Of a stretch of 64,000 nucleotides of DNA, positions 1 to 64,000 are shown piece after piece. Source of the DNA: Macrococcus epidermidis (GTDB taxonomy: Bacteria > Bacillota > Bacilli > Staphylococcales > Staphylococcaceae); assembly GCF_003259695.1 (NCBI RefSeq), contig NZ_PZJH01000001.1:868001-932000 (forward strand), written 5' to 3'. Each line of letters opens with the position of its first letter. Position 1 is the first letter of the stretch. A program made the translations under genes and the position numbers. A model generated the notes under the pieces. The model did not search any database. It was not told the DNA's origin and saw only the letters and a program-made list of their open reading frames with translations.

Positions 1-879
1 ACCTAAGTGATATTTAACATCACTTGTCCAACCTTTAGTGACCACTAACGAACCATCTTCCGGCAAAAATTTCATAGGGTCGGTATGCATAAACTCAGAT
101 AACATCATTTCGTACGGCTTTTCTAAAATGTGTGTTAATACATTTAAACGACCTCGGTGTGCCATACCTATTTCAATATTTTTGATGTTTTCTTTGTTTC
201 CAATACGCAATACTTGCTCTAACATTGGTACTAAAGCATCTACACCTTCAATAGAGAAACGTTTTGCTCCTACAAAATTTTTATGGATATATTTTTCAAA
301 GCCTTCAACGTGTGCAAGACTCTTTAATAGATTAATCTTTTCATCTTTACTTAATTGATGATGCTCACGTGATTCGATTTGTTCAATTAACCATTCACGT
401 TCATAAGCATCATTTATATGTGAAATTTCAAAACCAATTGTACTTTGATAAGCCGCTTGTAGATGAATGATTGCTTCTAATGCATTGGCAAATTTTTGAG
501 CATATTGATCAGAAATAAGACCAGCTGGCAAAGATTTCAAATCTTCTTCTGACAGATTAAAATCCTCAAGCGATAATGCTGGCAAATTTTCTCTCTGTGG
601 ACGGTATAATGGATATATATCAGCTGTAAGATGCCCATACAATCTAATATTATCGATTAACTTTAACACACGCTTAACTTTTTCAGTATCGGCATTACCT
701 GCACTAGTTGCATTGCCTGATTGTGCTGATTGCCCCCCCTGAATACTTGAAAATAAAACTTGTAACTCATCAGATACCGACGATGGATCCACTAGATATT
801 GATCGAACATGTCTAAAAGAATACCTAAGTTCGTTCCAAATCTAGGTGGTGCTTCATCTAGGTTTTTACCTTTTGTCAT
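1..879 (-). CDS. odhA: 2-oxoglutarate dehydrogenase E1 component, N-terminal part (gene runs off the window)
   Basis: Thiamine-diphosphate E1 subunit of the TCA-cycle 2-oxoglutarate dehydrogenase complex. Reading the minus strand from ATG at 879 gives 293 uninterrupted codons to the window edge, starting [17 protein letters not shown] and containing [11 protein letters not shown] and [12 protein letters not shown], the conserved opening of the E1 thiamine-diphosphate domain. A strong GGAGGG ribosome site lies 7 bases before the ATG. A run of seven C (735-741 on the plus strand) looks like a frameshift risk, but the frame stays open through it. The C-terminal two thirds and the expected odhB partner lie outside. 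The gene follows arlS with a 94-base gap that holds its own promoter and a cre-like site. Confidence 0.93.
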
Positions 880-901
880 GGTTCCACCCTCCATTTAATT
901 A

Positions 902-917
902 AATAAAACGTTTACAT
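902..917 (-). promoter_or_regulatory. cre-like CcpA operator in odhA leader
   Basis: On the minus strand the 16 bases read ATGTAAACGTTTTATT. This fits the catabolite-responsive element consensus WTGNAANCGNWNNCWW with one mismatch (A instead of C at position 14). It lies at about the predicted transcription start of odhA, a position where CcpA binding would block transcription. Catabolite repression of TCA-cycle genes by CcpA is established in Bacillus and Staphylococcus. Its action here is inferred. Confidence 0.6.
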
Positions 918-921
918 AGCT

Positions 922-950
922 ATTTTAACAAAGCAAAGCACGAAATTAAA
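922..950 (-). promoter_or_regulatory. Putative odhA promoter
   Basis: The minus strand shows TTTAAT, a 17-base spacer, then TAAAAT, about 43 bases before the odhA ATG. The -10 is good and the -35 is weak. Its position immediately upstream of the cre-like site supports it. Confidence 0.45.
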
Positions 951-973
951 GGGGAAAAACATATCTTTGTGAA

Positions 974-2350
974 TTATATTGTACGTATCGGGAATTGTAT
1001 AATAACTTTTGTAAATTGATTGACTTCACTTTCTATCTTCACTTGTCCTTTATATGTTTCGATTAACTTTTTAGCGATCGATAAACCCAAACCATTTCCA
1101 CCTTTACTTCTTGCTCTTGATTTATCAACACGATAAAAACGATCAAATATATTCGGAATATCTTCTTTTGGAATACCTTCTCCATTATCGATAATTTCAA
1201 TCTGAACTAATTTATTCTTCAAAGAGGTACGAAGTACAATATGTTTATTAATCTGATCATATTTCATCGCATTATCCAGAAAAATCAGTAAAATTTGTTC
1301 AAAATGAAAACGATTGATATTCAGCTTAATCTGTTCATGAGTTGAATGATATTCAAACATATAATCGTCTTTTAACTGTTGTATGGAATGAATTCTACCT
1401 TGAATTTCTGCATTGATATCAATATTTTCAATCTGCTTTGTTTCTAATAAATTTGAGTCTTTCGATAATAATAACAATTCTTCTACAAGTTTATTAATAC
1501 GATTCATCTCCTCCAATGAGATAGAGAGAGATTCTTCTAATATTTCGGGATTATTTTTCCCCCATCTTTGTATGAGATTTAAATGACCATTAACAATCTG
1601 TAGTGGTGTACGAAGCTCATGACTTGCATCTTCTACAAATTGTTTCTGCTGTTCAAAGCTTGATTCCAGCTGACTCATCATCTCATTAAATGTGTCAATC
1701 ATATCATCCGTTTCATAGTAACTCGTAGAGACTTGCAGTTTATTTTGAAAACCATCTCTTTTAATTTGATTCATCTTACTCGAAAGTCTTCGAATAGGCT
1801 TTGTAATCTGATTAGAAAATAAAAAACTGATTAAAGCCGTCATAAATAAAGCTGTAAGCCCAAAAAAACTACACAGCAATATAAGAAATTGCATCACATT
1901 AAAGTAATCATCCAGAGAACGTGCAACGGTAATATAGCCGTTATAATGTTCGTTGTGAAATGGCGTTGACATTAATAAGAATTGTCTTTCTCCAATTTTT
2001 TTCTGAACAAGACTGCGTTCATTTGTCTTTATAACTGGTAGATTAAAGTCGTAACTAGAATTCGTACTGACATCATAAATACTATTTCCATCAAGATTAT
2101 ACAAAAATACTTTTTCATTTTTATTGATTGCACGGTAAATATCTGACTGTGTCACTTCGCCAGTCGTTTTTTCTTCAAATAGATTAGAAATATCCGTGAC
2201 ACTTTTCCTTAGATCTTCTACTTCCTGCTCTTTTTGGTATGTACTGATTAAAAATATTATGAATAGGCTAAAAATCATAAAAATGATAAATGTCAGTGTC
2301 GTTGTTAAGACAGTCCATTTAGAGCGTAATGATTGTGATTTCGTATTCAT
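974..2350 (-). CDS. arlS: Sensor histidine kinase ArlS
   Basis: Membrane sensor kinase of the ArlRS two-component system, which in S. aureus controls autolysis, adhesion and virulence regulators. The 458 residues show two membrane segments (about 15-37 and 152-178) around an extracellular sensor loop, then a HAMP linker. The DHp phosphoacceptor is in [13 protein letters not shown] (His about 244). The C-terminal ATPase has the N box around DNAMKYDQ and the G1 box DNGEGIP. Its start overlaps the arlR stop by 4 bases, so the pair is translationally coupled. Length and domain order match the family; nothing appears truncated. Confidence 0.95.
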
Positions 2351-3027
2351 CGTATGACATAACCTACGCCGCGGACGGTTTCTATCAGCTTATGATATTG
2401 AAATGGTTTAAGTTTATTTCTTAAATATCTTATGTACACATCAACTACATTTGTCTCAACTTCACTTTCATAACCCCAGACACTTGTCAGAATCTGTTCT
2501 CTAGTCAATACATGTTTTTTATTCTCTACAAGTAGCTTAAGCAGTTCAAATTCAGTCTTTGTTAATTCAAGTACTTTTTCGTCAATCGAAACTGAGAATG
2601 CATCAAGATTGATCTTCATTTGATCAATTTGTAAGATATTTTCTTCAACAATATCATTCTTCGGTTGCTGTTGACGACGTAAAATCACCCTTATTCTCGC
2701 AAGTAACTCTTCTATATCAAAAGGTTTTACGATATAATCATCTGCACCATAATCCAAACCAATGACTTTATCGTAAGTATCACCTTTCGCTGTAATTATA
2801 ATTACTGGAGTATCTTTCACTTTTCTAAGTTTCCTACATACTTCTAAGCCATTAATTTTAGGTAGCATTAAATCCAAAAGTATACAGTCATAGTCATTTC
2901 TTATTGCTTCTTCAAGTCCAGCTTCACCATCATAAACGACACCGACATCATAACTTTCATGCATCAATTCTAACTGAATAAAACGGGCTAAATTTTCTTC
3001 ATCTTCTATAATTAAAATACTATGCAA
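2347..3027 (-). CDS. arlR: Response regulator ArlR (OmpR family)
   Basis: DNA-binding response regulator partner of ArlS. The 226 residues comprise a receiver domain (about 1-118) with the acidic pair EDE near the N-terminus, the phosphoacceptor Asp in LLDLMLP (about residue 52) and the KPF motif near residue 102. A C-terminal OmpR/PhoB winged helix ends in the typical [10 protein letters not shown]. The gene lies 19 bases after a GNAT acetyltransferase gene and overlaps arlS by 4 bases, so all three are probably cotranscribed. In S. aureus no acetyltransferase gene precedes arlR. Confidence 0.95.
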
Positions 3028-3046
3028 ATCACCAACTCCTAAAAAG

Positions 3047-3646
3047 CTATTTCTTGTTGTATTTCTCCTGAATTTGTTTAATATTTTCTTTCACATCTGG
3101 CCATTCATCATCAATGATTGAATAAATAATTAAATTTCTTCTCACACCATCTAGATTACGTTCTTTACGAATAACACCTTCTTTTTGAAAACCTAATCGT
3201 TCTATCGCTCTATTAGAACGTTCATTGCGCTCATCTGCTCTAATTTGAACACGTACCATATTTAATGTTTCAAAACAGAATTCCAATAGTAAAAACTTAC
3301 TATCTGTATTAACATAAGTTTTTTGTGCTTTCACACCAAACCAGGTCGTTCCAATTTCACAACTATCATTATCATAATCTATCTCTTTTATTCGCGTAGA
3401 ACCAACTACTTCATTTGTTTCTTTCATTACGACGATAAAAGGAATAGATTTCATCTTTTCTCTTAAATGCACCGCGTCAATGACCCATTGTTCCATTAAA
3501 TCCATATCTGTCGCTTTAAATAACATATAACTCCAAATTGATTCATGGTTGATTTCATGAAGATCTTTCGCATGTTCAATTTGCATCGGTATTAATTTAA
3601 TTCTTTCATTCTCTAACACGACAGATTCAAATACGTTAATTGTCAC
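3047..3646 (-). CDS. GNAT family N-acetyltransferase (RimJ/RimL type)
   Basis: Predicted acetyl-CoA-dependent N-acetyltransferase of 199 residues; substrate unknown. The RimJ/RimL-like pattern is visible: an N-terminal [11 protein letters not shown] strand, a central [12 protein letters not shown] strand, [20 protein letters not shown] in place of the usual acetyl-CoA loop, and the C-terminal [19 protein letters not shown]. The start is GTG at 3646 with AAGGTG upstream; no in-frame ATG is close. It stands directly before arlR (19-base gap) and after the terminator of the small RNA at 3748-3854, so it may be the first gene of an arl operon in this organism. Confidence 0.82.
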
Positions 3647-3747
3647 TGTGGCACCTTCTTTTTCTGTGATATAGCAAAATCATATCAAGAAATTAAGAAA
3701 ATTCATATGTTTATGATTAAAATTTACAAAGAAATAAAAATCAACAC

Positions 3748-3778
3748 AAAAAACTCCTGACTGGGCAAAGTCAGGAGT
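3748..3778 (-). terminator. Intrinsic terminator of the IsrR-like RNA
   Basis: ACTCCTGACT (3753-3762) pairs perfectly with AGTCAGGAGT (3769-3778) around a 6-base loop. In the minus direction six T follow. It closes the small RNA unit before the acetyltransferase-arlRS operon. Confidence 0.9.
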
Positions 3779-3854
3779 GTATGGGCAAAATATTGGGGGG
3801 TTAATTGAAAATGTTCTACTAGAGGGGGAACTCTTCAATTGAGAACCATTTTCA
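3748..3854 (-). ncRNA. isrR: IsrR-like Fur-regulated small RNA
   Basis: A roughly 107-base transcription unit without an ORF, read on the minus strand. It has a near-consensus promoter, two Fur boxes, a 5' long-range stem (3842-3855 with 3805-3817, one base unpaired) and a perfect 10-bp terminator hairpin followed by T6. Three C-rich stretches are predicted unpaired or in loops: UUCCCCCUCU (3821-3830), AACCCCCCAA (3793-3802) and UUGCCC in the terminator loop (3763-3768). S. aureus IsrR is a Fur-repressed iron-sparing sRNA encoded between arlR and pgpB. It carries several C-rich regions that pair with Shine-Dalgarno sequences. Location, promoter design and C-rich loops all agree; the unit is shorter than the S. 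aureus RNA. Orthology is inferred from these features, not from sequence alignment. Confidence 0.8.
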
Positions 3855-3887
3855 ATAACTATTATACCTTATTGAGAACGATTGTCA
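3840..3887 (-). promoter_or_regulatory. Promoter with two Fur boxes driving the IsrR-like RNA
   Basis: Minus strand: -35 TTGACA (3887-3882), 16-base spacer, -10 TATAAT (3866-3861). Two 15-mers of the 7-1-7 Fur type flank and overlap it: 3873-3887 (TGAGAACGATTGTCA on plus) over the -35 and 3840-3854 (TGAGAACCATTTTCA on plus) over the start point. Compared with TGATAATNATTATCA they differ at 3 positions each. The upstream box and the -35 lie inside the last codons of the PAP2 phosphatase gene. This placement would give tight iron-dependent repression. Confidence 0.8.
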
Positions 3888-4489
3888 ATTACTTTATGCA
3901 AAATTGTTTGAGATAAAAGAATACAAACAATACCACCTACAATTCCGGCAATGATATCTGTCGGATAATGAACACCTAGATAGACTCTACTTGAAGAAAT
4001 CATGATAATTGTAAACACACATAATCCAATCAAATATGGTTTTAACTTACGATCACTTTTACTAAAAAGATATGCGAGGCTTCCAAAAAATGCGGTTGAC
4101 CCCATTGCATGACCACTCGGGAAGCTAAATCCAGTAATATCGATTAGACGAAGTAAAGTTGGACGTTCTCTATCGAAAATATTCTTTAATAAAGGATTTA
4201 ATGTACCTGATAGAATCATAGATAGTGCAAAAAATAACGCTTCTATCTTTAATTTTTTCAGCATAAGATATGCAACTACTAGTAAACTTAATGCTATCAT
4301 TGCCCAGACTTCACCCACTTTAGTAAATCCGAGCATGATAGACGTTGTAATAAAACTTTCAGAAGAATATATAAATTCATATACTTCATTATCAATCCAT
4401 TTACCTAGTCTTGATTCATGGAAAAAAGCTATTACGCCAAAAATAAAACTAAATATTAAAATTAAGGTAATTCTTCTCGCTCTCGACAT
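3869..4489 (-). CDS. pgpB: PAP2-family membrane phosphatase
   Basis: Membrane phosphatase of the type-2 phosphatidic acid phosphatase family, probably acting on phosphatidylglycerophosphate or undecaprenyl pyrophosphate; substrate not determinable here. All three catalytic motifs are present: KNIFDRERP, FPSGHAMGS, and SRVYLGVHYPTD with the nucleophilic His. Five to six hydrophobic segments are visible. I chose ATG 4489 because AGGAGAGA lies 5 bases upstream and overlaps the murG stop; longer in-frame starts at 4510 or 4513 would bury that site in the coding region. The last codons overlap the promoter and upstream Fur box of the IsrR-like RNA. Confidence 0.87.
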   Translation of the reverse strand: MSRARRITLILIFSFIFGVIAFFHESRLGKWIDNEVYEFIYSSESFITTSIMLGFTKVGEVWAMIALSLLVVAYLMLKKLKIEALFFALSMILSGTLNPLLKNIFDRERPTLLRLIDITGFSFPSGHAMGSTAFFGSLAYLFSKSDRKLKPYLIGLCVFTIIMISSSRVYLGVHYPTDIIAGIVGGIVCILLSQTILHKVIDNRSQ

Positions 4490-4499
4490 ATTATCTCTC

Positions 4500-5564
4500 C
4501 TACTTGGCATCAAATATAATTTTTTCTAAAAGGGTTTCTGCTGTATATGTAACCTGTTCAGCATGCATTTTATTTTTTATTTCAGAATAATTTTTTTCTA
4601 CTTTTTCAATCGTATTGATTATATTCTGACTATTTAATTCAGATTCATGTAAAACTTCTGCAAAACCTTTAGATTTAAAAATCTTGGCATTTTCAATTTG
4701 ATCGCCTCGGCTTTGATCTAAACCGAGTGGAATTAATATCATCGGTTTCTTTAATGCTAAAAATTCATAAAGTGCGTTTGAACCAGCACGTGAAATCATA
4801 ATATCTGTAATTTTGTAAAGATGCATTAACTCTTCAGAGACAAATTCTCTCTGATAATAACCATTTTTTTGAATTGAAATATCTAGATTACCACGACCCA
4901 CAAGATGTATAATTTGATATTTTTTTAATAAAATATCTAAATTATCTCGTACAACTTGATTAATAATCTTAGAACCAAGTGAACCACCCATAATCATAAG
5001 TACTTTCTTATCACGATTAAATTGTGTGATTTGATAAGCTTTTAAAGCGTCTCCAGAAAATAAATCATCGCGAATAATACCGCCAACATAATCAGATTTT
5101 TCTCTAGGAACATATTTTAAAGTTTCTTCAAATGTCGTATAGAATCTATTCGCGAACTTTAATGCTAATTTATTAGCGAGTCCTGGTGTTACATCAGATT
5201 CATGGATAATAGTTTTAATATTAAGCATTTTTGCAGCAATTGTAACAGGAACAGCAACAAATCCACCTTTTGAAAATACTATATCCGGTTTTTCTCTTTT
5301 TAAAACACGCAATGCATCTAATACGCCTTTTTGAACTTTAAAGATATCCTTAAGATTTTCAGCAGAGATATATCTGCGTAATTTTCCACTCGAGATGCCA
5401 TAATATTTAACGTTTGGAAATCGTTTTGTAATTTCATCTTTTTCTATCCCATTTTTAGAACCGATATATATACATTCAATCCTCTGCGCTTCTGCTTTAG
5501 GAATTAAAGCCATGTTAACAGCGACATGACCAATCGTTCCCCCACCCGTAAATGCAATTTTCAT
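4500..5564 (-). CDS. murG: UDP-GlcNAc:lipid I GlcNAc transferase MurG
   Basis: Peripheral membrane glycosyltransferase that converts lipid I to lipid II in peptidoglycan synthesis. The N-terminus MKIAFTGGGTIGHV carries the G-loop. FSKGGFVAVP, HESDVTPGLANK and the donor-site segments MGGSLGSK and SRAGSNALYEF follow, as in staphylococcal MurG. The start is placed at ATG 5564, since GGAG sits 8 bases before it; the in-frame GTG at 5573 directly abuts that GGAG. The gene follows ctpA by 13 bases and its stop TAG forms part of the ribosome site of the downstream phosphatase gene. Confidence 0.94.
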   Translation of the reverse strand: MKIAFTGGGTIGHVAVNMALIPKAEAQRIECIYIGSKNGIEKDEITKRFPNVKYYGISSGKLRRYISAENLKDIFKVQKGVLDALRVLKREKPDIVFSKGGFVAVPVTIAAKMLNIKTIIHESDVTPGLANKLALKFANRFYTTFEETLKYVPREKSDYVGGIIRDDLFSGDALKAYQITQFNRDKKVLMIMGGSLGSKIINQVVRDNLDILLKKYQIIHLVGRGNLDISIQKNGYYQREFVSEELMHLYKITDIMISRAGSNALYEFLALKKPMILIPLGLDQSRGDQIENAKIFKSKGFAEVLHESELNSQNIINTIEKVEKNYSEIKNKMHAEQVTYTAETLLEKIIFDAK

Positions 5565-5577
5565 TCTTTTCACTCCA

Positions 5578-7059
5578 TTATTTTGATTTTGCTTCTTTTA
5601 TTGCTGTTTTTAATTGTGTATCATCAGTCTGAACTTTTTTCATTAATAATTCAGTAAACTTTTCAGTTGTTTTGCCACTGAATTGACCATTGATCGTTAA
5701 ATCTTTGTCTGTCTGGAAATCAATAATTGCTTGTTCAGTCTTGCTATCAAATACAGTGTCTATTTTACCAGGATTATACCCTAGAGCTTTTAGTCCTAAC
5801 TCTAAAGATTTAATATTATTACCTTTTTCACCAAGACTCAGCACTGTATCTGGATCTAATATTTGCGCATTCGTATATGCAGGTAATTTTGCTTCAACAT
5901 CTGGTACAATTCCTTTTTTATGAATCCAGTTCTCTTTAGGCGTTAACCATTTCATTTGTGTATATTTCAACCTCGATTTATCTTTATAAGGCGTTGCAGT
6001 CTGAACGATACCTTTACCAAATGATTTCGTTCCAACAATTTCTGATTTATCATTTTCACGCATTGCTTCAGCAAATACTTCTGAAGCACTCGCCGAACCT
6101 TCATTAAGCAGGATCACTGTTTTCAAATCCTTTGTGATTGGATTGGCAGGATTTTTCGCTGTCAGATTCTTTTTATCACCTTGTTTATTTTCTGTATATA
6201 AAATGGTATCACCTTTATCAAGAAACTCATTCGCCATCTTAGTAGCTTCATCCAGATAACCACCAGGATTATTGCGTAAATCAATGACTAAACGTTTCAT
6301 ACCTTTTTCATGCATGTTTTTCAGCGCATCATGAAATTCTGTTGAAGTTTTTTCCTGGAATTTTGTCACTGTAATAATAGCAGTTTTATCTTTTGTAATT
6401 TTTGAAGTAACACTGTTCATATGGATTTTATCACGTGTTATCGTTACTTTAAATGGATCCTGTGACCCACGTTTAATGGTTAAAACGACATCTGTTCCCT
6501 TTTTACCACGTATTTTATTGACAACTTGCTGTGTATTCCATCCTTCAATGGTCTTACCATTAATTGCTAAGATGATATCATTTGGTTTAATACCTGCCTT
6601 ATATGCTGGTGCACCCTTAATCGGACTTGAGATTAAGATTTTTCCATCCTTTTGTTCAACTTCTGCTCCAATACCTTGAAAATCACCTTGCATCGATTCA
6701 GAAAATTCACTTTGTTCTTTTTCTGTCATATATTCACTATAAGGATCTTTTAATCCACTAACCATCCCTTTAATAGCTGCATCGACGAGGTCTTCTTTTT
6801 TTACATCTTTATAGTAATCCTGGTTTAAAGTATCATAAACATGATAAAGTTTTACAAATTCACTACGTTTCGGAGAATCATCTGTAATGATTTTTTCATT
6901 GCCACTTAAGATTGAGAATGCAGTAATCGCAGCAGTAATGATGATTGTCGACACAATCATCATTATAAATTTAAAAGGGGAAATCACGTAATTTCTTTTT
7001 ATCTTTTTGTCATTTTCTTCATTTGATTGATCAAAATCATTTTTGTCATGGTTCAACAT
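5578..7059 (-). CDS. ctpA: S41-family carboxy-terminal processing protease CtpA
   Basis: Membrane-anchored serine protease acting at the cell envelope. In 493 residues it shows one N-terminal membrane anchor (about 28-50), a PDZ domain (about 125-200), and the S41 tail-protease core. The core has the catalytic Ser in EGSASASE (about 322-326) and Lys in KSFGKG (about 349). A C-terminal peptidoglycan-binding domain of the PG_binding_1 type (about 405-465) carries LGLKALGYNPGKIDTVFD. Domain order and length match staphylococcal CtpA. It heads the ctpA-murG-pgpB run. Confidence 0.93.
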   Translation of the reverse strand: MLNHDKNDFDQSNEENDKKIKRNYVISPFKFIMMIVSTIIITAAITAFSILSGNEKIITDDSPKRSEFVKLYHVYDTLNQDYYKDVKKEDLVDAAIKGMVSGLKDPYSEYMTEKEQSEFSESMQGDFQGIGAEVEQKDGKILISSPIKGAPAYKAGIKPNDIILAINGKTIEGWNTQQVVNKIRGKKGTDVVLTIKRGSQDPFKVTITRDKIHMNSVTSKITKDKTAIITVTKFQEKTSTEFHDALKNMHEKGMKRLVIDLRNNPGGYLDEATKMANEFLDKGDTILYTENKQGDKKNLTAKNPANPITKDLKTVILLNEGSASASEVFAEAMRENDKSEIVGTKSFGKGIVQTATPYKDKSRLKYTQMKWLTPKENWIHKKGIVPDVEAKLPAYTNAQILDPDTVLSLGEKGNNIKSLELGLKALGYNPGKIDTVFDSKTEQAIIDFQTDKDLTINGQFSGKTTEKFTELLMKKVQTDDTQLKTAIKEAKSK

Positions 7060-7100
7060 ATTTCACATCCAATTAATTTAAGTTTATTTCAATAGTATAT

Positions 7101-7141
7101 AAAAAAACAAAAAATAAAGCACGTATCAAATGATACATGCT
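7101..7141 (-). terminator. Terminator after yozE
   Basis: AGCACGTATC (7118-7127) and GATACATGCT (7132-7141) form a hairpin with one G-T pair, followed in the minus direction by an A/T-rich tract with many T. It overlaps the yozE stop codon and separates crr-yozE from ctpA. Confidence 0.7.
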
Positions 7142-7361
7142 AAAAATTTAACCATTCCTGATATGCTTCGTACATTTTATCAAATGTAGAAAGTGACATA
7201 TCAGAAGAACCATATTCTTCTATATATGTTGACAATTTTTCAAAATCAAGATTTTCTTTAGGAAACATTAAATCATTGAATACAGCTTCAGCAAAAATAC
7301 CAAATTCATTTTTTGCACCGCGTTCAGTTAATGCGTAATGATAAAAAGAACTTTGCTTCAT
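7140..7361 (-). CDS. YozE SAM-like family protein
   Basis: Small 73-residue protein of the YozE_SAM_like family, function unknown. SFYHYALTERG, an AEAVFNDLMFPKE segment and the closing YEEYGSSD...YEAYQEWLNF layout match staphylococcal and Bacillus homologues. Its start overlaps the crr stop by one base, so it is translated in the same operon as the PTS IIA protein. Confidence 0.82.
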   Translation of the reverse strand: MKQSSFYHYALTERGAKNEFGIFAEAVFNDLMFPKENLDFEKLSTYIEEYGSSDMSLSTFDKMYEAYQEWLNF

Positions 7362-7861
7362 TATTTTACTTCAACTGATAAAACAGTTGTTTCACCACGA
7401 GCTAATAAATCACTATTTAATGTATCCAATTGATTAATCACATCAGAATTTGTAATGATAACTGGTGAAATAATAGATGAAGCTTTTTCTTGAATTAAAT
7501 TAATATCAAAATCTAATAACGCATCACCAACTTTTACTTTATCGCCAGCACTTACTAAAGCGTCAAATCCTTCTCCGTTCATTGCAACAGTTTCTAAACC
7601 AACATGGATAAGTACTTCCAGACCATTATTTGCTTTAATACCAATAGCATGTTTTGTTGGGAATACATTGACGATTTCCCCATCTATTGGGGATACAACT
7701 TTGCCTTCCGAAGGTTCAATACCAAAACCTTCACCCATCATCTTTTGTGCAAACACAGGATCAGGTATATTTTCAATCGCTACATACTTACCTGTAATCG
7801 GCGCCTTAATTTCAATTTTTTTTGAAGCTTCTTCACCTTTACCAAACATTTTTTTGAACAT
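7361..7861 (-). CDS. crr: PTS glucose-specific IIA component
   Basis: Cytoplasmic EIIA-Glc-type phosphocarrier that moves phosphate from HPr-His to a sugar EIIB domain. The 166 residues include the SPIDGEIVNVFPTKHAIGIK strand region with one active-site His and NGLEVLIHVGLETV with the phosphorylated His (about residue 90). It is a stand-alone IIA protein as in other Staphylococcaceae; no EIIB/EIIC gene is near. A 58-base gap separates it from msrB, so it may have its own promoter. Confidence 0.9.
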   Translation of the reverse strand: MFKKMFGKGEEASKKIEIKAPITGKYVAIENIPDPVFAQKMMGEGFGIEPSEGKVVSPIDGEIVNVFPTKHAIGIKANNGLEVLIHVGLETVAMNGEGFDALVSAGDKVKVGDALLDFDINLIQEKASSIISPVIITNSDVINQLDTLNSDLLARGETTVLSVEVK

Positions 7862-7919
7862 AATAATTCCTCCAATACAAATTTATTTTGTTAATTATGT
7901 TTATCATACCCAATAAATA

Positions 7920-8345
7920 TTAATCTAATACTTTTATATACTCAGAATAACCTAATGCTTCTAATTTCTCGTATGGTATAAATTGAATACTTGCTGAATT
8001 AATACAGTATCTTAATCCACCTTTATCTTTTGGACCATCGTTAAATACATGACCAAGATGAATATCACTAAGTTCAGTTCTGACCTCTGTTCGTGTCATT
8101 CCGAAAGACTTATCGACTAATTCAATAATCTCTTCATCACTTATTGCTTTTGAAAAAGATGGCCATCCACAAGAAGAATCAAATTTATCATTTGAAGTAA
8201 ATAGCGGTTTTCCGCTCACTTTATCCACATATATCCCTTTTTCAAAATGATTCCAGTATTCATTTTCAAATGGTGGCTCAGTACCATTTTGCTTCGTAAC
8301 GTAATATTCCATTTCATTTAGTTCATTGATATCTTTTTTAAGCAT
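7920..8345 (-). CDS. msrB: Peptide methionine (R)-S-oxide reductase MsrB
   Basis: Repairs the R epimer of methionine sulfoxide in oxidised proteins using thioredoxin. The 141 residues contain [43 protein letters not shown] and the catalytic Cys in [12 protein letters not shown]. The two structural-zinc CxxC pairs of E. coli MsrB are absent. A longer reading frame extends to 8408, but the family N-terminus is [11 protein letters not shown], so ATG 8345 is used. It overlaps the msrA stop by 8 bases, typical of the coupled msrA-msrB pair. Confidence 0.92.
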
Positions 8346-8865
8346 CCTGTTCACCCCAGTGTGATTTAATAAATCCTTTTCGTCCAGAACCCTCACTGTA
8401 CGCAGCATAATGTGAAGGTGCTTTTTTATAATAATCCTGATGATATGCTTCTGCAGGATAAAAATTTTTATACGGTATTATTGGTGTAGATACCGGTTTT
8501 TTAAATATTTTAGCTTCATTTAACTTTTGAATCACTGTTTCTGCGATTTGTTTTTGTTCATCGTTATGAATAAAAATTGCTGGTGTATAACTTTCGCCTC
8601 TATCAAAGAATTGTCCTTCGTTATCAGTAGGATCAAAAGTTTTAAAGTATATATCCAGAATTTCCTGGTAACTTATAATATTTTCATCATAAGAGATTTG
8701 AACTGCTTCACGGTGACCAGTAGTATTTGTACAAACCGCTTCGTAAGTAGGATTTTCTACGTGTCCACCACTATACCCACTCACTACAGACATGATACCA
8801 TTAAACTGGTGAAATGGTTTAACCATACACCAAAAGCATCCACCTGCTAAAGTTGCTAATGCCAT
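8338..8865 (-). CDS. msrA: Peptide methionine (S)-S-oxide reductase MsrA
   Basis: Reduces S-methionine sulfoxide. The 175 residues begin [13 protein letters not shown], with the catalytic Cys in the GCFWC signature. [15 protein letters not shown] and YQDYYKK are also conserved family segments. It is the upstream partner of msrB with overlapping ends, and follows ypmS by 4 bases, so it is likely part of the degV-ypmS-msrAB run. Confidence 0.93.
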
Positions 8866-8869
8866 CCAA

Positions 8870-9421
8870 TCACTCCTTTATTTTTAAATCGAAGTGCCAC
8901 GCTTTCTCATTATCAATTTTTTTCAGTAAAATTTTTGTATCGCCAACTTCTTGTATACCTAGAGTATAGATGAAACGCTTATTTTCTTCATCCAATGTGA
9001 CTTCTTTAGGCAAATCACCATATTTATCAACAATACGCAAAGCTTTTTGTTTTGATAAAGGTAGACGTCCGATGTCTATACGCTCTATATTTAAAGCAAG
9101 AACCCCAGGTGCAATAACTTTTGGCGTTGTTTTTATTTTAGTTTGTACATCTAAAGTCATAAATTTTGATTTAGCATCAATCCAAATGAAGTGATCTTTT
9201 AATTTAATCTTTGTATTTTTATCATCCATTGTAATAAAATGCTTGATGGTTTTTTCCGATAAAATCATCTGATCCTTTGAACCCATCTCAAATGAAGGTA
9301 TAGCTTTAATTTGAAAAGGTTCAGAAAATATTTGTCTTGCCCAAAATATTGAATAAATATTTATGCACAATAATAAAATAAACAAAATAAACCAAACAGG
9401 ATGTTTTATCGCTTTAGTCAT
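8870..9421 (-). CDS. YpmS family (DUF2140) membrane-anchored protein
   Basis: About 183 residues with a single N-terminal membrane segment (about 9-27) followed by a beta-rich extracellular domain including LALNIERIDIGRLPLSK and LPKEVTLDEENKRFIYTLG. The family is conserved next to degV in Bacillus and Staphylococcus; its function is unknown. ATG 9421 is preferred, with TTGGAT just upstream; a TTG at 9430 is an alternative. It overlaps the degV stop by 8 bases. Confidence 0.8.
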   Translation of the reverse strand: MTKAIKHPVWFILFILLLCINIYSIFWARQIFSEPFQIKAIPSFEMGSKDQMILSEKTIKHFITMDDKNTKIKLKDHFIWIDAKSKFMTLDVQTKIKTTPKVIAPGVLALNIERIDIGRLPLSKQKALRIVDKYGDLPKEVTLDEENKRFIYTLGIQEVGDTKILLKKIDNEKAWHFDLKIKE

Positions 9422-10259
9422 TATATCCAAATACCGACAATCCTATTGCACCCGGCCCAGTATGCGTTGATACAATTGGCGTTGTAGTATTAACAGAAAT
9501 TTTCTCGTCTGTGTATTGTTCAATAGAAGCTTTAATTTTCTCTAATAGTTCCATTGCATCCGCTTGTGAAATACCAATACGTAAATATTTATAGTCATCA
9601 GCCATTTTTGCAACTTCTTTCGTCAATAATTTTACGACTGCATTTTGTGTGCGGGCATTTTGTATCACTTGTATCTCTCCATCAATTACTTCTGCTACCG
9701 GTTTTAAATTCATCAATCCACCTATAAATCCCTTACCACGAGAGATACGTCCGCCTTTTCTTAAGTAATCAAGTTGACTAATTACCAAAAATAAGCGAGA
9801 TTGATGCTTCATCGTATCAATAGCAGCTACGATTTCATCCATTGATTTATGTTTGATGATAAGTTCGGCCACATTTTGAATGATAAATCCATATGATTGC
9901 GCAATAAACCCACTATCAACAACAGTCACTTTACCATTCACCATACCTGCAGCTGTTTGTGCACTTCCTACAGTACCACTTAATCGATGCGTCATATGTA
10001 GGCTTAATATTTCATAACCTTCCTCTATATATTTTTCATAAATTTCAGCAAACTTTCCTGTAGGCGGCTGACTTGTTTTAGGAATATCCTTTAAAGTAAC
10101 GAGTTGTTTCAAATATTCCTCAGATGTAATTTCTTCCTGATCTAAATATGTCTTGCCATCCATCACAATATTTAAAGGCACCTGTACAATGCCATGGTCA
10201 TCTAAATATTGCTGAGGTAAATCATGTGTTGAATCTACTATCAATTTTATTTTACTCAT
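9414..10259 (-). CDS. DegV family fatty-acid-binding protein
   Basis: DegV proteins bind a single fatty acid. In S. aureus, FakB proteins of this family present fatty acids to the kinase FakA. The 281 residues begin with KIKLIVDSTHDLP and contain TSQPPTGKFAEIYEKY, LSGTVGSAQTAA, VVDSGFIAQSYG, LRKGGRISRGKG and the C-terminal HTGPGAIGLSVFGY, all typical. Whether it is FakB1- or FakB2-like cannot be settled by eye. It lies between plsC and ypmS on the same strand, an arrangement consistent with a lipid-related role. Confidence 0.88.
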   Translation of the reverse strand: MSKIKLIVDSTHDLPQQYLDDHGIVQVPLNIVMDGKTYLDQEEITSEEYLKQLVTLKDIPKTSQPPTGKFAEIYEKYIEEGYEILSLHMTHRLSGTVGSAQTAAGMVNGKVTVVDSGFIAQSYGFIIQNVAELIIKHKSMDEIVAAIDTMKHQSRLFLVISQLDYLRKGGRISRGKGFIGGLMNLKPVAEVIDGEIQVIQNARTQNAVVKLLTKEVAKMADDYKYLRIGISQADAMELLEKIKASIEQYTDEKISVNTTTPIVSTHTGPGAIGLSVFGYND

Positions 10260-10280
10260 TTTATCCCTCGATATCTGTTG

Positions 10281-12438
<2,158 letters not shown>

Positions 12439-12542
12439 CAAGTCACCTCTTTCTATTTTTTCTTATATACTTTATAATACATTTATATACCAATTAATTA
12501 AAGAATTAGATATTAGAGATTTAAATTCTAGGGGTGAAATAT

Positions 12543-12620
12543 ATGGGCGCAGATATGATGGTCGTTTCAGGTTTATTTTTATTATTATGCTATATGATCA
12601 GCATGTGTATAACTGAATAA
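12543..12620 (+). CDS. Possible 25-residue hydrophobic small protein
   Basis: An ATG-to-TAA frame of 25 residues, MGADMMVVSGLFLLLCYMIS then MCITE, which would form one short membrane helix. GGGGTG lies 6 bases before the ATG, and a strong hairpin terminator follows 12 bases after the stop. It stands alone on the plus strand between two minus-strand operons. I do not recognise it. The ribosome site, single hydrophobic helix and terminator together make translation plausible. A small RNA whose ORF is accidental is the alternative. Confidence 0.5.
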   Translation: MGADMMVVSGLFLLLCYMISMCITE

Positions 12621-12632
12621 TTGATACATCAT

Positions 12633-12662
12633 AAAAAGGCTTCGAATTTACGAAGCCTTTTT
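12633..12662. terminator. Bidirectional terminator
   Basis: AAAAAGGCTTCG (12633-12644) and CGAAGCCTTTTT (12651-12662) form a perfect 12-bp stem with a 6-base loop and T runs in both directions. It can end both the small plus-strand unit and the minus-strand methyltransferase operon. Confidence 0.9.
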
Positions 12663-12675
12663 ATTGTGCAATGAT

Positions 12676-13485
12676 TTATATATATCGATAACCATAATGT
12701 GTCTTCGTTTGTTTTCTAACATTCATAGTAAACTGATAATCACGAATTAAACTGGATTTAAAATGCGCGCGCAGTATAACTTTCCCTCTGAAATGCTCAA
12801 ATATCGTATTTAATAGCTTACGATCACTTTCAATATCATAGGTCACGACTTTAACTAAAGAAGCAATGTTAGACGTCACAACAGTTTCTTCATACATTGG
12901 ATCTAAATAGATAACATGTGCCTGATTCAGTATACCGATATGATTTACAACACTGCCATAAATAAAATGTATGCGCGATATATCTAGTTTGTTTTTCTCT
13001 AAAACATTGAAATAGAAATGCACGCCCCATTTTATTGCAAAATGAATATAGAAATTGTCTTCAAATGCATAAAATATGCTGTTTTCCATCGTTAGAGCCA
13101 TTAAGATTAAATCATTTGCCATTCCAGTTGTGGCATCGATGATGATGTCAGTATTGATAGAATCATCCTGAATAAGTTCAATAAGAGGAGGTACATGATT
13201 GCCGGTAACATAAGCTTTATACTTAACGCGTGTGGTATTTTCATGATAAAAAATCTTATTTTCATCAGAAGTATATAATACAACGCCTGTTTGTTGAATT
13301 ACCATTACAGGTGTTGTATCTTCTTCAAATAAATTTTTAATGGTTAGCTTCTTTCTTTCAATAACTTCATAGTTTACATCTGAATATGTCTTAACATCAG
13401 TTACAATACATTTCAAATAATTCAATATTAAACGATTCGGTTTAACGCATGTTGTAATACGCAGTTTAATTTTAGCAGTGGTCAT
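12676..13485 (-). CDS. Putative class I SAM-dependent methyltransferase (RsmJ/YpiP-like)
   Basis: About 269 residues. The central part shows a Rossmann methyltransferase core: [20 protein letters not shown] as motif [18 protein letters not shown], and IYLDPMYEE, resembling the DPPY-like site of RsmJ-type (16S rRNA G1516) and Bacillus YpiP proteins. The N-terminal 90 residues have no clear assignment. It overlaps the brxA stop by 14 bases and has no strong ribosome site, so translation is probably coupled to brxA. ATG 13485 is used; TTG 13488 is also in frame. The exact substrate is unknown. Confidence 0.65.
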
Positions 13486-13906
13486 CAAAATATTCTTTAA
13501 TATCCATACAAATTTCTTCTACCGGTCGTCCTTCGATATGTTCTCTGGGAATAAAACCAACTAATGATTGTCCTTTAAATAATGCCATAGAAGGACTTGA
13601 CGGTGCTTGTGCTACGTATTCACGCATTTTATCTGTCGCTTCACGGTCCTGACCTGCAAATACTGTAACTAAGTGATCAGGTTTCTTGTCATTTTGTGTA
13701 GCTACTGTAACAGCTGCCGGGCGTGCTAATCCTGCTGCACATCCACATACCGAATTAATAACAACAAAAGTTGTTTCATCTTCTTTCACTTGATTAAAAT
13801 AACCTTCAACCGCTTCACTTGTTTCTAAAGATTCAAAACCATGATTCGTTAATTCACTTCTCATTCCATTCGCAAGTGATTTCATATAATCTTCATAAGC
13901 ATTCAT
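13472..13906 (-). CDS. brxA: Bacilliredoxin BrxA (YphP family)
   Basis: Removes bacillithiol from S-bacillithiolated proteins. The 144 residues carry the active-site [14 protein letters not shown], the CGC motif of bacilliredoxins, and [17 protein letters not shown] 13906 follows AGGAG; the longer upstream frame overlaps cvfC and lacks homology. The bacillithiol biosynthetic gene bshA lies in this window at about 44 kb, which is consistent. In S. aureus the brxA gene is likewise near thyA/dfrA. Confidence 0.9.
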
Positions 13907-13910
13907 TTCA

Positions 13911-15023
13911 TTATTCTCCTTTGTTACGGTTAGCAATTTGTTTCCAAACGGAACCAACAGCTGCTTCACCATTTTTAATTCGTTCGTAAGCCATCTGTAC
14001 TTGAAGTTTGACATCAAATGCAGAATCTTCTAAATGTTGCTCTAAATAAGTTAAACTACTTTCATCACCTTCGTCAAAGATAAACATCGCTGCACGCCAT
14101 CTGACAATTGGATGTTTATCATTTAATGCTGCATGCATTATTGGTAAACTTTCTTTAAACCCAAGATCACTAAGTGTATCTCCAGCTGTACGACGCACAG
14201 TTAAATTATTATCATTCATTGCTTTATGCAAAGCAGGTAATACTTTTCTATCTTCTATCATACCTAAAAATACGACAGCAAGACGCCTAATCTGAGGCTT
14301 GTCATCTAGTAGCACAGCTTCAAAAAATGGCAGATCAGATAAGTCTGGATTCGGATAATGATCTATCTTTCGATAACGCTCCTGCCAATCTTCAATCGTA
14401 TTATATTCATCCAAAGTAATTTTTTCTAATTTCTTGGATGTATCTATATACTGATTTGCTTTACCTTTTGCAATATATTCTGTCAGAACATCATTAGGAA
14501 ATTTAGCATCAATTTCTTCTTTAATAGATTGGATGATTTCATCTTTCTCACCATATCTTACACCGTAATCAATCCATTTACGGAGTAAAATAACATTATC
14601 ATCATCATTTTGTGCAGCTAGCATCGCATCGATAAATCTTACATCCAGTTGTTTACGTGATTCTCCATCTTTATCTGTAACTTTTATTTGATAAGGAATG
14701 CTTTTAAATTCTAGTACTTCAACTTTCTTTTCACCATTATCCACTGTTATTTCTTGCTGAACATCAATCTCTTCTTCAAAAACAGATTTAATTTGTGGTA
14801 GTACCACTTCCCAATCCGACTTCGGCGTTTTATCAACAGAAATAAAATCCATAACATGAAAAACTGATTTTACATCTTCTATTTGAAGTAATGCATTGAT
14901 AAATGCGGGATTAGTTTCATGTATTGTTGAATATGTATTGCTTTTCATATCTTCTTTTTTATAATCAAGTGTTATCTTTAATGTGTTAGGACTTGGTGTT
15001 GGTTCGATTTTTATGATTCTCAT
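13911..15023 (-). CDS. cvfC: Conserved virulence factor C family protein
   Basis: A 370-residue protein matching S. aureus CvfC in layout. The N-terminal 90 residues, beginning [20 protein letters not shown], are an Nfu/NifU N-terminal-like domain. The C-terminal half (about 220-365) consists of HEAT-like repeats, for example [35 protein letters not shown] and [18 protein letters not shown]. Its molecular role is unknown; S. aureus mutants are attenuated. It is separated from brxA by 4 bases and follows a small zinc-finger gene. Confidence 0.85.
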
Positions 15024-15032
15024 AATAGCTCC

Positions 15033-15215
15033 TTACTGCAATATATTGCCGAGTTGTTTTATTTCAATACCTACAGAACATTTCTTTATACAATAGTGAT
15101 GTGCGTAAGTTTTGCCATACGCTTTGCGGTGGTATGATTTAAGCTTACATCCTTCACAATAATGATCCGTTAAAGTATCGATTTGTTTTAAAGTCACTTT
15201 TTGTTGCAGGTTCAT
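15033..15215 (-). CDS. Small zinc-finger protein (zf-C2HCIx2C type)
   Basis: Sixty residues with Cys/His spacing suggesting a bound zinc: HYCEGCKLKS, then HHYCIKKC. The sequence matches the short zinc-finger family (DUF2602) found at this spot in staphylococci. Function is unknown. It begins the cvfC-brxA-methyltransferase run, 9 bases before cvfC, and is divergent from the transporter gene at 15350. Confidence 0.78.
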   Translation of the reverse strand: MNLQQKVTLKQIDTLTDHYCEGCKLKSYHRKAYGKTYAHHYCIKKCSVGIEIKQLGNILQ

Positions 15216-15286
15216 TATCTCACCTCAAAAAATAGTATATCAAAACTGCAAAAAAATTGATGCTCATTTGTTTCCTAATTGATAAC

Positions 15287-15315
15287 TTGCAAATTCCACA
15301 GATACACTCTATAAT
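15287..15315 (+). promoter_or_regulatory. Sigma-A-type promoter of the yhhQ-like gene
   Basis: TTGCAA (15287-15292), a 17-base spacer and TATAAT (15310-15315) give a good housekeeping promoter. The predicted leader is only about 28 bases, too short for a preQ1 riboswitch. Confidence 0.75.
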
Positions 15316-15349
15316 ACATAAGTTGAATTTTTATAGAAAGAGGTTTGCT

Positions 15350-16033
15350 ATGAGTAATGAGTTATGGGCAGCAGCTGCCTTTTTGTTAACGTTTTTATGT
15401 ATGGTACTCATGTACCGTTTTTTTGGAAAGGAAGGGTTATTTGTATGGGTAGCAATCGGTACAGTGATTGCAAATATTCAAGTAACAAAGTCTGTTGAGT
15501 TATTTGGTATTACTGCAACTTTAGGGAATGTCCTATTTGCGTCAATCTATTTAGCAACAGATATTTTAAATGACAGATATGGCCGTAAAGTAGCAAAAAA
15601 AGCGGTATGGTTAGGATTTGCATCAGCTATTATCTTGACGATATTAATGACGATATCCTTACAATTTACACCTACAGAGACAGATATCGCACAAAAAAGC
15701 ATGCAGACGTTATTTGGTGTCGTACCTAGAATCGTATTAGGATCAATCATTGCATATATTATCGGACAATATGTAGATGTTTACTTATTTAATTTAATCA
15801 AAAAATATTTTTCATCAGAGAAAACATTTATTGTACGTGCATATGGAAGTACAATATTCAGTTCAATTGTAGATACTGCATTATTTTCTTTAATTGCATT
15901 TACCGGTTTAATGCCTAATAATATTGTTATTGAAATCTTTATAACGACTTATTTATTTAAATTAGCTTCAACAATTTTAAACATTCCTTTCGGTTACTGG
16001 GCAAAAAGTTATCATAAAACAGATAACTTATAA
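15350..16033 (+). CDS. yhhQ: Queuosine precursor transporter (YhhQ/VUT family)
   Basis: Membrane permease of the vitamin-uptake-transporter family, which imports preQ0/preQ1 for queuosine tRNA modification. About 227 residues with six hydrophobic segments, and TLGNVLFASIYLATDILND and KYFSSEKTFIVRAYGSTIFS as family signatures. ATG 15350 is chosen since AGAGG stands 6 bases upstream and the family begins here; a longer frame from 15257 would start upstream of the promoter. The following RNase H-like gene is 46 bases downstream. Confidence 0.88.
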   Translation: MSNELWAAAAFLLTFLCMVLMYRFFGKEGLFVWVAIGTVIANIQVTKSVELFGITATLGNVLFASIYLATDILNDRYGRKVAKKAVWLGFASAIILTILMTISLQFTPTETDIAQKSMQTLFGVVPRIVLGSIIAYIIGQYVDVYLFNLIKKYFSSEKTFIVRAYGSTIFSSIVDTALFSLIAFTGLMPNNIVIEIFITTYLFKLASTILNIPFGYWAKSYHKTDNL

Positions 16034-16079
16034 TCGTTTTGCGAGATTTAATAAAAAAATAGGAACATGAGGTATAAAT

Positions 16080-16469
16080 ATGGCTCAAATATTTATTGAT
16101 GCATCAACAAAGCAGAATCCACTTCATAGCGCATGTGGTATTGTTCTCAAACTTGATGATAAGACGATTGAATATGGAGAATATTTAGGTGATGTAGATA
16201 ATCATATAGCCGAATGGCAAAGTCTAATTATCGGCATGAAGCTTGCTTTAACCAATGATTGTAAAACTTTACTGATAAAAAGTGACGCCAAAATTGTTGT
16301 AGATTCTATTGATAAAAATTACGTGAAGCAACCTCTGTTTAAACCTTATTTACAGGAGTATCTTCAGTTGCAACCAAACTTTGATTTAATAATTATTAAC
16401 TGGATACCTAGACATCAGAATAAACATGCAGATGCTATAGCAAGAAGAACTTTGCAGCAATATTTATAA
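16080..16469 (+). CDS. RNase HI-like protein
   Basis: A 129-residue RNase H fold protein lacking the basic protrusion. The putative metal-binding acids are visible: Asp in IFIDAST (about 7), Glu in HIAEWQSL (about 45), Asp in IKSDAK (about 69) and Asp in KHADAIARR near the C-terminus, with a nearby His. This is the YpdQ/YpeP-like group of Bacillus and Staphylococcus, distinct from the main RNases HII/HIII. Probable role is RNA:DNA hybrid cleavage; activity is unproven. It probably shares the yhhQ transcript and ends convergent to the HAD gene. Confidence 0.78.
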   Translation: MAQIFIDASTKQNPLHSACGIVLKLDDKTIEYGEYLGDVDNHIAEWQSLIIGMKLALTNDCKTLLIKSDAKIVVDSIDKNYVKQPLFKPYLQEYLQLQPNFDLIIINWIPRHQNKHADAIARRTLQQYL

Positions 16470-16489
16470 TTTTGCTCAAAGTTCTTCTT
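16442..16489. terminator. Bidirectional terminator between convergent genes
   Basis: AAGAAGAACTTTG (16442-16454) and CAAAGTTCTTCTT (16477-16489) are perfect inverted arms around a 22-base loop, overlapping the 3' ends of the RNase H-like and HAD genes. T-rich sequence follows in the plus direction. The long loop makes this less certain than the other terminators here. Confidence 0.45.
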
Positions 16490-17261
16490 TTAATATTTTC
16501 TCCATTGTAATTAACACACCATTTTCGTCATTACTCGGTATTTCATACTTTGCGATTGATTTAACTTTGTCATTTCCGTTTGCCATTGCAAAAGAATTTT
16601 TTGTAAGTTTTAGCATTTCAATATCATTATCACTATCACCAAAGACATATAAATCTTGCATATTTGCAACCAATATATTCAACACCTTTTTAATTGCGAC
16701 AGCTTTATTTGTACCTTTATGAATGATGTCGATACAATTAAAACCACTATAGACTGCAATGCTTGACTGGCATAAAGCATTTAACTGAGCAATCAACTCT
16801 TTCATATCACCTTTTATTTCAATTGTGATTTTAGTAATATCATTCATTTCATTCATTTCATTCAAATTATTTATAATTAAATCGTTATAATAATTCTGCA
16901 TTCGACTGATAAATTGTTCGCCAGCTAATTTGTTTACATAAGATTTTTCTAACGTACTTGTTACATAAGAATAAATATTATTATAATTTAAATACTTTAA
17001 AATCCGATAAATATCAGTGTTATCGAGAAATTGCGTATCTATAATTTTATCATCAAACGCAATGACTGCACCATTAGAGCCAATATAGTATATATCTTTT
17101 TGTCTAAAGAATGTTTTGAGATGAGAAATAGTATTGCTACTTGCTACTAACAACTTAAATTCATCTTTATATTCTGTATTTAATCTTTCGAAAAATTTCT
17201 TATCATAATTATTATCACTATCTAGAAACGTGCCATCCATATCCACTGCAAATACTTTCAT
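16476..17261 (-). CDS. Cof-type HAD superfamily phosphatase
   Basis: About 261 residues. Motif I is FAVDMDGTFLD with the nucleophilic Asp, motif II is LLVASSNT, the conserved Lys is in KAVAIKKVL, and motif IV is VFGDSDNDIEML, the pattern of Cof/YwpJ sugar or nucleotide phosphatases with a C2 cap. The substrate cannot be read from sequence. ATG 17261 with GGATGAG upstream is preferred over 17288. It is 30 bases downstream of the Fic-like regulator and probably cotranscribed with it. Confidence 0.85.
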   Translation of the reverse strand: MKVFAVDMDGTFLDSDNNYDKKFFERLNTEYKDEFKLLVASSNTISHLKTFFRQKDIYYIGSNGAVIAFDDKIIDTQFLDNTDIYRILKYLNYNNIYSYVTSTLEKSYVNKLAGEQFISRMQNYYNDLIINNLNEMNEMNDITKITIEIKGDMKELIAQLNALCQSSIAVYSGFNCIDIIHKGTNKAVAIKKVLNILVANMQDLYVFGDSDNDIEMLKLTKNSFAMANGNDKVKSIAKYEIPSNDENGVLITMEKILKEEL

Positions 17262-17291
17262 AAACTCATCCTTATTCACGTGAAACAATCA

Positions 17292-18230
17292 TTATTTCAA
17301 TTTATATTGTGTAGATTTTCCTTGTCCAACTTTAACAATAAAGTCTTCTTTTTGAAGTTGTACTAATGCCCGTTCAATTGTTTTACGACTAATATCTGCG
17401 AGCATAATCTCTAGATCTTTACGCGCAATCGGTTCAAAGGATCTATTTAAAACATTAAGTACTCTATACTGCGGCGTTATTTTCTCATCTAACATTAACT
17501 GGAAATTAAAGTCCAATGATTCATAGGACGCCAGTATTTTATAAAAATAATAATTCATAAAATCCTGTATATCTTCAAAAGGAAAATAATCAACATTCTT
17601 TTTCTTTAATTTTTTATTATTACCTACGATATCTTCATAAATCAGTTTATCGATACTTTGATACTGAGTAACTAAAATATTTGATTTATATAATAACAAA
17701 TTCAATAATAATCGGGAAAATAAAAGCGTTTTATTAGCAAACAGATTAGACTGAATAAATTCAAACACAAATTGAAATATCTCGATTAGTATATTTGTAT
17801 GTGGCAGATCTATTACATTATTATAATGTAAACATAATTGCTCGATAGTCTCTCTTTGTGTTTCAGAAGATTTTGATATCGATTCTTCATCTCCCATTGA
17901 CATCTCTAAATACATCGCACAAATTGATTCATAATTGATGTCAATAAATTCATAATCCTCTACAATATATAACAATGCATCTCTAAATCCACATATCTGC
18001 GCTTCTATTTCATTATTAAATGATTTTTTAAACTGTAGTATCTGTAATAACTTTGTATCAGATACAGAATATCCTGATAAAGCACAACCATATTTCACAT
18101 TGTGATATATGCCTGAAAATTTAAGTTTCTCCAATGTGGCAGTATTATATTGTAAATAAATAATTTGTTTACCTTTGAACTCATGAATTTTAGTCATTAA
18201 ATTCACAATATTCGAGTTATATCCAACCAT
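17292..18230 (-). CDS. Winged-helix protein with a possible degenerate Fic-like domain
   Basis: A 312-residue protein I cannot name. The last 70 residues form a clear winged helix, including LNRSFEPIARKDLEIML, SRKTIERALVQLQKEDFIVK and GQGKSTQYKLK. The middle (about 75-235) is all-helical and resembles the Fic fold: EAQICGFRDALLYIVEDY, then SRLLLNLLLYKSNILV. The HPFxDGNGR catalytic motif of Fic enzymes is missing, being replaced around SNLFANKTLLF. Fic-HTH proteins are common in Firmicutes; a catalytically dead version could act as a pure regulator. AGAGGTG precedes the ATG. An 11-bp inverted repeat directly upstream could be its operator. Confidence 0.55.
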   Translation of the reverse strand: MVGYNSNIVNLMTKIHEFKGKQIIYLQYNTATLEKLKFSGIYHNVKYGCALSGYSVSDTKLLQILQFKKSFNNEIEAQICGFRDALLYIVEDYEFIDINYESICAMYLEMSMGDEESISKSSETQRETIEQLCLHYNNVIDLPHTNILIEIFQFVFEFIQSNLFANKTLLFSRLLLNLLLYKSNILVTQYQSIDKLIYEDIVGNNKKLKKKNVDYFPFEDIQDFMNYYFYKILASYESLDFNFQLMLDEKITPQYRVLNVLNRSFEPIARKDLEIMLADISRKTIERALVQLQKEDFIVKVGQGKSTQYKLK

Positions 18231-18241
18231 ATATACACCTC

Positions 18242-18275
18242 TTTATCAGTCATTTTATATCATTTGACTGATAAA
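18242..18275. promoter_or_regulatory. 11-bp inverted repeat, probable operator
   Basis: TTTATCAGTCA (18242-18252) and TGACTGATAAA (18265-18275) are exact inverted arms separated by 12 bases. The site starts 12 bases upstream of the winged-helix gene, and a TATAAA -10-like element on the minus strand lies between the arms. A dimeric regulator bound here would block that gene, suggesting autoregulation. Confidence 0.6.
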
Positions 18276-18368
18276 ATAAAGAATATTAAATAAATTTAAG
18301 TTATTTCAAAAACTTTTAAATCAATAACATTTATAAGGATATTGCTTTATTATTCCAAATGGATATTA

Positions 18369-18374
18369 TATAAT
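18369..18374 (+). promoter_or_regulatory. Putative -10 element of the coiled-coil gene
   Basis: A perfect TATAAT lies 33 bases before the ATG at 18407; TTGCTT upstream is at poor spacing (about 21 bases), so the -35 is uncertain. Confidence 0.4.
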
Positions 18375-18406
18375 ATTTCCACTACTAAAAAATGGAGGCT
18401 TTTCTT

Positions 18407-18931
18407 ATGACTGCTTTAACTATCCAGCAAGCAATATTCATCTCAAGTAAATTACGTGCTCAACTTGATAATGCAACAGAAAAATTCAGAACAGAGTTTC
18501 GCGTTCCGATCGCATTAAATAATAAAAGTATTGTTACAGAAGAAAAGAATGCGTCGGTCCATGAAACAATAGGCTTAATTGAGAGTTTAAAGTCTGATAT
18601 CTCCAATTTAAAAACAGCCGTACATAGAGCGAACTGTAATGCTCAGATTGAATTTGAAGATAAATTATACACGCCATCAGAACTCCTGGAGTCTCTTAAA
18701 ATCGAAAGAAACATCGTCAACATGCTTGAAGATAACATTTCATTTGGATATGGACAGGAGCGAATTAAAGCAGTCGCTGGTGTTGGAATCGTTGAAGAAG
18801 GTATTGTCGATGAGCTCTACGTTCGTAGCTACATAGAGCAATTAGAATCCTCTGCTAACAATAAATCAATGTTAATCGATCGTTTTAATAATGAGTATAC
18901 AATAGAAGTTGCGTTGAATAATCAAATATAA
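18407..18931 (+). CDS. Helical protein, possibly DIP1984/DUF6847-like
   Basis: 174 residues, mostly helical with coiled-coil character; no signal peptide or membrane segment. An N-terminal ALTIQQAIFISSKLRAQLD and the pair RANCNAQIEFEDKLYTPSEL / LYVRSYIEQLESSANNKSML resemble the arrangement of DIP1984-family (septicolysin-like) proteins, but I match it only by pattern. ATG 18407 follows GGAGG by 8 bases; an upstream in-frame ATG at 18392 precedes the ribosome site and is rejected. It is divergent from the winged-helix gene. Function is unknown. Confidence 0.55.
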   Translation: MTALTIQQAIFISSKLRAQLDNATEKFRTEFRVPIALNNKSIVTEEKNASVHETIGLIESLKSDISNLKTAVHRANCNAQIEFEDKLYTPSELLESLKIERNIVNMLEDNISFGYGQERIKAVAGVGIVEEGIVDELYVRSYIEQLESSANNKSMLIDRFNNEYTIEVALNNQI

Positions 18932-19152
18932 TTATCTAATTTTGATATCATATAATAAGTTTAATCATATTCAATTAATCTATTTCTGGTAGAAAGTACT
19001 ATTTAGTCATCGAATGGAGCCGCTTTTCGTTTTACTTAACATTTACGTCTTACGTATACGAAGATTACGGAACTCAATTTGTGATCATTTAACTTTCGAT
19101 GGGTGTAAACCAAAAACGCAGAATAGCTCGTTTTGCCTTTCAACTATTCAAA
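18932..19152. other. Non-coding stretch with no recognised feature
   Basis: Between the coiled-coil gene and a terminator hairpin I find no ORF with a ribosome site on either strand. The part from about 19010 to 19150 is less AT-rich than typical intergenic DNA here and looks like decayed coding or repeat sequence, but I could not assign it. Confidence 0.4.
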
Positions 19153-19179
19153 AGAGGATTAGACACTGTCTAATCCTCT
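19153..19179. terminator. Terminator hairpin
   Basis: AGAGGATTAGA (19153-19163) and TCTAATCCTCT (19169-19179) pair perfectly around a 5-base loop. Four T follow on the minus strand and a T-rich tract follows on the plus strand. It lies just downstream of the gene remnant at 19201-19419. Confidence 0.75.
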
Positions 19180-19200
19180 TTCTTCATAAAATTTCATTGA

Positions 19201-19419
19201 TTAATAATTACCTGGACACCAGATTCGACCATTTGGACAAGGTTTTGTCGTTGGTCTTTCAGTAGTTGGTTGTTCAGTTGTTGGTGTAGTTACAGTATTT
19301 TCGACTTCAACGAATTTGATATTTTGACCTTTATCAGATGGTACTTTAAAAGAATTCTGCACATCAAATACTACTGAACCTCCTGGAGCTAATGCAGATG
19401 GTAAATTTGTAATATGTCT
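19201..19419 (-). pseudogene. 3' remnant of a secreted/lipoprotein-type gene (DUF4352-like)
   Basis: The minus strand encodes, without any start codon, ITNLPSALAPGGSVVFDVQN, then FKVPSDKGQNIKFVEVENT, a Thr/Pro linker TTPTTEQPTTERPTTK, and CPNGRIWCPGNY before TAA at 19203-19201. Reading upstream, an in-frame TGA occurs three codons before ITN. The beta-sandwich part resembles the end of DUF4352 domains of Firmicutes lipoproteins; the Thr/Pro tail with two Cys is unusual. The 5' portion (signal peptide, first half of the domain) is missing, so this is a truncated relic, still followed by its terminator. Confidence 0.65.
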
Positions 19420-19441
19420 TCAATTGTCACAAATAACAAAA

Positions 19442-19472
19442 CCCTCTATGCATTACATTTTTGCATAAAGGG
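19442..19472 (-). terminator. Terminator of the dynamin-rhodanese-exonuclease run
   Basis: CCCTCTATGCA (19442-19452) and TGCATAAAGGG (19462-19472) pair, with one G-T pair in the RNA. On the minus strand the hairpin is followed by TTTTGTTATTTG. Confidence 0.75.
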
Positions 19473-19479
19473 CTTGTCA

Positions 19480-20352
19480 TTACAATTTCGCTATAAAATT
19501 TTTGGCAACCTTTAGTTCGTATTGATTACATATATCGATCATTGATTGCAAATCAACTGAATATGGCATTTCACTGATAATTTCATCTAACTTTAGTGGT
19601 ACTTCTGTATGGATTGCTGCAAGTTGATGAGAAAGCTTTAAAGCATCTGCTGCTCCATTGATTTTATTTTGCTGTCCTTTCGGAAGTTCTTCAATATGTT
19701 CAAGTACACATTCAACACTTCCATATGTCTGAATTAATTTAAATGCTGTTTTTTCACCAATACCCTTTACACCAGGATATCCATCAGCAGTATCACCCAT
19801 AAATGCTTTTACATCAATTAATTGCTTTGGCTGAATTTGATATTCTTCGATAAATCGAGTCTTATCATATTTATTGTAAATATTGAAGCCTTTTTTTATT
19901 AACCATACTTCAATATGCTCATCCAGTATTTGCAGCAAATCACGATCGCCACTAATTACTTTTATATCATATGTGCCATCTAACGTATGTGCTAACGTCC
20001 CGATAACATCGTCAGCCTCGAAATTTTGTATGCCAATATTATGAAATCCAAGTTGTCTTGAGATTTCCTGCACCATATCAAATTGAGGAATCAACTCGTC
20101 TTGTGGTGCTGGACGATGAGCTTTGTAGTTAGGGTCGATTTCGTTTCTAAATGTTTTAGCCCCCATATCCCAACAGACTATTACATGATGGGCATCGGTG
20201 TCATGAATCGCACTTACAACATGTCTTACAAATCCTTGAACACCATTTGTAGGAACACCTTCTGAATTTTTCATATAGTTTTTGTGTAGACTTGTAGCAA
20301 AGAAGTGACGAAAGAGCAATGCCATTCCATCAACAATTAATAAATTGTTCAT
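19480..20352 (-). CDS. ypcP: 5'-3' exonuclease (YpcP family, FEN-type)
   Basis: Stand-alone homologue of the DNA polymerase I 5' nuclease domain, likely removing RNA primers and flaps. About 290 residues: LLIVDGMALLFRHFFA, VIVCWDMGAKTFRNEIDPNY, NFEADDVIGTLA, VISGDRDLLQI and the helix-hairpin-helix region MGDTADGYPGVKGIGEKTA, with most of the metal-binding acids visible. ATG 20352 overlaps the rhodanese gene stop (ATGA) and has GGAG upstream; the longer frame to 20397 lies inside that gene. In Bacillus subtilis ypcP is likewise beside the dynamin gene ypbR. Confidence 0.9.
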   Translation of the reverse strand: MNNLLIVDGMALLFRHFFATSLHKNYMKNSEGVPTNGVQGFVRHVVSAIHDTDAHHVIVCWDMGAKTFRNEIDPNYKAHRPAPQDELIPQFDMVQEISRQLGFHNIGIQNFEADDVIGTLAHTLDGTYDIKVISGDRDLLQILDEHIEVWLIKKGFNIYNKYDKTRFIEEYQIQPKQLIDVKAFMGDTADGYPGVKGIGEKTAFKLIQTYGSVECVLEHIEELPKGQQNKINGAADALKLSHQLAAIHTEVPLKLDEIISEMPYSVDLQSMIDICNQYELKVAKNFIAKL

Positions 20353-21245
20353 TTTTGTTCTCCAGTTTCTATTTGATTTGGATATTTTGACACCCACTCG
20401 GAATAACTACCTACATATACTTTTACATTTTGGTCTAATGTCTTGAGAGCGACATATAAAGGTGTAGCGCTTAAACCTGAACCACAATAAATAATGCTTT
20501 CTTTCTCTAAAACATTTCTAAATACATTTCGTAGTGCCTCACTATTTTTCGGGACTCCATTTGCATACACTTCACTAAAAGGAATATTGATTGCTGTCGG
20601 AATATGGCCCGCAATTTTATCCATCGGTTCAACTTCGCCAACATAGCGTTCATGAGCACGTGCATCAATAAGTACGACATCATGTTGAGGAGCCTTAATT
20701 AAGCTTTGGATATTGTTACAGAAAGTGATGATATCTTTATTAAAATTTTTGTTTAAATCTCTATTTACTAATTCTTTATATTTTTCCACCGCCATTTCAT
20801 ACTCTTTGTCGGTGCATTTATATAATTTTAATAAAGCATGCTGTTTTCCTTCTATTGGATCTTTTGTCGATTTCTTAAACAGTTTCAAATCTTCATAACC
20901 TTCCTGAATAAGAAGACATTCAATACCTACAAGATGACACAGAAATACAAAGCGAGTGCCATAAAAACTATTACGATTATCATAGCCTATTATCGTCTTT
21001 CCTTGAGCAAATGCTTCCACAATATCAATGAAATCATTTAAATCAGGTAATGGATGTCGTCCACCTGATATTGGATTGTTACCCATTAAGAATGAATGAA
21101 TATACGCTGCTCCTTCAATTCTTTCTTCGTGATAGTTTTGAATACTTTGTTCTAAATTGTCCATTATACCTCGACAATCAAAAAGTATTGCATCATTATT
21201 TTGTACCAGTTTATAAGCTTGTTGTTCTGTTATCCATATTCTCAT
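20349..21245 (-). CDS. Two-domain rhodanese sulfurtransferase
   Basis: 298 residues with two rhodanese modules, like thiosulfate or 3-mercaptopyruvate sulfurtransferases. The first (about 1-125) contains ILFDCRGIMDN and lacks an active Cys. The second (about 160-290) carries VVLIDARAHERYVGE and the catalytic loop IIYCGSGLSATP with its Cys. The donor substrate cannot be settled from this loop alone. It is 2 bases downstream of the dynamin gene and overlaps the exonuclease gene by 4 bases, so the three genes form one transcript. Confidence 0.85.
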   Translation of the reverse strand: MRIWITEQQAYKLVQNNDAILFDCRGIMDNLEQSIQNYHEERIEGAAYIHSFLMGNNPISGGRHPLPDLNDFIDIVEAFAQGKTIIGYDNRNSFYGTRFVFLCHLVGIECLLIQEGYEDLKLFKKSTKDPIEGKQHALLKLYKCTDKEYEMAVEKYKELVNRDLNKNFNKDIITFCNNIQSLIKAPQHDVVLIDARAHERYVGEVEPMDKIAGHIPTAINIPFSEVYANGVPKNSEALRNVFRNVLEKESIIYCGSGLSATPLYVALKTLDQNVKVYVGSYSEWVSKYPNQIETGEQK

Positions 21246-21247
21246 GA

Positions 21248-24200
21248 CTACACCTCTATTTTTTGAATTGCTTTTGAAACTTCTTCTTTTAAAGTATGGT
21301 CAATTTTTTGTTGCATTTTTTCGCGCATTGTTTGATGCATCATTTTATTTTTTTCTTCAATATAATTAGACAATTTTATTGCATTGTCGTCAATAAGCTT
21401 CAAGATTTCATTTTCATACATATCAATTAATTTAATTAGCATTTGTATCGTTTTTTGGTGTATTTCATCGTACAGTTCAGTTTTCAGTGTCTGATTCATC
21501 AACTGCTTCTGCTTAATATTACCTAAATTTATTGTATGAATTTCATCAGTGAGCTTACTAATACTTACGTCATTAGGATTTAGTAATTGTTCTTTATATT
21601 GTAAATCTTCATAAATCTCTTGTTGTTCTAATTGATTAGTAAGCACTTGAATACCTTGACTAAAGAACGACTGCGCACTTTTATTTAATCTTGGCATAAT
21701 CAAATATAAGTCTTCATTTAACTTTTGCTGAACAGCATGTAAATAGCTCTGTTGTACTTTAGACAAATCCGAAGAAGTATTGATTTGTTCTTTTAAGACG
21801 TCATACAGCTGTATTTTCATCTTGTCTTTAAGATATGTTGTTTGTTCAGTCAATATATCTTTTACCGATCGTATTACATTATCTTTTACATTTAAATCGA
21901 TTGGACCATTGGCTAACCACTCTGTGTAATACTGATTTCTAATTTGTATTTGATTTTCGTACTGATCAAAATTACTTACAAGTGCTTTTGCTTTTTCGTA
22001 TAAAACAGATGTCTGGTGATTAATTTGTTTAATTTTCTGTTGTTTACTTGTTGTTGTCACAAAGCTTTCAATTGCTGTTTTAAATTCAGTAAAATTATCA
22101 TCGTAACTTTTTAATGCATTTCGACTTGAAACCGGATAAATAGGATCATCAATGTTTAAAGTTTGTAGTTCTCCTGCTAAATAATCTATCACAGAATTTA
22201 ACTCCTGTTCATCTTTTGCTAAATCTACTGCATTAATAACAAAGAAATTCTGACTATCTTCGTTTATAATTTCTACTTCATTTAAATAAGAAAGGAATGC
22301 TTTGTCTTTTTCAGTATAAACATGATTGTAATATGACACATAGATTAATAAATCGCTATCAGTAATTATTTCAGTTGTTTCTTTTGTATGTCGGCTGTTC
22401 GTACTACCTGTGCCTGGTGAATCAATAATAATCTTATCTTTTAGAAAATCATTTTGGATGCCGAGAGTAATCTTCTGTACAAAAGCTGCATGTGCATCAA
22501 CAGCAGTATACTGTGTTATTTCGTCATCATTCACTTCAATTGTTGCATGATTCTCTAAATACTGTGCATATAGATCATAATTTTGAATAATCGCTTCTGC
22601 AAAATTTCTGTTCTGTGCATTTAACTGATTAAGTTTTCCTTTAAATCGTTTAATCCATTGACTAATTGTAGGTATTTCAATTGTTGAAGTTAACATCATG
22701 TCATTTAATGATTTCAATATGTCTTTTTCCAACTTAAATGTGACATAATTCTTATCACCATATTGAATCTCAGTTATTGAAGCTGTCGTTGGATTCGGTG
22801 AAGAAATCAATATTTCTTCTTTTAAAAGTGCATTAATCATCGCACTTTTACCTGCACTAAAAGCACCAAATACAACAATTTTAGTTATATTCTTATTCAA
22901 TCGTTCAATTTGAGCATTTACTTTCTCTATATCAGTCTTGAAGTACATAACATCAGACAAATGTTGCAGAATTGATTTACTTAGATTCAGATTCTCATTT
23001 GCAAAAGTTGTTTCTTTAATAATTTTTGAAATTTCTGTAGGTTTTTCTTCAAGCATTTCAAATGTTACATAATTTCTATCAATTAATTTATCCACCGATT
23101 CATCAACATGAATATAGTAGTGTAGATAGTTTTTAGTAGTGATTGACTTTATTAATGATTCATTCTCAAAATATTCATCAAACTTCACAGTTTCCTTACT
23201 ATTTTCATCATTTGTATTTAAAATAGACATATTTATATTTTTTATGAACAGCTCATGCCAATTCTTTTGCTGATTAACGATCATACGTTCAATGAATAAT
23301 TTTAATTCATCTGAATAAATTAAAACATAATCATTTGTGATAGATGTTTGTTGCTTAATTAACTGCTTAACATCATCTTGTGAAATATTAAAAACAAGTT
23401 CATTAATTATATTTGGATTACTTAAGTATTTTGAGAATTGACCATAATATTCTTTAAGCTGAAATGTAATTTGTTTCTCAATTAACGCATTCAGTGATGT
23501 AACAACTGTTGCCACTTTTTCATCCTGAATCGCTAGTACTTTTGCTTTTTTACCAAAAAGTCCTGGTACTTTATAGTTATCTGCAAATGTTTCGAGCATC
23601 TCACGATTTTTCTCGCGCATTTCATAAGGCATTAAATAAGCATTTTTTATAATATCTTTCACACCATTTAACAATAACTGTGCGTTATTTGCATCTGCTA
23701 ATATAGCTTGTTCAGCGTTCATCGCTACATTTGCACTTGCTTTTTGATATGCCATATCTACTTCGTCTTCTTCAACGTTTATTGTAGCCAGTAAATTTGT
23801 TTTAATTTTATTCAGATAATGTATTTGTGTCGATTCAATATAAGCTATCATGCGTTCAAAATAATACGCTTTGTTTGTTTCTGCATTGTGCGCAAAGTGC
23901 TCCATTAATGGAATCACATTATCAATTTCATTATTAACACTGTCATAAATTGATGTATATAAAATATGCTCAATCTTAAGATGCCAACGTTCAATATTAT
24001 CATTTATAGCAGTTTTAAAATCCTCAAATGATATTTCTTCTTCATGATGTTTATCAATCTGATTGATTATCAACACGACTGGGACGTTTAATTGATTTAA
24101 TGCTCTAATTTGATCAAAGTTTTTTTCTGAATTTACATGATTATACTCAACCGTATAAAAAACCACGTCACTAATAAGTAAAAATTTCATTGTACTTGCT

Positions 24201-24643
24201 TCATGATTTTTAAATGTTGCATCAATGCCTGGAGTATCCTGAATGACGGTACCATTATCAAATAGATGAGACGATTTTTTGATTTCAACTGATTCTATTT
24301 TATGGTTAAGTGTATTTACTCTTTTTATATCTTCATATTGATTTAAATCACTATATGTATGATTATCAAGATTGATGCGTACATTTTCAGTGTCACTGAT
24401 AATAATTTGAGCCGTATTACTTGTAGTAGGAACTGGTGAACTCGGTAAAATATTCTCATTGAATATATGATTTATTAAAGATGATTTCCCTGAAGAAAAG
24501 TGACCAATAAAGCTGATAACAACTTGATCCTGATGCACTTTTTTAATAATTTCATTGATTTGTTCCACCAAAATCACATTGTTTGACTTCTCTACTTCTT
24601 TTTTTAATTGATATAATTGCTTGATTTGTTCATGATGTTTCAT
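21248..24643 (-). CDS. dynA: Double dynamin-like GTPase (DynA/YpbR)
   Basis: A 1131-residue bacterial dynamin made of two fused dynamin units. The first G domain has GHFSSGKSSLINHI, DTPGID and NQIDKH; the second (from about residue 590) has GAFSAGKSAMINAL, IIDSPGTGSTNS and INAVDLAKDE. Each is followed by long helical stalk regions. Bacillus DynA is also a tandem protein that tethers and fuses membranes and protects against membrane damage and phage lysis. ATG 24643 has GAGG 8 bases upstream; ATG 24655 lacks a ribosome site. It is divergent from the ba3 oxidase operon. Confidence 0.92.
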   Translation of the reverse strand: MKHHEQIKQLYQLKKEVEKSNNVILVEQINEIIKKVHQDQVVISFIGHFSSGKSSLINHIFNENILPSSPVPTTSNTAQIIISDTENVRINLDNHTYSDLNQYEDIKRVNTLNHKIESVEIKKSSHLFDNGTVIQDTPGIDATFKNHEASTMKFLLISDVVFYTVEYNHVNSEKNFDQIRALNQLNVPVVLIINQIDKHHEEEISFEDFKTAINDNIERWHLKIEHILYTSIYDSVNNEIDNVIPLMEHFAHNAETNKAYYFERMIAYIESTQIHYLNKIKTNLLATINVEEDEVDMAYQKASANVAMNAEQAILADANNAQLLLNGVKDIIKNAYLMPYEMREKNREMLETFADNYKVPGLFGKKAKVLAIQDEKVATVVTSLNALIEKQITFQLKEYYGQFSKYLSNPNIINELVFNISQDDVKQLIKQQTSITNDYVLIYSDELKLFIERMIVNQQKNWHELFIKNINMSILNTNDENSKETVKFDEYFENESLIKSITTKNYLHYYIHVDESVDKLIDRNYVTFEMLEEKPTEISKIIKETTFANENLNLSKSILQHLSDVMYFKTDIEKVNAQIERLNKNITKIVVFGAFSAGKSAMINALLKEEILISSPNPTTASITEIQYGDKNYVTFKLEKDILKSLNDMMLTSTIEIPTISQWIKRFKGKLNQLNAQNRNFAEAIIQNYDLYAQYLENHATIEVNDDEITQYTAVDAHAAFVQKITLGIQNDFLKDKIIIDSPGTGSTNSRHTKETTEIITDSDLLIYVSYYNHVYTEKDKAFLSYLNEVEIINEDSQNFFVINAVDLAKDEQELNSVIDYLAGELQTLNIDDPIYPVSSRNALKSYDDNFTEFKTAIESFVTTTSKQQKIKQINHQTSVLYEKAKALVSNFDQYENQIQIRNQYYTEWLANGPIDLNVKDNVIRSVKDILTEQTTYLKDKMKIQLYDVLKEQINTSSDLSKVQQSYLHAVQQKLNEDLYLIMPRLNKSAQSFFSQGIQVLTNQLEQQEIYEDLQYKEQLLNPNDVSISKLTDEIHTINLGNIKQKQLMNQTLKTELYDEIHQKTIQMLIKLIDMYENEILKLIDDNAIKLSNYIEEKNKMMHQTMREKMQQKIDHTLKEEVSKAIQKIEV

Positions 24644-24699
24644 AACATACCTCATTTATATATATTTATTTGTGAAATTTTTAACGAAAATAAAAAAAG

Positions 24700-24715
24700 T
24701 GTGATATTTATCACA
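24700..24715. promoter_or_regulatory. Crp/Fnr-type palindrome upstream of the ba3 oxidase operon
   Basis: TGTGATATTTATCACA is a perfect 7+2+7 palindrome fitting the Crp/Fnr-family pattern TGTGA-N6-TCACA. It lies 63 bases before the first oxidase ORF and in front of a TATTAT -10-like element (about 24735). Redox regulator Rex (TTGTGAA-type half sites) is a less good fit. Binding by an ArcR-like or other Crp-family protein is inference. Confidence 0.6.
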
Positions 24716-24777
24716 TTAATAAACTTTGTACTCTATTATTATAAAGAAAGAAAAGCTATTAAGAAAGGGTGTTCATT

Positions 24778-24945
24778 ATGGCAGAGGATAAAAATTTAAA
24801 TCAATCACATGATCCGATTCAGGTTAATGAAGAAGTTCATCACGATTTAGATTTAAGAGGCACAATGGCGTCAGTATTATTTTTAGGCGCAGTGTTTATC
24901 GTAACATGGTTTGCAATTTTTATATTATTTTTAGAACGCGTATAG
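24778..24945 (+). CDS. Cytochrome c oxidase subunit IIa-like membrane protein
   Basis: A 55-residue protein beginning MAEDKNLNQSHDPIQVN, with a hydrophilic N-terminus then one membrane helix (about 31-52) with LFLGAVFIVTWFAIFILF. This matches the single-helix subunit IIa of ba3-type oxidases, and it directly precedes the subunit II gene (12-base gap). The start has AAAGGGTG upstream. It is the first gene of the oxidase operon behind the Crp/Fnr-type palindrome. Confidence 0.82.
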   Translation: MAEDKNLNQSHDPIQVNEEVHHDLDLRGTMASVLFLGAVFIVTWFAIFILFLERV

Positions 24946-24957
24946 GAGGGGAATATT

Positions 24958-25437
24958 TTGCATAAGTTAGAGAAAATTTGGCTGGGATTAGGTATGGGAT
25001 CACTTGTTTTATTCTTAGGTATTATTTTTGTTTCTGCAATACATAGCGGTCATGAGCCAATCGCCAGTGGACGAGAATTTGTCGATCCAGAATTAATTGA
25101 TAAACATGAAGTATTCAGCAAACCAGGATTACATAAAGTTGAAGGTAAAGATTGGGATTACGAATTAGTATTTGTAGTTTCTGCATTTAACTACAATCCA
25201 GGTGAAGTTGAAATTCCAAAAGGTGCGAAAGTAAAAATTATCGCAACAAGTCGCGATGTTGTTCACGGCTTCGAAATTGCTCAAACAAACGTTAACATGA
25301 TGATAGAGCCAGGACACATCTCAACATTCGTAAAAACATTTGATAAAAAAGGTGAATACCTATTATTGTGTAACGAATACTGTGGTACTGGTCATGCAGA
25401 CATGAAGTCAAACATTAAGGTGGTAGATAAGAAATGA
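24958..25437 (+). CDS. cbaB: ba3-type cytochrome c oxidase subunit II
   Basis: Electron-entry subunit holding the dinuclear CuA centre outside the membrane. The 159 residues have one N-terminal membrane helix (about 10-28) and a cupredoxin domain ending in LLCNEYCGTGHADM, with the Cys, Glu, Cys, His and Met ligands; the other His is in DVVHGFEI. The start is TTG at 24958 with AGGAGGGG upstream; no other start is compatible with the membrane helix. It overlaps the subunit I gene by 4 bases. Confidence 0.9.
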   Translation: MHKLEKIWLGLGMGSLVLFLGIIFVSAIHSGHEPIASGREFVDPELIDKHEVFSKPGLHKVEGKDWDYELVFVVSAFNYNPGEVEIPKGAKVKIIATSRDVVHGFEIAQTNVNMMIEPGHISTFVKTFDKKGEYLLLCNEYCGTGHADMKSNIKVVDKK

Positions 25438-27161
25438 ACGCATTCAAATTAGATAGCGGCGTATTTGACGATCGCTCTACTTATAGAAACCATCATGCCG
25501 AAGAAATGGCAGAACGTGTAGAAATGGACCGTAAAGATGGTAAATTAATTATGGCGCATATGTATGTAGCAATTGTGTGTTTAATCATCGGTGGATTAGC
25601 AGGTCTACTACAAACATTAGTGCGTTCTGGTCAATTAAAATTACCTGCAGGAATCGGTTATTATCAAATCTTAACTGTTCATGGTATTATTTTAGCTTTA
25701 GTATTAACAACATTCTTTATTATGGGATTCCAGACAGCTGCAGTAATCCGTACTTGCGGTAAACTTTCACCATTACAAAGAAAATTAGTTTGGTTAGGAT
25801 TCTGGGTAATGTTAATCGGTACTGCAATGGCAGCAACGATGGTATTACTTAATAAAGCTACAGTCTTATATACATTCTATGCTCCTCTGAAAGCACATGT
25901 AATCTTCTATGTTGGTATGGCATTAGTCGTTGTTGGTTCTTGGATTTCTGCAGCTGGACAAATCATGCGCTATGCACAATGGAGAAAAGAACATAAAGGA
26001 TTAAAATCTCCTTTATTAGCTTATATGGCAACAATCAATAATGTAATGTGGATCGTATGTTCTATCGGTGTTGCAGCAACAGTTTTATTACAAATGATTC
26101 CTTGGTCATTAGGTATAGTTGAACGTATCGATGTTTCACTTAGCCGTACGCTATTCTGGTACTTTGGACATGCTTTAGTTTATTTCTGGTTATTACCAGC
26201 ATATATGTCTTGGTATGCAGTCGTTCCAAAAATTATCGGTGCTAAAGCATTTAGTGATAACTTAGCACGTATGAGTTTTATGTTATTCTTATTCTTCTCA
26301 ATTCCAGTTGGTATTCACCATCAGTTAACTGAGCCTGGTATTGATGTAACATGGAAATATGTACAAGTTGTATTAACATTCATGGTCGTTATTCCTTCAT
26401 TAATGACTGCATTTAGTTTATTTGCAACATTTGAAGCGTATGGAAGAAAAGTTGGTGCTAAAGGATTATTTGGATGGATTAAAACATTACCTTGGAATGA
26501 TGCACGTTTCGTATTACCATTCATCGGAATGGCAGCATTTATTCCTGGTGGAGCTGGTGGTTTAGTTAACGCTTCAGCTCAAATGGACCAAGTCGTACAT
26601 AATACTATCTGGATTACAGGTCACTTCCATTTAACAGTAGCAACAGCAGTTATCTTAACGTTCTTTGGTACAATGTACTGGTTAATTCCACATGCTACTG
26701 GGCGTGTAATGACAAAAGCAATCAATAGATTAGCAATTATTCAAGGTGTTATGTGGGCAATTGGTATGTCAATCATGTCTGGCGCAATGCACTACATCGG
26801 ATTATTTGGGGCGCCACGTCGTTCTACTTATTCTGAATATGGTGGTTCAAAAATTGCAGCTGAGTGGATTCCTTACCAGGTAATGCAAGCAGTTGGAGGT
26901 ACAATTTTATTTATCTCTATCATCTTAGTAGTTATCGTGTTCATTCAGTTAGCATTCTTTGCTCCTAAAGGATATGAAGCATTCCCAGTTTCTGAAGCAA
27001 TGGATGAAGCAGCACCTGCTTATAAATTCGTTGAAAACTGGAAATTCTTAATTATCGTTACGATTGCATTAATTTTAGTAGCGTATACAGTACCTATCGG
27101 ACAAATGTTTATGGATCCACCTCCTGGTGCTAAAGGTATGGGCGAAGGAAAACTTTGGTAA
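25434..27161 (+). CDS. cbaA: ba3-type (B-family) cytochrome c oxidase subunit I
   Basis: Proton-pumping heme-copper oxygen reductase catalytic subunit, 575 residues with about 13 membrane helices. The heme and CuB His ligands are visible: VHGIILALVL, GHALVYFWLLPAYMSWY, GIHHQL and TGHFHLTVATAVILTF. The short N-terminus and small subunit II mark the B family rather than the aa3 A family. With qcrABC at 48-50 kb it gives a full cytochrome c branch. A good terminator follows. Confidence 0.93.
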   Translation: MNAFKLDSGVFDDRSTYRNHHAEEMAERVEMDRKDGKLIMAHMYVAIVCLIIGGLAGLLQTLVRSGQLKLPAGIGYYQILTVHGIILALVLTTFFIMGFQTAAVIRTCGKLSPLQRKLVWLGFWVMLIGTAMAATMVLLNKATVLYTFYAPLKAHVIFYVGMALVVVGSWISAAGQIMRYAQWRKEHKGLKSPLLAYMATINNVMWIVCSIGVAATVLLQMIPWSLGIVERIDVSLSRTLFWYFGHALVYFWLLPAYMSWYAVVPKIIGAKAFSDNLARMSFMLFLFFSIPVGIHHQLTEPGIDVTWKYVQVVLTFMVVIPSLMTAFSLFATFEAYGRKVGAKGLFGWIKTLPWNDARFVLPFIGMAAFIPGGAGGLVNASAQMDQVVHNTIWITGHFHLTVATAVILTFFGTMYWLIPHATGRVMTKAINRLAIIQGVMWAIGMSIMSGAMHYIGLFGAPRRSTYSEYGGSKIAAEWIPYQVMQAVGGTILFISIILVVIVFIQLAFFAPKGYEAFPVSEAMDEAAPAYKFVENWKFLIIVTIALILVAYTVPIGQMFMDPPPGAKGMGEGKLW

Positions 27162-27165
27162 AATC

Positions 27166-27193
27166 AAAACATCAAGCGAAAGCTTGATGTTTT
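27166..27193. terminator. Terminator after the ba3 oxidase operon
   Basis: AAAACATCAAGC (27166-27177), a GAAA loop and GCTTGATGTTTT (27182-27193) with further T downstream. The arms also serve the convergent minus-strand gene. Confidence 0.9.
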
Positions 27194-27209
27194 TTTATTT
27201 TTATATTCA

Positions 27210-28220
27210 TTATTTCTCACTATTAATTTCATCTATTATTTCTTTAATCACTTTAAAACTTTCTATTTTTAATGTAAAGTCAAACGTATTGTTGATTACC
27301 ATCAGTTCATCAAATCGATACGTTTCATATAATTTTTTAATTTCATATTTAACATCTTCTTTTATTCCAATAAAATAACGTCCTCTGTTCTTCTCAATGA
27401 TACGTAAATCCTCTTCACTATATTTATTTTTATTAACCTGTTCAATTGAAGGAATAACAGTATCCCTTCCTTTAGTAACATTTAATAACCAATGATCTAA
27501 TATACGTCTTTGCATCTCTTTTTCTGCATCATCTTTCACAACAATGATAAATGAACAAAATATCGTATATGCGTGTTTCATAAATGCATTAGGAATAAAC
27601 CCCTGTTGATAAATTTTTATAGCACTGTCTCGAAACTTATCACTGATAAAATTACCGAATACAAAACCTATCCCTAATTTTGCAGCCCTTTTAGCACCAT
27701 TATCAGTCAACCCTAACGTAAAAATTTCTGGATGATTTTCAATCCTAGGTCCAGCTTTAACACCTCTATATTGATGCTCTAAAGGCAAAGTGTTACGCAT
27801 GAAACCTAAAAACTCTTCTAGCATTCTATCATAATCTCTCACCTTACTTGCGCCACCATCTGTTAATGCTTTTCTGGTCATTTCACTTCCACCTGGAGAA
27901 TTTCCTAAGCCAATCGTCACACGACCAGGAAACAACGCTTCTAATAAGTTTGCATTTTCCGCAACCTTATAGGGGCTATATTGAGGTAAAAGAATACCCG
28001 CAGAACCAATATTAATGGATGACGTTACTGATAATAATCTTGTCATAACAATTTCTGGTGAATGACTAATTAATCCTGTCGTATTATGATGTTCAGCAAC
28101 AAAATAACGATCATAATTTAATTTTTCTGCAAATTGAACGAGTTCTATCGTATGCGCCAATGCATCCCCTGGCGTTTCTCCACGTGACATGGGTACTTGA
28201 TCTAATATACTTAATTTCAA
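27210..28220 (-). CDS. LLM-class flavin-dependent oxidoreductase
   Basis: Bacterial-luciferase-like flavoprotein of about 336 residues. The family opening KLSILDQVPMSRG, then YFVAEHHNTTGLISHSPE, IGSAGILLPQYSPYKVAEN and IGLGNSPGG, define the group-1 type found in staphylococci; the substrate is unknown. I prefer the TTG start at 28220 since AGAAGGTG is well placed before it and homologues begin at KLSILDQ; an ATG at 28247 lacks a ribosome site. It is monocistronic between two terminators. Confidence 0.87.
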   Translation of the reverse strand: MKLSILDQVPMSRGETPGDALAHTIELVQFAEKLNYDRYFVAEHHNTTGLISHSPEIVMTRLLSVTSSINIGSAGILLPQYSPYKVAENANLLEALFPGRVTIGLGNSPGGSEMTRKALTDGGASKVRDYDRMLEEFLGFMRNTLPLEHQYRGVKAGPRIENHPEIFTLGLTDNGAKRAAKLGIGFVFGNFISDKFRDSAIKIYQQGFIPNAFMKHAYTIFCSFIIVVKDDAEKEMQRRILDHWLLNVTKGRDTVIPSIEQVNKNKYSEEDLRIIEKNRGRYFIGIKEDVKYEIKKLYETYRFDELMVINNTFDFTLKIESFKVIKEIIDEINSEK

Positions 28221-28256
28221 TGTATTTTCACCTTCTTCTTGATACATATATCATAA

Positions 28257-28298
28257 ACAAAAAACCACACAAAACATATAGTTATGCTTTGTGTGGTT
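28257..28298 (-). terminator. Terminator after the THUMP methyltransferase gene
   Basis: AACCACACAAA (28263-28273) and TTTGTGTGGTT (28288-28298) pair perfectly; the minus strand continues with T6 and G then T3. Confidence 0.85.
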
Positions 28299-28330
28299 AC
28301 ATTTATTTAAAGGTTTGTCGACATCCTCTT

Positions 28331-29449
28331 CTATCTCTCGCCCCAGTATTGATAGTACGTACATTCAATGTATCCATTAAATAATTTTCGGCGTTTAGTT
28401 GCTTTTTTGCCTACTAATATTTCAAATGTCTTCAAACTTGTCAAAATATATAGTGACCATTTAGGATTTTTTTCAATTAGTTCTCCTAAATACGTGTACA
28501 TTGCTTCCACTTCTGCTCTCTCACCTATACGTTCGCCATACGGCGGATTACCAACAATTGCACCCTTTTCACTGTTTAACGTAAGATCATGAACATTCAT
28601 TTGCTTAAATTCAATGATATCTCCAAAGCCTACTTCAATCGCATTATTACGCGCAATTTCAACCATGTTCGGATCAATATCACTTGCTGTAATCGATATT
28701 TCTTTATCATATTCAGCAACTTCTTCTGCCTTAACACGTTCTTCATCGTACATACCTTCAGGAATGATATCCCAGTTTTCACTCACAAAATCTCTGTTAA
28801 ATCCTGGTGCAATATTTTGAGCGATCATTGCTGCTTCAATTGCAATGGTTCCTGAACCACAGAAAGGATCAATAAATGGTGTTTCTCCTTTCCAGTTAGA
28901 TAACAATACAAGTGCAGCTGCTAACGTTTCTTTCATCGGTGCTTCACCTTGTGCGAGACGGTATCCACGTTTATGTAATCCGGCTCCTGAAGTATCAATT
29001 GTAAGTAATACTTCATCTTTAAGAATCGCAACTTCAACTTTATATAATGCGCCATCTTCACGTAACCATCCTTGCTGGTTGTGAGCTTTTTTTAGACGTT
29101 CAACTATTGCTTTCTTGACAATTGCCTGGCAGTCAGGTACACTGAATAACTTTGATTTTAAACTTCTACCTTGAACTGGAAAACTTCCATTTTCACTAAT
29201 ATAGTTTTCCCACGGTATATTTTTTGTCTGATCAAACAACTGTTCAAAAGTAGTAGCATAGAAACGTCCAACAACAAGTTTAACGCGATCTGCGCTGCGT
29301 AACCAAAGATTTGATTTCACGATTGCCCGTGCATCACCCTGATATAATACACGTCCATTCTCTGTTGTTGTTTCATATCCAAGGGCCTGAACTTCTTTTG
29401 CTGCAACAGCTTCCATCCCCATAGGTGTAGTAGCTAGTAATTGATACAT
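28331..29449 (-). CDS. THUMP-domain 23S rRNA methyltransferase (RlmL N-type, YpsC)
   Basis: A roughly 372-residue RNA guanine-N2 methyltransferase matching Bacillus YpsC and the N-terminal half of E. coli RlmKL. An N-terminal ferredoxin-like/THUMP region (about 1-150, LLATTPMGMEAVAAKEVQAL) precedes the SAM domain, which has FIDPFCGSGTIAIEAAMIA, ITASDIDPNMVEIARNNA and the catalytic VGNPPYGERIG. ATG 29449 is set by GGAGGG upstream. It is transcribed towards the LLM gene and ends at its own terminator; rnpB lies upstream. Confidence 0.88.
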   Translation of the reverse strand: MYQLLATTPMGMEAVAAKEVQALGYETTTENGRVLYQGDARAIVKSNLWLRSADRVKLVVGRFYATTFEQLFDQTKNIPWENYISENGSFPVQGRSLKSKLFSVPDCQAIVKKAIVERLKKAHNQQGWLREDGALYKVEVAILKDEVLLTIDTSGAGLHKRGYRLAQGEAPMKETLAAALVLLSNWKGETPFIDPFCGSGTIAIEAAMIAQNIAPGFNRDFVSENWDIIPEGMYDEERVKAEEVAEYDKEISITASDIDPNMVEIARNNAIEVGFGDIIEFKQMNVHDLTLNSEKGAIVGNPPYGERIGERAEVEAMYTYLGELIEKNPKWSLYILTSLKTFEILVGKKATKRRKLFNGYIECTYYQYWGER

Positions 29450-29536
29450 AATTCCCTCCAAGTTTACATAATACTTTTATAGTAGAATGTAATGTTTATT
29501 AATTCCATTGTAACACGATAAATACGTTCAATAAAT

Positions 29537-29566
29537 AAAAAAAGTCCCCCATTATAAATGGAGGAC
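29537..29566 (-). terminator. Terminator of rnpB
   Basis: GTCCCCCAT (29544-29552) and ATGGAGGAC (29558-29566) pair with one G-T pair, and seven T follow on the minus strand. Confidence 0.85.
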
Positions 29567-29569
29567 ATC

Positions 29570-29953
29570 TAGAAAGATATCTCTATAAGCCATGTTCTGT
29601 TCCTTAGTACTGCAAATGAGCCTAGATACTCTCGTACGCCGGTGATAATCATCTGTCTGTATTTTCATACCTCTTCTATACGTTCATTTCCGCTAGAAAA
29701 GTGCTCCTACCAAATTTGGATTGCTCACTCGAGGGGTTTACCGCGTTCCACCTTTTCTATTTCTAGAAAAGCTACGTCACTGTGGCACTTTCAAGTTACT
29801 CAGACCATATCAAAGACTTAGGTCTATTCACTGCCGTCAAATTAATGCCCTGGCTTATTGTTTCACCAGGCACGATCACTACAGCCATCTCAGGCATGTG
29901 TGAGCATGGACTTTCCTCTATACAAAGTATAGCGATTATCCGAGATATCTTTT
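29570..29953 (-). ncRNA. rnpB: RNase P RNA, type B
   Basis: Catalytic RNA of ribonuclease P, which matures tRNA 5' ends. The minus strand contains the universal GAGGAAAGTCCATGCTC near the 5' end and GAACAGAACATGGCTTATAG near the 3' end. GATATCTC at the 5' end pairs with GAGATATC at the 3' end as helix P1. ACGGCAGTG and the TCTAGCGGAAATGAACG region are further conserved parts of the Bacillus-type (type B) RNA. The size of about 380 bases fits. End points are accurate to a few bases. Confidence 0.95.
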
Positions 29954-29964
29954 AACATTATTAA

Positions 29965-29970
29965 ATTATA
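29965..29970 (-). promoter_or_regulatory. Extended -10 element of rnpB
   Basis: TATAAT on the minus strand, preceded by TGC, lies about 13-17 bases before the 5' end of RNase P RNA. No strong -35 is seen, consistent with an extended -10 promoter. Confidence 0.6.
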
Positions 29971-29999
29971 GCATCAAATGCATTGAATTGCGATGACTA

Positions 30000-30314
30000 T
30001 TATTTACCGAACACTGCTTTTTCAAGATTAGAAATACGTTTTAATAAATCGTAGTTATTCGGTGTTTGTTGCTGATGATCACTTCTACCTGTTGCAACAC
30101 GCATACGAAGGTTTTCAATTTCACGTTTCAATTTTGAATTTTCATCAGAAAGCTTTAATAATTGATTGTTCATGTCTGCCATCTTTTGATAGTCTTCTAT
30201 CACTTCATCTAGAAAACTATCTACATCTTCCGGTTTAAAACCGCGTACCATCGTTCTTTCAAATTCTTTTTCATAAATATCTTTTGCAGATAATTTTAAA
30301 TTCATTTCTGACAT
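30000..30314 (-). CDS. gpsB: Cell division regulator GpsB
   Basis: DivIVA-like coiled-coil protein coordinating peptidoglycan synthesis with division. The 104 residues start [18 protein letters not shown]; the membrane/partner-binding N-terminal domain contains [20 protein letters not shown], followed by a coiled coil and a C-terminal trimerisation segment [19 protein letters not shown] 30314 follows AGAGGTG; a longer frame to 30353 overlaps ypsA. It follows ypsA by 10 bases. The PBP partner pbp2 is about 2 kb away on the other strand. Confidence 0.93.
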
Positions 30315-30324
30315 AATAACACCT

Positions 30325-30876
30325 CTAATTTTCTTGTTCTCTCGTATATTCATCTATAAAATCTGATAAGTCGAAAAAACTGATACTATCCATAGTATAT
30401 TGATTTTCTGTCATAAAATCAATGAGCGTTCTTTTGAAGAATTTAGGACTTGCTTCATGCTCTTCGTCATAAAATAATAAAGTACCTTCAGTATTATCCA
30501 AAATGAACTGATTCGCCTGACTAAACATATATCCACCTTTATAAGTATCCTGAAACACACTATTTATATAATCTGCTTTACTGATAATCTGTTGATAGTA
30601 TTGTTGATTTTCTTCATTCCATTTTTCTGTGTGACTTAAAAATGGCGTGATAATGCCCAATTTAATATCATATTGTTTTTTTAATCGAATCGTTACTTCA
30701 GCTGCCCATAATTCAGTACCTAAATTCCCCTGGATAATGACCCATTCAAGACCTTCTTCAATATATGATTTAATTTTATCCTGAAGGAAGAGTTTTATAT
30801 ATCGTACTTCAGGCTGATTATTTTTAAAAATACCAATCTCATACGGTTTATATCCAGTTATATATAAAGTCTTCAT
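30325..30876 (-). CDS. ypsA: YpsA family SLOG-fold protein (DUF1273)
   Basis: 183 residues of the YpsA family, whose Bacillus and S. aureus members affect cell division. The Rossmann-like SLOG pattern is visible in [37 protein letters not shown] and the C-terminal [15 protein letters not shown]. It sits directly upstream of gpsB (10-base gap), the conserved arrangement in Firmicutes, supporting a division-related role. The ligand is unknown. Confidence 0.87.
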
Positions 30877-30886
30877 TACTATATCC

Positions 30887-31225
30887 TTAAACTTTTTCTA
30901 TTACTCTGTTGATATATTGAAGATCATGATTGACTGCTTTGAATTTGTCGATAAATATTTTTTTACTCGTCTTATCAAAAAAACAATCGACAGATAACTC
31001 TCGAATATATAGCATCAGCAATGATAATTTCTTTTCATTCATTAAAGGTAAAGATAATATCTCTTCTTTATAATTATTTAATTGATTTAAATTTACATCT
31101 ACTTGTTCAGTAAATGGTTGTACATCAATAACAAAGTTAAATAGTTCACCATTTTTTGCGCTATGAAAGTACTGATCAATCTGTTGCATATTTTCAATTA
31201 AACTTTTAATACAATTTTGTAACAT
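30887..31225 (-). CDS. DUF1798 (YppE-like) family protein
   Basis: A 112-residue helical protein of unknown function, found next to ypsA-gpsB and recU-pbp2 in Bacillus (yppE) and Staphylococcus. FNFVIDVQPFTEQVD and LPLMNEKKLSLLMLYIRELS are the recognisable parts. It starts the yppE-ypsA-gpsB run and is divergent from recU. Confidence 0.72.
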   Translation of the reverse strand: MLQNCIKSLIENMQQIDQYFHSAKNGELFNFVIDVQPFTEQVDVNLNQLNNYKEEILSLPLMNEKKLSLLMLYIRELSVDCFFDKTSKKIFIDKFKAVNHDLQYINRVIEKV

Positions 31226-31301
31226 TTAACTACTCCTTTCACAAGTTGTGTTAAACTCATTGTATATGAAAAAATAAGACATCACAATTAGGATGAATAA
31301 A

Positions 31302-31904
31302 ATGGTCAATTATCCAAATGGTAAGCCTTCTAAGTCTTTAGACTTAGTTACAAATACTATAAATAATAGTAAAATTGAATATGGAAAACGTGGTATGAAA
31401 TTTGAAGATGAAATCGACAACAGCAATAGATATTATCTCCAAAACGATCTGGCAATTATACATAAAAAACCGACACCGATTCAAATCGTAAAAGTAGATT
31501 ATCCGAAACGTTCGAAAGCAGTAATCAAAGAGGCTTATTTCAGACGTGCATCAACAACTGACTATAATGGCATATATAATGGTAAGTATATTGATTTTGA
31601 AGCTAAAGTTACCCAAAATAAAACGAGTTTTCCACTGATCAATATACACCAGCATCAAGTTTCACATATGCATCAAGTTTATCGTCATGGCGGTATCGTC
31701 TTTATTTTAATTTGCTTTTCCAGTCTTGAAGAAGTATATTTATTACCGTTCGAAAATTTTTATCATTATTGGCAAAGATACAAAGACGATGAAAAGAAAT
31801 CTATTCAGTTAAAGGAAATTAAAAAAGATGGTATATTGATACCATATACATATCGTCCTAGAATTGATTATTTAAAAGCAATACAATCACTATATTCTAT
31901 TTAA
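31302..31904 (+). CDS. recU: Holliday junction resolvase RecU
   Basis: Nuclease cleaving Holliday junctions in homologous recombination and chromosome segregation. About 200 residues: [10 protein letters not shown] at the start, [37 protein letters not shown] with the catalytic acids and Lys, and [22 protein letters not shown] 31302 is chosen because AGGA lies 8 bases before it and homologues start here; ATG 31293 is the alternative. It is 25 bases upstream of pbp2, the classic recU-pbp pair. Confidence 0.93.
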
Positions 31905-31929
31905 GTTTAATGAGAGAGAGGATTTAAGA

Positions 31930-34389
31930 ATGGCGAAAAAGAAAAAAAGTTTAAAGAAAACGATCTTACAAGTTGTAGGCGTGCTTGTCGCATTATTTAC
32001 AACGATGGTCGTTGCTGGTATGCTACTGTTTCTATATTATGCATACAATGCTCCGAAATTTAATGAGTCAGCATTACGTGATCAATTACCGACTAAAATT
32101 TATGATAAAGATAATAATCTAGTAACCATATTATATATGGGACAAAAACGTGAGAAAGTTAAGTTTGCAGATATTCCAGATACGATGCGCGATGCTGTAC
32201 TTGCTACTGAAGACAATCGTTTCTATGAACATGGTGCATTAGACTTTAAACGATTAACCGGCGCAGTATTTAAGAATTTTACTGGTGGATTTGGTTCGCA
32301 AGGTGCTTCAACATTAACACAACAAGTAGTTAAACGTTCTTTCCTAACAGATCAAAAATCTATTGAACGTAAAGCACAGGAAGCTTACCTATCTTATCGA
32401 TTAGAACAAGAGTATGATAAAAATCAAATTTTTGAGATGTATATGAATAAAATTTATTATTCTGATGGTATATATGGTGTTAAAACAGCAGCTAGATATT
32501 ATTTTAATAAAGATTTAGATCAACTATCACTTGCTGAATCAGCATATTTAGCTGGACTTCCACAAGTTCCTAACACGTATAATTTATATGACCATCCAGA
32601 AGCTGCAGAAAAACGTAAAGATACTGTTTTATATTTAATGAATCGTCATAAACGTATCTCTAAAGCTGAAATGGAACAGGCGCAAGCTGAAGACTTATCA
32701 AAAAATTTAGTACCTAGAACAGCTGCGCAACGTCAAAATATAGAAGAAAATGATCCGAAATATGCATCATACGTCAATGTAATAAAGCAAGAATTAAAAA
32801 ATAATAAAGAATTTCAAGGCAAATCATTAAGTGATGTGTTAACTAGCGGATTAAAAATTTATACGAACATGGACAATAATGCACAGATTTCACTGCAAAA
32901 CAATGTTGATAACATGAATATCTATAAAAACAAATATCAACAAGCAGCATCAACGATTGTTGATACTCAAACTGGTGCACTTGTTGCTATAAGTGGTGGG
33001 CGTAATTTTACAGACGTCGTTGATAGAAACCTTGCAACAGACGTACATCCTGTTGGTTCAACAATCAAACCATTCTTAAGTTACGGTCCAATTGTCGAAA
33101 ATGAACAATGGGCAACAAATCATAAAATACAGGATGAATCAGAATACGATATAAATGGTATCAAATTTAAAAACTATGATACGCAAAACCACGGCGTTGT
33201 AACAATGCGTGATGCTATCCGTCGTAGTTTAAATATACCGGCATTAAAAATCTTCCAGGAAGTAAAAAAAGAAGCTGGTAATGATGCATCTTATGAATTT
33301 GCCAAAAATGTTGGATTAGAATATCAATCAAAAGACTTAGGTCCTGCTGAAGCTTTAGGTGGATCATCTTCTGAGTTCTCTCCTACTCAAATGGCAAGTG
33401 CATTCTCTACTTTTGGTAATGGTGGTACATACAACAAAGCGCATGCTATTCGAAAAGTTGTGACACAAGATGATGAAACGATTAAGTTTGATACAGTTTC
33501 TGAAAAAGCGATGGAAGACTATACGGCATATATCGTAACGGATATGTTAAAAGGATCATTTGAACCTTTAGGTACAGCTTATGGTAGTAGTATTCCAGGT
33601 CTTACACTTGCAGCTAAAACAGGTACAGGTACGTATGGCAATGAAACGTATGAAAAATACAATTTACCTGACAATGCTGCAAAAGATGTCTGGATTGTAG
33701 GGTATTCACCACGATATACTATGTCTGTTTGGATGGGGTTCACTAAACTTGCTGAAGGCGGTGCTAATTCATTCGTTGGTCCTGAAGAGCAAGCATTACC
33801 AAAATCTTTATTTAAACAAGTAATGAGTGAAATCAGTCCAATAGATGGTCAGGATTTTGCAATGCCTGATTCAGTTGAAAAAATCGGTACAGATGTTAAA
33901 GTAAAAGGTCAACAAGATAATAATGATGTTTTAACAGGAAAAAATGATAATTCATCTACTACAGAGTCAGACTCAACGACAACTTTTCCTACAGGTTCTT
34001 TAGATGAGCAAACTGAGGCAGCGCGTAATAACAATGAACGTGCTGCTGAAGCTGCTAAGAGAGCCTTAGAAGAAGCAAAACAGGCAGAACAGGATGCGAA
34101 GAATCAAATCAATAACCAGTCATCTAGCAACTCTGAAAAAAAAACTTCTAATTCAAAAGACAAGAATAAAAACAACACCACTGAGGTTGTAACAGAAAAT
34201 ATACCTACTACAATGGAAAGAAGAACAGCTGAAACTGTTCCATCTAGCCAATCTGCAGATCAAAAAGCTGCCGCTGACTTGAAAGCAGCGAGTGATAAAG
34301 CTGCTGCAGACTTAAAAGCTGCAAGTGATAAAGCTGCTGCTGATTTAAAAGCCGCAAATGAACGGGCAGCACAAAATTTAGGTCAATAA
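31930..34389 (+). CDS. pbp2: Bifunctional class A penicillin-binding protein PBP2
   Basis: Peptidoglycan glycosyltransferase and transpeptidase, 819 residues. One N-terminal membrane helix (about 12-37) follows a Lys-rich start. The GT51 domain contains LATEDNRFYEHG with the catalytic Glu (about 94) and GASTLTQQVVKRSF. The transpeptidase motifs are STIK in HPVGSTIKPFL, SLN in RRSLNIPA, and KTGTGT. A long low-complexity tail (about 650-819) rich in Ser, Asn, Ala and Lys ends in three 11-residue repeats. AGAGAGAGG precedes the start. Confidence 0.94.
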   Translation: MAKKKKSLKKTILQVVGVLVALFTTMVVAGMLLFLYYAYNAPKFNESALRDQLPTKIYDKDNNLVTILYMGQKREKVKFADIPDTMRDAVLATEDNRFYEHGALDFKRLTGAVFKNFTGGFGSQGASTLTQQVVKRSFLTDQKSIERKAQEAYLSYRLEQEYDKNQIFEMYMNKIYYSDGIYGVKTAARYYFNKDLDQLSLAESAYLAGLPQVPNTYNLYDHPEAAEKRKDTVLYLMNRHKRISKAEMEQAQAEDLSKNLVPRTAAQRQNIEENDPKYASYVNVIKQELKNNKEFQGKSLSDVLTSGLKIYTNMDNNAQISLQNNVDNMNIYKNKYQQAASTIVDTQTGALVAISGGRNFTDVVDRNLATDVHPVGSTIKPFLSYGPIVENEQWATNHKIQDESEYDINGIKFKNYDTQNHGVVTMRDAIRRSLNIPALKIFQEVKKEAGNDASYEFAKNVGLEYQSKDLGPAEALGGSSSEFSPTQMASAFSTFGNGGTYNKAHAIRKVVTQDDETIKFDTVSEKAMEDYTAYIVTDMLKGSFEPLGTAYGSSIPGLTLAAKTGTGTYGNETYEKYNLPDNAAKDVWIVGYSPRYTMSVWMGFTKLAEGGANSFVGPEEQALPKSLFKQVMSEISPIDGQDFAMPDSVEKIGTDVKVKGQQDNNDVLTGKNDNSSTTESDSTTTFPTGSLDEQTEAARNNNERAAEAAKRALEEAKQAEQDAKNQINNQSSSNSEKKTSNSKDKNKNNTTEVVTENIPTTMERRTAETVPSSQSADQKAAADLKAASDKAAADLKAASDKAAADLKAANERAAQNLGQ
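34264..34362 (+). repeat. Three 33-base tandem repeats in the pbp2 3' end
   Basis: Units 34264-34296, 34297-34329 and 34330-34362 encode KAAADLKAASD, KAAADLKAASD and KAAADLKAANE. The first two peptides are identical but differ at third codon positions, so the array is not a very recent duplication. The helical, Ala/Lys-rich peptide lies in the outer tail of PBP2. Confidence 0.85.
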
Positions 34390-34426
34390 AAAAGAAGCGA
34401 AACAATGATGTTATCGCTTCTTTTTT
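34388..34426. terminator. Bidirectional terminator between pbp2 and ypoC
   Basis: AAAAAAGAAGCGA (34388-34400) and TCGCTTCTTTTTT (34414-34426) form a 13-bp perfect stem. It overlaps the end of the convergent ypoC gene. Confidence 0.88.
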
Positions 34427-34728
34427 ATGCTTTTTATCGCAATTAACTTATTGATTTCAACAAGCATTGTCTTCATTTGCTGATAACCCATAAAATGATG
34501 TTTACGCTGTTCAATATACTTTATACGTTCAATAAAATTTAAAGGTCCTATTTGAATATTATCAGCTTTAAGTTCAACATTGGGTTCTAAATCATTTAAT
34601 GTTCTCATTAAATACAGTAATCCTTCATAATATTCATCAAGTAATTTTATTGCATCAATACTATTCAATGTTCTATTTTTACTGTGCTGATCAATTTGTT
34701 CTTCCAGCTCACTCATTCTCGCTTTCAT
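34411..34728 (-). CDS. YpoC-like protein
   Basis: A 105-residue helical, charged protein ending in IKSIKKKR. Its place directly after nth (4-base overlap) in the dnaD-nth-ypoC order of Bacillus and Staphylococcus identifies it as the YpoC-type protein; function unknown. IDAIKLLDEYYEGLLYLM and FIERIKYIEQRKHHFMGY are the main landmarks. AAGGTGG precedes the ATG at good spacing. Its 3' end overlaps the shared terminator with pbp2. Confidence 0.68.
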   Translation of the reverse strand: MKARMSELEEQIDQHSKNRTLNSIDAIKLLDEYYEGLLYLMRTLNDLEPNVELKADNIQIGPLNFIERIKYIEQRKHHFMGYQQMKTMLVEINKLIAIKSIKKKR

Positions 34729-35378
34729 GATACAACCACCTTATGACGTTTCTTACCTTCTCTGCAATCCTTTAACAATGGACATTCAAGACATTTCGGA
34801 TTGCGAGCTGTACAATGATATCGGCCAAAGAAAATTAATTGATGATGCGTTTTGTTCCATCGTTCTCTCGGAATCTTATTACATAATGTTGCTTCAACCT
34901 GCTTTACATTATCTTTCCATTTACATATACCAAGTCTCTTAGATACACGTTCTACATGCGTATCAACAGCAAGTGCAGGAATTCCAAACGCTACTGATAC
35001 TACTACATTGGCAGTCTTTTGACCAACACCTGGTAATGCAACAAGTTCAGCATGTGTCTGCGGAACTTTTCCATCATATTTATCTATTAAAATACGACAT
35101 AATGCCTGAATATTTTTTGCTTTATTCTTATATAAACCGATTGAGCGAATATCATCCATTAGCTCCTCAATCGGAACATTTATATAATCTTCTGGTATTT
35201 TGTATTTTTGAAATAACGTTCGAGTTACTTTATTGACGAGAACATCTGTACATTGTGCCGATAATAATACAGCAATTGTTAATTCAAATGGATTGTCATG
35301 AACAAGTTCACATTCAGCATCAGGAAACATTTCATCAATAACATCTAACATTTCTAAAGTTTTCTTCTTACTTATCAT
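34725..35378 (-). CDS. nth: Endonuclease III
   Basis: Base-excision DNA glycosylase/AP lyase for oxidised pyrimidines. The 217 residues contain the helix-hairpin-helix LPGVGQKTANVV with the catalytic Lys, the catalytic Asp in ALAVDTHVERVSKRL, and the [4Fe-4S] cluster Cys in YHCTARNPKCLECPLLKDC. It overlaps the dnaD stop by 11 bases and the next gene by 4, within the dnaD-nth-ypoC operon. Confidence 0.94.
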   Translation of the reverse strand: MISKKKTLEMLDVIDEMFPDAECELVHDNPFELTIAVLLSAQCTDVLVNKVTRTLFQKYKIPEDYINVPIEELMDDIRSIGLYKNKAKNIQALCRILIDKYDGKVPQTHAELVALPGVGQKTANVVVSVAFGIPALAVDTHVERVSKRLGICKWKDNVKQVEATLCNKIPRERWNKTHHQLIFFGRYHCTARNPKCLECPLLKDCREGKKRHKVVVS

Positions 35379-36045
35379 ATGGATTCTCTCCGTTCACCCA
35401 ATCAAAAACAGGAATATCAGGTACTGTTTTAGATAGCGTTTTTGACGGCTTATATTCATTACTTACTATTTTTGATTCATCAATCGTCTTAACATTACGT
35501 TTTTTCCAGTTCAGTAATATTCGATCGATATATTTAATACTCAGTTTATTATGACTGCTTGCTTCGTTTAAAGCTGTAATAATTAGTGGCGCAGAATGCT
35601 GATCTGTATCTATCCAATGAGAAATCGTTTCGATTTCAATAGGTGTTAAAGGTCGTGCAAATGTTGCTTCAAAACGTTCAAATATTTCTTTAAAACTCGT
35701 TTGTCGTACATTGACATCGTTAATTTTTTCTTGTTCTTCTTGTAATCTTAATAATTGCGATTCTAATGGTGTTAAATCGTAACGTTCTTCAAATGACACA
35801 TCATTATATTTTTTTACATCAATTTTTATAAAATCTTTACTGATTAAGTTTTGTAATATCAACATCACTTGCGACTTGTCAACACTCATCGCATTGCTAA
35901 TTGTCTCAAATGAAGGTAAACTACTTTCATTTGATAATTCTATTATTTTCATGATCATGATGAGTTCTGTTTCACTCATCCCAAGTTGATGATATTGTTC
36001 AAAAAGAATACGAGGAATGATGACATCTTGTTTAAATATACTCAT
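35368..36045 (-). CDS. dnaD: Primosomal protein DnaD
   Basis: Primosome protein that, with DnaB and DnaI, loads the replicative helicase. The 225 residues comprise an N-terminal winged helix (about 1-100, with FETISNAMSVDKSQVMLILQ) and a C-terminal DnaD domain (about 125-195, FARPLTPIEIETISHW and IKYIDRILLNWKKRNV). It is separated from asnS by a terminator-like hairpin and overlaps nth. Confidence 0.92.
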   Translation of the reverse strand: MSIFKQDVIIPRILFEQYHQLGMSETELIMIMKIIELSNESSLPSFETISNAMSVDKSQVMLILQNLISKDFIKIDVKKYNDVSFEERYDLTPLESQLLRLQEEQEKINDVNVRQTSFKEIFERFEATFARPLTPIEIETISHWIDTDQHSAPLIITALNEASSHNKLSIKYIDRILLNWKKRNVKTIDESKIVSNEYKPSKTLSKTVPDIPVFDWVNGENPYDK

Positions 36046-36065
36046 TGTTTCCCCCTTGGTGATAG

Positions 36066-36101
36066 AAAAATCGTACAGATATAAAATTATATCTATACGA
36101 T
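36066..36101 (-). terminator. Terminator-like hairpin after asnS
   Basis: ATCGTACAGATA (36070-36081) pairs with TATCTATACGAT (36090-36101), with one G-T pair, and five T follow on the minus strand. It may attenuate read-through from asnS into dnaD. Confidence 0.65.
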
Positions 36102-36132
36102 TTAATATTATTAATCTATATTAACTTAAATT

Positions 36133-37428
36133 TTATGGATATAAACGATTCAGTAAACGTGGGAAAGGACTCGTTTCACGAACGTGTTCTACACCTGAAA
36201 GCCATGCTACTGTTCGTTCTAATCCTAATCCGAAACCAGAGTGTGGTACACTGCCGTATTTACGTAAATCAGTATAATAACTATACGCAGCCGGATCTAA
36301 ACCATGTTCTTTAATACGTGATTGAATTAATTCAAGATCCCAAATACGTTCTGAACCTCCAATAATTTCACCGTACCCTTCTGGTGCAATTAAGTCTGCA
36401 CATTTAACTGTTCCTTCTTCATCAGGATTAGGCTGCATATAGAATGGTTTAATTCCTGTCGGATAGTTTAAAATAAATACAGGTAAATCGTAGTGATTAG
36501 CAATTGCTGTTTCATGCGGTGCACCGAAATCATCGCCCCACTCAATATCATCAAATCCTTGTTCTTTTAAGAATTGAATCGCATCAGTATATGTTATACG
36601 TGGAAACGGTGCTTTTACTTTTTCTAATTTCTCAGTGTCACGACCTAATAATTTTAAGTCTAATTGACAGTTCTTAAGGACTGACTGAACAATATATGAA
36701 ACATACTGTTCCTGAACTTCTAAACTATCTTCATGTTCGTAAAATGCCATTTCCGGTTCAATCATCCAGAACTCGATTAAGTGTCGACGTGTTTTAGATT
36801 TTTCTGCACGGAATGTAGGACCGAATGAAAATACTTTACCGTGTGCCATCGCTGCCGCTTCCATATAAAGTTGTCCTGATTGGCTTAAGAACGCATCTTC
36901 TTCAAAATATTTCGTTGCAAATAATTCGCTTGTGCCTTCTGGTGCAGATCCTGTTAAGATCGGTGGATCAATCTTTGTAAATCCATTGTCGTTAAAGAAC
37001 TCATATGTCGCACGTATAATTTCATTTCGAATTTTCATTACCGCATGCTGACGTTTAGAACGTAACCATAGATGACGATGATCCATTAAGAAATCTGTAC
37101 CATGTGCTTTCGGTGTAATAGGATAGTCCACTGATTCATGAATCACTTCTATGCCTGTCACTTCCATTTCATAACCGAAATCTGAACGTTCATCTTCTTT
37201 AATTACACCTGTGATATATAAAGATGTCTCCTGCGTAATACCTTTTGCAACTTTAAATAATTCTTCACCAACTGATTCTTTTACGACTACTGCTTGCATA
37301 AAACCAGTTCCATCACGTAACTGAAGGAATGCAATTTTACCGCTTGATCGTTTATTTAAAATCCATGAACCGATTGTTACTTCTTTACCTACATATTTAC
37401 TCGCTTGATTAATCGTTATTTTTGTCAT
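36133..37428 (-). CDS. asnS: Asparaginyl-tRNA synthetase
   Basis: Class IIb aminoacyl-tRNA synthetase charging tRNA-Asn, 431 residues. An N-terminal OB-fold anticodon domain (about 1-100, [20 protein letters not shown]) precedes the catalytic core, which has motif 2 [21 protein letters not shown] and motif 3 [13 protein letters not shown]. It follows aspB by 2 bases; the aspB-asnS-dnaD order is conserved in Bacillus. No T-box leader is possible at this junction. Confidence 0.95.
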
Positions 37429-37430
37429 GT

Positions 37431-38615
37431 TTATTTCTCCATTTTCTCTTCTACGAATTCTTTAATGCGTTTAATCGCTTCATGCATTGAATCTAAATCC
37501 GTCGCATAGCTTAAACGAATATTATTTGGTGAACCAAAACCTGATCCTGGAACCACTGCAACTAATTTTTCTTCTAATAATGCAGTCACAAATGCCTCTG
37601 TATTTTCATATCCACAAAGTTTCACTGTTTCACTTACATTAGGATATAAGTAGAATGCACCCTTTGGTTTAATACATTGAATGCCTGGTACCTCCATCAG
37701 TTTAGGATAAATCTCATCTAGACGACTTTTGAATATACCATTCATTTCGTTTAAGAAAGTTTTATCTCCATTGTATGCTTCAACTGCTGCCCATTGAGAA
37801 GGTGTTGTCGGGTTACTTGTAGAGTGACTTGATAAATCCGTCATCGCTTTAATTAATTTCGCATCTCCACAAGCATAACCGATACGCCAGCCTGTCATTG
37901 AATGACTCTTTGAAACACCATTGATTACAACTGTTAATGCTTTGATGTCATCATTAAAGCTAGCGATACTCACATGTTCACCATCGTACACAAGTGTTTC
38001 ATAAATTTCATCTGATACTACGACAATATTATTTTCTACTGCCCAGTCTGCAATTTGTTGTAATTCTTCTTTCGTGTAAACCATTCCACTTGGATTACTA
38101 GGTGATGTTAAGACAAGTGCTTTTGTTTTGTCTGTTTTCACTTTATTTAGCGCATCGATAGTAACTTTATATTCAGTTGTTTCGTCACTATCAGCATAGA
38201 TAACTTTACCGCCAGCTAATATTACTTGTTCAGGATAGCTTACCCAATAAGGAATTGGGACAATTACTTCATCTCCCTCATCAAGTAATGCCTGAAATAA
38301 ATTGTAAAGTGCATGTTTGGCACCACTTGCTACCATAATTTCATTTAATCCATAATCTAAATTATTATCATCTTTTAATTTCTTTTGAATAGCTTCTTTA
38401 AGTTGTTTCATTCCACCAGATGGCGTGTATTTCGTTGCACCATTTTGAACGGCTTCGAATGCTTTATCAATAATATTTTGAGGTGTATTAAAATCTGGTT
38501 CCCCTGCTGCTAAACCAATAACAGGTTTTCCACTTGCTTTTAATTCATTTGCTTTAGCTGTTATTGCTAAAGTCGTTGATGGTGTTAACTTTTGAACACG
38601 TTGTGATAATTCCAC
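37431..38615 (-). CDS. aspB: Aspartate aminotransferase (class I/II, PLP)
   Basis: Fold-type I PLP aminotransferase, probably interconverting aspartate and oxaloacetate. The 394 residues contain [41 protein letters not shown] and the PLP-Lys segment [17 protein letters not shown]. It lies between dinG and asnS; the aspartate link to asparaginyl-tRNA formation fits the context. GGAGG-type ribosome site upstream. Confidence 0.92.
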
Positions 38616-38689
38616 GATTCCTCATTCCTCCCAGGATTCATTATAAGAACAGTTTACCAATAATTAAGTCATTTATTAAGTAGTTTAAG

Positions 38690-41284
38690 CTAGAATTCCG
38701 AAAAACTTTTGTAGAGTGTATACATAAATTTCTCAAAATCCTCAATATTCCCCTCTTGCTTATTAAAGTTTGAAAGTATATGACTGAATTTAGTTGCATA
38801 GCGACTATCTACTATTCTTCTATCAAAACAAATCATCCAACCACGATCTTTTTCGTTCCGAATTAAACGCCCAGTAGCCTGGTGTAGTTTATTGACAGCG
38901 ATAGGAACCTGGTAATCTAAAAACACATCTTCAACTTCTTCTTTCATTAAAGCAATATTTAAATCTTTCGGATGCATAAAAGGTAAAGAAACAATCATTA
39001 CGCATTTTACACCGTCATACTTAAAATCTATACCTTCATAAAATGTTTGCGTAGCGAGCAATACACCTTTTTCTAATTGATTAAATTGCTGATTCAGTTT
39101 CGTAGTATTAACATCACTATTTTGCGTCAATATAACTTGATCAAGTGCTGTTTCATATAAGTAGTCTCTCAAAATTTCAACTTGTTGATAGCTATTTAGT
39201 AAGATTAATGCTTTACCATCATAATTGTTTAAATACATCAATATATATTCCAGACATTTTTCTATATATGCTTCTTGTTGCTGATAATTGAATGCTGGTA
39301 TATCTGTAGGTATATATAAAGGTGCTTTATATTTTTCGAATGACGCATCAAATTTTATATATTTTTTGCTCTCCATAAATAAGTCTGATAAAACGTTATG
39401 TTCATTAATTGAGTTTATCGTTCCGGAGATAAATATTTTCGAATCAAAAGCATCTAAAATATAGTTTTCAATCACTTCTTTTACATTATGCTCTTTTAAA
39501 ATAATATGAATGCCTGATTTATTGTGATTATTAAACATGATATATAGCTCACCATGTAACAATATATTGTTATAACATCGTTCAAAGTTTTCTTTTAAGT
39601 TAATAATCATTTTGCGTTGGATTTTTGTAATGTTAGGTGCAGAAGCAATCGTTGACAGCGTATGCATTAATTCAAGCATTAAAATAGCTGGTTCATCTGC
39701 TTTATTGATTTCAGCTTGTATAATACGATCTGAATAATAATGTGTAAGCAGGTAATCAAATAACTGTTCATACTTTTCATTTAATTGCTGTAATTCATTA
39801 TTAATACTCCCGTATTGGAAAAATGTCAAATCATTTAGTTTTTGCTTGTGACTAATAGCACTTGTATCAAATTCCTGCAATGTCTGAGATATTAAATATT
39901 TTAAATTCTGATATTTCATTTCAAATGTCGTGTATTTTAATGCGTAATTAAGTATTTGATGTGCTTCATCAATAATAATATGACGATAATTTTCAAATAC
40001 ATTAAATTTTCGATTTGATAAAAGATGTGCATGATTCGTGATTCCAATATGCGCCGTATCTGGATAAGCATCAAACAAATAAGTTTCATTTTGTTGAGGT
40101 ATATAGAGGCTACGCATCAATTCAAAGTATATTTTACGTCCTCCATTTAAGTTCAGCTGTTCGATATCACCATCGTTACCACTCATTAAAAAGATGATCA
40201 ACTGCATTTTTAATATGGAAATATCATGATTAATTTTTGTATCCTTTAAAATATAATCTACAAATTCAATGGTTAAATAATGATTTTTACTTTTAATAAT
40301 TTGATACGGTATATTTAAACCTTGACGCTTTAAAAGTGTGATATCATAATCAATCATTTGATTTTGTAGCGCTATCGTAGAAGTAGACACGAGTACAGAT
40401 TGATTAGTCTTCGCAATAAAATATGCGGCAGCAATTAAATAACTTAATGTTTTTCCGCTGCCAAGTTCTGCTTCTATCGTGATTTCAGTTTGTTGTTTTA
40501 AACTTAAATAAATTTCATAAGATAATTGATATTGTTCTTCTCTATAAATAAAATCGAGTGAATGTATCGTCTGTTCAAAAAATGTTTCAAAAGATACATC
40601 GATATTAAGTGGATTCACTTGTCTATTTTTTTTGATAAAATTAATGCCGTTCACTGTATGATAATCAATAGAACTATGTTCATAATCTCGTATCAGATCA
40701 AATAATACTTCATCAAAATGATAGCGCATTTGTTTGGCATGGCTATATAATGATTTCAAAGTAGTACTAGGTAAATTGCGTAATTGATCTAATGCAATCA
40801 TTAAGATTTCACAAGTTGCTTTCGCATCGTCAATTGCTCGATGTGCATTTGTTAACTTTATATTTAGCTGCTCAGATAAATAAGACAATTGATACCTCGA
40901 CATTTGAGGAAATACTATCTTAAATACATCTACAGTATCAATAATATACTTTGGTTTATAGAATATATTACTTTCATTAAAATATTTTCTTAAAAAATTT
41001 AAATCGAAATCAACATTATGTGCTACAAACACACACCCTTCTAATAATTCATATAGTTGAAGAGCGATCTTTTGAAATGTCGGTGCATGTTCGACCATTT
41101 CATTATTTATTTTTGTTAATGACTGAATAAACGGCGGAATCGGTTGCGTAGTATGCACAAATGATTCAAATGTGTCGATAATCTGATTGTTTTGCATAAT
41201 ACAAACACCAATCTGAATCATTTCATCCACTTCCAGATTATTCCCTGTTGTTTCTAAATCTACAATAGCATATTTTAATGCCAT
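38690..41284 (-). CDS. dinG: DinG-family exonuclease/helicase
   Basis: 864 residues. An N-terminal DEDD 3'-5' exonuclease of the DnaQ type (IVDLETTGNN, VFVAHNVDFDLNFLRKYF, HRAIDDAKAT) is followed by an XPD-like superfamily 2 helicase region with Walker A ELGSGKTLSYL, IIDEAHQI and the C-terminal QATGRLIRNEKDRGW. The iron-sulfur Cys cluster of E. coli DinG is not apparent, as in S. aureus DinG, which acts mainly as an exonuclease. It follows birA by 9 bases. Confidence 0.9.
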   Translation of the reverse strand: MALKYAIVDLETTGNNLEVDEMIQIGVCIMQNNQIIDTFESFVHTTQPIPPFIQSLTKINNEMVEHAPTFQKIALQLYELLEGCVFVAHNVDFDLNFLRKYFNESNIFYKPKYIIDTVDVFKIVFPQMSRYQLSYLSEQLNIKLTNAHRAIDDAKATCEILMIALDQLRNLPSTTLKSLYSHAKQMRYHFDEVLFDLIRDYEHSSIDYHTVNGINFIKKNRQVNPLNIDVSFETFFEQTIHSLDFIYREEQYQLSYEIYLSLKQQTEITIEAELGSGKTLSYLIAAAYFIAKTNQSVLVSTSTIALQNQMIDYDITLLKRQGLNIPYQIIKSKNHYLTIEFVDYILKDTKINHDISILKMQLIIFLMSGNDGDIEQLNLNGGRKIYFELMRSLYIPQQNETYLFDAYPDTAHIGITNHAHLLSNRKFNVFENYRHIIIDEAHQILNYALKYTTFEMKYQNLKYLISQTLQEFDTSAISHKQKLNDLTFFQYGSINNELQQLNEKYEQLFDYLLTHYYSDRIIQAEINKADEPAILMLELMHTLSTIASAPNITKIQRKMIINLKENFERCYNNILLHGELYIMFNNHNKSGIHIILKEHNVKEVIENYILDAFDSKIFISGTINSINEHNVLSDLFMESKKYIKFDASFEKYKAPLYIPTDIPAFNYQQQEAYIEKCLEYILMYLNNYDGKALILLNSYQQVEILRDYLYETALDQVILTQNSDVNTTKLNQQFNQLEKGVLLATQTFYEGIDFKYDGVKCVMIVSLPFMHPKDLNIALMKEEVEDVFLDYQVPIAVNKLHQATGRLIRNEKDRGWMICFDRRIVDSRYATKFSHILSNFNKQEGNIEDFEKFMYTLYKSFSEF

Positions 41285-41293
41285 ATTTTACAC

Positions 41294-42262
41294 CTACACT
41301 TCTATATCTGCACTTATGAATTGATGGCGTTCACCTGTATCATCTAATACAACGAGTACACCATCGTCTTTTAAATCGATAGCTTTGCCATAAATTTGTT
41401 TATTGCCTTCAGTATACCTTAACGTTCTATCCCAAATCATAGAATAGCCTTTATAAATTTCTTTTATCTCTTTAAATGGTTGCGTTAAAAAAGCTTCATA
41501 ATAGTGTTCAATTGAATCTATTAATGCTTTGATAAAAATATAACGATCAGTATCTGTTTTAGACTCAAGTTTAAAACTTGTAGCAGTATCTCTTATAGTT
41601 TCATCAAAATCTTCGAGTTTATGGTTAATATTTATACCGATGCCGCAAATGATCGTATGAACACCATCAGAATCTCCATTGATTTCTGTTAAGAAACCAC
41701 ATACCTTCTTATCATTGATATATACATCATTCGGCCATTTAATTTTTGGTTCAAGCTGTGTTACATTTTTTATCGCCTCAGCGATCGCAATAGAAATAAA
41801 CAAATTAAACGTTGCAATTTGCTGATAGCTAATATTAGGATGCAGCACAAGGCTCATCCACAAACCAGTATCACGTTTAGAAGCCCATGGACGTTTAAAG
41901 CGACCTCTACCAACTGTCTGAATTTCGCTTAATACAAGTAACGGTTCATCAAATTCCATTAATAATTCGTGTGCAATAGTCTGAGTTGAAGTTACTTCTT
42001 CATAAACAAATTGTTTTTGAAATATTGAATCCCCTAAAACATATGATAATAAATCACTGTCCCAATGATCTGGAACTGACGTAATGCGATATCCTTTATT
42101 CTTTATTGACTCAACTGAATAGCCTTGTGTCTTCAAAACTTCAATTGCTTTCCATATCGCAGTGCGTGATACGTTGAATTGTTCAGCGAGTTTTTGTCCA
42201 GAAACATAATTGCCTTTATGCATCATTAAATATTCAAGTATATCCTGTTTATATTTAGACAT
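41294..42262 (-). CDS. birA: Bifunctional biotin protein ligase/repressor BirA
   Basis: Attaches biotin to carboxylase subunits and represses biotin genes. The 322 residues begin with a winged helix (about 1-65, VSRTAIWKAIEVLK), then the ligase core with TSTQTIAHE, GRGRFKRPWASKRDTGLWMS, the catalytic IKWPNDVYINDKKVCGFL, and a C-terminal SH3-like domain. It overlaps cca by 8 bases, a conserved pairing. Confidence 0.94.
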   Translation of the reverse strand: MSKYKQDILEYLMMHKGNYVSGQKLAEQFNVSRTAIWKAIEVLKTQGYSVESIKNKGYRITSVPDHWDSDLLSYVLGDSIFQKQFVYEEVTSTQTIAHELLMEFDEPLLVLSEIQTVGRGRFKRPWASKRDTGLWMSLVLHPNISYQQIATFNLFISIAIAEAIKNVTQLEPKIKWPNDVYINDKKVCGFLTEINGDSDGVHTIICGIGININHKLEDFDETIRDTATSFKLESKTDTDRYIFIKALIDSIEHYYEAFLTQPFKEIKEIYKGYSMIWDRTLRYTEGNKQIYGKAIDLKDDGVLVVLDDTGERHQFISADIEV

Positions 42263-43478
42263 GATTCTTTGCCCACTCCAATATTTTTTCTTGTCGATTG
42301 CTCAGTCGTCCTTCAATAACTGCTAATTCAATGTTGTTTAGCATACTTTTTAGCCATGGACCAGGTTTTTTATTTAAATATGTCATTAACACATTCCCAT
42401 CAATTTGCAATTCATCTCGTGTCTGAATTGTTAATTGCTGTTTAGCTTTTTGAATTGATGTTATATCTACTAAATTATCTATTACAACTTTTTCATTTAA
42501 TATAAAATGATACACATTTTGAATTAAATCTATATCAAATCGATATACAAACGCTTTTAAACTCATCTCAGGGTGATTAAAATAATCAAAAATTAAGACG
42601 CAATCTTTTATTTTTTTCTTCTCTTGATTGGATAGTTTAAAATCAGAAATTTTAGATGTTAAATCCTGATCTATTTTTAATTCACAATATATAATATATG
42701 CGATGTAAACTGTAAATTCAGCAGGTGATTGCAGCTGATACGTAGTAGTATTCCCCCTTATATCTCTAAAAAAAGGTAGATATCTATGCATTGTCTTATA
42801 AAAAATTTGTAATGCTTGATGTACGCCTTTACCCATCAATAGTTTCTTCAATTCAACAACGATACGTTCGATAGAAACTAAAGCAATTGTTGCAGCAAGT
42901 TCATCAATAGCCAGCAGCGTATTCTCTTCAATATTGAAATTTAGGACACTTTGAAATCGGATAGCACGCATCATGCGTAATGCATCCTCTTCAAATCGAT
43001 GTGCTGCATGACCAACTGCACGTATTTCTTTATTTTTCAAATCTTTTTGACCATCAAAATAATCGATAATTTCGTGTGTTTCACTTAATGCCAGCGCATT
43101 GATGGTAAAATCTCGACGTTCTAAATCAGATTTCAAATCGGTAACGAATTGTACTTGTTCAGGACGTCGATGATCAATATATTCACCATCTACTCGAAAT
43201 GTTGTTACTTCAAACTGAAAATCCTGCCACAATACGATGACTGTACCATGTTCAATACCAATAGGCACAGTCTTACTAAAAATCTTGATAATATTCTCCG
43301 GTAAACAATTTGTAGTTATATCGATATCATTTACCTCTTTTTTAAGCAATAGATTGCGTACAGCACCGCCTACAATGTAAGCTTCATATCCATGCAGCTT
43401 TAATTCTTCGATAACTTCATTCGCAGCTATAATCAACGTTTGTGTTGTATGATTTAAATATGTTAGTTCTAATTTCAT
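42255..43478 (-). CDS. cca: CCA tRNA nucleotidyltransferase
   Basis: Adds or repairs the 3' CCA end of tRNAs. The class II enzyme of 407 residues shows AYIVGGAVRNLLLKKEVNDI with the metal-binding acids that follow, RRDFTINALAL, HRFEEDALRMMRAIRF and the NQEK-type helical C-terminal domain. It lies between bshA and birA as in Bacillus and Staphylococcus. Confidence 0.93.
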   Translation of the reverse strand: MKLELTYLNHTTQTLIIAANEVIEELKLHGYEAYIVGGAVRNLLLKKEVNDIDITTNCLPENIIKIFSKTVPIGIEHGTVIVLWQDFQFEVTTFRVDGEYIDHRRPEQVQFVTDLKSDLERRDFTINALALSETHEIIDYFDGQKDLKNKEIRAVGHAAHRFEEDALRMMRAIRFQSVLNFNIEENTLLAIDELAATIALVSIERIVVELKKLLMGKGVHQALQIFYKTMHRYLPFFRDIRGNTTTYQLQSPAEFTVYIAYIIYCELKIDQDLTSKISDFKLSNQEKKKIKDCVLIFDYFNHPEMSLKAFVYRFDIDLIQNVYHFILNEKVVIDNLVDITSIQKAKQQLTIQTRDELQIDGNVLMTYLNKKPGPWLKSMLNNIELAVIEGRLSNRQEKILEWAKNHV

Positions 43479-43497
43479 AACTACTCCATTTTTGATA

Positions 43498-44619
43498 TTA
43501 ATTTTTAACTAAAGATTGGTAGATTGCCTCGTATTGATCTGTAATAATTGTAGAATGGAATCTTTCATTAATATCAACTTTCATCGCTTTCTGAAATTTT
43601 GAATATAAATTATCATTCATAAGTAATTCAATGGCGTATTCACTTGCTTGAACTGTATCCCCTACATCTACAATATATCCTGTTTCATTATGTTTAATGA
43701 CTTCCTGAATACCGCCAGCTGTTGTTCCGATACACACGACACCGGTATGCATCGCTTCAAGCAATACAAGTCCAAAACTTTCTTTTTCACTCATCAATAA
43801 GAATAAATCAGCCATTTGATAATAGCTCGCTACCTTATCCTGTTTACCTAAAAACATGACATCTTCAAGAACACCTAGTTTTTTTGCATAGCTTCTCATT
43901 TTCGATAGTTCTGGACCATCACCTAATAAAATGAGCTTAGACTTTAACTTTGCTCTTACTAAACTAAACGTTTTAATTACATCCTGAATGCGTTTTACTT
44001 TCCTAAAATTTGATACATGAATCAACACTTTATAATTATCAGGTATACCATAACACGCTCTTAATGCTTTATTATCAATTGGTTCAAAATCTTTTTCATT
44101 AATAAAGTTGTATACTGTATTGATTTCCTTATCAGGTGCAATAATATCATATGTTTCCTGTGTTAATGCATTACTCACACTTGTGACTATATCGCTCTCT
44201 TCGATACCAAATTTTATGGCACCCTTTAATGTTGAATCGTACCCAAGAACCGTAATATCAGTACCATGTAAAGTTGTTACAATACCTACATCTTTTCTGG
44301 CAATTTGACGTGCAAGGATACCACAAATTGCATGTGGTACAGCATAATGCATATGTAATACATCAAGGTCATACACATTGATAACTTCCGCAATTTTAGT
44401 TGCCAACGTAATATCATAAGGTGGATACTGAAAAACTGAATATTGATTAACATCAACTTGATGGATCGTAATATTTGGCATTTGGAACTGTATTCTAAAT
44501 GGGGTGTTAGAAGTAATAAAATGGACGTCATGGCCTCTCTCTGCCATCTTTATTCCGAGTTCAGTTGCAATAATTCCTGAACCACCCATTGTAGGGTAAC
44601 ATGTTATACCTATCTTCAT
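43498..44619 (-). CDS. bshA: BshA, N-acetylglucosaminyl-L-malate synthase
   Basis: First step of bacillithiol synthesis: GlcNAc transfer from UDP-GlcNAc to malate. A GT4 glycosyltransferase of 373 residues with the N-terminal CYPTMGGSGIIATELG, HMHYAVPHA, HGTDITVLGYD and SNFRKVKRIQD, and the donor-site SEKESFGLVLLEAMHTGV. It lies directly after mgsA. With brxA (13.5 kb) it shows that this organism uses bacillithiol. Confidence 0.93.
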   Translation of the reverse strand: MKIGITCYPTMGGSGIIATELGIKMAERGHDVHFITSNTPFRIQFQMPNITIHQVDVNQYSVFQYPPYDITLATKIAEVINVYDLDVLHMHYAVPHAICGILARQIARKDVGIVTTLHGTDITVLGYDSTLKGAIKFGIEESDIVTSVSNALTQETYDIIAPDKEINTVYNFINEKDFEPIDNKALRACYGIPDNYKVLIHVSNFRKVKRIQDVIKTFSLVRAKLKSKLILLGDGPELSKMRSYAKKLGVLEDVMFLGKQDKVASYYQMADLFLLMSEKESFGLVLLEAMHTGVVCIGTTAGGIQEVIKHNETGYIVDVGDTVQASEYAIELLMNDNLYSKFQKAMKVDINERFHSTIITDQYEAIYQSLVKN

Positions 44620-44628
44620 AATGACCTC

Positions 44629-44997
44629 CTATAATGACTCAAAATACGTAATAATTGCTAGAGCGCTACCTTCGTTTGTAGCAAGTGGTACATCATAAAC
44701 ATCAGACAACCGTAACAATGCACTGACATCTGGTTCATGAGGTTGCGCAGTCAAAGGATCACGGAAGAAAAAGATGGCATCAATTGCTTTATTAGCGACT
44801 AATGCACCAATCTCCTGGTCACCACCGAGTGGTCCTGATTTAAACCTTGTTACATTCAAACCCGTTCTTTCAATTACACGTAGACCAGTTGTGCCTGTTG
44901 CAAACAACTGATGTTTAGTAAATTCATCTATGTGATCTTCAATAAACTTAACTAGCGCATCTTTTTTCTGATCATGTGCGATAATAGCAAACTTCAC
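44629..44997 (-). CDS. mgsA: Methylglyoxal synthase
   Basis: Converts dihydroxyacetone phosphate to methylglyoxal and phosphate, a glycolytic bypass. The 122 residues start [16 protein letters not shown] and contain ATGTTGLRV, the phosphate-binding [17 protein letters not shown] with the catalytic Asp, and [18 protein letters not shown]. It overlaps the upstream pyrophosphohydrolase gene by 4 bases; the order matches Bacillus ypjD-dapB-mgsA without dapB. Confidence 0.94.
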
Positions 44998-45320
44998 TCC
45001 TTATCCACCCTTTCAAAGCGATTTTTATCCCTATTATTAAATTTATCCATCGTCTGATTAAAACTTTCTGTCAAATCAATATTCATTGAGTTAGCAAGAC
45101 AGATTAACACAAAAAGATTATCAGCAAGTTCTAATCCAATCTCTTTTTCTTTTTCACTAAGTTTCTTTTGTTTTGGACCATACACATGAATAATTTCTCG
45201 TGCCAATTCCCCGACTTCTTCTGTTAATCTCACCATATTTTCCATTGGTGAAAAATAACCAAGTTTAAATTGATTTATATATGCATCGACTTCTTGTTGC
45301 ATTTCTAATAATGATTTCAT
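44994..45320 (-). CDS. MazG-like nucleotide pyrophosphohydrolase (YpjD)
   Basis: All-alpha NTP pyrophosphohydrolase, 108 residues. [20 protein letters not shown] and [19 protein letters not shown] carry the E-x2-E and E-x3-D metal-binding pattern. The longer frame to 45398 would begin before the ribosome site; ATG 45320 has GGAGG 6 bases upstream and fits the family length. It heads the long mgsA-bshA-cca-birA-dinG run and is divergent from yitT. Confidence 0.87.
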
Positions 45321-45380
45321 AATTACCTCCAAAATATTAACATTATTATGTATAATTAATTTTATAAAGGGGGTTAATAA

Positions 45381-46259
45381 ATGCAAAAAACGATTCAAGT
45401 AAAATTAATTAATATTATCATGATTCTTATCGGTGCATTTATTTTTAGTTTTGGTATCGTAAATTTTAATATGGCTAATGCGCTGACAGAAGGTGGTTTT
45501 ACCGGTATTGCTCTAATATTATATCATTTATTTCATTTCAGCCCTGCTATATTGAATTTAATCTTTAACATTCCACTTTTCTTTGTAGGATATAAACTAT
45601 TAGGGAAACTTTCATTTATCTATACCTTAATCGGTACTTTAAGTGTATCGTTATTTCTTGGTATTTGCGAAAAATATCCATTACATATTAATTTAAAAGA
45701 TGATTTACTTCTCGCTAGTTTATTTGGCGGTGTATTTATTGGTGCAGGTCTCGGCATTATCTTTCGATTCGGAGGAACAACCGGTGGTGTTGATATCCTT
45801 GCCCGACTTATGAAAAAATATTTCGAAGTACCGATGGGAAGAACGATGTTCGCATTCGATTGTCTCGTTATTCTTGCAACATATTTAACATTAGGTGATT
45901 ATCGCATTACAATGTATACACTCGTCTGTGTATTTGTTGGAGCGCGCGTCATCGATACAATCCAGGACTCAGGTTACTCTGCACGAGGTGCAATGATTAT
46001 TTCTGAGCAACATCAGGCAATTTCTGATGAAATCAGTAACGTATTAGAACGTGGTGTTACATTAATCTCAGCACATGGACATTATTCTAAAACTGACCGT
46101 CCAATAGTATACTGTGTCGTGCCAAGAAATGAAATCACACGTCTAAAACAGGTCATTAACAGTATAGATCCACATGCCTTTGTATCATTGCTAGATGTAC
46201 ACGACGTGTTAGGCGAAGGATTTACTTTAGATGAATTTAAAAAGCCGATAGAAAGATAG
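45381..46259 (+). CDS. YitT family membrane protein
   Basis: 292 residues with five to six N-terminal membrane helices (DUF161) and a C-terminal cytoplasmic DUF2179 domain (about 205-285, GVTLISAHGHYSKTDRPIVY). GALTEGG-like FNMANALTEGGFTGIAL and GTTGGVDILARLMKKYF are family signatures. Its function is unknown. The leader GGGGGTTAATAA before the ATG is complementary over 10 bases to a C-rich segment of the IsrR-like RNA. Confidence 0.85.
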   Translation: MQKTIQVKLINIIMILIGAFIFSFGIVNFNMANALTEGGFTGIALILYHLFHFSPAILNLIFNIPLFFVGYKLLGKLSFIYTLIGTLSVSLFLGICEKYPLHINLKDDLLLASLFGGVFIGAGLGIIFRFGGTTGGVDILARLMKKYFEVPMGRTMFAFDCLVILATYLTLGDYRITMYTLVCVFVGARVIDTIQDSGYSARGAMIISEQHQAISDEISNVLERGVTLISAHGHYSKTDRPIVYCVVPRNEITRLKQVINSIDPHAFVSLLDVHDVLGEGFTLDEFKKPIER

Positions 46260-46289
46260 TATAAAAATAATAAAATACATAATTAAAAC

Positions 46290-46328
46290 ACCATATCTTT
46301 AAATCAACGAATGATTTATAGATATGGT
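46290..46328. terminator. Bidirectional terminator between yitT and yugP
   Basis: A 17-base arm (46290-46306) pairs with 46312-46328 with one mismatch and a 5-base loop; four T follow in each direction at a short distance. It separates convergent genes. Confidence 0.6.
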
Positions 46329-46381
46329 CGGTTTTATAAATTAGTTATATTAATTATAAGTTGCTTAATGATTCAGCATGA

Positions 46382-47077
46382 TTAATCTGAATTTCTTGCC
46401 ATCATAAAAAATCTTAAGAACTCTGCAACAGCTACTGCAGTCGCTGCAACATATGTCATTGCTGCTGCAGATAAAACAGTTTTAGCATGACGGTATTCTT
46501 CTTCATTAACAATATGCAATGCTTCAATCTGATTCATCGCACGCTTACTTGCATCAAACTCAACCGGTAATGTAACGATTGAGAATAATACTGCAAATGA
46601 CATTAACACAACACCAGCCCATATAGCCATTGTTCCAATGCCACCACCTTGTTGGCTCATTCCAGTTAATACTGCACCAATCATGATAAGTATGTAGCTA
46701 AATGTTGTCCCTAAATTTGCTAATGGTACTAAAGCACTTCGTACTTTAAGCATTCCGTAACCTGTAGCATGCTGAATTGCATGACCAACTTCGTGTGCAG
46801 CAATTGCAGTTCCAGCAACACTTGGTTGTCTGAAATTAGATGGACTAAGTACTACAACCTTTTTATTAGGGTCATAATGATCTGATAAGAACCCTTCACC
46901 TTCAATAACTCGAACATCTGTAATACCGTTTGCTGCTAAAATTTCTTCAGCTACTTGTTGTCCAGATTTTCCACTTGTAGAACGTACGCGACTATATTTA
47001 TTATAAGTAGACTTTACTTTATATTGGAAATACATCGGTACTAACATAATGATAATAAAATACAGGATATAACTCAT
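46382..47077 (-). CDS. YugP-type zinc metallopeptidase
   Basis: 231-residue membrane metallopeptidase-like protein. The zinc motif HEVGH is in AIAAHEVGHAIQHATGYGM; a third ligand may be the Glu/Asp in LPVEFDASKRAMNQIE. Four hydrophobic segments surround it. The family (DUF2164/YugP) is widespread; substrates are unknown. It is downstream of ypjA, on the same strand, with a 54-base gap. Confidence 0.85.
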   Translation of the reverse strand: MSYILYFIIIMLVPMYFQYKVKSTYNKYSRVRSTSGKSGQQVAEEILAANGITDVRVIEGEGFLSDHYDPNKKVVVLSPSNFRQPSVAGTAIAAHEVGHAIQHATGYGMLKVRSALVPLANLGTTFSYILIMIGAVLTGMSQQGGGIGTMAIWAGVVLMSFAVLFSIVTLPVEFDASKRAMNQIEALHIVNEEEYRHAKTVLSAAAMTYVAATAVAVAEFLRFFMMARNSD

Positions 47078-47131
47078 TAATGTATTGCCTCCTTATATTA
47101 GATTAGTTTTATTTTATTAAAATGGTCAAAA

Positions 47132-47716
47132 TTAATCAAATGTTATGTCCTTATCCATGATGTAAAGTAGTAGCACAAAACATAATATCGATAACCAGTA
47201 TGAAAAATATCCAATATGTTGTATGTATTCATTCAACATACTATATACAGGATACTGCATATAGACATAATCTATGACATCATTATGAAATACCCACATT
47301 GCAGTAAATAAAACGTGTTTTAAGCTTATTTTGAATAATGGAAAGAAAAGAAGTGCCTGCACCGCCATGATGGCATGTGATATACAGAGCATTAAACCGA
47401 TAGCTGTCACCTGACCTAATTCAATAAAGGTAAATATATTCATCATTACTGCCCATATGCCATATTTAATAAGCGTGATAAATGCAAGGCATTCAAACAA
47501 CGGTAAATGTTTTTTAAATAAAATAGTTGTAAGCGCAATAATTAAAAATAAAGTGGCTGTCGGACTGTCTGGTACAAACGGAATAAAATACCATTTCGTT
47601 TCAGTAAGTTGTCCCATATACCAATAATAGCCATAAAGCGTACCTAAAAGATTACACAGAATTATGAAAATAAGAAATACTTTATTCTGAATCCAGTAAT
47701 AAATTTGATCTATCAT
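47132..47716 (-). CDS. YpjA family (DUF1405) membrane protein
   Basis: About 194 residues with five to six membrane helices. QLTETKWYFIPFVPDSPTAT and VFHNDVIDYVYMQYP are the conserved parts of the YpjA family, which in Bacillus lies next to the qcr genes as here. Function is unknown. The start is ambiguous between adjacent Met codons at 47719 and 47716, both close behind GAGGTG. It is separated from qcrC by a terminator. Confidence 0.78.
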   Translation of the reverse strand: MIDQIYYWIQNKVFLIFIILCNLLGTLYGYYWYMGQLTETKWYFIPFVPDSPTATLFLIIALTTILFKKHLPLFECLAFITLIKYGIWAVMMNIFTFIELGQVTAIGLMLCISHAIMAVQALLFFPLFKISLKHVLFTAMWVFHNDVIDYVYMQYPVYSMLNEYIQHIGYFSYWLSILCFVLLLYIMDKDITFD

Positions 47717-47726
47717 CATGCACCTC

Positions 47727-47759
47727 ATAAAAAAAGAATCATCACATGGATGATTCTTT
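47727..47759 (-). terminator. Terminator of the qcrABC operon
   Basis: AAAGAATCATC (47733-47743) and GATGATTCTTT (47749-47759) form a perfect stem with a 5-base loop; a T run follows on the minus strand. Confidence 0.85.
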
Positions 47760-47764
47760 AGTTA

Positions 47765-48553
47765 TTATTTCTTAAGTGGTTTACCATTTTCGTCAGTTTC
47801 TTCTAAACCTTCGATAAATTTACCAACTTCTTTAATTTGTTCTTTTGTTAAAGTATCTTTAAATGATGGCATTGCACCACTACCTTTTTCAACAAAACCT
47901 TCAACAGCAGCTGCAGGTAATTGAGATTTAACTAAGTTAGGACCAGCCCCACCAGTTAATTCTCCACCGTGACAACTTGTACAGTTAGATTTAATAATCT
48001 TTTCGTACGTTGGATCTTTCTTGTCTAAGTTAGTGAATACAATCTTACCTTGAGCAGCTTGTTTCTTCCAATCATGATAATGAGAAGATTCCCACGTAGT
48101 GTAGAAGATTATAGCAACTGCAAGTAACATAAATCCAGAAGCTAAAGGACGTTTTGTCCATTTACGCTCAGGGCCTCTGTCTAACCATGGTGCTAACATT
48201 AATGCACCGAAAGCAATACCTGGCATTACAATTGCACCAAATGTATTAAATGGACCTGATGCGTAAGTATATTTTAAGATTTGATATAAGAATAAGAAAT
48301 ACCAGTCAGGTAATGGTGTATAACCAGTGTCTGATGGATCTGCGATACGCTCTAATGGAGATGGATGCGCAACTGTTAAACATAAATATGCAACTAAGAA
48401 TACTGCTCCAGTCATCCATTCTTTTAATAAGAAATCAGGCCAGAAACTTTCTGTTTTACCTGGAAATTCTGAATAATCTCGATTTAATTTTGGTTTCTCA
48501 TATGATTTAATACGAGAATCTCCAACAAATTTCATACCTTTTCCGCGATGCAT
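47765..48553 (-). CDS. qcrC: Menaquinol:cytochrome c reductase cytochrome b/c subunit QcrC
   Basis: Fusion of a cytochrome b6f subunit IV-like part with a c-type cytochrome, as in Bacillus. The 262 residues have three membrane helices (about 50-160, PDWYFLFLYQILKY between them) and a C-terminal domain with the heme-attachment CTSCH in SNCTSCHGGELTGG and the Met ligand in GAMPSFKDTL. ATG 48553 follows AGGAGG. It is the last gene of qcrABC. S. aureus lacks this complex. Confidence 0.94.
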   Translation of the reverse strand: MHRGKGMKFVGDSRIKSYEKPKLNRDYSEFPGKTESFWPDFLLKEWMTGAVFLVAYLCLTVAHPSPLERIADPSDTGYTPLPDWYFLFLYQILKYTYASGPFNTFGAIVMPGIAFGALMLAPWLDRGPERKWTKRPLASGFMLLAVAIIFYTTWESSHYHDWKKQAAQGKIVFTNLDKKDPTYEKIIKSNCTSCHGGELTGGAGPNLVKSQLPAAAVEGFVEKGSGAMPSFKDTLTKEQIKEVGKFIEGLEETDENGKPLKK

Positions 48554-48585
48554 CTATATTACCTCCTTTTATAGTGTATTCGTGT

Positions 48586-49260
48586 TTATAGTGGCCCCGA
48601 AATACCTTGTTTTCTGATCATGATAAAGTGAGCTGCTAACAACGCGAATAAACATGCAGGCAAGAAGAATACATGAATAGCGAAGAATCGCGTTAATGTT
48701 TGTGCACCGACAATTTGTGGGTCTCCAGCTAATAACGTTTTAACCCATGGACCGATAAACGGTACAGATTCTGCAATTTGTAAACCTACTTTTGTTGCAA
48801 ATAAAGCTTTCATATCCCATGGTAATAGATAACCTGTAAACGATAATCCTAACATTACGAAGAAAATTAATACGCCGACTAACCAGTTTAATTCACGAGG
48901 TTGTTTATAACTACCTGTAAAGAATACACGAAGCGTATGTAAGAACATCATGACTACAACTAAACTTGCACCCCAGTGATGCATACCACGTACAATAACA
49001 CCTGCTGCAACATCATGCTGTAAATAATAAACTGATTTCCATGCATTTACGATATCTGGTACGTAGTACATTGTTAAGAACATACCTGATAATACTTGAA
49101 TTACTGTGATGAAAAACGTTAAACCACCAAAACAATAAACGAATGCAGAAAAGTGATAAGCAGGGTTAACATGCTCAGGCACCTCATGATCTGCGATATC
49201 GCGCCAGATTGGTGTAATATCAAGTCTGTCATCGACCCAATCATAGATTTTATCGATCAT
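48586..49260 (-). CDS. qcrB: Menaquinol:cytochrome c reductase cytochrome b subunit QcrB
   Basis: Cytochrome b6-type subunit binding two b hemes and menaquinol. The 224 residues have four membrane helices. The His ligands are in RGMHHWGASLVVVMMFLHTL and FAIHVFFLPACLFALLAAHF; GYLLPWD is the conserved quinone-site loop. It is 11 bases after qcrA and 32 before qcrC. Confidence 0.95.
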   Translation of the reverse strand: MIDKIYDWVDDRLDITPIWRDIADHEVPEHVNPAYHFSAFVYCFGGLTFFITVIQVLSGMFLTMYYVPDIVNAWKSVYYLQHDVAAGVIVRGMHHWGASLVVVMMFLHTLRVFFTGSYKQPRELNWLVGVLIFFVMLGLSFTGYLLPWDMKALFATKVGLQIAESVPFIGPWVKTLLAGDPQIVGAQTLTRFFAIHVFFLPACLFALLAAHFIMIRKQGISGPL

Positions 49261-49271
49261 TTTTTACCCTC

Positions 49272-49775
49272 CTATTTCACTAATTCATTTGGATGTTTTT
49301 TACCGATTGTAAGCATTCCGCCTTTATCACCAGTTTCATACTGATCTAAAGGTCCAAGTGGTGGTGTACCAGGAACATTTTTACCATTCTTCTCGTAACG
49401 ACCATTATGACATGGACAGAAGAATTGGTTTGGATTTGATTTATCACCATTCCAGGCAACAGTACAACCTAAGTGCTTACAAACTGGAGACATTGCAATA
49501 ATGTTTTCCCCATCTTTATAAACCCATGCAAATTCTGTTACTTCGCTCGTATACCATGCATCTTTTTGTTCGAATTTGAAGTCAACTTTCGTTGGTTCTT
49601 CAGTAATTTCCGAAACTTTAACGCTTGTTGTTATCATATCTCCTGCTGCTCCAGATTTAAACACAGGATCTAACGCAAAGCGCCCTAAAGGCATAACCAT
49701 ACCAGCAGCCATAAATGATCCAACTCCCATTAAGGAATAGTTTAAAAATTGGCGTCTTGTGACACGTTGGCTCAT
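49272..49775 (-). CDS. qcrA: Rieske iron-sulfur subunit QcrA
   Basis: [2Fe-2S] protein of the bc complex, 167 residues. The cluster ligands are in CKHLGCTVAWNGD and FFCPCHNGRYEKNG. The N-terminus has a twin-arginine motif TRRQFL before a hydrophobic anchor, so it is probably Tat-exported folded. Its Shine-Dalgarno region TTAGAGGGGGGAAAA is unusually G-rich and complementary to the first C-rich loop of the IsrR-like RNA at 3820-3830. Confidence 0.95.
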   Translation of the reverse strand: MSQRVTRRQFLNYSLMGVGSFMAAGMVMPLGRFALDPVFKSGAAGDMITTSVKVSEITEEPTKVDFKFEQKDAWYTSEVTEFAWVYKDGENIIAMSPVCKHLGCTVAWNGDKSNPNQFFCPCHNGRYEKNGKNVPGTPPLGPLDQYETGDKGGMLTIGKKHPNELVK

Positions 49776-49831
49776 TTAATTTTCCCCCCTCTAACGCGAT
49801 TCTTTTATATAAAATATACTAGGACATATCA

Positions 49832-49860
49832 ATTTTAGCTTATTAAGGTGGCTTGGTCAA
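49832..49860 (-). promoter_or_regulatory. Promoter of qcrABC
   Basis: Minus strand TTGACC (49860-49855), 17-base spacer, TAAAAT (49837-49832), about 57 bases before the qcrA start. The predicted leader of roughly 50 bases contains the G-rich ribosome site. Confidence 0.7.
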
Positions 49861-49893
49861 TAAGATGTCACAAATTATGTAATAAAATTGTCA

Positions 49894-50319
49894 TTATTTA
49901 TTCCATAAAATAATAATTGATTTCATCAATGATTTGATGTTCTCTTGTACGAACTCCTGTTTCATTTCATGATCTAATGTTTCTAATGGTAAAATATTTA
50001 TTTTATGTACATTTTCTTTTTCAAGATTAAATTTTTGTGGTATCACAAATACCAGGTTTTTAAATCCGAATGTTTGTAATTGTGATTCGATAGTATCAAG
50101 GATTTTAATATCATCTATGAGCTGAATAGGTGGTACTACTAACAGACGACCTTTAAATTGTTGTTCTACTCCCATCGTTACATATTGAATCATTTCATAA
50201 TGATCAGCGATGTCCATCAAATGTTTTGAGTAATCCACCGGTACAACCGGAATAATTGCAGTGTCGATATATTCAAGTTGATCCTGCAAAGTTTTTAGAT
50301 CCTGATGATTAAATAACAT
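49894..50319 (-). CDS. YpiF family protein (DUF2487)
   Basis: A 141-residue protein of the YpiF family, unknown function, conserved just upstream of qcrA in Bacillus. IDTAIIPVVPVDYSKHLMDI and LVVPPIQLIDDI are recognisable. It overlaps ypiB by 11 bases. In Bacillus the ypiABF genes adjoin qcrABC, as here. Confidence 0.78.
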   Translation of the reverse strand: MLFNHQDLKTLQDQLEYIDTAIIPVVPVDYSKHLMDIADHYEMIQYVTMGVEQQFKGRLLVVPPIQLIDDIKILDTIESQLQTFGFKNLVFVIPQKFNLEKENVHKINILPLETLDHEMKQEFVQENIKSLMKSIIILWNK

Positions 50320-50866
50320 GTTTTCTTTTCCCCTCTAAATCAATTTTTAATTGCGTAAGCATTGCAAAACGGATCTGATTTTTTGTAAGTAAAGTGTCTT
50401 CTATTGCGTAGTTAATCTGTTCAATCAAATAACTAAATAACTTAGGATTTGTGAATATTTCATACAAATCTATTTTCATTTCAATATAATCAATGTTTAA
50501 ATCGTTTTCATCCATCACCAGGAAATCAATTTGATACATTAACTCCTGCTGACATATAATATCGTATTTCAAATCACTAAATAATATATTAACGTATAAC
50601 TGTTTTTTGTTATTTAGTAGATAATGGAAAATAACATCACTATCAGTATAAATACCATGACTTAATATCAAATGTACTTTAAAATGATTAAAAATGATTA
50701 ACTGATCTTTTAGTTGGGTCGTTTTTTTAAATTGTATATGTTCTAAAATATTTGGTTTATCTTTAATTAAATTAAGTAACCACACCGTATTTTTATCATG
50801 AATTTCATATTGATTGAGTAAATACTTTATGAATCCACTACGTTCATCAATGATATTGTAATTCAT
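50309..50866 (-). CDS. YpiB family protein (UPF0302)
   Basis: 185 residues of the UPF0302/YpiB family. FIKYLLNQYEIHDKNTVWLLNLI at the N-terminus is cut short here to its core KYLLNQYE; the C-terminal LLTKNQIRFAMLTQLKIDLE is the IDEAL-like end found in this family. Unknown function, possibly a chaperone-like partner near aromatic or respiratory genes. It overlaps ypiA by one base. Confidence 0.78.
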   Translation of the reverse strand: MNYNIIDERSGFIKYLLNQYEIHDKNTVWLLNLIKDKPNILEHIQFKKTTQLKDQLIIFNHFKVHLILSHGIYTDSDVIFHYLLNNKKQLYVNILFSDLKYDIICQQELMYQIDFLVMDENDLNIDYIEMKIDLYEIFTNPKLFSYLIEQINYAIEDTLLTKNQIRFAMLTQLKIDLEGKRKHVI

Positions 50867-52080
50867 TAAGCATCAATATCCGCATTCGGGTCGATTTGAA
50901 GTATTAACGCATACAATTGTTCGGCAAGTTTTACATCTGCAATCTCACGTGCATAGTTATAATAATCCGTTAAGAATTGTGTATTATCTTTTAGCACATT
51001 ATAGCTTTCGGCATAAAAATGTTTCGCTTCTGTATCTTTTTCTAATTGCTGATAACTAAAAGCCAGATGCCACATCACTGTTGGATCTAAATCTTCTTCG
51101 TCTATATATGCAAATAATTTCACAAGATCTTCATATGCTTCTTCTTCTCTATAGTAATCAGCAAGTAATAATGATGCTTCAACATATGATGGATCTATTG
51201 TTAACGCCTGAATTAAATATTCAACCCCCTTTTCATTATGCATCTTAATCATGATGCGTCCTGTATCAACAAGCAACTCTTTATAAAACTCATTTAAACT
51301 TAAACCTTTTTGTCCTACAATGATTGCATCATTGTATTTACGTTCGCTTTCTAACAAGTTTACGAGTAATAAATAAGCCTGCATATAATCCGGATCTTTA
51401 TCTAATAAGGTTTGCAATGTTTGAATACTGCGTTCTATACGATCTGCTTTCTGATAACTGATCGCCATCTTGAAATAATCATCACTTAGCATATCCTTGT
51501 CATCTATTTTTTCATAATGTTCTACCGCTTCTTCATAGTCACCTGATTGTAAGACACAATCAGCTAAGCGAGATTGAATATTAACATTATTGACACGGTC
51601 AATTCCATTATTTAACAAATATTCATAACTTCGTGCTGCCGGTAAATATTGACCGTCAAAATAATAGAGTTCAGCAAGTGCAAAACTTATAATTGGATCC
51701 TCACTGGACATCGTATATGCCTGTTTCACTTTTTCAATCGCTACTTCAAGCATATCCTGCTGTTGATAGATATCAGCTTCTAACATTAAACGTTCTACAG
51801 TTAGTGGTGTATTATGTAGTACCTCTATCGCCTTATCATGTTGATTATCATCAATTAAACATTCAATATAATAAGCCATAACATCTGGTTCATCAGGATA
51901 CAGCTCAAATAATCTTGCGAACACCTTCAATCCTTGTGGATTAAGGCCATATTGCAATAATGTATCCCCGAGTTGAAATAAAGCGTCATGATCATCAGTA
52001 AATAGTGCTCCGTCAATTGATTCGTACAGATTGTCCAAATTTTGCAGATGAATCTGGTCAATGATCTGATAAATATCCAT
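50866..52080 (-). CDS. TPR-repeat protein YpiA
   Basis: 404 residues composed almost wholly of tetratricopeptide repeats, at least nine units, for example EPIISFALAELYYFDGQYLP and DYMQAYLLLVNLLESERKYN. No signal peptide or membrane helix, so cytoplasmic; partners unknown. It lies between aroA (1-base overlap) and ypiB, the order found in Bacillus and Staphylococcus. Confidence 0.82.
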   Translation of the reverse strand: MDIYQIIDQIHLQNLDNLYESIDGALFTDDHDALFQLGDTLLQYGLNPQGLKVFARLFELYPDEPDVMAYYIECLIDDNQHDKAIEVLHNTPLTVERLMLEADIYQQQDMLEVAIEKVKQAYTMSSEDPIISFALAELYYFDGQYLPAARSYEYLLNNGIDRVNNVNIQSRLADCVLQSGDYEEAVEHYEKIDDKDMLSDDYFKMAISYQKADRIERSIQTLQTLLDKDPDYMQAYLLLVNLLESERKYNDAIIVGQKGLSLNEFYKELLVDTGRIMIKMHNEKGVEYLIQALTIDPSYVEASLLLADYYREEEAYEDLVKLFAYIDEEDLDPTVMWHLAFSYQQLEKDTEAKHFYAESYNVLKDNTQFLTDYYNYAREIADVKLAEQLYALILQIDPNADIDA

Positions 52081-53387
52081 TATTTTCCTCCTTGTAGTGT
52101 TCTTAAATCATCCATAAATGATGGATACGATATATTAACTGCTTCAAAATGATCAATTTCAATATCTTCATTTTCTAATAAATTCGCAATTGCAAGCAGC
52201 ATACCAATACGATGATCATTAAAAGATGAAAATCGCGTGTTTAGCATCGATTCTTTTTCATGCCCATAAATTATCATACCATCATCAGTAGCTTCTAAAT
52301 GATAACCGAGCTGATTCAAACTTTCAACTACCTTGTCTATTCTGTTCGTTTCCTTTACCTTCAATTCTTCTGCATCACGTATCATACTTCTACCACGCGC
52401 CTGTGTCATCAATAATGCAATAATCGGTATCTCATCAATTAATGTTGGGATCATATCCCCATAAACATCTGTTGCATTTAACTGGGCTGTATATTTCACC
52501 TCTATATCGCATATCGGTTCCGCGCCGTCAGAAACAGATTTTAAAGAAATTTGTCCACCCATTGCCTGTACAACTTCAATAATACCAGAACGTGTCATAT
52601 TTGTTCCGACATTTCTGATGACAATATGACTTCCGGGAATGATTAAACCGGCTACGATAAAGAATGCAGCAGAAGAAATATCACCAGGTACTTGTACATC
52701 AGTAGTTACTAAATTATCTATGGAATGCGCTGGTAAGTGGATATAATCATCTTGCTTCTCAACCTCAATGCCAAACTGTTGAAACATGAGTTCTGTGTGG
52801 TTACGTGAAGTCACCTGTTCTTTTAACATAACATCGCTTTTTGCATACAAACCTGCAAATAATATCGCTGACTTTACTTGAGCACTTTTAACCTGCATAT
52901 CATATGTTATCCCATTAATATTAGCAATATTATTCATGCTATTGATAACAAGTGGTGTACGACTATTATTTTGACTACCAGTAATATCCACACCCATTAA
53001 ACGCAACGGTTCAATGACACGATCCATCGGTCTTTTCGCTATTGAATCATCACCACTCATCACAGACATAAATGGCAGCCCCGCAAGTACACCAGACAAT
53101 AACCGTGTCGTTGTGCCTGAATTACCAGTGTCCAGCACTTGTGTAGGCTCAACAAAATTACGATAACCTTGCGCGTTAATTATTATTTCTTTATTTACTT
53201 CATTAACCCGAATATCCACGCCTAACTTTCGGAAAATATTAATCGTACTCAAACAATCTTCACCTAATAAAGGGTCTATGATTTTCATTTTTCCTTCCGA
53301 TAAACTACCTAAGATAATTGCGCGATGTGTGATTGACTTATCGCCAGGTACTTTTATCTCGCCTGTTAATCCTTTACTTTTCACCAT
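52080..53387 (-). CDS. aroA: 3-phosphoshikimate 1-carboxyvinyltransferase (EPSP synthase)
   Basis: Sixth step of the shikimate pathway. The 435 residues contain VPGDKSITHRAIILG near the start, LDTGNSGTTTRLLSGVLAG, the substrate loop AKRPMDRVIEPL, and KVKETNRIDKVVESL. It overlaps aroB by 14 bases and ypiA by one base. It supplies chorismate for menaquinone and aromatic amino acids. Confidence 0.95.
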   Translation of the reverse strand: MVKSKGLTGEIKVPGDKSITHRAIILGSLSEGKMKIIDPLLGEDCLSTINIFRKLGVDIRVNEVNKEIIINAQGYRNFVEPTQVLDTGNSGTTTRLLSGVLAGLPFMSVMSGDDSIAKRPMDRVIEPLRLMGVDITGSQNNSRTPLVINSMNNIANINGITYDMQVKSAQVKSAILFAGLYAKSDVMLKEQVTSRNHTELMFQQFGIEVEKQDDYIHLPAHSIDNLVTTDVQVPGDISSAAFFIVAGLIIPGSHIVIRNVGTNMTRSGIIEVVQAMGGQISLKSVSDGAEPICDIEVKYTAQLNATDVYGDMIPTLIDEIPIIALLMTQARGRSMIRDAEELKVKETNRIDKVVESLNQLGYHLEATDDGMIIYGHEKESMLNTRFSSFNDHRIGMLLAIANLLENEDIEIDHFEAVNISYPSFMDDLRTLQGGK

Positions 53388-54498
53388 AACAACTCCTTAA
53401 TACAGTAACCCAGCGCTCAAAAGACTTTTTCAATGTGCCGTATTCAAATGATTTCAAATAAAACACATCTTCTAAATGACCTTGTCGTTGTTTCATGACA
53501 ACAAAACTAATACTTTCAGTTTCATTTTTCTTATCTTTACTGAGCAGTGCGTAATAATGTTCAAATGATTTCACTTCTACTTCTGGAAACCCTAGCTGAA
53601 TCAGCCAATGATAAAACTTTTCGATTACATTTTCTTCATATCCACTTAAAATAAGTGCATACATCATCCCATGTATAACAGCAATACCATGTGGCAATTT
53701 GTGCGAAAATTCTAAAGCATGTCCTAACGTATGTCCAAAGTTTAAATATTTACGTACGCCACTTTCTAACTCATCACGCTCTACGATATTCAGTTTTGTT
53801 TGAATGCCATAAGTAAGCCATGTTTGTATTTTAAGCATATCTTTTAAGTCGTCCGGTTTATTAAATACCTGCATTAATCTTGATAAATCATCATTTACGA
53901 TATCACTTATCTGATTTACTTTGTAATTGCCATTCAATAATACGTGCTTCAAGATTTCAGCAAACCCACTTAAAAGCTCAGCATCATTTAAAGTATTCAA
54001 AAAAGAAATATCATATATCACTCCATCAGGTCGTTTAAATGCACCGATTAAATTCTTGCCATGTTTAGAATTTATTCCTGTCTTTCCTCCAATTGCAGCA
54101 TCATGAGCTAAGATCGTAGTAGGTACCTGAATGAACGAGATACCACGTAATAAACTTGCAGCAACATAGCCTGTAAAATCTCCAGTAGCCCCTCCACCGA
54201 TAGCAATCAAGCAATCATTACGTTTAATATTTTTTTCAAGTAATAGTTCTATCATTGTATTAAAATGATACATCGTCTTTACAGCTTCACCTGAAGGAAT
54301 CAACATTTTATCAATATCATATCTTTTCATGAATGCATCTATCTTTGCTTTGTGAAGACGATACACATAAGTATCAATTAATGCATAACATTTGTGATAA
54401 TGATTTAGATCATATTCCAGTTCCAATGCATTTTCTGAAACAATAATCTCATAATTTTTCGCCTTTTGGTCCACCTGATAATTTGTTATGAGTTTCAT
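53374..54498 (-). CDS. aroB: 3-dehydroquinate synthase
   Basis: NAD-dependent cyclase making 3-dehydroquinate. The 374 residues include the NAD-binding IAIGGGATGDFTGYVAASLL, QVPTTILAHDAAIGGKTGIN, and the zinc-ligand HTLGHALEFSHKLPHG. It begins directly after the aroC stop with no gap and overlaps aroA. Confidence 0.95.
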   Translation of the reverse strand: MKLITNYQVDQKAKNYEIIVSENALELEYDLNHYHKCYALIDTYVYRLHKAKIDAFMKRYDIDKMLIPSGEAVKTMYHFNTMIELLLEKNIKRNDCLIAIGGGATGDFTGYVAASLLRGISFIQVPTTILAHDAAIGGKTGINSKHGKNLIGAFKRPDGVIYDISFLNTLNDAELLSGFAEILKHVLLNGNYKVNQISDIVNDDLSRLMQVFNKPDDLKDMLKIQTWLTYGIQTKLNIVERDELESGVRKYLNFGHTLGHALEFSHKLPHGIAVIHGMMYALILSGYEENVIEKFYHWLIQLGFPEVEVKSFEHYYALLSKDKKNETESISFVVMKQRQGHLEDVFYLKSFEYGTLKKSFERWVTVLRSCYGEK

Positions 54499-55656
54499 CT
54501 AGAACTCCTTAATATAAGTTTTGTGACGTTCAATATTATCCTGTAATTGAGCTAAATCATTGGATTGAAACTCATCTAGTATTTCTTTCGCAATCTCAAA
54601 AGCAACAGCATGTTCACAAACAATTGATGCTGCCGGCACAGCACAGCTATCACTGCGTTCTATAGAAGCTTTATATACTTCCTTTGTATTAATATCGACT
54701 GAATCAAGCGGTTTGTATAGTGTTGGAATAGGCTTCATTACAGCATTAACGATAATTGGCATGCCATTGGTCATCCCGCCTTCAAATCCTCCAAGCTGAT
54801 TAGATAAGCGATAATATCCTGACTTATTATAACCAATGGGATCCTGCACTTGACTACCGGGTAAATGCTTCATATCATAGCCTGCACCAAATGACACTGC
54901 TTTAAATGCATTAATGCTAATAACAGATTGTGCCACTTTACCATCTAATTTACGGTCATAATGCACATAGCTTCCTAAACCAGCTGGAACGTTCTCTACA
55001 ATAACCTGTACTTCACCGCCGATAGAATCCCCATTTGATTTTGCCTGATCGATTGTATCTCGCATCTGTTGTGCAACATTGTCATCTATACAACGCACAT
55101 CATTATTATCATTATTTTCTTTAATCGTATGAATTGGATAATCGTTATTATCTCTAGCACCACCAATTTCAACGACACGTGAAAATATATCAATACCCAG
55201 CTGACTCAATAACACTTTGCAGACAGCACCTACTGCAACACGCGCAGCCGTTTCACGTGCACTAGAACGTTCTAACACATTACGGAGATCACGATGGCGA
55301 TATTTCATGCCGCCTACTAAATCAGCATGTCCTGGACGTGGTTTGGTTATAACACGTTTTACAGGTTCTGTATCATCTTTTGGATCTACACCCATCACTT
55401 TCAACCAATGTTTATGATCATCATTTGTAATCTCTAAAGTAATCGGTGAGCCAAGTGTAACACCGTGCCTCACACCAGAAGTTATCTCTACAGTATCTTT
55501 TTCAATCTGCATACGTCTACCTCGGCCATAACCACCTTGACGTTTAAATAATTCCTGATTGATCTTATCGCTTGTAAGCTGCATGTTAGAAGGCATACCT
55601 TCTATAATGACTGTGAGTTTAGGACCATGTGATTCTCCCGCTGTTAAAAATCTCAA
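54499..55656 (-). CDS. aroC: Chorismate synthase
   Basis: Last shikimate step, needing reduced FMN. The 385 residues begin [20 protein letters not shown] and contain [31 protein letters not shown], and [16 protein letters not shown], plus [13 protein letters not shown]. It is separated from ndk by a terminator, so aroC-aroB-aroA-ypiA-ypiB-ypiF probably has its own promoter. Confidence 0.95.
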
Positions 55657-55740
55657 AATAATCGCTCCTTAATATTTATCATTACTAAATCTTATCAAAT
55701 ATATGCTTGTTTCTCCAATGTATTATATTTAAATCCAAAT

Positions 55741-55773
55741 AAAAAAAGACAGTCATCAAAATGATAACTGTCT
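55741..55773 (-). terminator. Terminator of ndk
   Basis: AGACAGTCATC (55747-55757) and GATAACTGTCT (55763-55773) pair with one G-T pair; seven T follow on the minus strand. It separates ndk from aroC. Confidence 0.85.
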
Positions 55774-55783
55774 ATCTTATGAA

Positions 55784-56230
55784 TTAGTACACCCAAGCAG
55801 ATGTAACTAAGTTGTAATCTATAATTTCTTCTTGTTTGAACCATAATGCGATTTCTTTTTCCGCTGATGCTACTGAATCAGAACCGTGGATAATATTTTT
55901 ACCAACTGTCATACCATAGTCACCACGAATTGTTCCTGGTGCACTTTCAGCAGGATTAGTTTTACCAACTAATGTACGTCCAATTTCCACTACATTCTCC
56001 CCTTCTAAAACCATTGCAAAAACTGGTCCAGAAGTAATGAAATCAACTAATTCTCCGAAGAAAGGTTTTTCACTATGTTCACCATAATGTGTCTTTGCTA
56101 AATCTTCAGACACTGTCATTAATTTAGCACCTACAATTTTAATCCCTTTGTTTTCGATGCGTTTTACGATTTCTCCAACAAGTCCTCGTCCTACGCCATC
56201 AGGTTTAATCATTAAGAAAGTTTTTTCCAT
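55784..56230 (-). CDS. ndk: Nucleoside diphosphate kinase
   Basis: Transfers gamma-phosphate between nucleoside triphosphates. 148 residues, [20 protein letters not shown] at the start and the phospho-His in [16 protein letters not shown]. It follows hepT by 72 bases, as in Bacillus and Staphylococcus. Confidence 0.95.
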
Positions 56231-56302
56231 TATTTATCCCTACCTCATTGTTTTTTGTGTAGCCTAGAATATTTTATCATTGTAAGCGATTTCTTTCAAT
56301 TC

Positions 56303-57292
<990 letters not shown>

Positions 57293-57295
57293 TTA

Positions 57296-58015
57296 TTATT
57301 TCTTAGGTTTGTAAGCTTTATGCATCGCACTTACGCCACCAGTAAATCCTTTAAATTTAATATGGGTAAAACCCACACCTGCCATTAATTTTGCTAATGT
57401 ATATTTATCTGGGAAATCAAAAGCTGATTGTTGTAACCAGCTATATTCTTTCATTGATTTTGCAAATACTTTTCCGAACAATGGCATAACGTATTTGAAA
57501 TACAATGTATATCCTTCTTTAAAAACAGGCATGGTTGGATGACTTGTTTCTAAAATCACAATCATGCCACCTGGTTTTAAGACACGATAAATTTCTGCCA
57601 ATCCTTTTTCAAAGTCCGGTAAGTTTCTTAAACCAAATCCAATGGTTACATAATCAAATTGATTATCTTCAAAAGGCATATCCATCGCATTACCATGAAT
57701 TAGTTCTATATTGTCATAGCCCTTTACTTTCTTCTTCGCTACTTCCAGCATATTCTCACTAAAATCAAGCCCGGTTACGTGACCGTCTGGTCCAACCGCA
57801 TTAGCCATCTGTATCGTCCAGTCACCTGTACCGCAACAAACATCTAAAGCTTTCGACCCTTTTTTTACTTTCATTTGCTTCATCGTATATTTACGCCAAG
57901 CTTTATGTTGATTGAAACTAATAATGTCATTTAATTTATCATATTTTGTTGAAACGTTTTGAAAGACGTTATGTACCATTTCAGTTTTTTCTTCGCTTGT
58001 CATTGGTTTTGACAT
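57296..58015 (-). CDS. menG: Demethylmenaquinone methyltransferase
   Basis: SAM-dependent C-methylation of demethylmenaquinone, the final menaquinone step. 239 residues: [20 protein letters not shown], motif [37 protein letters not shown], and the C-terminal [17 protein letters not shown]. It is between hepS and hepT, so the side-chain and methylation genes are together. Confidence 0.95.
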
Positions 58016-58043
58016 TTAAGCCACCACTTTCATCTATGTATAG

Positions 58044-58439
58044 TTAAGCCATAAAAGGCATTACAAAAATATTATCGATTTTTTCTTTCACTGTAGGATC
58101 ATTTGACTGCGAATATTGTTGCTTAAGTTCATTTTGTCTTGCAACACATTCAGTAAGTACCTGATATTGCGTTTGTTGGAAAGGTGATGCTAAATAACGA
58201 TAGAATAATGCACTTAATAAATCGGTTGAGAGCACATATCGATCTTTATTGCTATCATCCACCATATCCTGCATGCGCATACTTGTGTCAATCGCAAGTA
58301 TCGCACATTTCGTCTGATCATCAAGATCTAACAATTTCGTTTGTGCTAATATATCCTGGTTGACTTGTATCATTTCGAAAAAGGGATATCGCTTCTTTAA
58401 TTGGTCAATATCGTTTAGGAATCTTTCATAAAAGCTCAT
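58044..58439 (-). CDS. hepS: Heptaprenyl diphosphate synthase component I-like protein, short
   Basis: 131 residues at the fixed position of hepS (between hup and menG). TDLLSALFYRYLASP resembles the conserved LLSGDLLFSRFY-like helix of component I. The protein is clearly shorter than Bacillus HepS (about 250 residues), and the reading frame is open with a normal GAGGT ribosome site, so it is a short form rather than an obvious frameshift. It is expected to partner HepT for chain-length control; that is inferred from place and weak similarity. Confidence 0.7.
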   Translation of the reverse strand: MSFYERFLNDIDQLKKRYPFFEMIQVNQDILAQTKLLDLDDQTKCAILAIDTSMRMQDMVDDSNKDRYVLSTDLLSALFYRYLASPFQQTQYQVLTECVARQNELKQQYSQSNDPTVKEKIDNIFVMPFMA

Positions 58440-58525
58440 CGTCTTTACCTCTATCGTTTATTCTTTTTCTATTATAACTTAATATTAGAAAATTTAAACA
58501 AGATTAAACCGATTAGGAAAAAAAT

Positions 58526-58548
58526 AAAAAGCCCTATTCGGGCTTTTT
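58526..58548. terminator. Terminator after hup
   Basis: AAAAAGCCC (58526-58534) and GGGCTTTTT (58540-58548) with a 5-base loop; the T run follows on both strands. Confidence 0.85.
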
Positions 58549-58557
58549 ATAACACAA

Positions 58558-58830
58558 TTATTTAACTGCGTCTTTTAATGCTTTACCAGCTTTAAATGCT
58601 GGGACTTTACTAGCTGGAATATCGATTTCTTTACCTGTTTGTGGGTTACGACCCTTACGAGCAGCACGTTCACGAACTTCAAAGTTACCAAAACCGATTA
58701 ATTGTACTTTCTCACCATTTGATAATGATTTTTGAATTGATTCAAAAACAGCATCAACAGCTAAACCTGCTTCTTTTTTAGTTAAGTTAGCACTTTCTGA
58801 AACCGCATTGATTAAGTCTGTTTTATTCAC
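58558..58830 (-). CDS. hup: DNA-binding protein HU
   Basis: Nucleoid histone-like protein, 90 residues: [20 protein letters not shown], the HU signature [20 protein letters not shown], and [14 protein letters not shown]. The start is GTG at 58830 with GGGGAGGTG upstream at good spacing. It is monocistronic with its own terminator and a leader hairpin. Confidence 0.96.
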
Positions 58831-58858
58831 GTCAATTCACCTCCCCAAAGGTTATGTA

Positions 58859-58878
58859 AATGATACGAAAGTATCATT
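58859..58878 (-). promoter_or_regulatory. Leader hairpin of hup
   Basis: AATGATAC and GTATCATT are perfect arms around a 4-base loop, about 29 bases upstream of the hup GTG and outside the ribosome site. No T run follows, so it is not a terminator. It may stabilise the mRNA or bind a regulator; its function is inferred. Confidence 0.4.
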
Positions 58879-58926
58879 CTGTAATGACTTTAACATAATA
58901 AACGTTGTCACTGCAACGATTAATAC

Positions 58927-58950
58927 AAAAAAATGAATAAATTTTTCATT
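58927..58950 (-). terminator. Weak AT-rich terminator after yphF
   Basis: AATGAA (58932-58937) and TTCATT (58945-58950), then a T tract on the minus strand just after the yphF stop. The stem is short and AT-only. Confidence 0.4.
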
Positions 58951-59664
58951 TTAATGCTGTACTGTTCTGAAAATTGGTTCATTTTTCTCATTTATTGTAT
59001 ATGGAACAGAATATGCTGGTAATACTGGAGAATCTTTGTAAAGAATGTATCTGATATCTGTACCTTTCTTTAACTTAAGATGATTTTCATTAATCTTTTT
59101 ACCAAGATCAATCGTATAATCGATTTTAAATTCATTACCACCATTAATATATATCGGTAGACTTTCATCACTATATGGACTTTTTACTGTCGGATACTTT
59201 TTTAGTCCATATTTTTTATAGTCTATCTTATAAAGGTTTGGTCCAATTTTTTTGCCTAAAGCGAGCATATCTGATTTTGTCTCAAGTCGTATCCTTAAAT
59301 TTTTCAAAGCTTCAGAAGTTCTTAAGTCGATTAATTTAACAGTAGGATTTTTTTCTACATCCATTAAAACGTATTGATAGTAGCCTCCCATTTCAAAAGA
59401 ACTTCCTGGTAACTGAGATAAATATTTTGGTTTTAATTTTTCAAAGTCTACAGGATGTTTTAAGTAAATTTCGTAGGACATATCTCGTTCTTTAATTGGT
59501 AATAAACCTCCACTATCTTTTTGATAGCTATCGACAGCACTTTGTACCATTTTTAACTGATCTTCAGGCGCTACTTGATTTTGAGCAAGTTCTTCTTTCG
59601 GATACATACAACCTGATAAGATAAATGATACTACAAGCAATAATCCAATAATTCTTTTACCCAT
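58951..59664 (-). CDS. YphF-like lipoprotein
   Basis: About 237 residues with an N-terminal lipoprotein signal: KRIIGLLLVVSFILSGC with the lipobox LSGC (Cys about 18). The mature protein (LPIKERDMSYEIYLKHP, RYILYKDSPVLPAYSVP) matches the YphF-type proteins between yphE and hup in Bacillus; its role is unknown. ATG 59664 is set by AGGTGG upstream; GTG 59676 overlaps that site. It overlaps yphE by 8 bases. Confidence 0.78.
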   Translation of the reverse strand: MGKRIIGLLLVVSFILSGCMYPKEELAQNQVAPEDQLKMVQSAVDSYQKDSGGLLPIKERDMSYEIYLKHPVDFEKLKPKYLSQLPGSSFEMGGYYQYVLMDVEKNPTVKLIDLRTSEALKNLRIRLETKSDMLALGKKIGPNLYKIDYKKYGLKKYPTVKSPYSDESLPIYINGGNEFKIDYTIDLGKKINENHLKLKKGTDIRYILYKDSPVLPAYSVPYTINEKNEPIFRTVQH

Positions 59665-59863
59665 GGCTCGACCCACCTAACACAACAAACATGAGTAATG
59701 CACTTATAATGAGCGCAATATAAGCTAAGCCGGTAACAATTACATTTAAAATTTTATTTTTTACTTTAAAACGCGCTACGTAAATTAACATCATAGCAAG
59801 TAACATAAGGCCTAATGAATAAAAAGAAACCCACATTAGGTCCATTTTAGATATATTGAACAT
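59657..59863 (-). CDS. YphE-like small membrane protein (DUF2768)
   Basis: 68 residues with two membrane helices (about 9-28 and 40-62, LNVIVTGLAYIALIISALLM). Matches the DUF2768 family, always between gpsA and yphF in Bacillus relatives; function unknown. It is 9 bases after gpsA. Confidence 0.8.
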   Translation of the reverse strand: MFNISKMDLMWVSFYSLGLMLLAMMLIYVARFKVKNKILNVIVTGLAYIALIISALLMFVVLGGSSHG

Positions 59864-59872
59864 AATTTCCCT

Positions 59873-60871
59873 CTATTCATTCTTTTTTTCTCGGCTCATG
59901 AGTTCCATGACACCAGTATTAACATCTAATCCTTCAAATAATAATTTATAGAGCGCAGAAGTTATCGGCATTTCAACATTAAAGGCTTTAGACATTTCGT
60001 AAGCTGCATCCGTAGTTCTAACACCTTCAACAACCATCCCCATCTGAGCTAATGCCTCATCTAACGTTGCTCCTTTACCAAGCATGTTCCCACACTTCCA
60101 GTTACGTGAATGTACTGATGTACACGTTACAATTAAATCTCCAATTCCGGCTAAACCTAAAAATGTCATTGGATCTGCACCCATCTTAGTACCAAGTCTC
60201 GTAATTTCAGCTAAACCACGTGTCATAAGTGCAGCTTTAGCATTATCACCATAACCTAAACCATCTGTAATACCTGCTGCTAATGCAATAATATTTTTTA
60301 AGGCACCGCCGATTTCTACACCGATCAAATCATCATTAGTGTAGACTCTGAAATATTCATTCATAAATAAATCCTGTGCGATTCGAGCAACAGATATATC
60401 TTTTGATGCAACTGCTACCGTTGTTGGTTGTTTTATAGCTACTTCCTCCGCATGACTAGGCCCACTTAATACACCTACACCTTTTAATAGCGCAGTATCC
60501 ATTTCCTCTTCAATCATTTCAGAGATACGTTTAAAAGTTAAAGGTTCGATTCCCTTGGAAACATGTATGATTATTTTTGGCGCTTCACTTACATCATTGA
60601 TTTGAATCGTTACAGAACGTATCGCTTTTGTCGGAACAGCCAAAATTAATATTTCAGCATGTCGCACTGCTTGTTTCAAATTAGTTGTTGCTTTTAAAGA
60701 TTTATTCAATTGTGCCGCAGGTAAATATTTATGATTCGTATGTTGTTCATTTAATTCATTAATTGTCGCTTCAGTTTTACCCCACATCAGACAATTATGA
60801 CCGTTATCAGCGAGGACATTTGCTAGTGCAGTACCCCAGCTTCCGGTACCAATTACAGAAACGTTTGTCAT
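59873..60871 (-). CDS. gpsA: NAD(P)-dependent glycerol-3-phosphate dehydrogenase
   Basis: Makes sn-glycerol-3-phosphate for phospholipids. 332 residues: [20 protein letters not shown] (dinucleotide site), [20 protein letters not shown], the catalytic-Lys region [18 protein letters not shown], and [14 protein letters not shown]. It follows der by 12 bases, the conserved order. Confidence 0.95.
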
Positions 60872-60883
60872 TAATTACACCCC

Positions 60884-62194
60884 TTAGTTTCGTTTGCGGG
60901 CAATAATATGAACTGGTGTGCCCTCAAATCCAAATGCTGCTCTTATTCTATTTTCAAGGAATCGTTTATATGAGAAATGCATCATTTCTACATCATTTAC
61001 AAAAACAACAAATGTCGGTGGTTCGATAGCAACTTGTGTTGAATAGAATATATTTAATCGACTGCCATTATGTGTTGGCGTTGGATTCATCGCAACAGCA
61101 TCTGTTATAACTTCATTTAAAGTACTACTTTGAACACGTTTACGGTGATTTTCACCTGCTTCATTGATGAATGGGAATAATGTTTTTAATCGTTTACCTT
61201 CAAGTGCAGAAACGAACGCAATACGCGCATAATCTAAAAATTGGAAGTTCTCTCTCACTTTATCTTCAAATTTCTTCATCGTTTTAGAATCTTTTTCAAC
61301 TGTATCCCATTTATTTACAACAATGACTACTGCTTTCCCCGCTTCATGTGCATAACCTGCAATTTTCTTATCCTGTTCGATAATTCCAGTATCAGCATCA
61401 AGCACTACTAATACAACATTTGATCTTTCGATTGCCTTTAATGCACGTAATACAGAATAACGTTCAGTCGTTTCATATACTTTACCTTTTTTACGCATAC
61501 CAGCAGTGTCAATCATAACGTATTCCTGATCTTCAAATGTATAAACCGTGTCAATTGCATCCCTTGTTGTTCCTGCAATAGGTGACACGATTACACGTTC
61601 TTCACCTAATATTGCATTTATTAAACTAGATTTACCTACATTTGGACGACCAATTAAAGAGAATTTAATGACATTATCATCATATTCCTCTTCAGGTTGT
61701 TCAGGGAAATGTTTACTAGCTTCATCCAGTAAATCACCAATTCCTAATCCGTGTGAACCAGAAATCGGGAAAGGTTCTCCAAATCCTAAAGAATAAAACT
61801 CATAAATATCAGTACGCATTTCTGGATTATCAATTTTATTCACTGCAAGTACGACTGGTTTACTTGATTTGAATAATAATTTCGCTACAAATTCATCTTC
61901 AATCGTAATGCCGTCACGACCATTAACCATAAAAATAATGACATCTGCTTCATCAATGGCAATCTCTGCCTGCGCACGAATTTGTTCCTGAAAAGGTTCA
62001 TCGCCAAGTTCTATACCACCAGTATCAATGATATTGAATTCATGTGTTAACCATTCACCACTTGAATATATTCTATCTCTCGTAATCCCCGGCGTATCTT
62101 CTACGATTGAGACACGCTCTCCTATAATCCTATTGAAGATTGTAGATTTGCCGACATTCGCTCGGCCTACAATCGCTATTGTTGGTTTTGTCAA
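60884..62194 (-). CDS. der: Ribosome-assembly GTPase Der (EngA)
   Basis: Tandem-domain GTPase for 50S ribosome maturation. About 436 residues: first G domain [26 protein letters not shown]; second [30 protein letters not shown]-terminal KH-like domain. The preferred start is TTG at 62194, with AGAGGAAG upstream, giving the usual 436 residues; the frame extends to 62212. The first P-loop has Ala where most homologues have Pro. Confidence 0.94.
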
Positions 62195-62260
62195 TTTTGT
62201 TCTTCCTCTCAAATAATATCTGTTCTATTTTAACACAGAAAGTGTGTTTATCAAATCGAT

Positions 62261-62309
62261 ATAAAAAATGCCGATATGCATACAGTATTATCTGTATACA
62301 TATCGACAT
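62261..62309 (-). terminator. Terminator of rpsA
   Basis: An 18-base arm (62268-62285) pairs with 62292-62309 with two G-T pairs and a 6-base loop; six T follow on the minus strand. Confidence 0.88.
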
Positions 62310-62321
62310 GTAAAAACTAAA

Positions 62322-63482
62322 TTATAAATTTAAACCTTTAAATTTATCTCCGAAAACATCACCTAAAGTTGGTGCGTCTTCATCCGTTGTAGTTTGATTA
62401 TTTAAATAAGAAGTATCAAAGTCTTCAGTTTGTTCTTCAGTTGCTTTAATTGATAATCCAATACGTTTTTCATCTTTATTAATATCTAAGATTTTAACTT
62501 TAACTTTTTGACCAGCTTCTAATACTTCATTTGGATTTCCGATATGTTCATGGCTAATTTGTGAAATATGAACAAGACCTTGTAAACCTTTGTCAATCTC
62601 AACAAATGCACCGAAGTTCGCTAAACGCATTACTTCACCTTCAACCACATCTCCAACTTTGAATTTTTCATCAATTGTTTCAAATGGCCCAGGTAAAGCA
62701 GCTTTAATTGATAATGACACACGTTCATTTTCTGGATCAACACTTAAAATTTTAACTTTTACTTTATCACCTACTGATAATGCATCTTCTACTTTATCAA
62801 TATGGTCATGTGTAATTTGAGAAATATGAACTAAACCATCTACATCGCCAATATCAACGAAAGCACCGAAATTTGTCATGCGAAGCACTTCACCTTCAAC
62901 CACTGCACCTTCTTCTAGATTTTGTAGACGTTCTGATTTTAAAGCTTTGTTTTGTTCAGCTTCAATCACTTTATGATTTAAGATTACTCTATTTTTTTCT
63001 TGATCTAATTCTTCAATTTTTAATGTTAATACTTTTCCAACATAATCAGAGAAATCTTCAATATAGCTTGTAGAAATTAATGATGCCGGGATGAATCCAC
63101 GTAAACCAACATCTACAACTAATCCACCTTTAACAGCTTCTTTAACTTCAGCTTCTAAAGTTTCTCCATTCTCAAACTTTTGTTGTAAGGTTTCAAACGA
63201 TTCAGATTCATCTAATTTACGTTTAGATAAAATGTAGTGACCATCTTCTTCTTTGTCTTCAATCTTAGTCACATATGCTTCAATTTCATCGCCAACTTTT
63301 ACAACATCTTCCGCATTCTCAACGCGTAAGCTTGATAATTGACTGATTGGAATGATTCCATCATATTTAGCACCATCTAATTGTAATACAACATGTTTCT
63401 CTTCAATTGATTGAACAGTGCCTTTTACTTTGTCACCTTCATTAATTTCTAAAATCATGTTTTCGTTAAATTCTTCTGTCAT
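62322..63482 (-). CDS. rpsA: Ribosomal protein S1-like, four S1 domains
   Basis: RNA-binding protein of 386 residues with four S1 motifs (about 15-85, 103-168, 188-258, 275-345); the last two are the most regular, EGEVLRMTNFGAFVDIGDVD and EGEVMRLANFGAFVEIDKGL. Shorter than the six-domain S1 of E. coli, as in other Firmicutes (Bacillus ypfD). It is between cmk and der. Confidence 0.93.
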   Translation of the reverse strand: MTEEFNENMILEINEGDKVKGTVQSIEEKHVVLQLDGAKYDGIIPISQLSSLRVENAEDVVKVGDEIEAYVTKIEDKEEDGHYILSKRKLDESESFETLQQKFENGETLEAEVKEAVKGGLVVDVGLRGFIPASLISTSYIEDFSDYVGKVLTLKIEELDQEKNRVILNHKVIEAEQNKALKSERLQNLEEGAVVEGEVLRMTNFGAFVDIGDVDGLVHISQITHDHIDKVEDALSVGDKVKVKILSVDPENERVSLSIKAALPGPFETIDEKFKVGDVVEGEVMRLANFGAFVEIDKGLQGLVHISQISHEHIGNPNEVLEAGQKVKVKILDINKDEKRIGLSIKATEEQTEDFDTSYLNNQTTTDEDAPTLGDVFGDKFKGLNL

Positions 63483-63563
63483 TAGGGACGCCTCCTCAAA
63501 GTTTACAGCTTATAGCTTATAATAAACTTCTTATAAATTGACGATAAAGTCAAGAAATTCGCT

Positions 63564-64000
<437 letters not shown>

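What the first reader, a model, noticed from the sequence alone, without database searches (positions are those of the whole stretch)
3748..3887. IsrR-like iron-sparing small RNA between arlR and pgpB
Seen: minus-strand TTGACA/TATAAT promoter, two 15-bp Fur-type boxes over -35 and start, about 107 transcribed bases without an ORF, three C-rich unpaired stretches, and a perfect 10-bp terminator with T6. Known: S. aureus IsrR is Fur-repressed, lies between arlR and pgpB, and uses C-rich regions to block ribosome sites of iron-enzyme mRNAs. Inference: this is its orthologue outside Staphylococcus proper, in a shorter form.
Basis: partly seen in the sequence, partly recalled or inferred. Interest (0 to 1): 0.88.

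Follow-up and report, generated by a model that had tools for sequence, protein, structure and literature searches.

The report
Shorter, flipped IsrR iron-sparing RNA
A Macrococcoides bacterium carries a short version of the staphylococcal iron-saving RNA IsrR, facing the opposite way to the S. aureus gene, and its C-rich loops match the ribosome-binding sites of iron enzymes; this suggests that the RNA is older and more widespread than the literature says.

Summary
Window 3748-3888 (-) holds a perfect promoter, two Fur-type boxes, a ~107-nt RNA with C-rich loops and a strong terminator. A covariance model built only from Staphylococcus and Mammaliicoccus IsrR finds this interval as its best window match (46 bits, E=3e-6); a model without the Fur box still finds it (E=8e-6). 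The same RNA lies next to pgpB in Macrococcoides, Macrococcus, Mammaliicoccus and Staphylococcus.

In Staphylococcus and Mammaliicoccus it is inverted; outgroup and tree make that single inversion derived.

Predicted targets are sdhC, citB and mqo (known S. aureus targets) and qcrA, a Rieske Fe-S gene in the window that S. aureus lacks. qcrA pairs best of 447 sampled genes; the other three are exceeded only by qcrA. The citB site co-varies with CRR1 between genera. Probable relatives occur in Salinicoccus and a second genus; Mammaliicoccus has a tandem pair. Papers held describe IsrR only from Staphylococcus. Transcription, Fur binding and target control are inferred.

The parts
3883..3888 (-). 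-35 hexamer TTGACA, inside the 3' end of pgpB
3861..3866 (-). -10 hexamer TATAAT
3873..3887 (-). Fur-type box 1 (TGACAATCGTTCTCA); it lies in the last codons of pgpB, whose TAA stop (3871-3869) follows directly
3840..3854 (-). Fur-type box 2 (TGAAAATGGTTCTCA) at the predicted transcript start; forms the 5' arm of H1
3748..3855 (-). predicted IsrR orthologue, about 107 nt
3805..3855 (-). stem-loop H1 with an inner AGAG/CUCU hairpin that presents CRR1
3824..3828 (-). CRR1 (CCCCC in GUUCCCCCUCU), predicted seed for qcrA, citB and sdhC
3795..3800 (-). CRR2 (CCCCCC in UUAACCCCCCAAU)
3783..3785 (-). CRR3 (CCC in UUUUGCCCAU)
3753..3778 (-). intrinsic terminator stem-loop with CCC in its loop; T run to 3748
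3869..4489 (-). pgpB (PAP2 superfamily), directly upstream and on the same strand; no terminator found between it and the RNA
3047..3646 (-). GNAT acetyltransferase downstream of the RNA; also present at this place in some Salinicoccus
2347..3027 (-). arlR (response regulator)
49783..49794 (-). predicted RNA binding site at the ribosome-binding site of qcrA (UUAGAGGGGGGA)
49272..49775 (-). qcrA-like Rieske iron-sulphur protein, predicted target inside the window

Best explanation
The interval is the Macrococcoides orthologue of the Fur-repressed iron-sparing RNA IsrR, in a shorter form and in the probably ancestral orientation. With iron, Fur holds the promoter at two boxes (inferred). Without iron, a ~107-nt RNA is made, ending at its own terminator (inferred). 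Its C-rich loops CRR1 to CRR3 pair with G-rich Shine-Dalgarno sequences of mRNAs for iron enzymes and their pathways and block translation (pairing shown in silico, repression inferred). The strongest predicted targets are qcrA, sdhC, citB and mqo, with hemA behind them. In this lineage CRR1 is the main predicted seed, whereas in most Staphylococcus citB pairs best with CRR2.
For: A model from Staphylococcus and Mammaliicoccus only finds the interval at 46.3 bits, E=3e-6, best window match, and all 15 sister loci at the same site. With the Fur box removed it is still found, sequence only, E=7.8e-6. Conserved position after pgpB and two-box promoter. Window fold z=-5.1; H1 with CRR1 in its loop in all 19 representatives folded. 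A Fur orthologue is present (262 bits against cut-off 220). Pairing in 447 sampled genes: qcrA ranks first; sdhC, citB and mqo are exceeded only by qcrA; hemA ranks 14th. The citB site AGGGGGAAC matches CRR1 GUUCCCCCU in Macrococcoides, Mammaliicoccus and most Macrococcus; another genus pairs AGAGGGGGC with GCCCCCUCU, Salinicoccus GGGGGCU with AGCCCCC.
Against: No expression data. Each Fur box alone is within chance. Rfam tsr25 scores 13.4 bits, far below its 63-bit cut-off. H2 and H3 are absent. Many non-iron genes with a GGGGG ribosome site pair almost as well, so target specificity is only partly shown; 25 of 447 genes pair at least as well as miaB. Co-variation with citB rests on about four clades, and Salinicoccus citB pairs better with a foreign RNA than with its own.
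Confidence: 0.88

Rival explanations
1. A Fur-regulated RNA that arose independently at the same place, on the opposite strand to staphylococcal isrR, and only works like it.
For: Opposite orientation to Staphylococcus isrR; weak Rfam score; C-rich iron-sparing RNAs have arisen more than once (PMC9410917).
Against: Significant match to a model of staphylococcal and mammaliicoccal IsrR even without the Fur box; Mammaliicoccus shares CRR1 AAGAGUUCCCCCUCU and CRR2/CRR3 with Macrococcus while having the staphylococcal orientation.
Confidence: 0.06
2. The RNA is mainly the 3' end of the pgpB operon mRNA, released by read-through and processing, with the Fur promoter as a second source.
For: Same strand as pgpB, starts about 14 nt after its stop codon, no terminator found between; the same layout in Macrococcus and Salinicoccus.
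Against: A perfect promoter and two conserved Fur boxes argue that initiation at the internal promoter is the regulated source.
Confidence: 0.15
3. A member of the FsrA family of Bacillus.
For: Same role and overlapping targets, citB and sdhCAB (PMC11257911).
Against: RF02273 finds nothing above cut-off in 12 genomes of the order and no match at this site; the best hit in this genome is an ordinary terminator.
Confidence: 0.02
4. A Fur-controlled promoter and terminator without a functional RNA.
For: No expression data.
Against: Loop sequences are conserved across genera and match target sites that change with them.
Confidence: 0.03

Closest known systems
IsrR (S596/Tsr25, Rfam RF02578 tsr25) of Staphylococcus aureus
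   Same: Promoter sequence, two Fur boxes at the same spacing, H1 stem-loop formed by Fur box 2, three C-rich regions in order, place next to pgpB, predicted targets citB, sdhC and mqo (PMC9410917, PMC12607789).
   Different: About 107 nt against 174 nt; no H2/H3; CRR1 inside a tight AGAG/CUCU hairpin; orientation relative to pgpB inverted; CRR1 rather than CRR2 predicted to pair with citB; an extra predicted target, qcrA, absent from S. aureus.
FsrA of Bacillus subtilis (RF02273)
   Same: Works alike: Fur-regulated, iron-sparing, represses citB and sdhCAB (PMC11257911).
   Different: No sequence match here.
RyhB of enterobacteria and the PrrF1/PrrF2 pair of Pseudomonas
   Same: Same physiological role (general knowledge); the Mammaliicoccus tandem pair recalls PrrF1/PrrF2.
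   Different: PMC9410917 states that IsrR is not orthologous to RyhB; no test against PrrF was run here.

Membership tests
IsrR | Sequence homology of the transcribed region to staphylococcal IsrR | tested here: met
   R1 46.3 bits E=3e-6; R3 without Fur box E=7.8e-6; both models also contain Mammaliicoccus
IsrR | Two Fur boxes, one in the promoter and one at or just after the start | tested here: met
   Sequence and conservation in 28 genomes; binding not tested
IsrR | Place between arlR and pgpB | tested here: met
   Yes, with a GNAT gene on the arlR side and inverted orientation
[quoted passage not shown]
   Unpaired probability 0.78, 0.91, 1.0
IsrR | Stem-loops H1, H2, H3 and terminator | tested here: not met
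   H1 and terminator present; H2 and H3 absent in Macrococcoides
IsrR | Rfam RF02578 gathering score of 63 bits | tested here: not met
   13.4 bits; several Staphylococcus genomes also fall below 63
IsrR | Iron- and Fur-dependent expression | not testable with these tools
   Needs Northern blot or RNA-seq
IsrR | Translational repression of iron-enzyme mRNAs | tested here: inconclusive
   Pairing ranks at the top for qcrA, sdhC, citB and mqo; repression itself not testable
FsrA (RF02273) | Match to the family model | tested here: not met
   No match at this site or above cut-off

The most novel reading that the evidence does not exclude
IsrR is an RNA of much of the order Staphylococcales that began at the 3' end of the pgpB transcript, with its Fur box lying in the last pgpB codons and with CRR1 as the only seed. 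It gained CRR2 and CRR3 later and was then inverted once, in the ancestor of Staphylococcus and Mammaliicoccus, which freed it from pgpB read-through. In the window's lineage it would still be both a Fur-induced RNA and a 3' UTR.
Probability: 0.35. Interest if true: 0.75.

Novelty: new variant of a known kind. Interest (0 to 1): 0.6.

Why it matters
A 2026 review (PMC13343841) says IsrR is conserved across Staphylococcus and shows no homology to iron-regulated RNAs of other species. These data extend it to Macrococcoides, Macrococcus and Mammaliicoccus, and probably to Salinicoccus and a related genus. They show how an sRNA gene can flip in place, differ by whole stem-loops and change its seed while keeping its core target. 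The flip makes the effect of gene orientation on sRNA control testable, and non-model relatives become usable for studying iron sparing. qcrA suggests that the regulon follows the respiratory chain each genus keeps.

Tried and rejected
Rfam at gathering score gave no match here, and tsr25 was only 13.4 bits, so lineage models were built. Plastid ccsA-ndhD matches over the Fur boxes are taken as inverted-repeat artefacts. RNAalifold on MAFFT alignments recovered only 4 to 7 pairs because the loops shift in length, so sequences were folded one by one; no covariation statistics for H1 are claimed. RNAduplex energies over the whole RNA gave long gapped duplexes without meaning and were replaced by contiguous-helix stacking energies. 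FsrA was tested and rejected. Weak R2 hits L158, L161 and L162 look like Fur boxes of other genes. The Salinicoccaceae versions are weak or not found without the Fur box (one hit, E=0.23), so their kinship rests on position, orientation, H1 and the Fur box together.

Full report
OBSERVATION. The minus strand has TTGACA at 3888-3883 and TATAAT at 3866-3861, 12 of 12 with a 16-nt spacer, the best promoter-like site in the first 9 kb. A 10-bp terminator with a T run lies at 3778-3753. The RNA between them folds well (z = -5.1); the one same-strand ORF that overlaps it starts inside the RNA and runs past the terminator. Two Fur-type boxes occupy 3887-3873 and 3854-3840; each has three mismatches to the consensus, which alone is within chance, so their weight comes from conservation.

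ORGANISM AND SURROUNDINGS. Gene order on the minus strand is murG, pgpB, the RNA, a GNAT acetyltransferase, arlR, arlS.

IS IT IsrR? The first study names S. aureus IsrR as S596/Tsr25, between arlR and pgpB, with two Fur boxes, three C-rich regions and stem-loops H1 to H3 (PMC9410917). Rfam's tsr25 model gives only 13.4 bits here and no match in the Macrococcoides and Macrococcus genomes. A model built only from Staphylococcus and Mammaliicoccus cores nevertheless finds window 3777-3855 at 46.3 bits, E=3e-6, and the same place in all fifteen sister loci searched. A sequence-only model that starts after the Fur box finds it at E=7.8e-6. The Mammaliicoccus copies bridge the two forms. Orthology is therefore supported. 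H2 and H3 are missing, so it is a short variant.

ORIENTATION. In S. aureus isrR runs towards pgpB on the other strand. In all Macrococcoides, Macrococcus and Macrococcus sp. DPC7161 loci it runs with pgpB, the first Fur box abutting the pgpB stop codon. Seven Salinicoccus genomes (one of them S. cyprini) and S. hispanicus show the same layout. A tree of PgpB, MurG and ArlR rooted on Salinicoccus needs one change of orientation and groups Mammaliicoccus with Staphylococcus (SH-aLRT 86, not a high value). The layout of the window is thus most simply ancestral, and the familiar staphylococcal one derived. No terminator was found between pgpB and the RNA, so the RNA probably also ends the pgpB transcript (inference).

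SPREAD. A model search of 157 genomes of the order found matches in 128 of them. Salinicoccus and a second genus of the same family (g10, unnamed by the tools, at a different locus) carry a Fur box at the start, H1 and a C-rich loop but no CRR2 or CRR3. The R1 model scores them 37 to 52 bits and Rfam's own tsr25 gives 37.5 bits in g10. Without the Fur box the one match found is weak, so these are probable rather than proven relatives. Mammaliicoccus carries two tandem copies, the distal one without CRR2 and CRR3.

HOW IT MOST LIKELY WORKS. Fur is present. The aconitase (citB) ribosome site in Macrococcoides, Mammaliicoccus and most Macrococcus reads GGGGGAAC, the complement of CRR1. In g10 it reads AGAGGGGGC against GCCCCCUCU, in Salinicoccus GGGGGCU against AGCCCCC; in most Staphylococcus the best helix is with CRR2. 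Three of four citB groups pair best with their own RNA; Salinicoccus citB pairs better with the g10 RNA. In a background of 447 genes from 464 kb of this genome, qcrA (Rieske protein, window 49775-49272) has the strongest helix of all (-24.1 kcal/mol); sdhC (-23.4), citB (-20.6) and mqo (-19.8) are exceeded only by qcrA, and hemA (identified here by eye from its N-terminus) is 14th. citB, sdhC, mqo and miaB are direct IsrR targets in S. aureus and hemA is enriched with it (PMC12607789). citB, sdhC and miaB were chosen beforehand; mqo, hmp, cypC, hemH and cccA came from a search for GGGGG sites and are post hoc. Gene starts in the background were called by a simple script, so ranks are approximate. 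The qcrA site is conserved in Macrococcus and Mammaliicoccus; S. aureus has no qcrA.

WHAT IS SHOWN AND WHAT IS INFERRED. Shown by computation: sequence features, homology, orientation, tree, complementarity ranks. Inferred: transcription, Fur binding, translational block, physiological role, read-through from pgpB.

KNOWN OR NEW. No paper held names IsrR together with Macrococcus, Mammaliicoccus or sciuri, or S596 with Macrococcus, none joins iron-sparing sRNAs to Salinicoccus, and a 2026 review limits IsrR to Staphylococcus. Subscription journals and supplementary tables were not searched. The kind of system is known; the variant, its orientation and its spread appear new.

Noticed in passing
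L048:2113-2438, and L049-L055: All eight Mammaliicoccus genomes carry two tandem Fur-promoter IsrR-like units about 160 bp apart; the distal one keeps H1 and CRR1 but lacks CRR2/CRR3, and in one genome (L053) its CRR1 is lost.
   Followed up: partly
L154-L157, L159, L160: A second genus of the Salinicoccus family (g10) has an IsrR-like RNA away from pgpB, with a GGCCCCCUC loop matching its citB ribosome site.
   Followed up: partly
window 4865-5039 (+): Rfam S414 (Staphylococcus sRNA 414) matches above cut-off, antisense inside murG.
   Followed up: no
L342, about 170-200 bases before sdhC; also other Macrococcoides and Macrococcus: A Fur-box-like sequence (TTGAGAATCATTTTCA) lies upstream of sdhC, which also has a GGGGGG ribosome site; sdh may be under both direct and RNA-mediated iron control.
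   Followed up: no
window 52203-52271 (+): Weak second match to the IsrR model (22.5 bits, E about 0.09).
   Followed up: no
window 17203-17217: A one-mismatch Fur-type box (TCATAATTATTATCA).
   Followed up: no
L253 (G000:C25:18806): A gene whose first 60 residues resemble APH(3') aminoglycoside phosphotransferases, well below the curated cut-off for the whole protein.
   Followed up: no
window 29581-29947 (-): RNase P RNA, class B.
   Followed up: no
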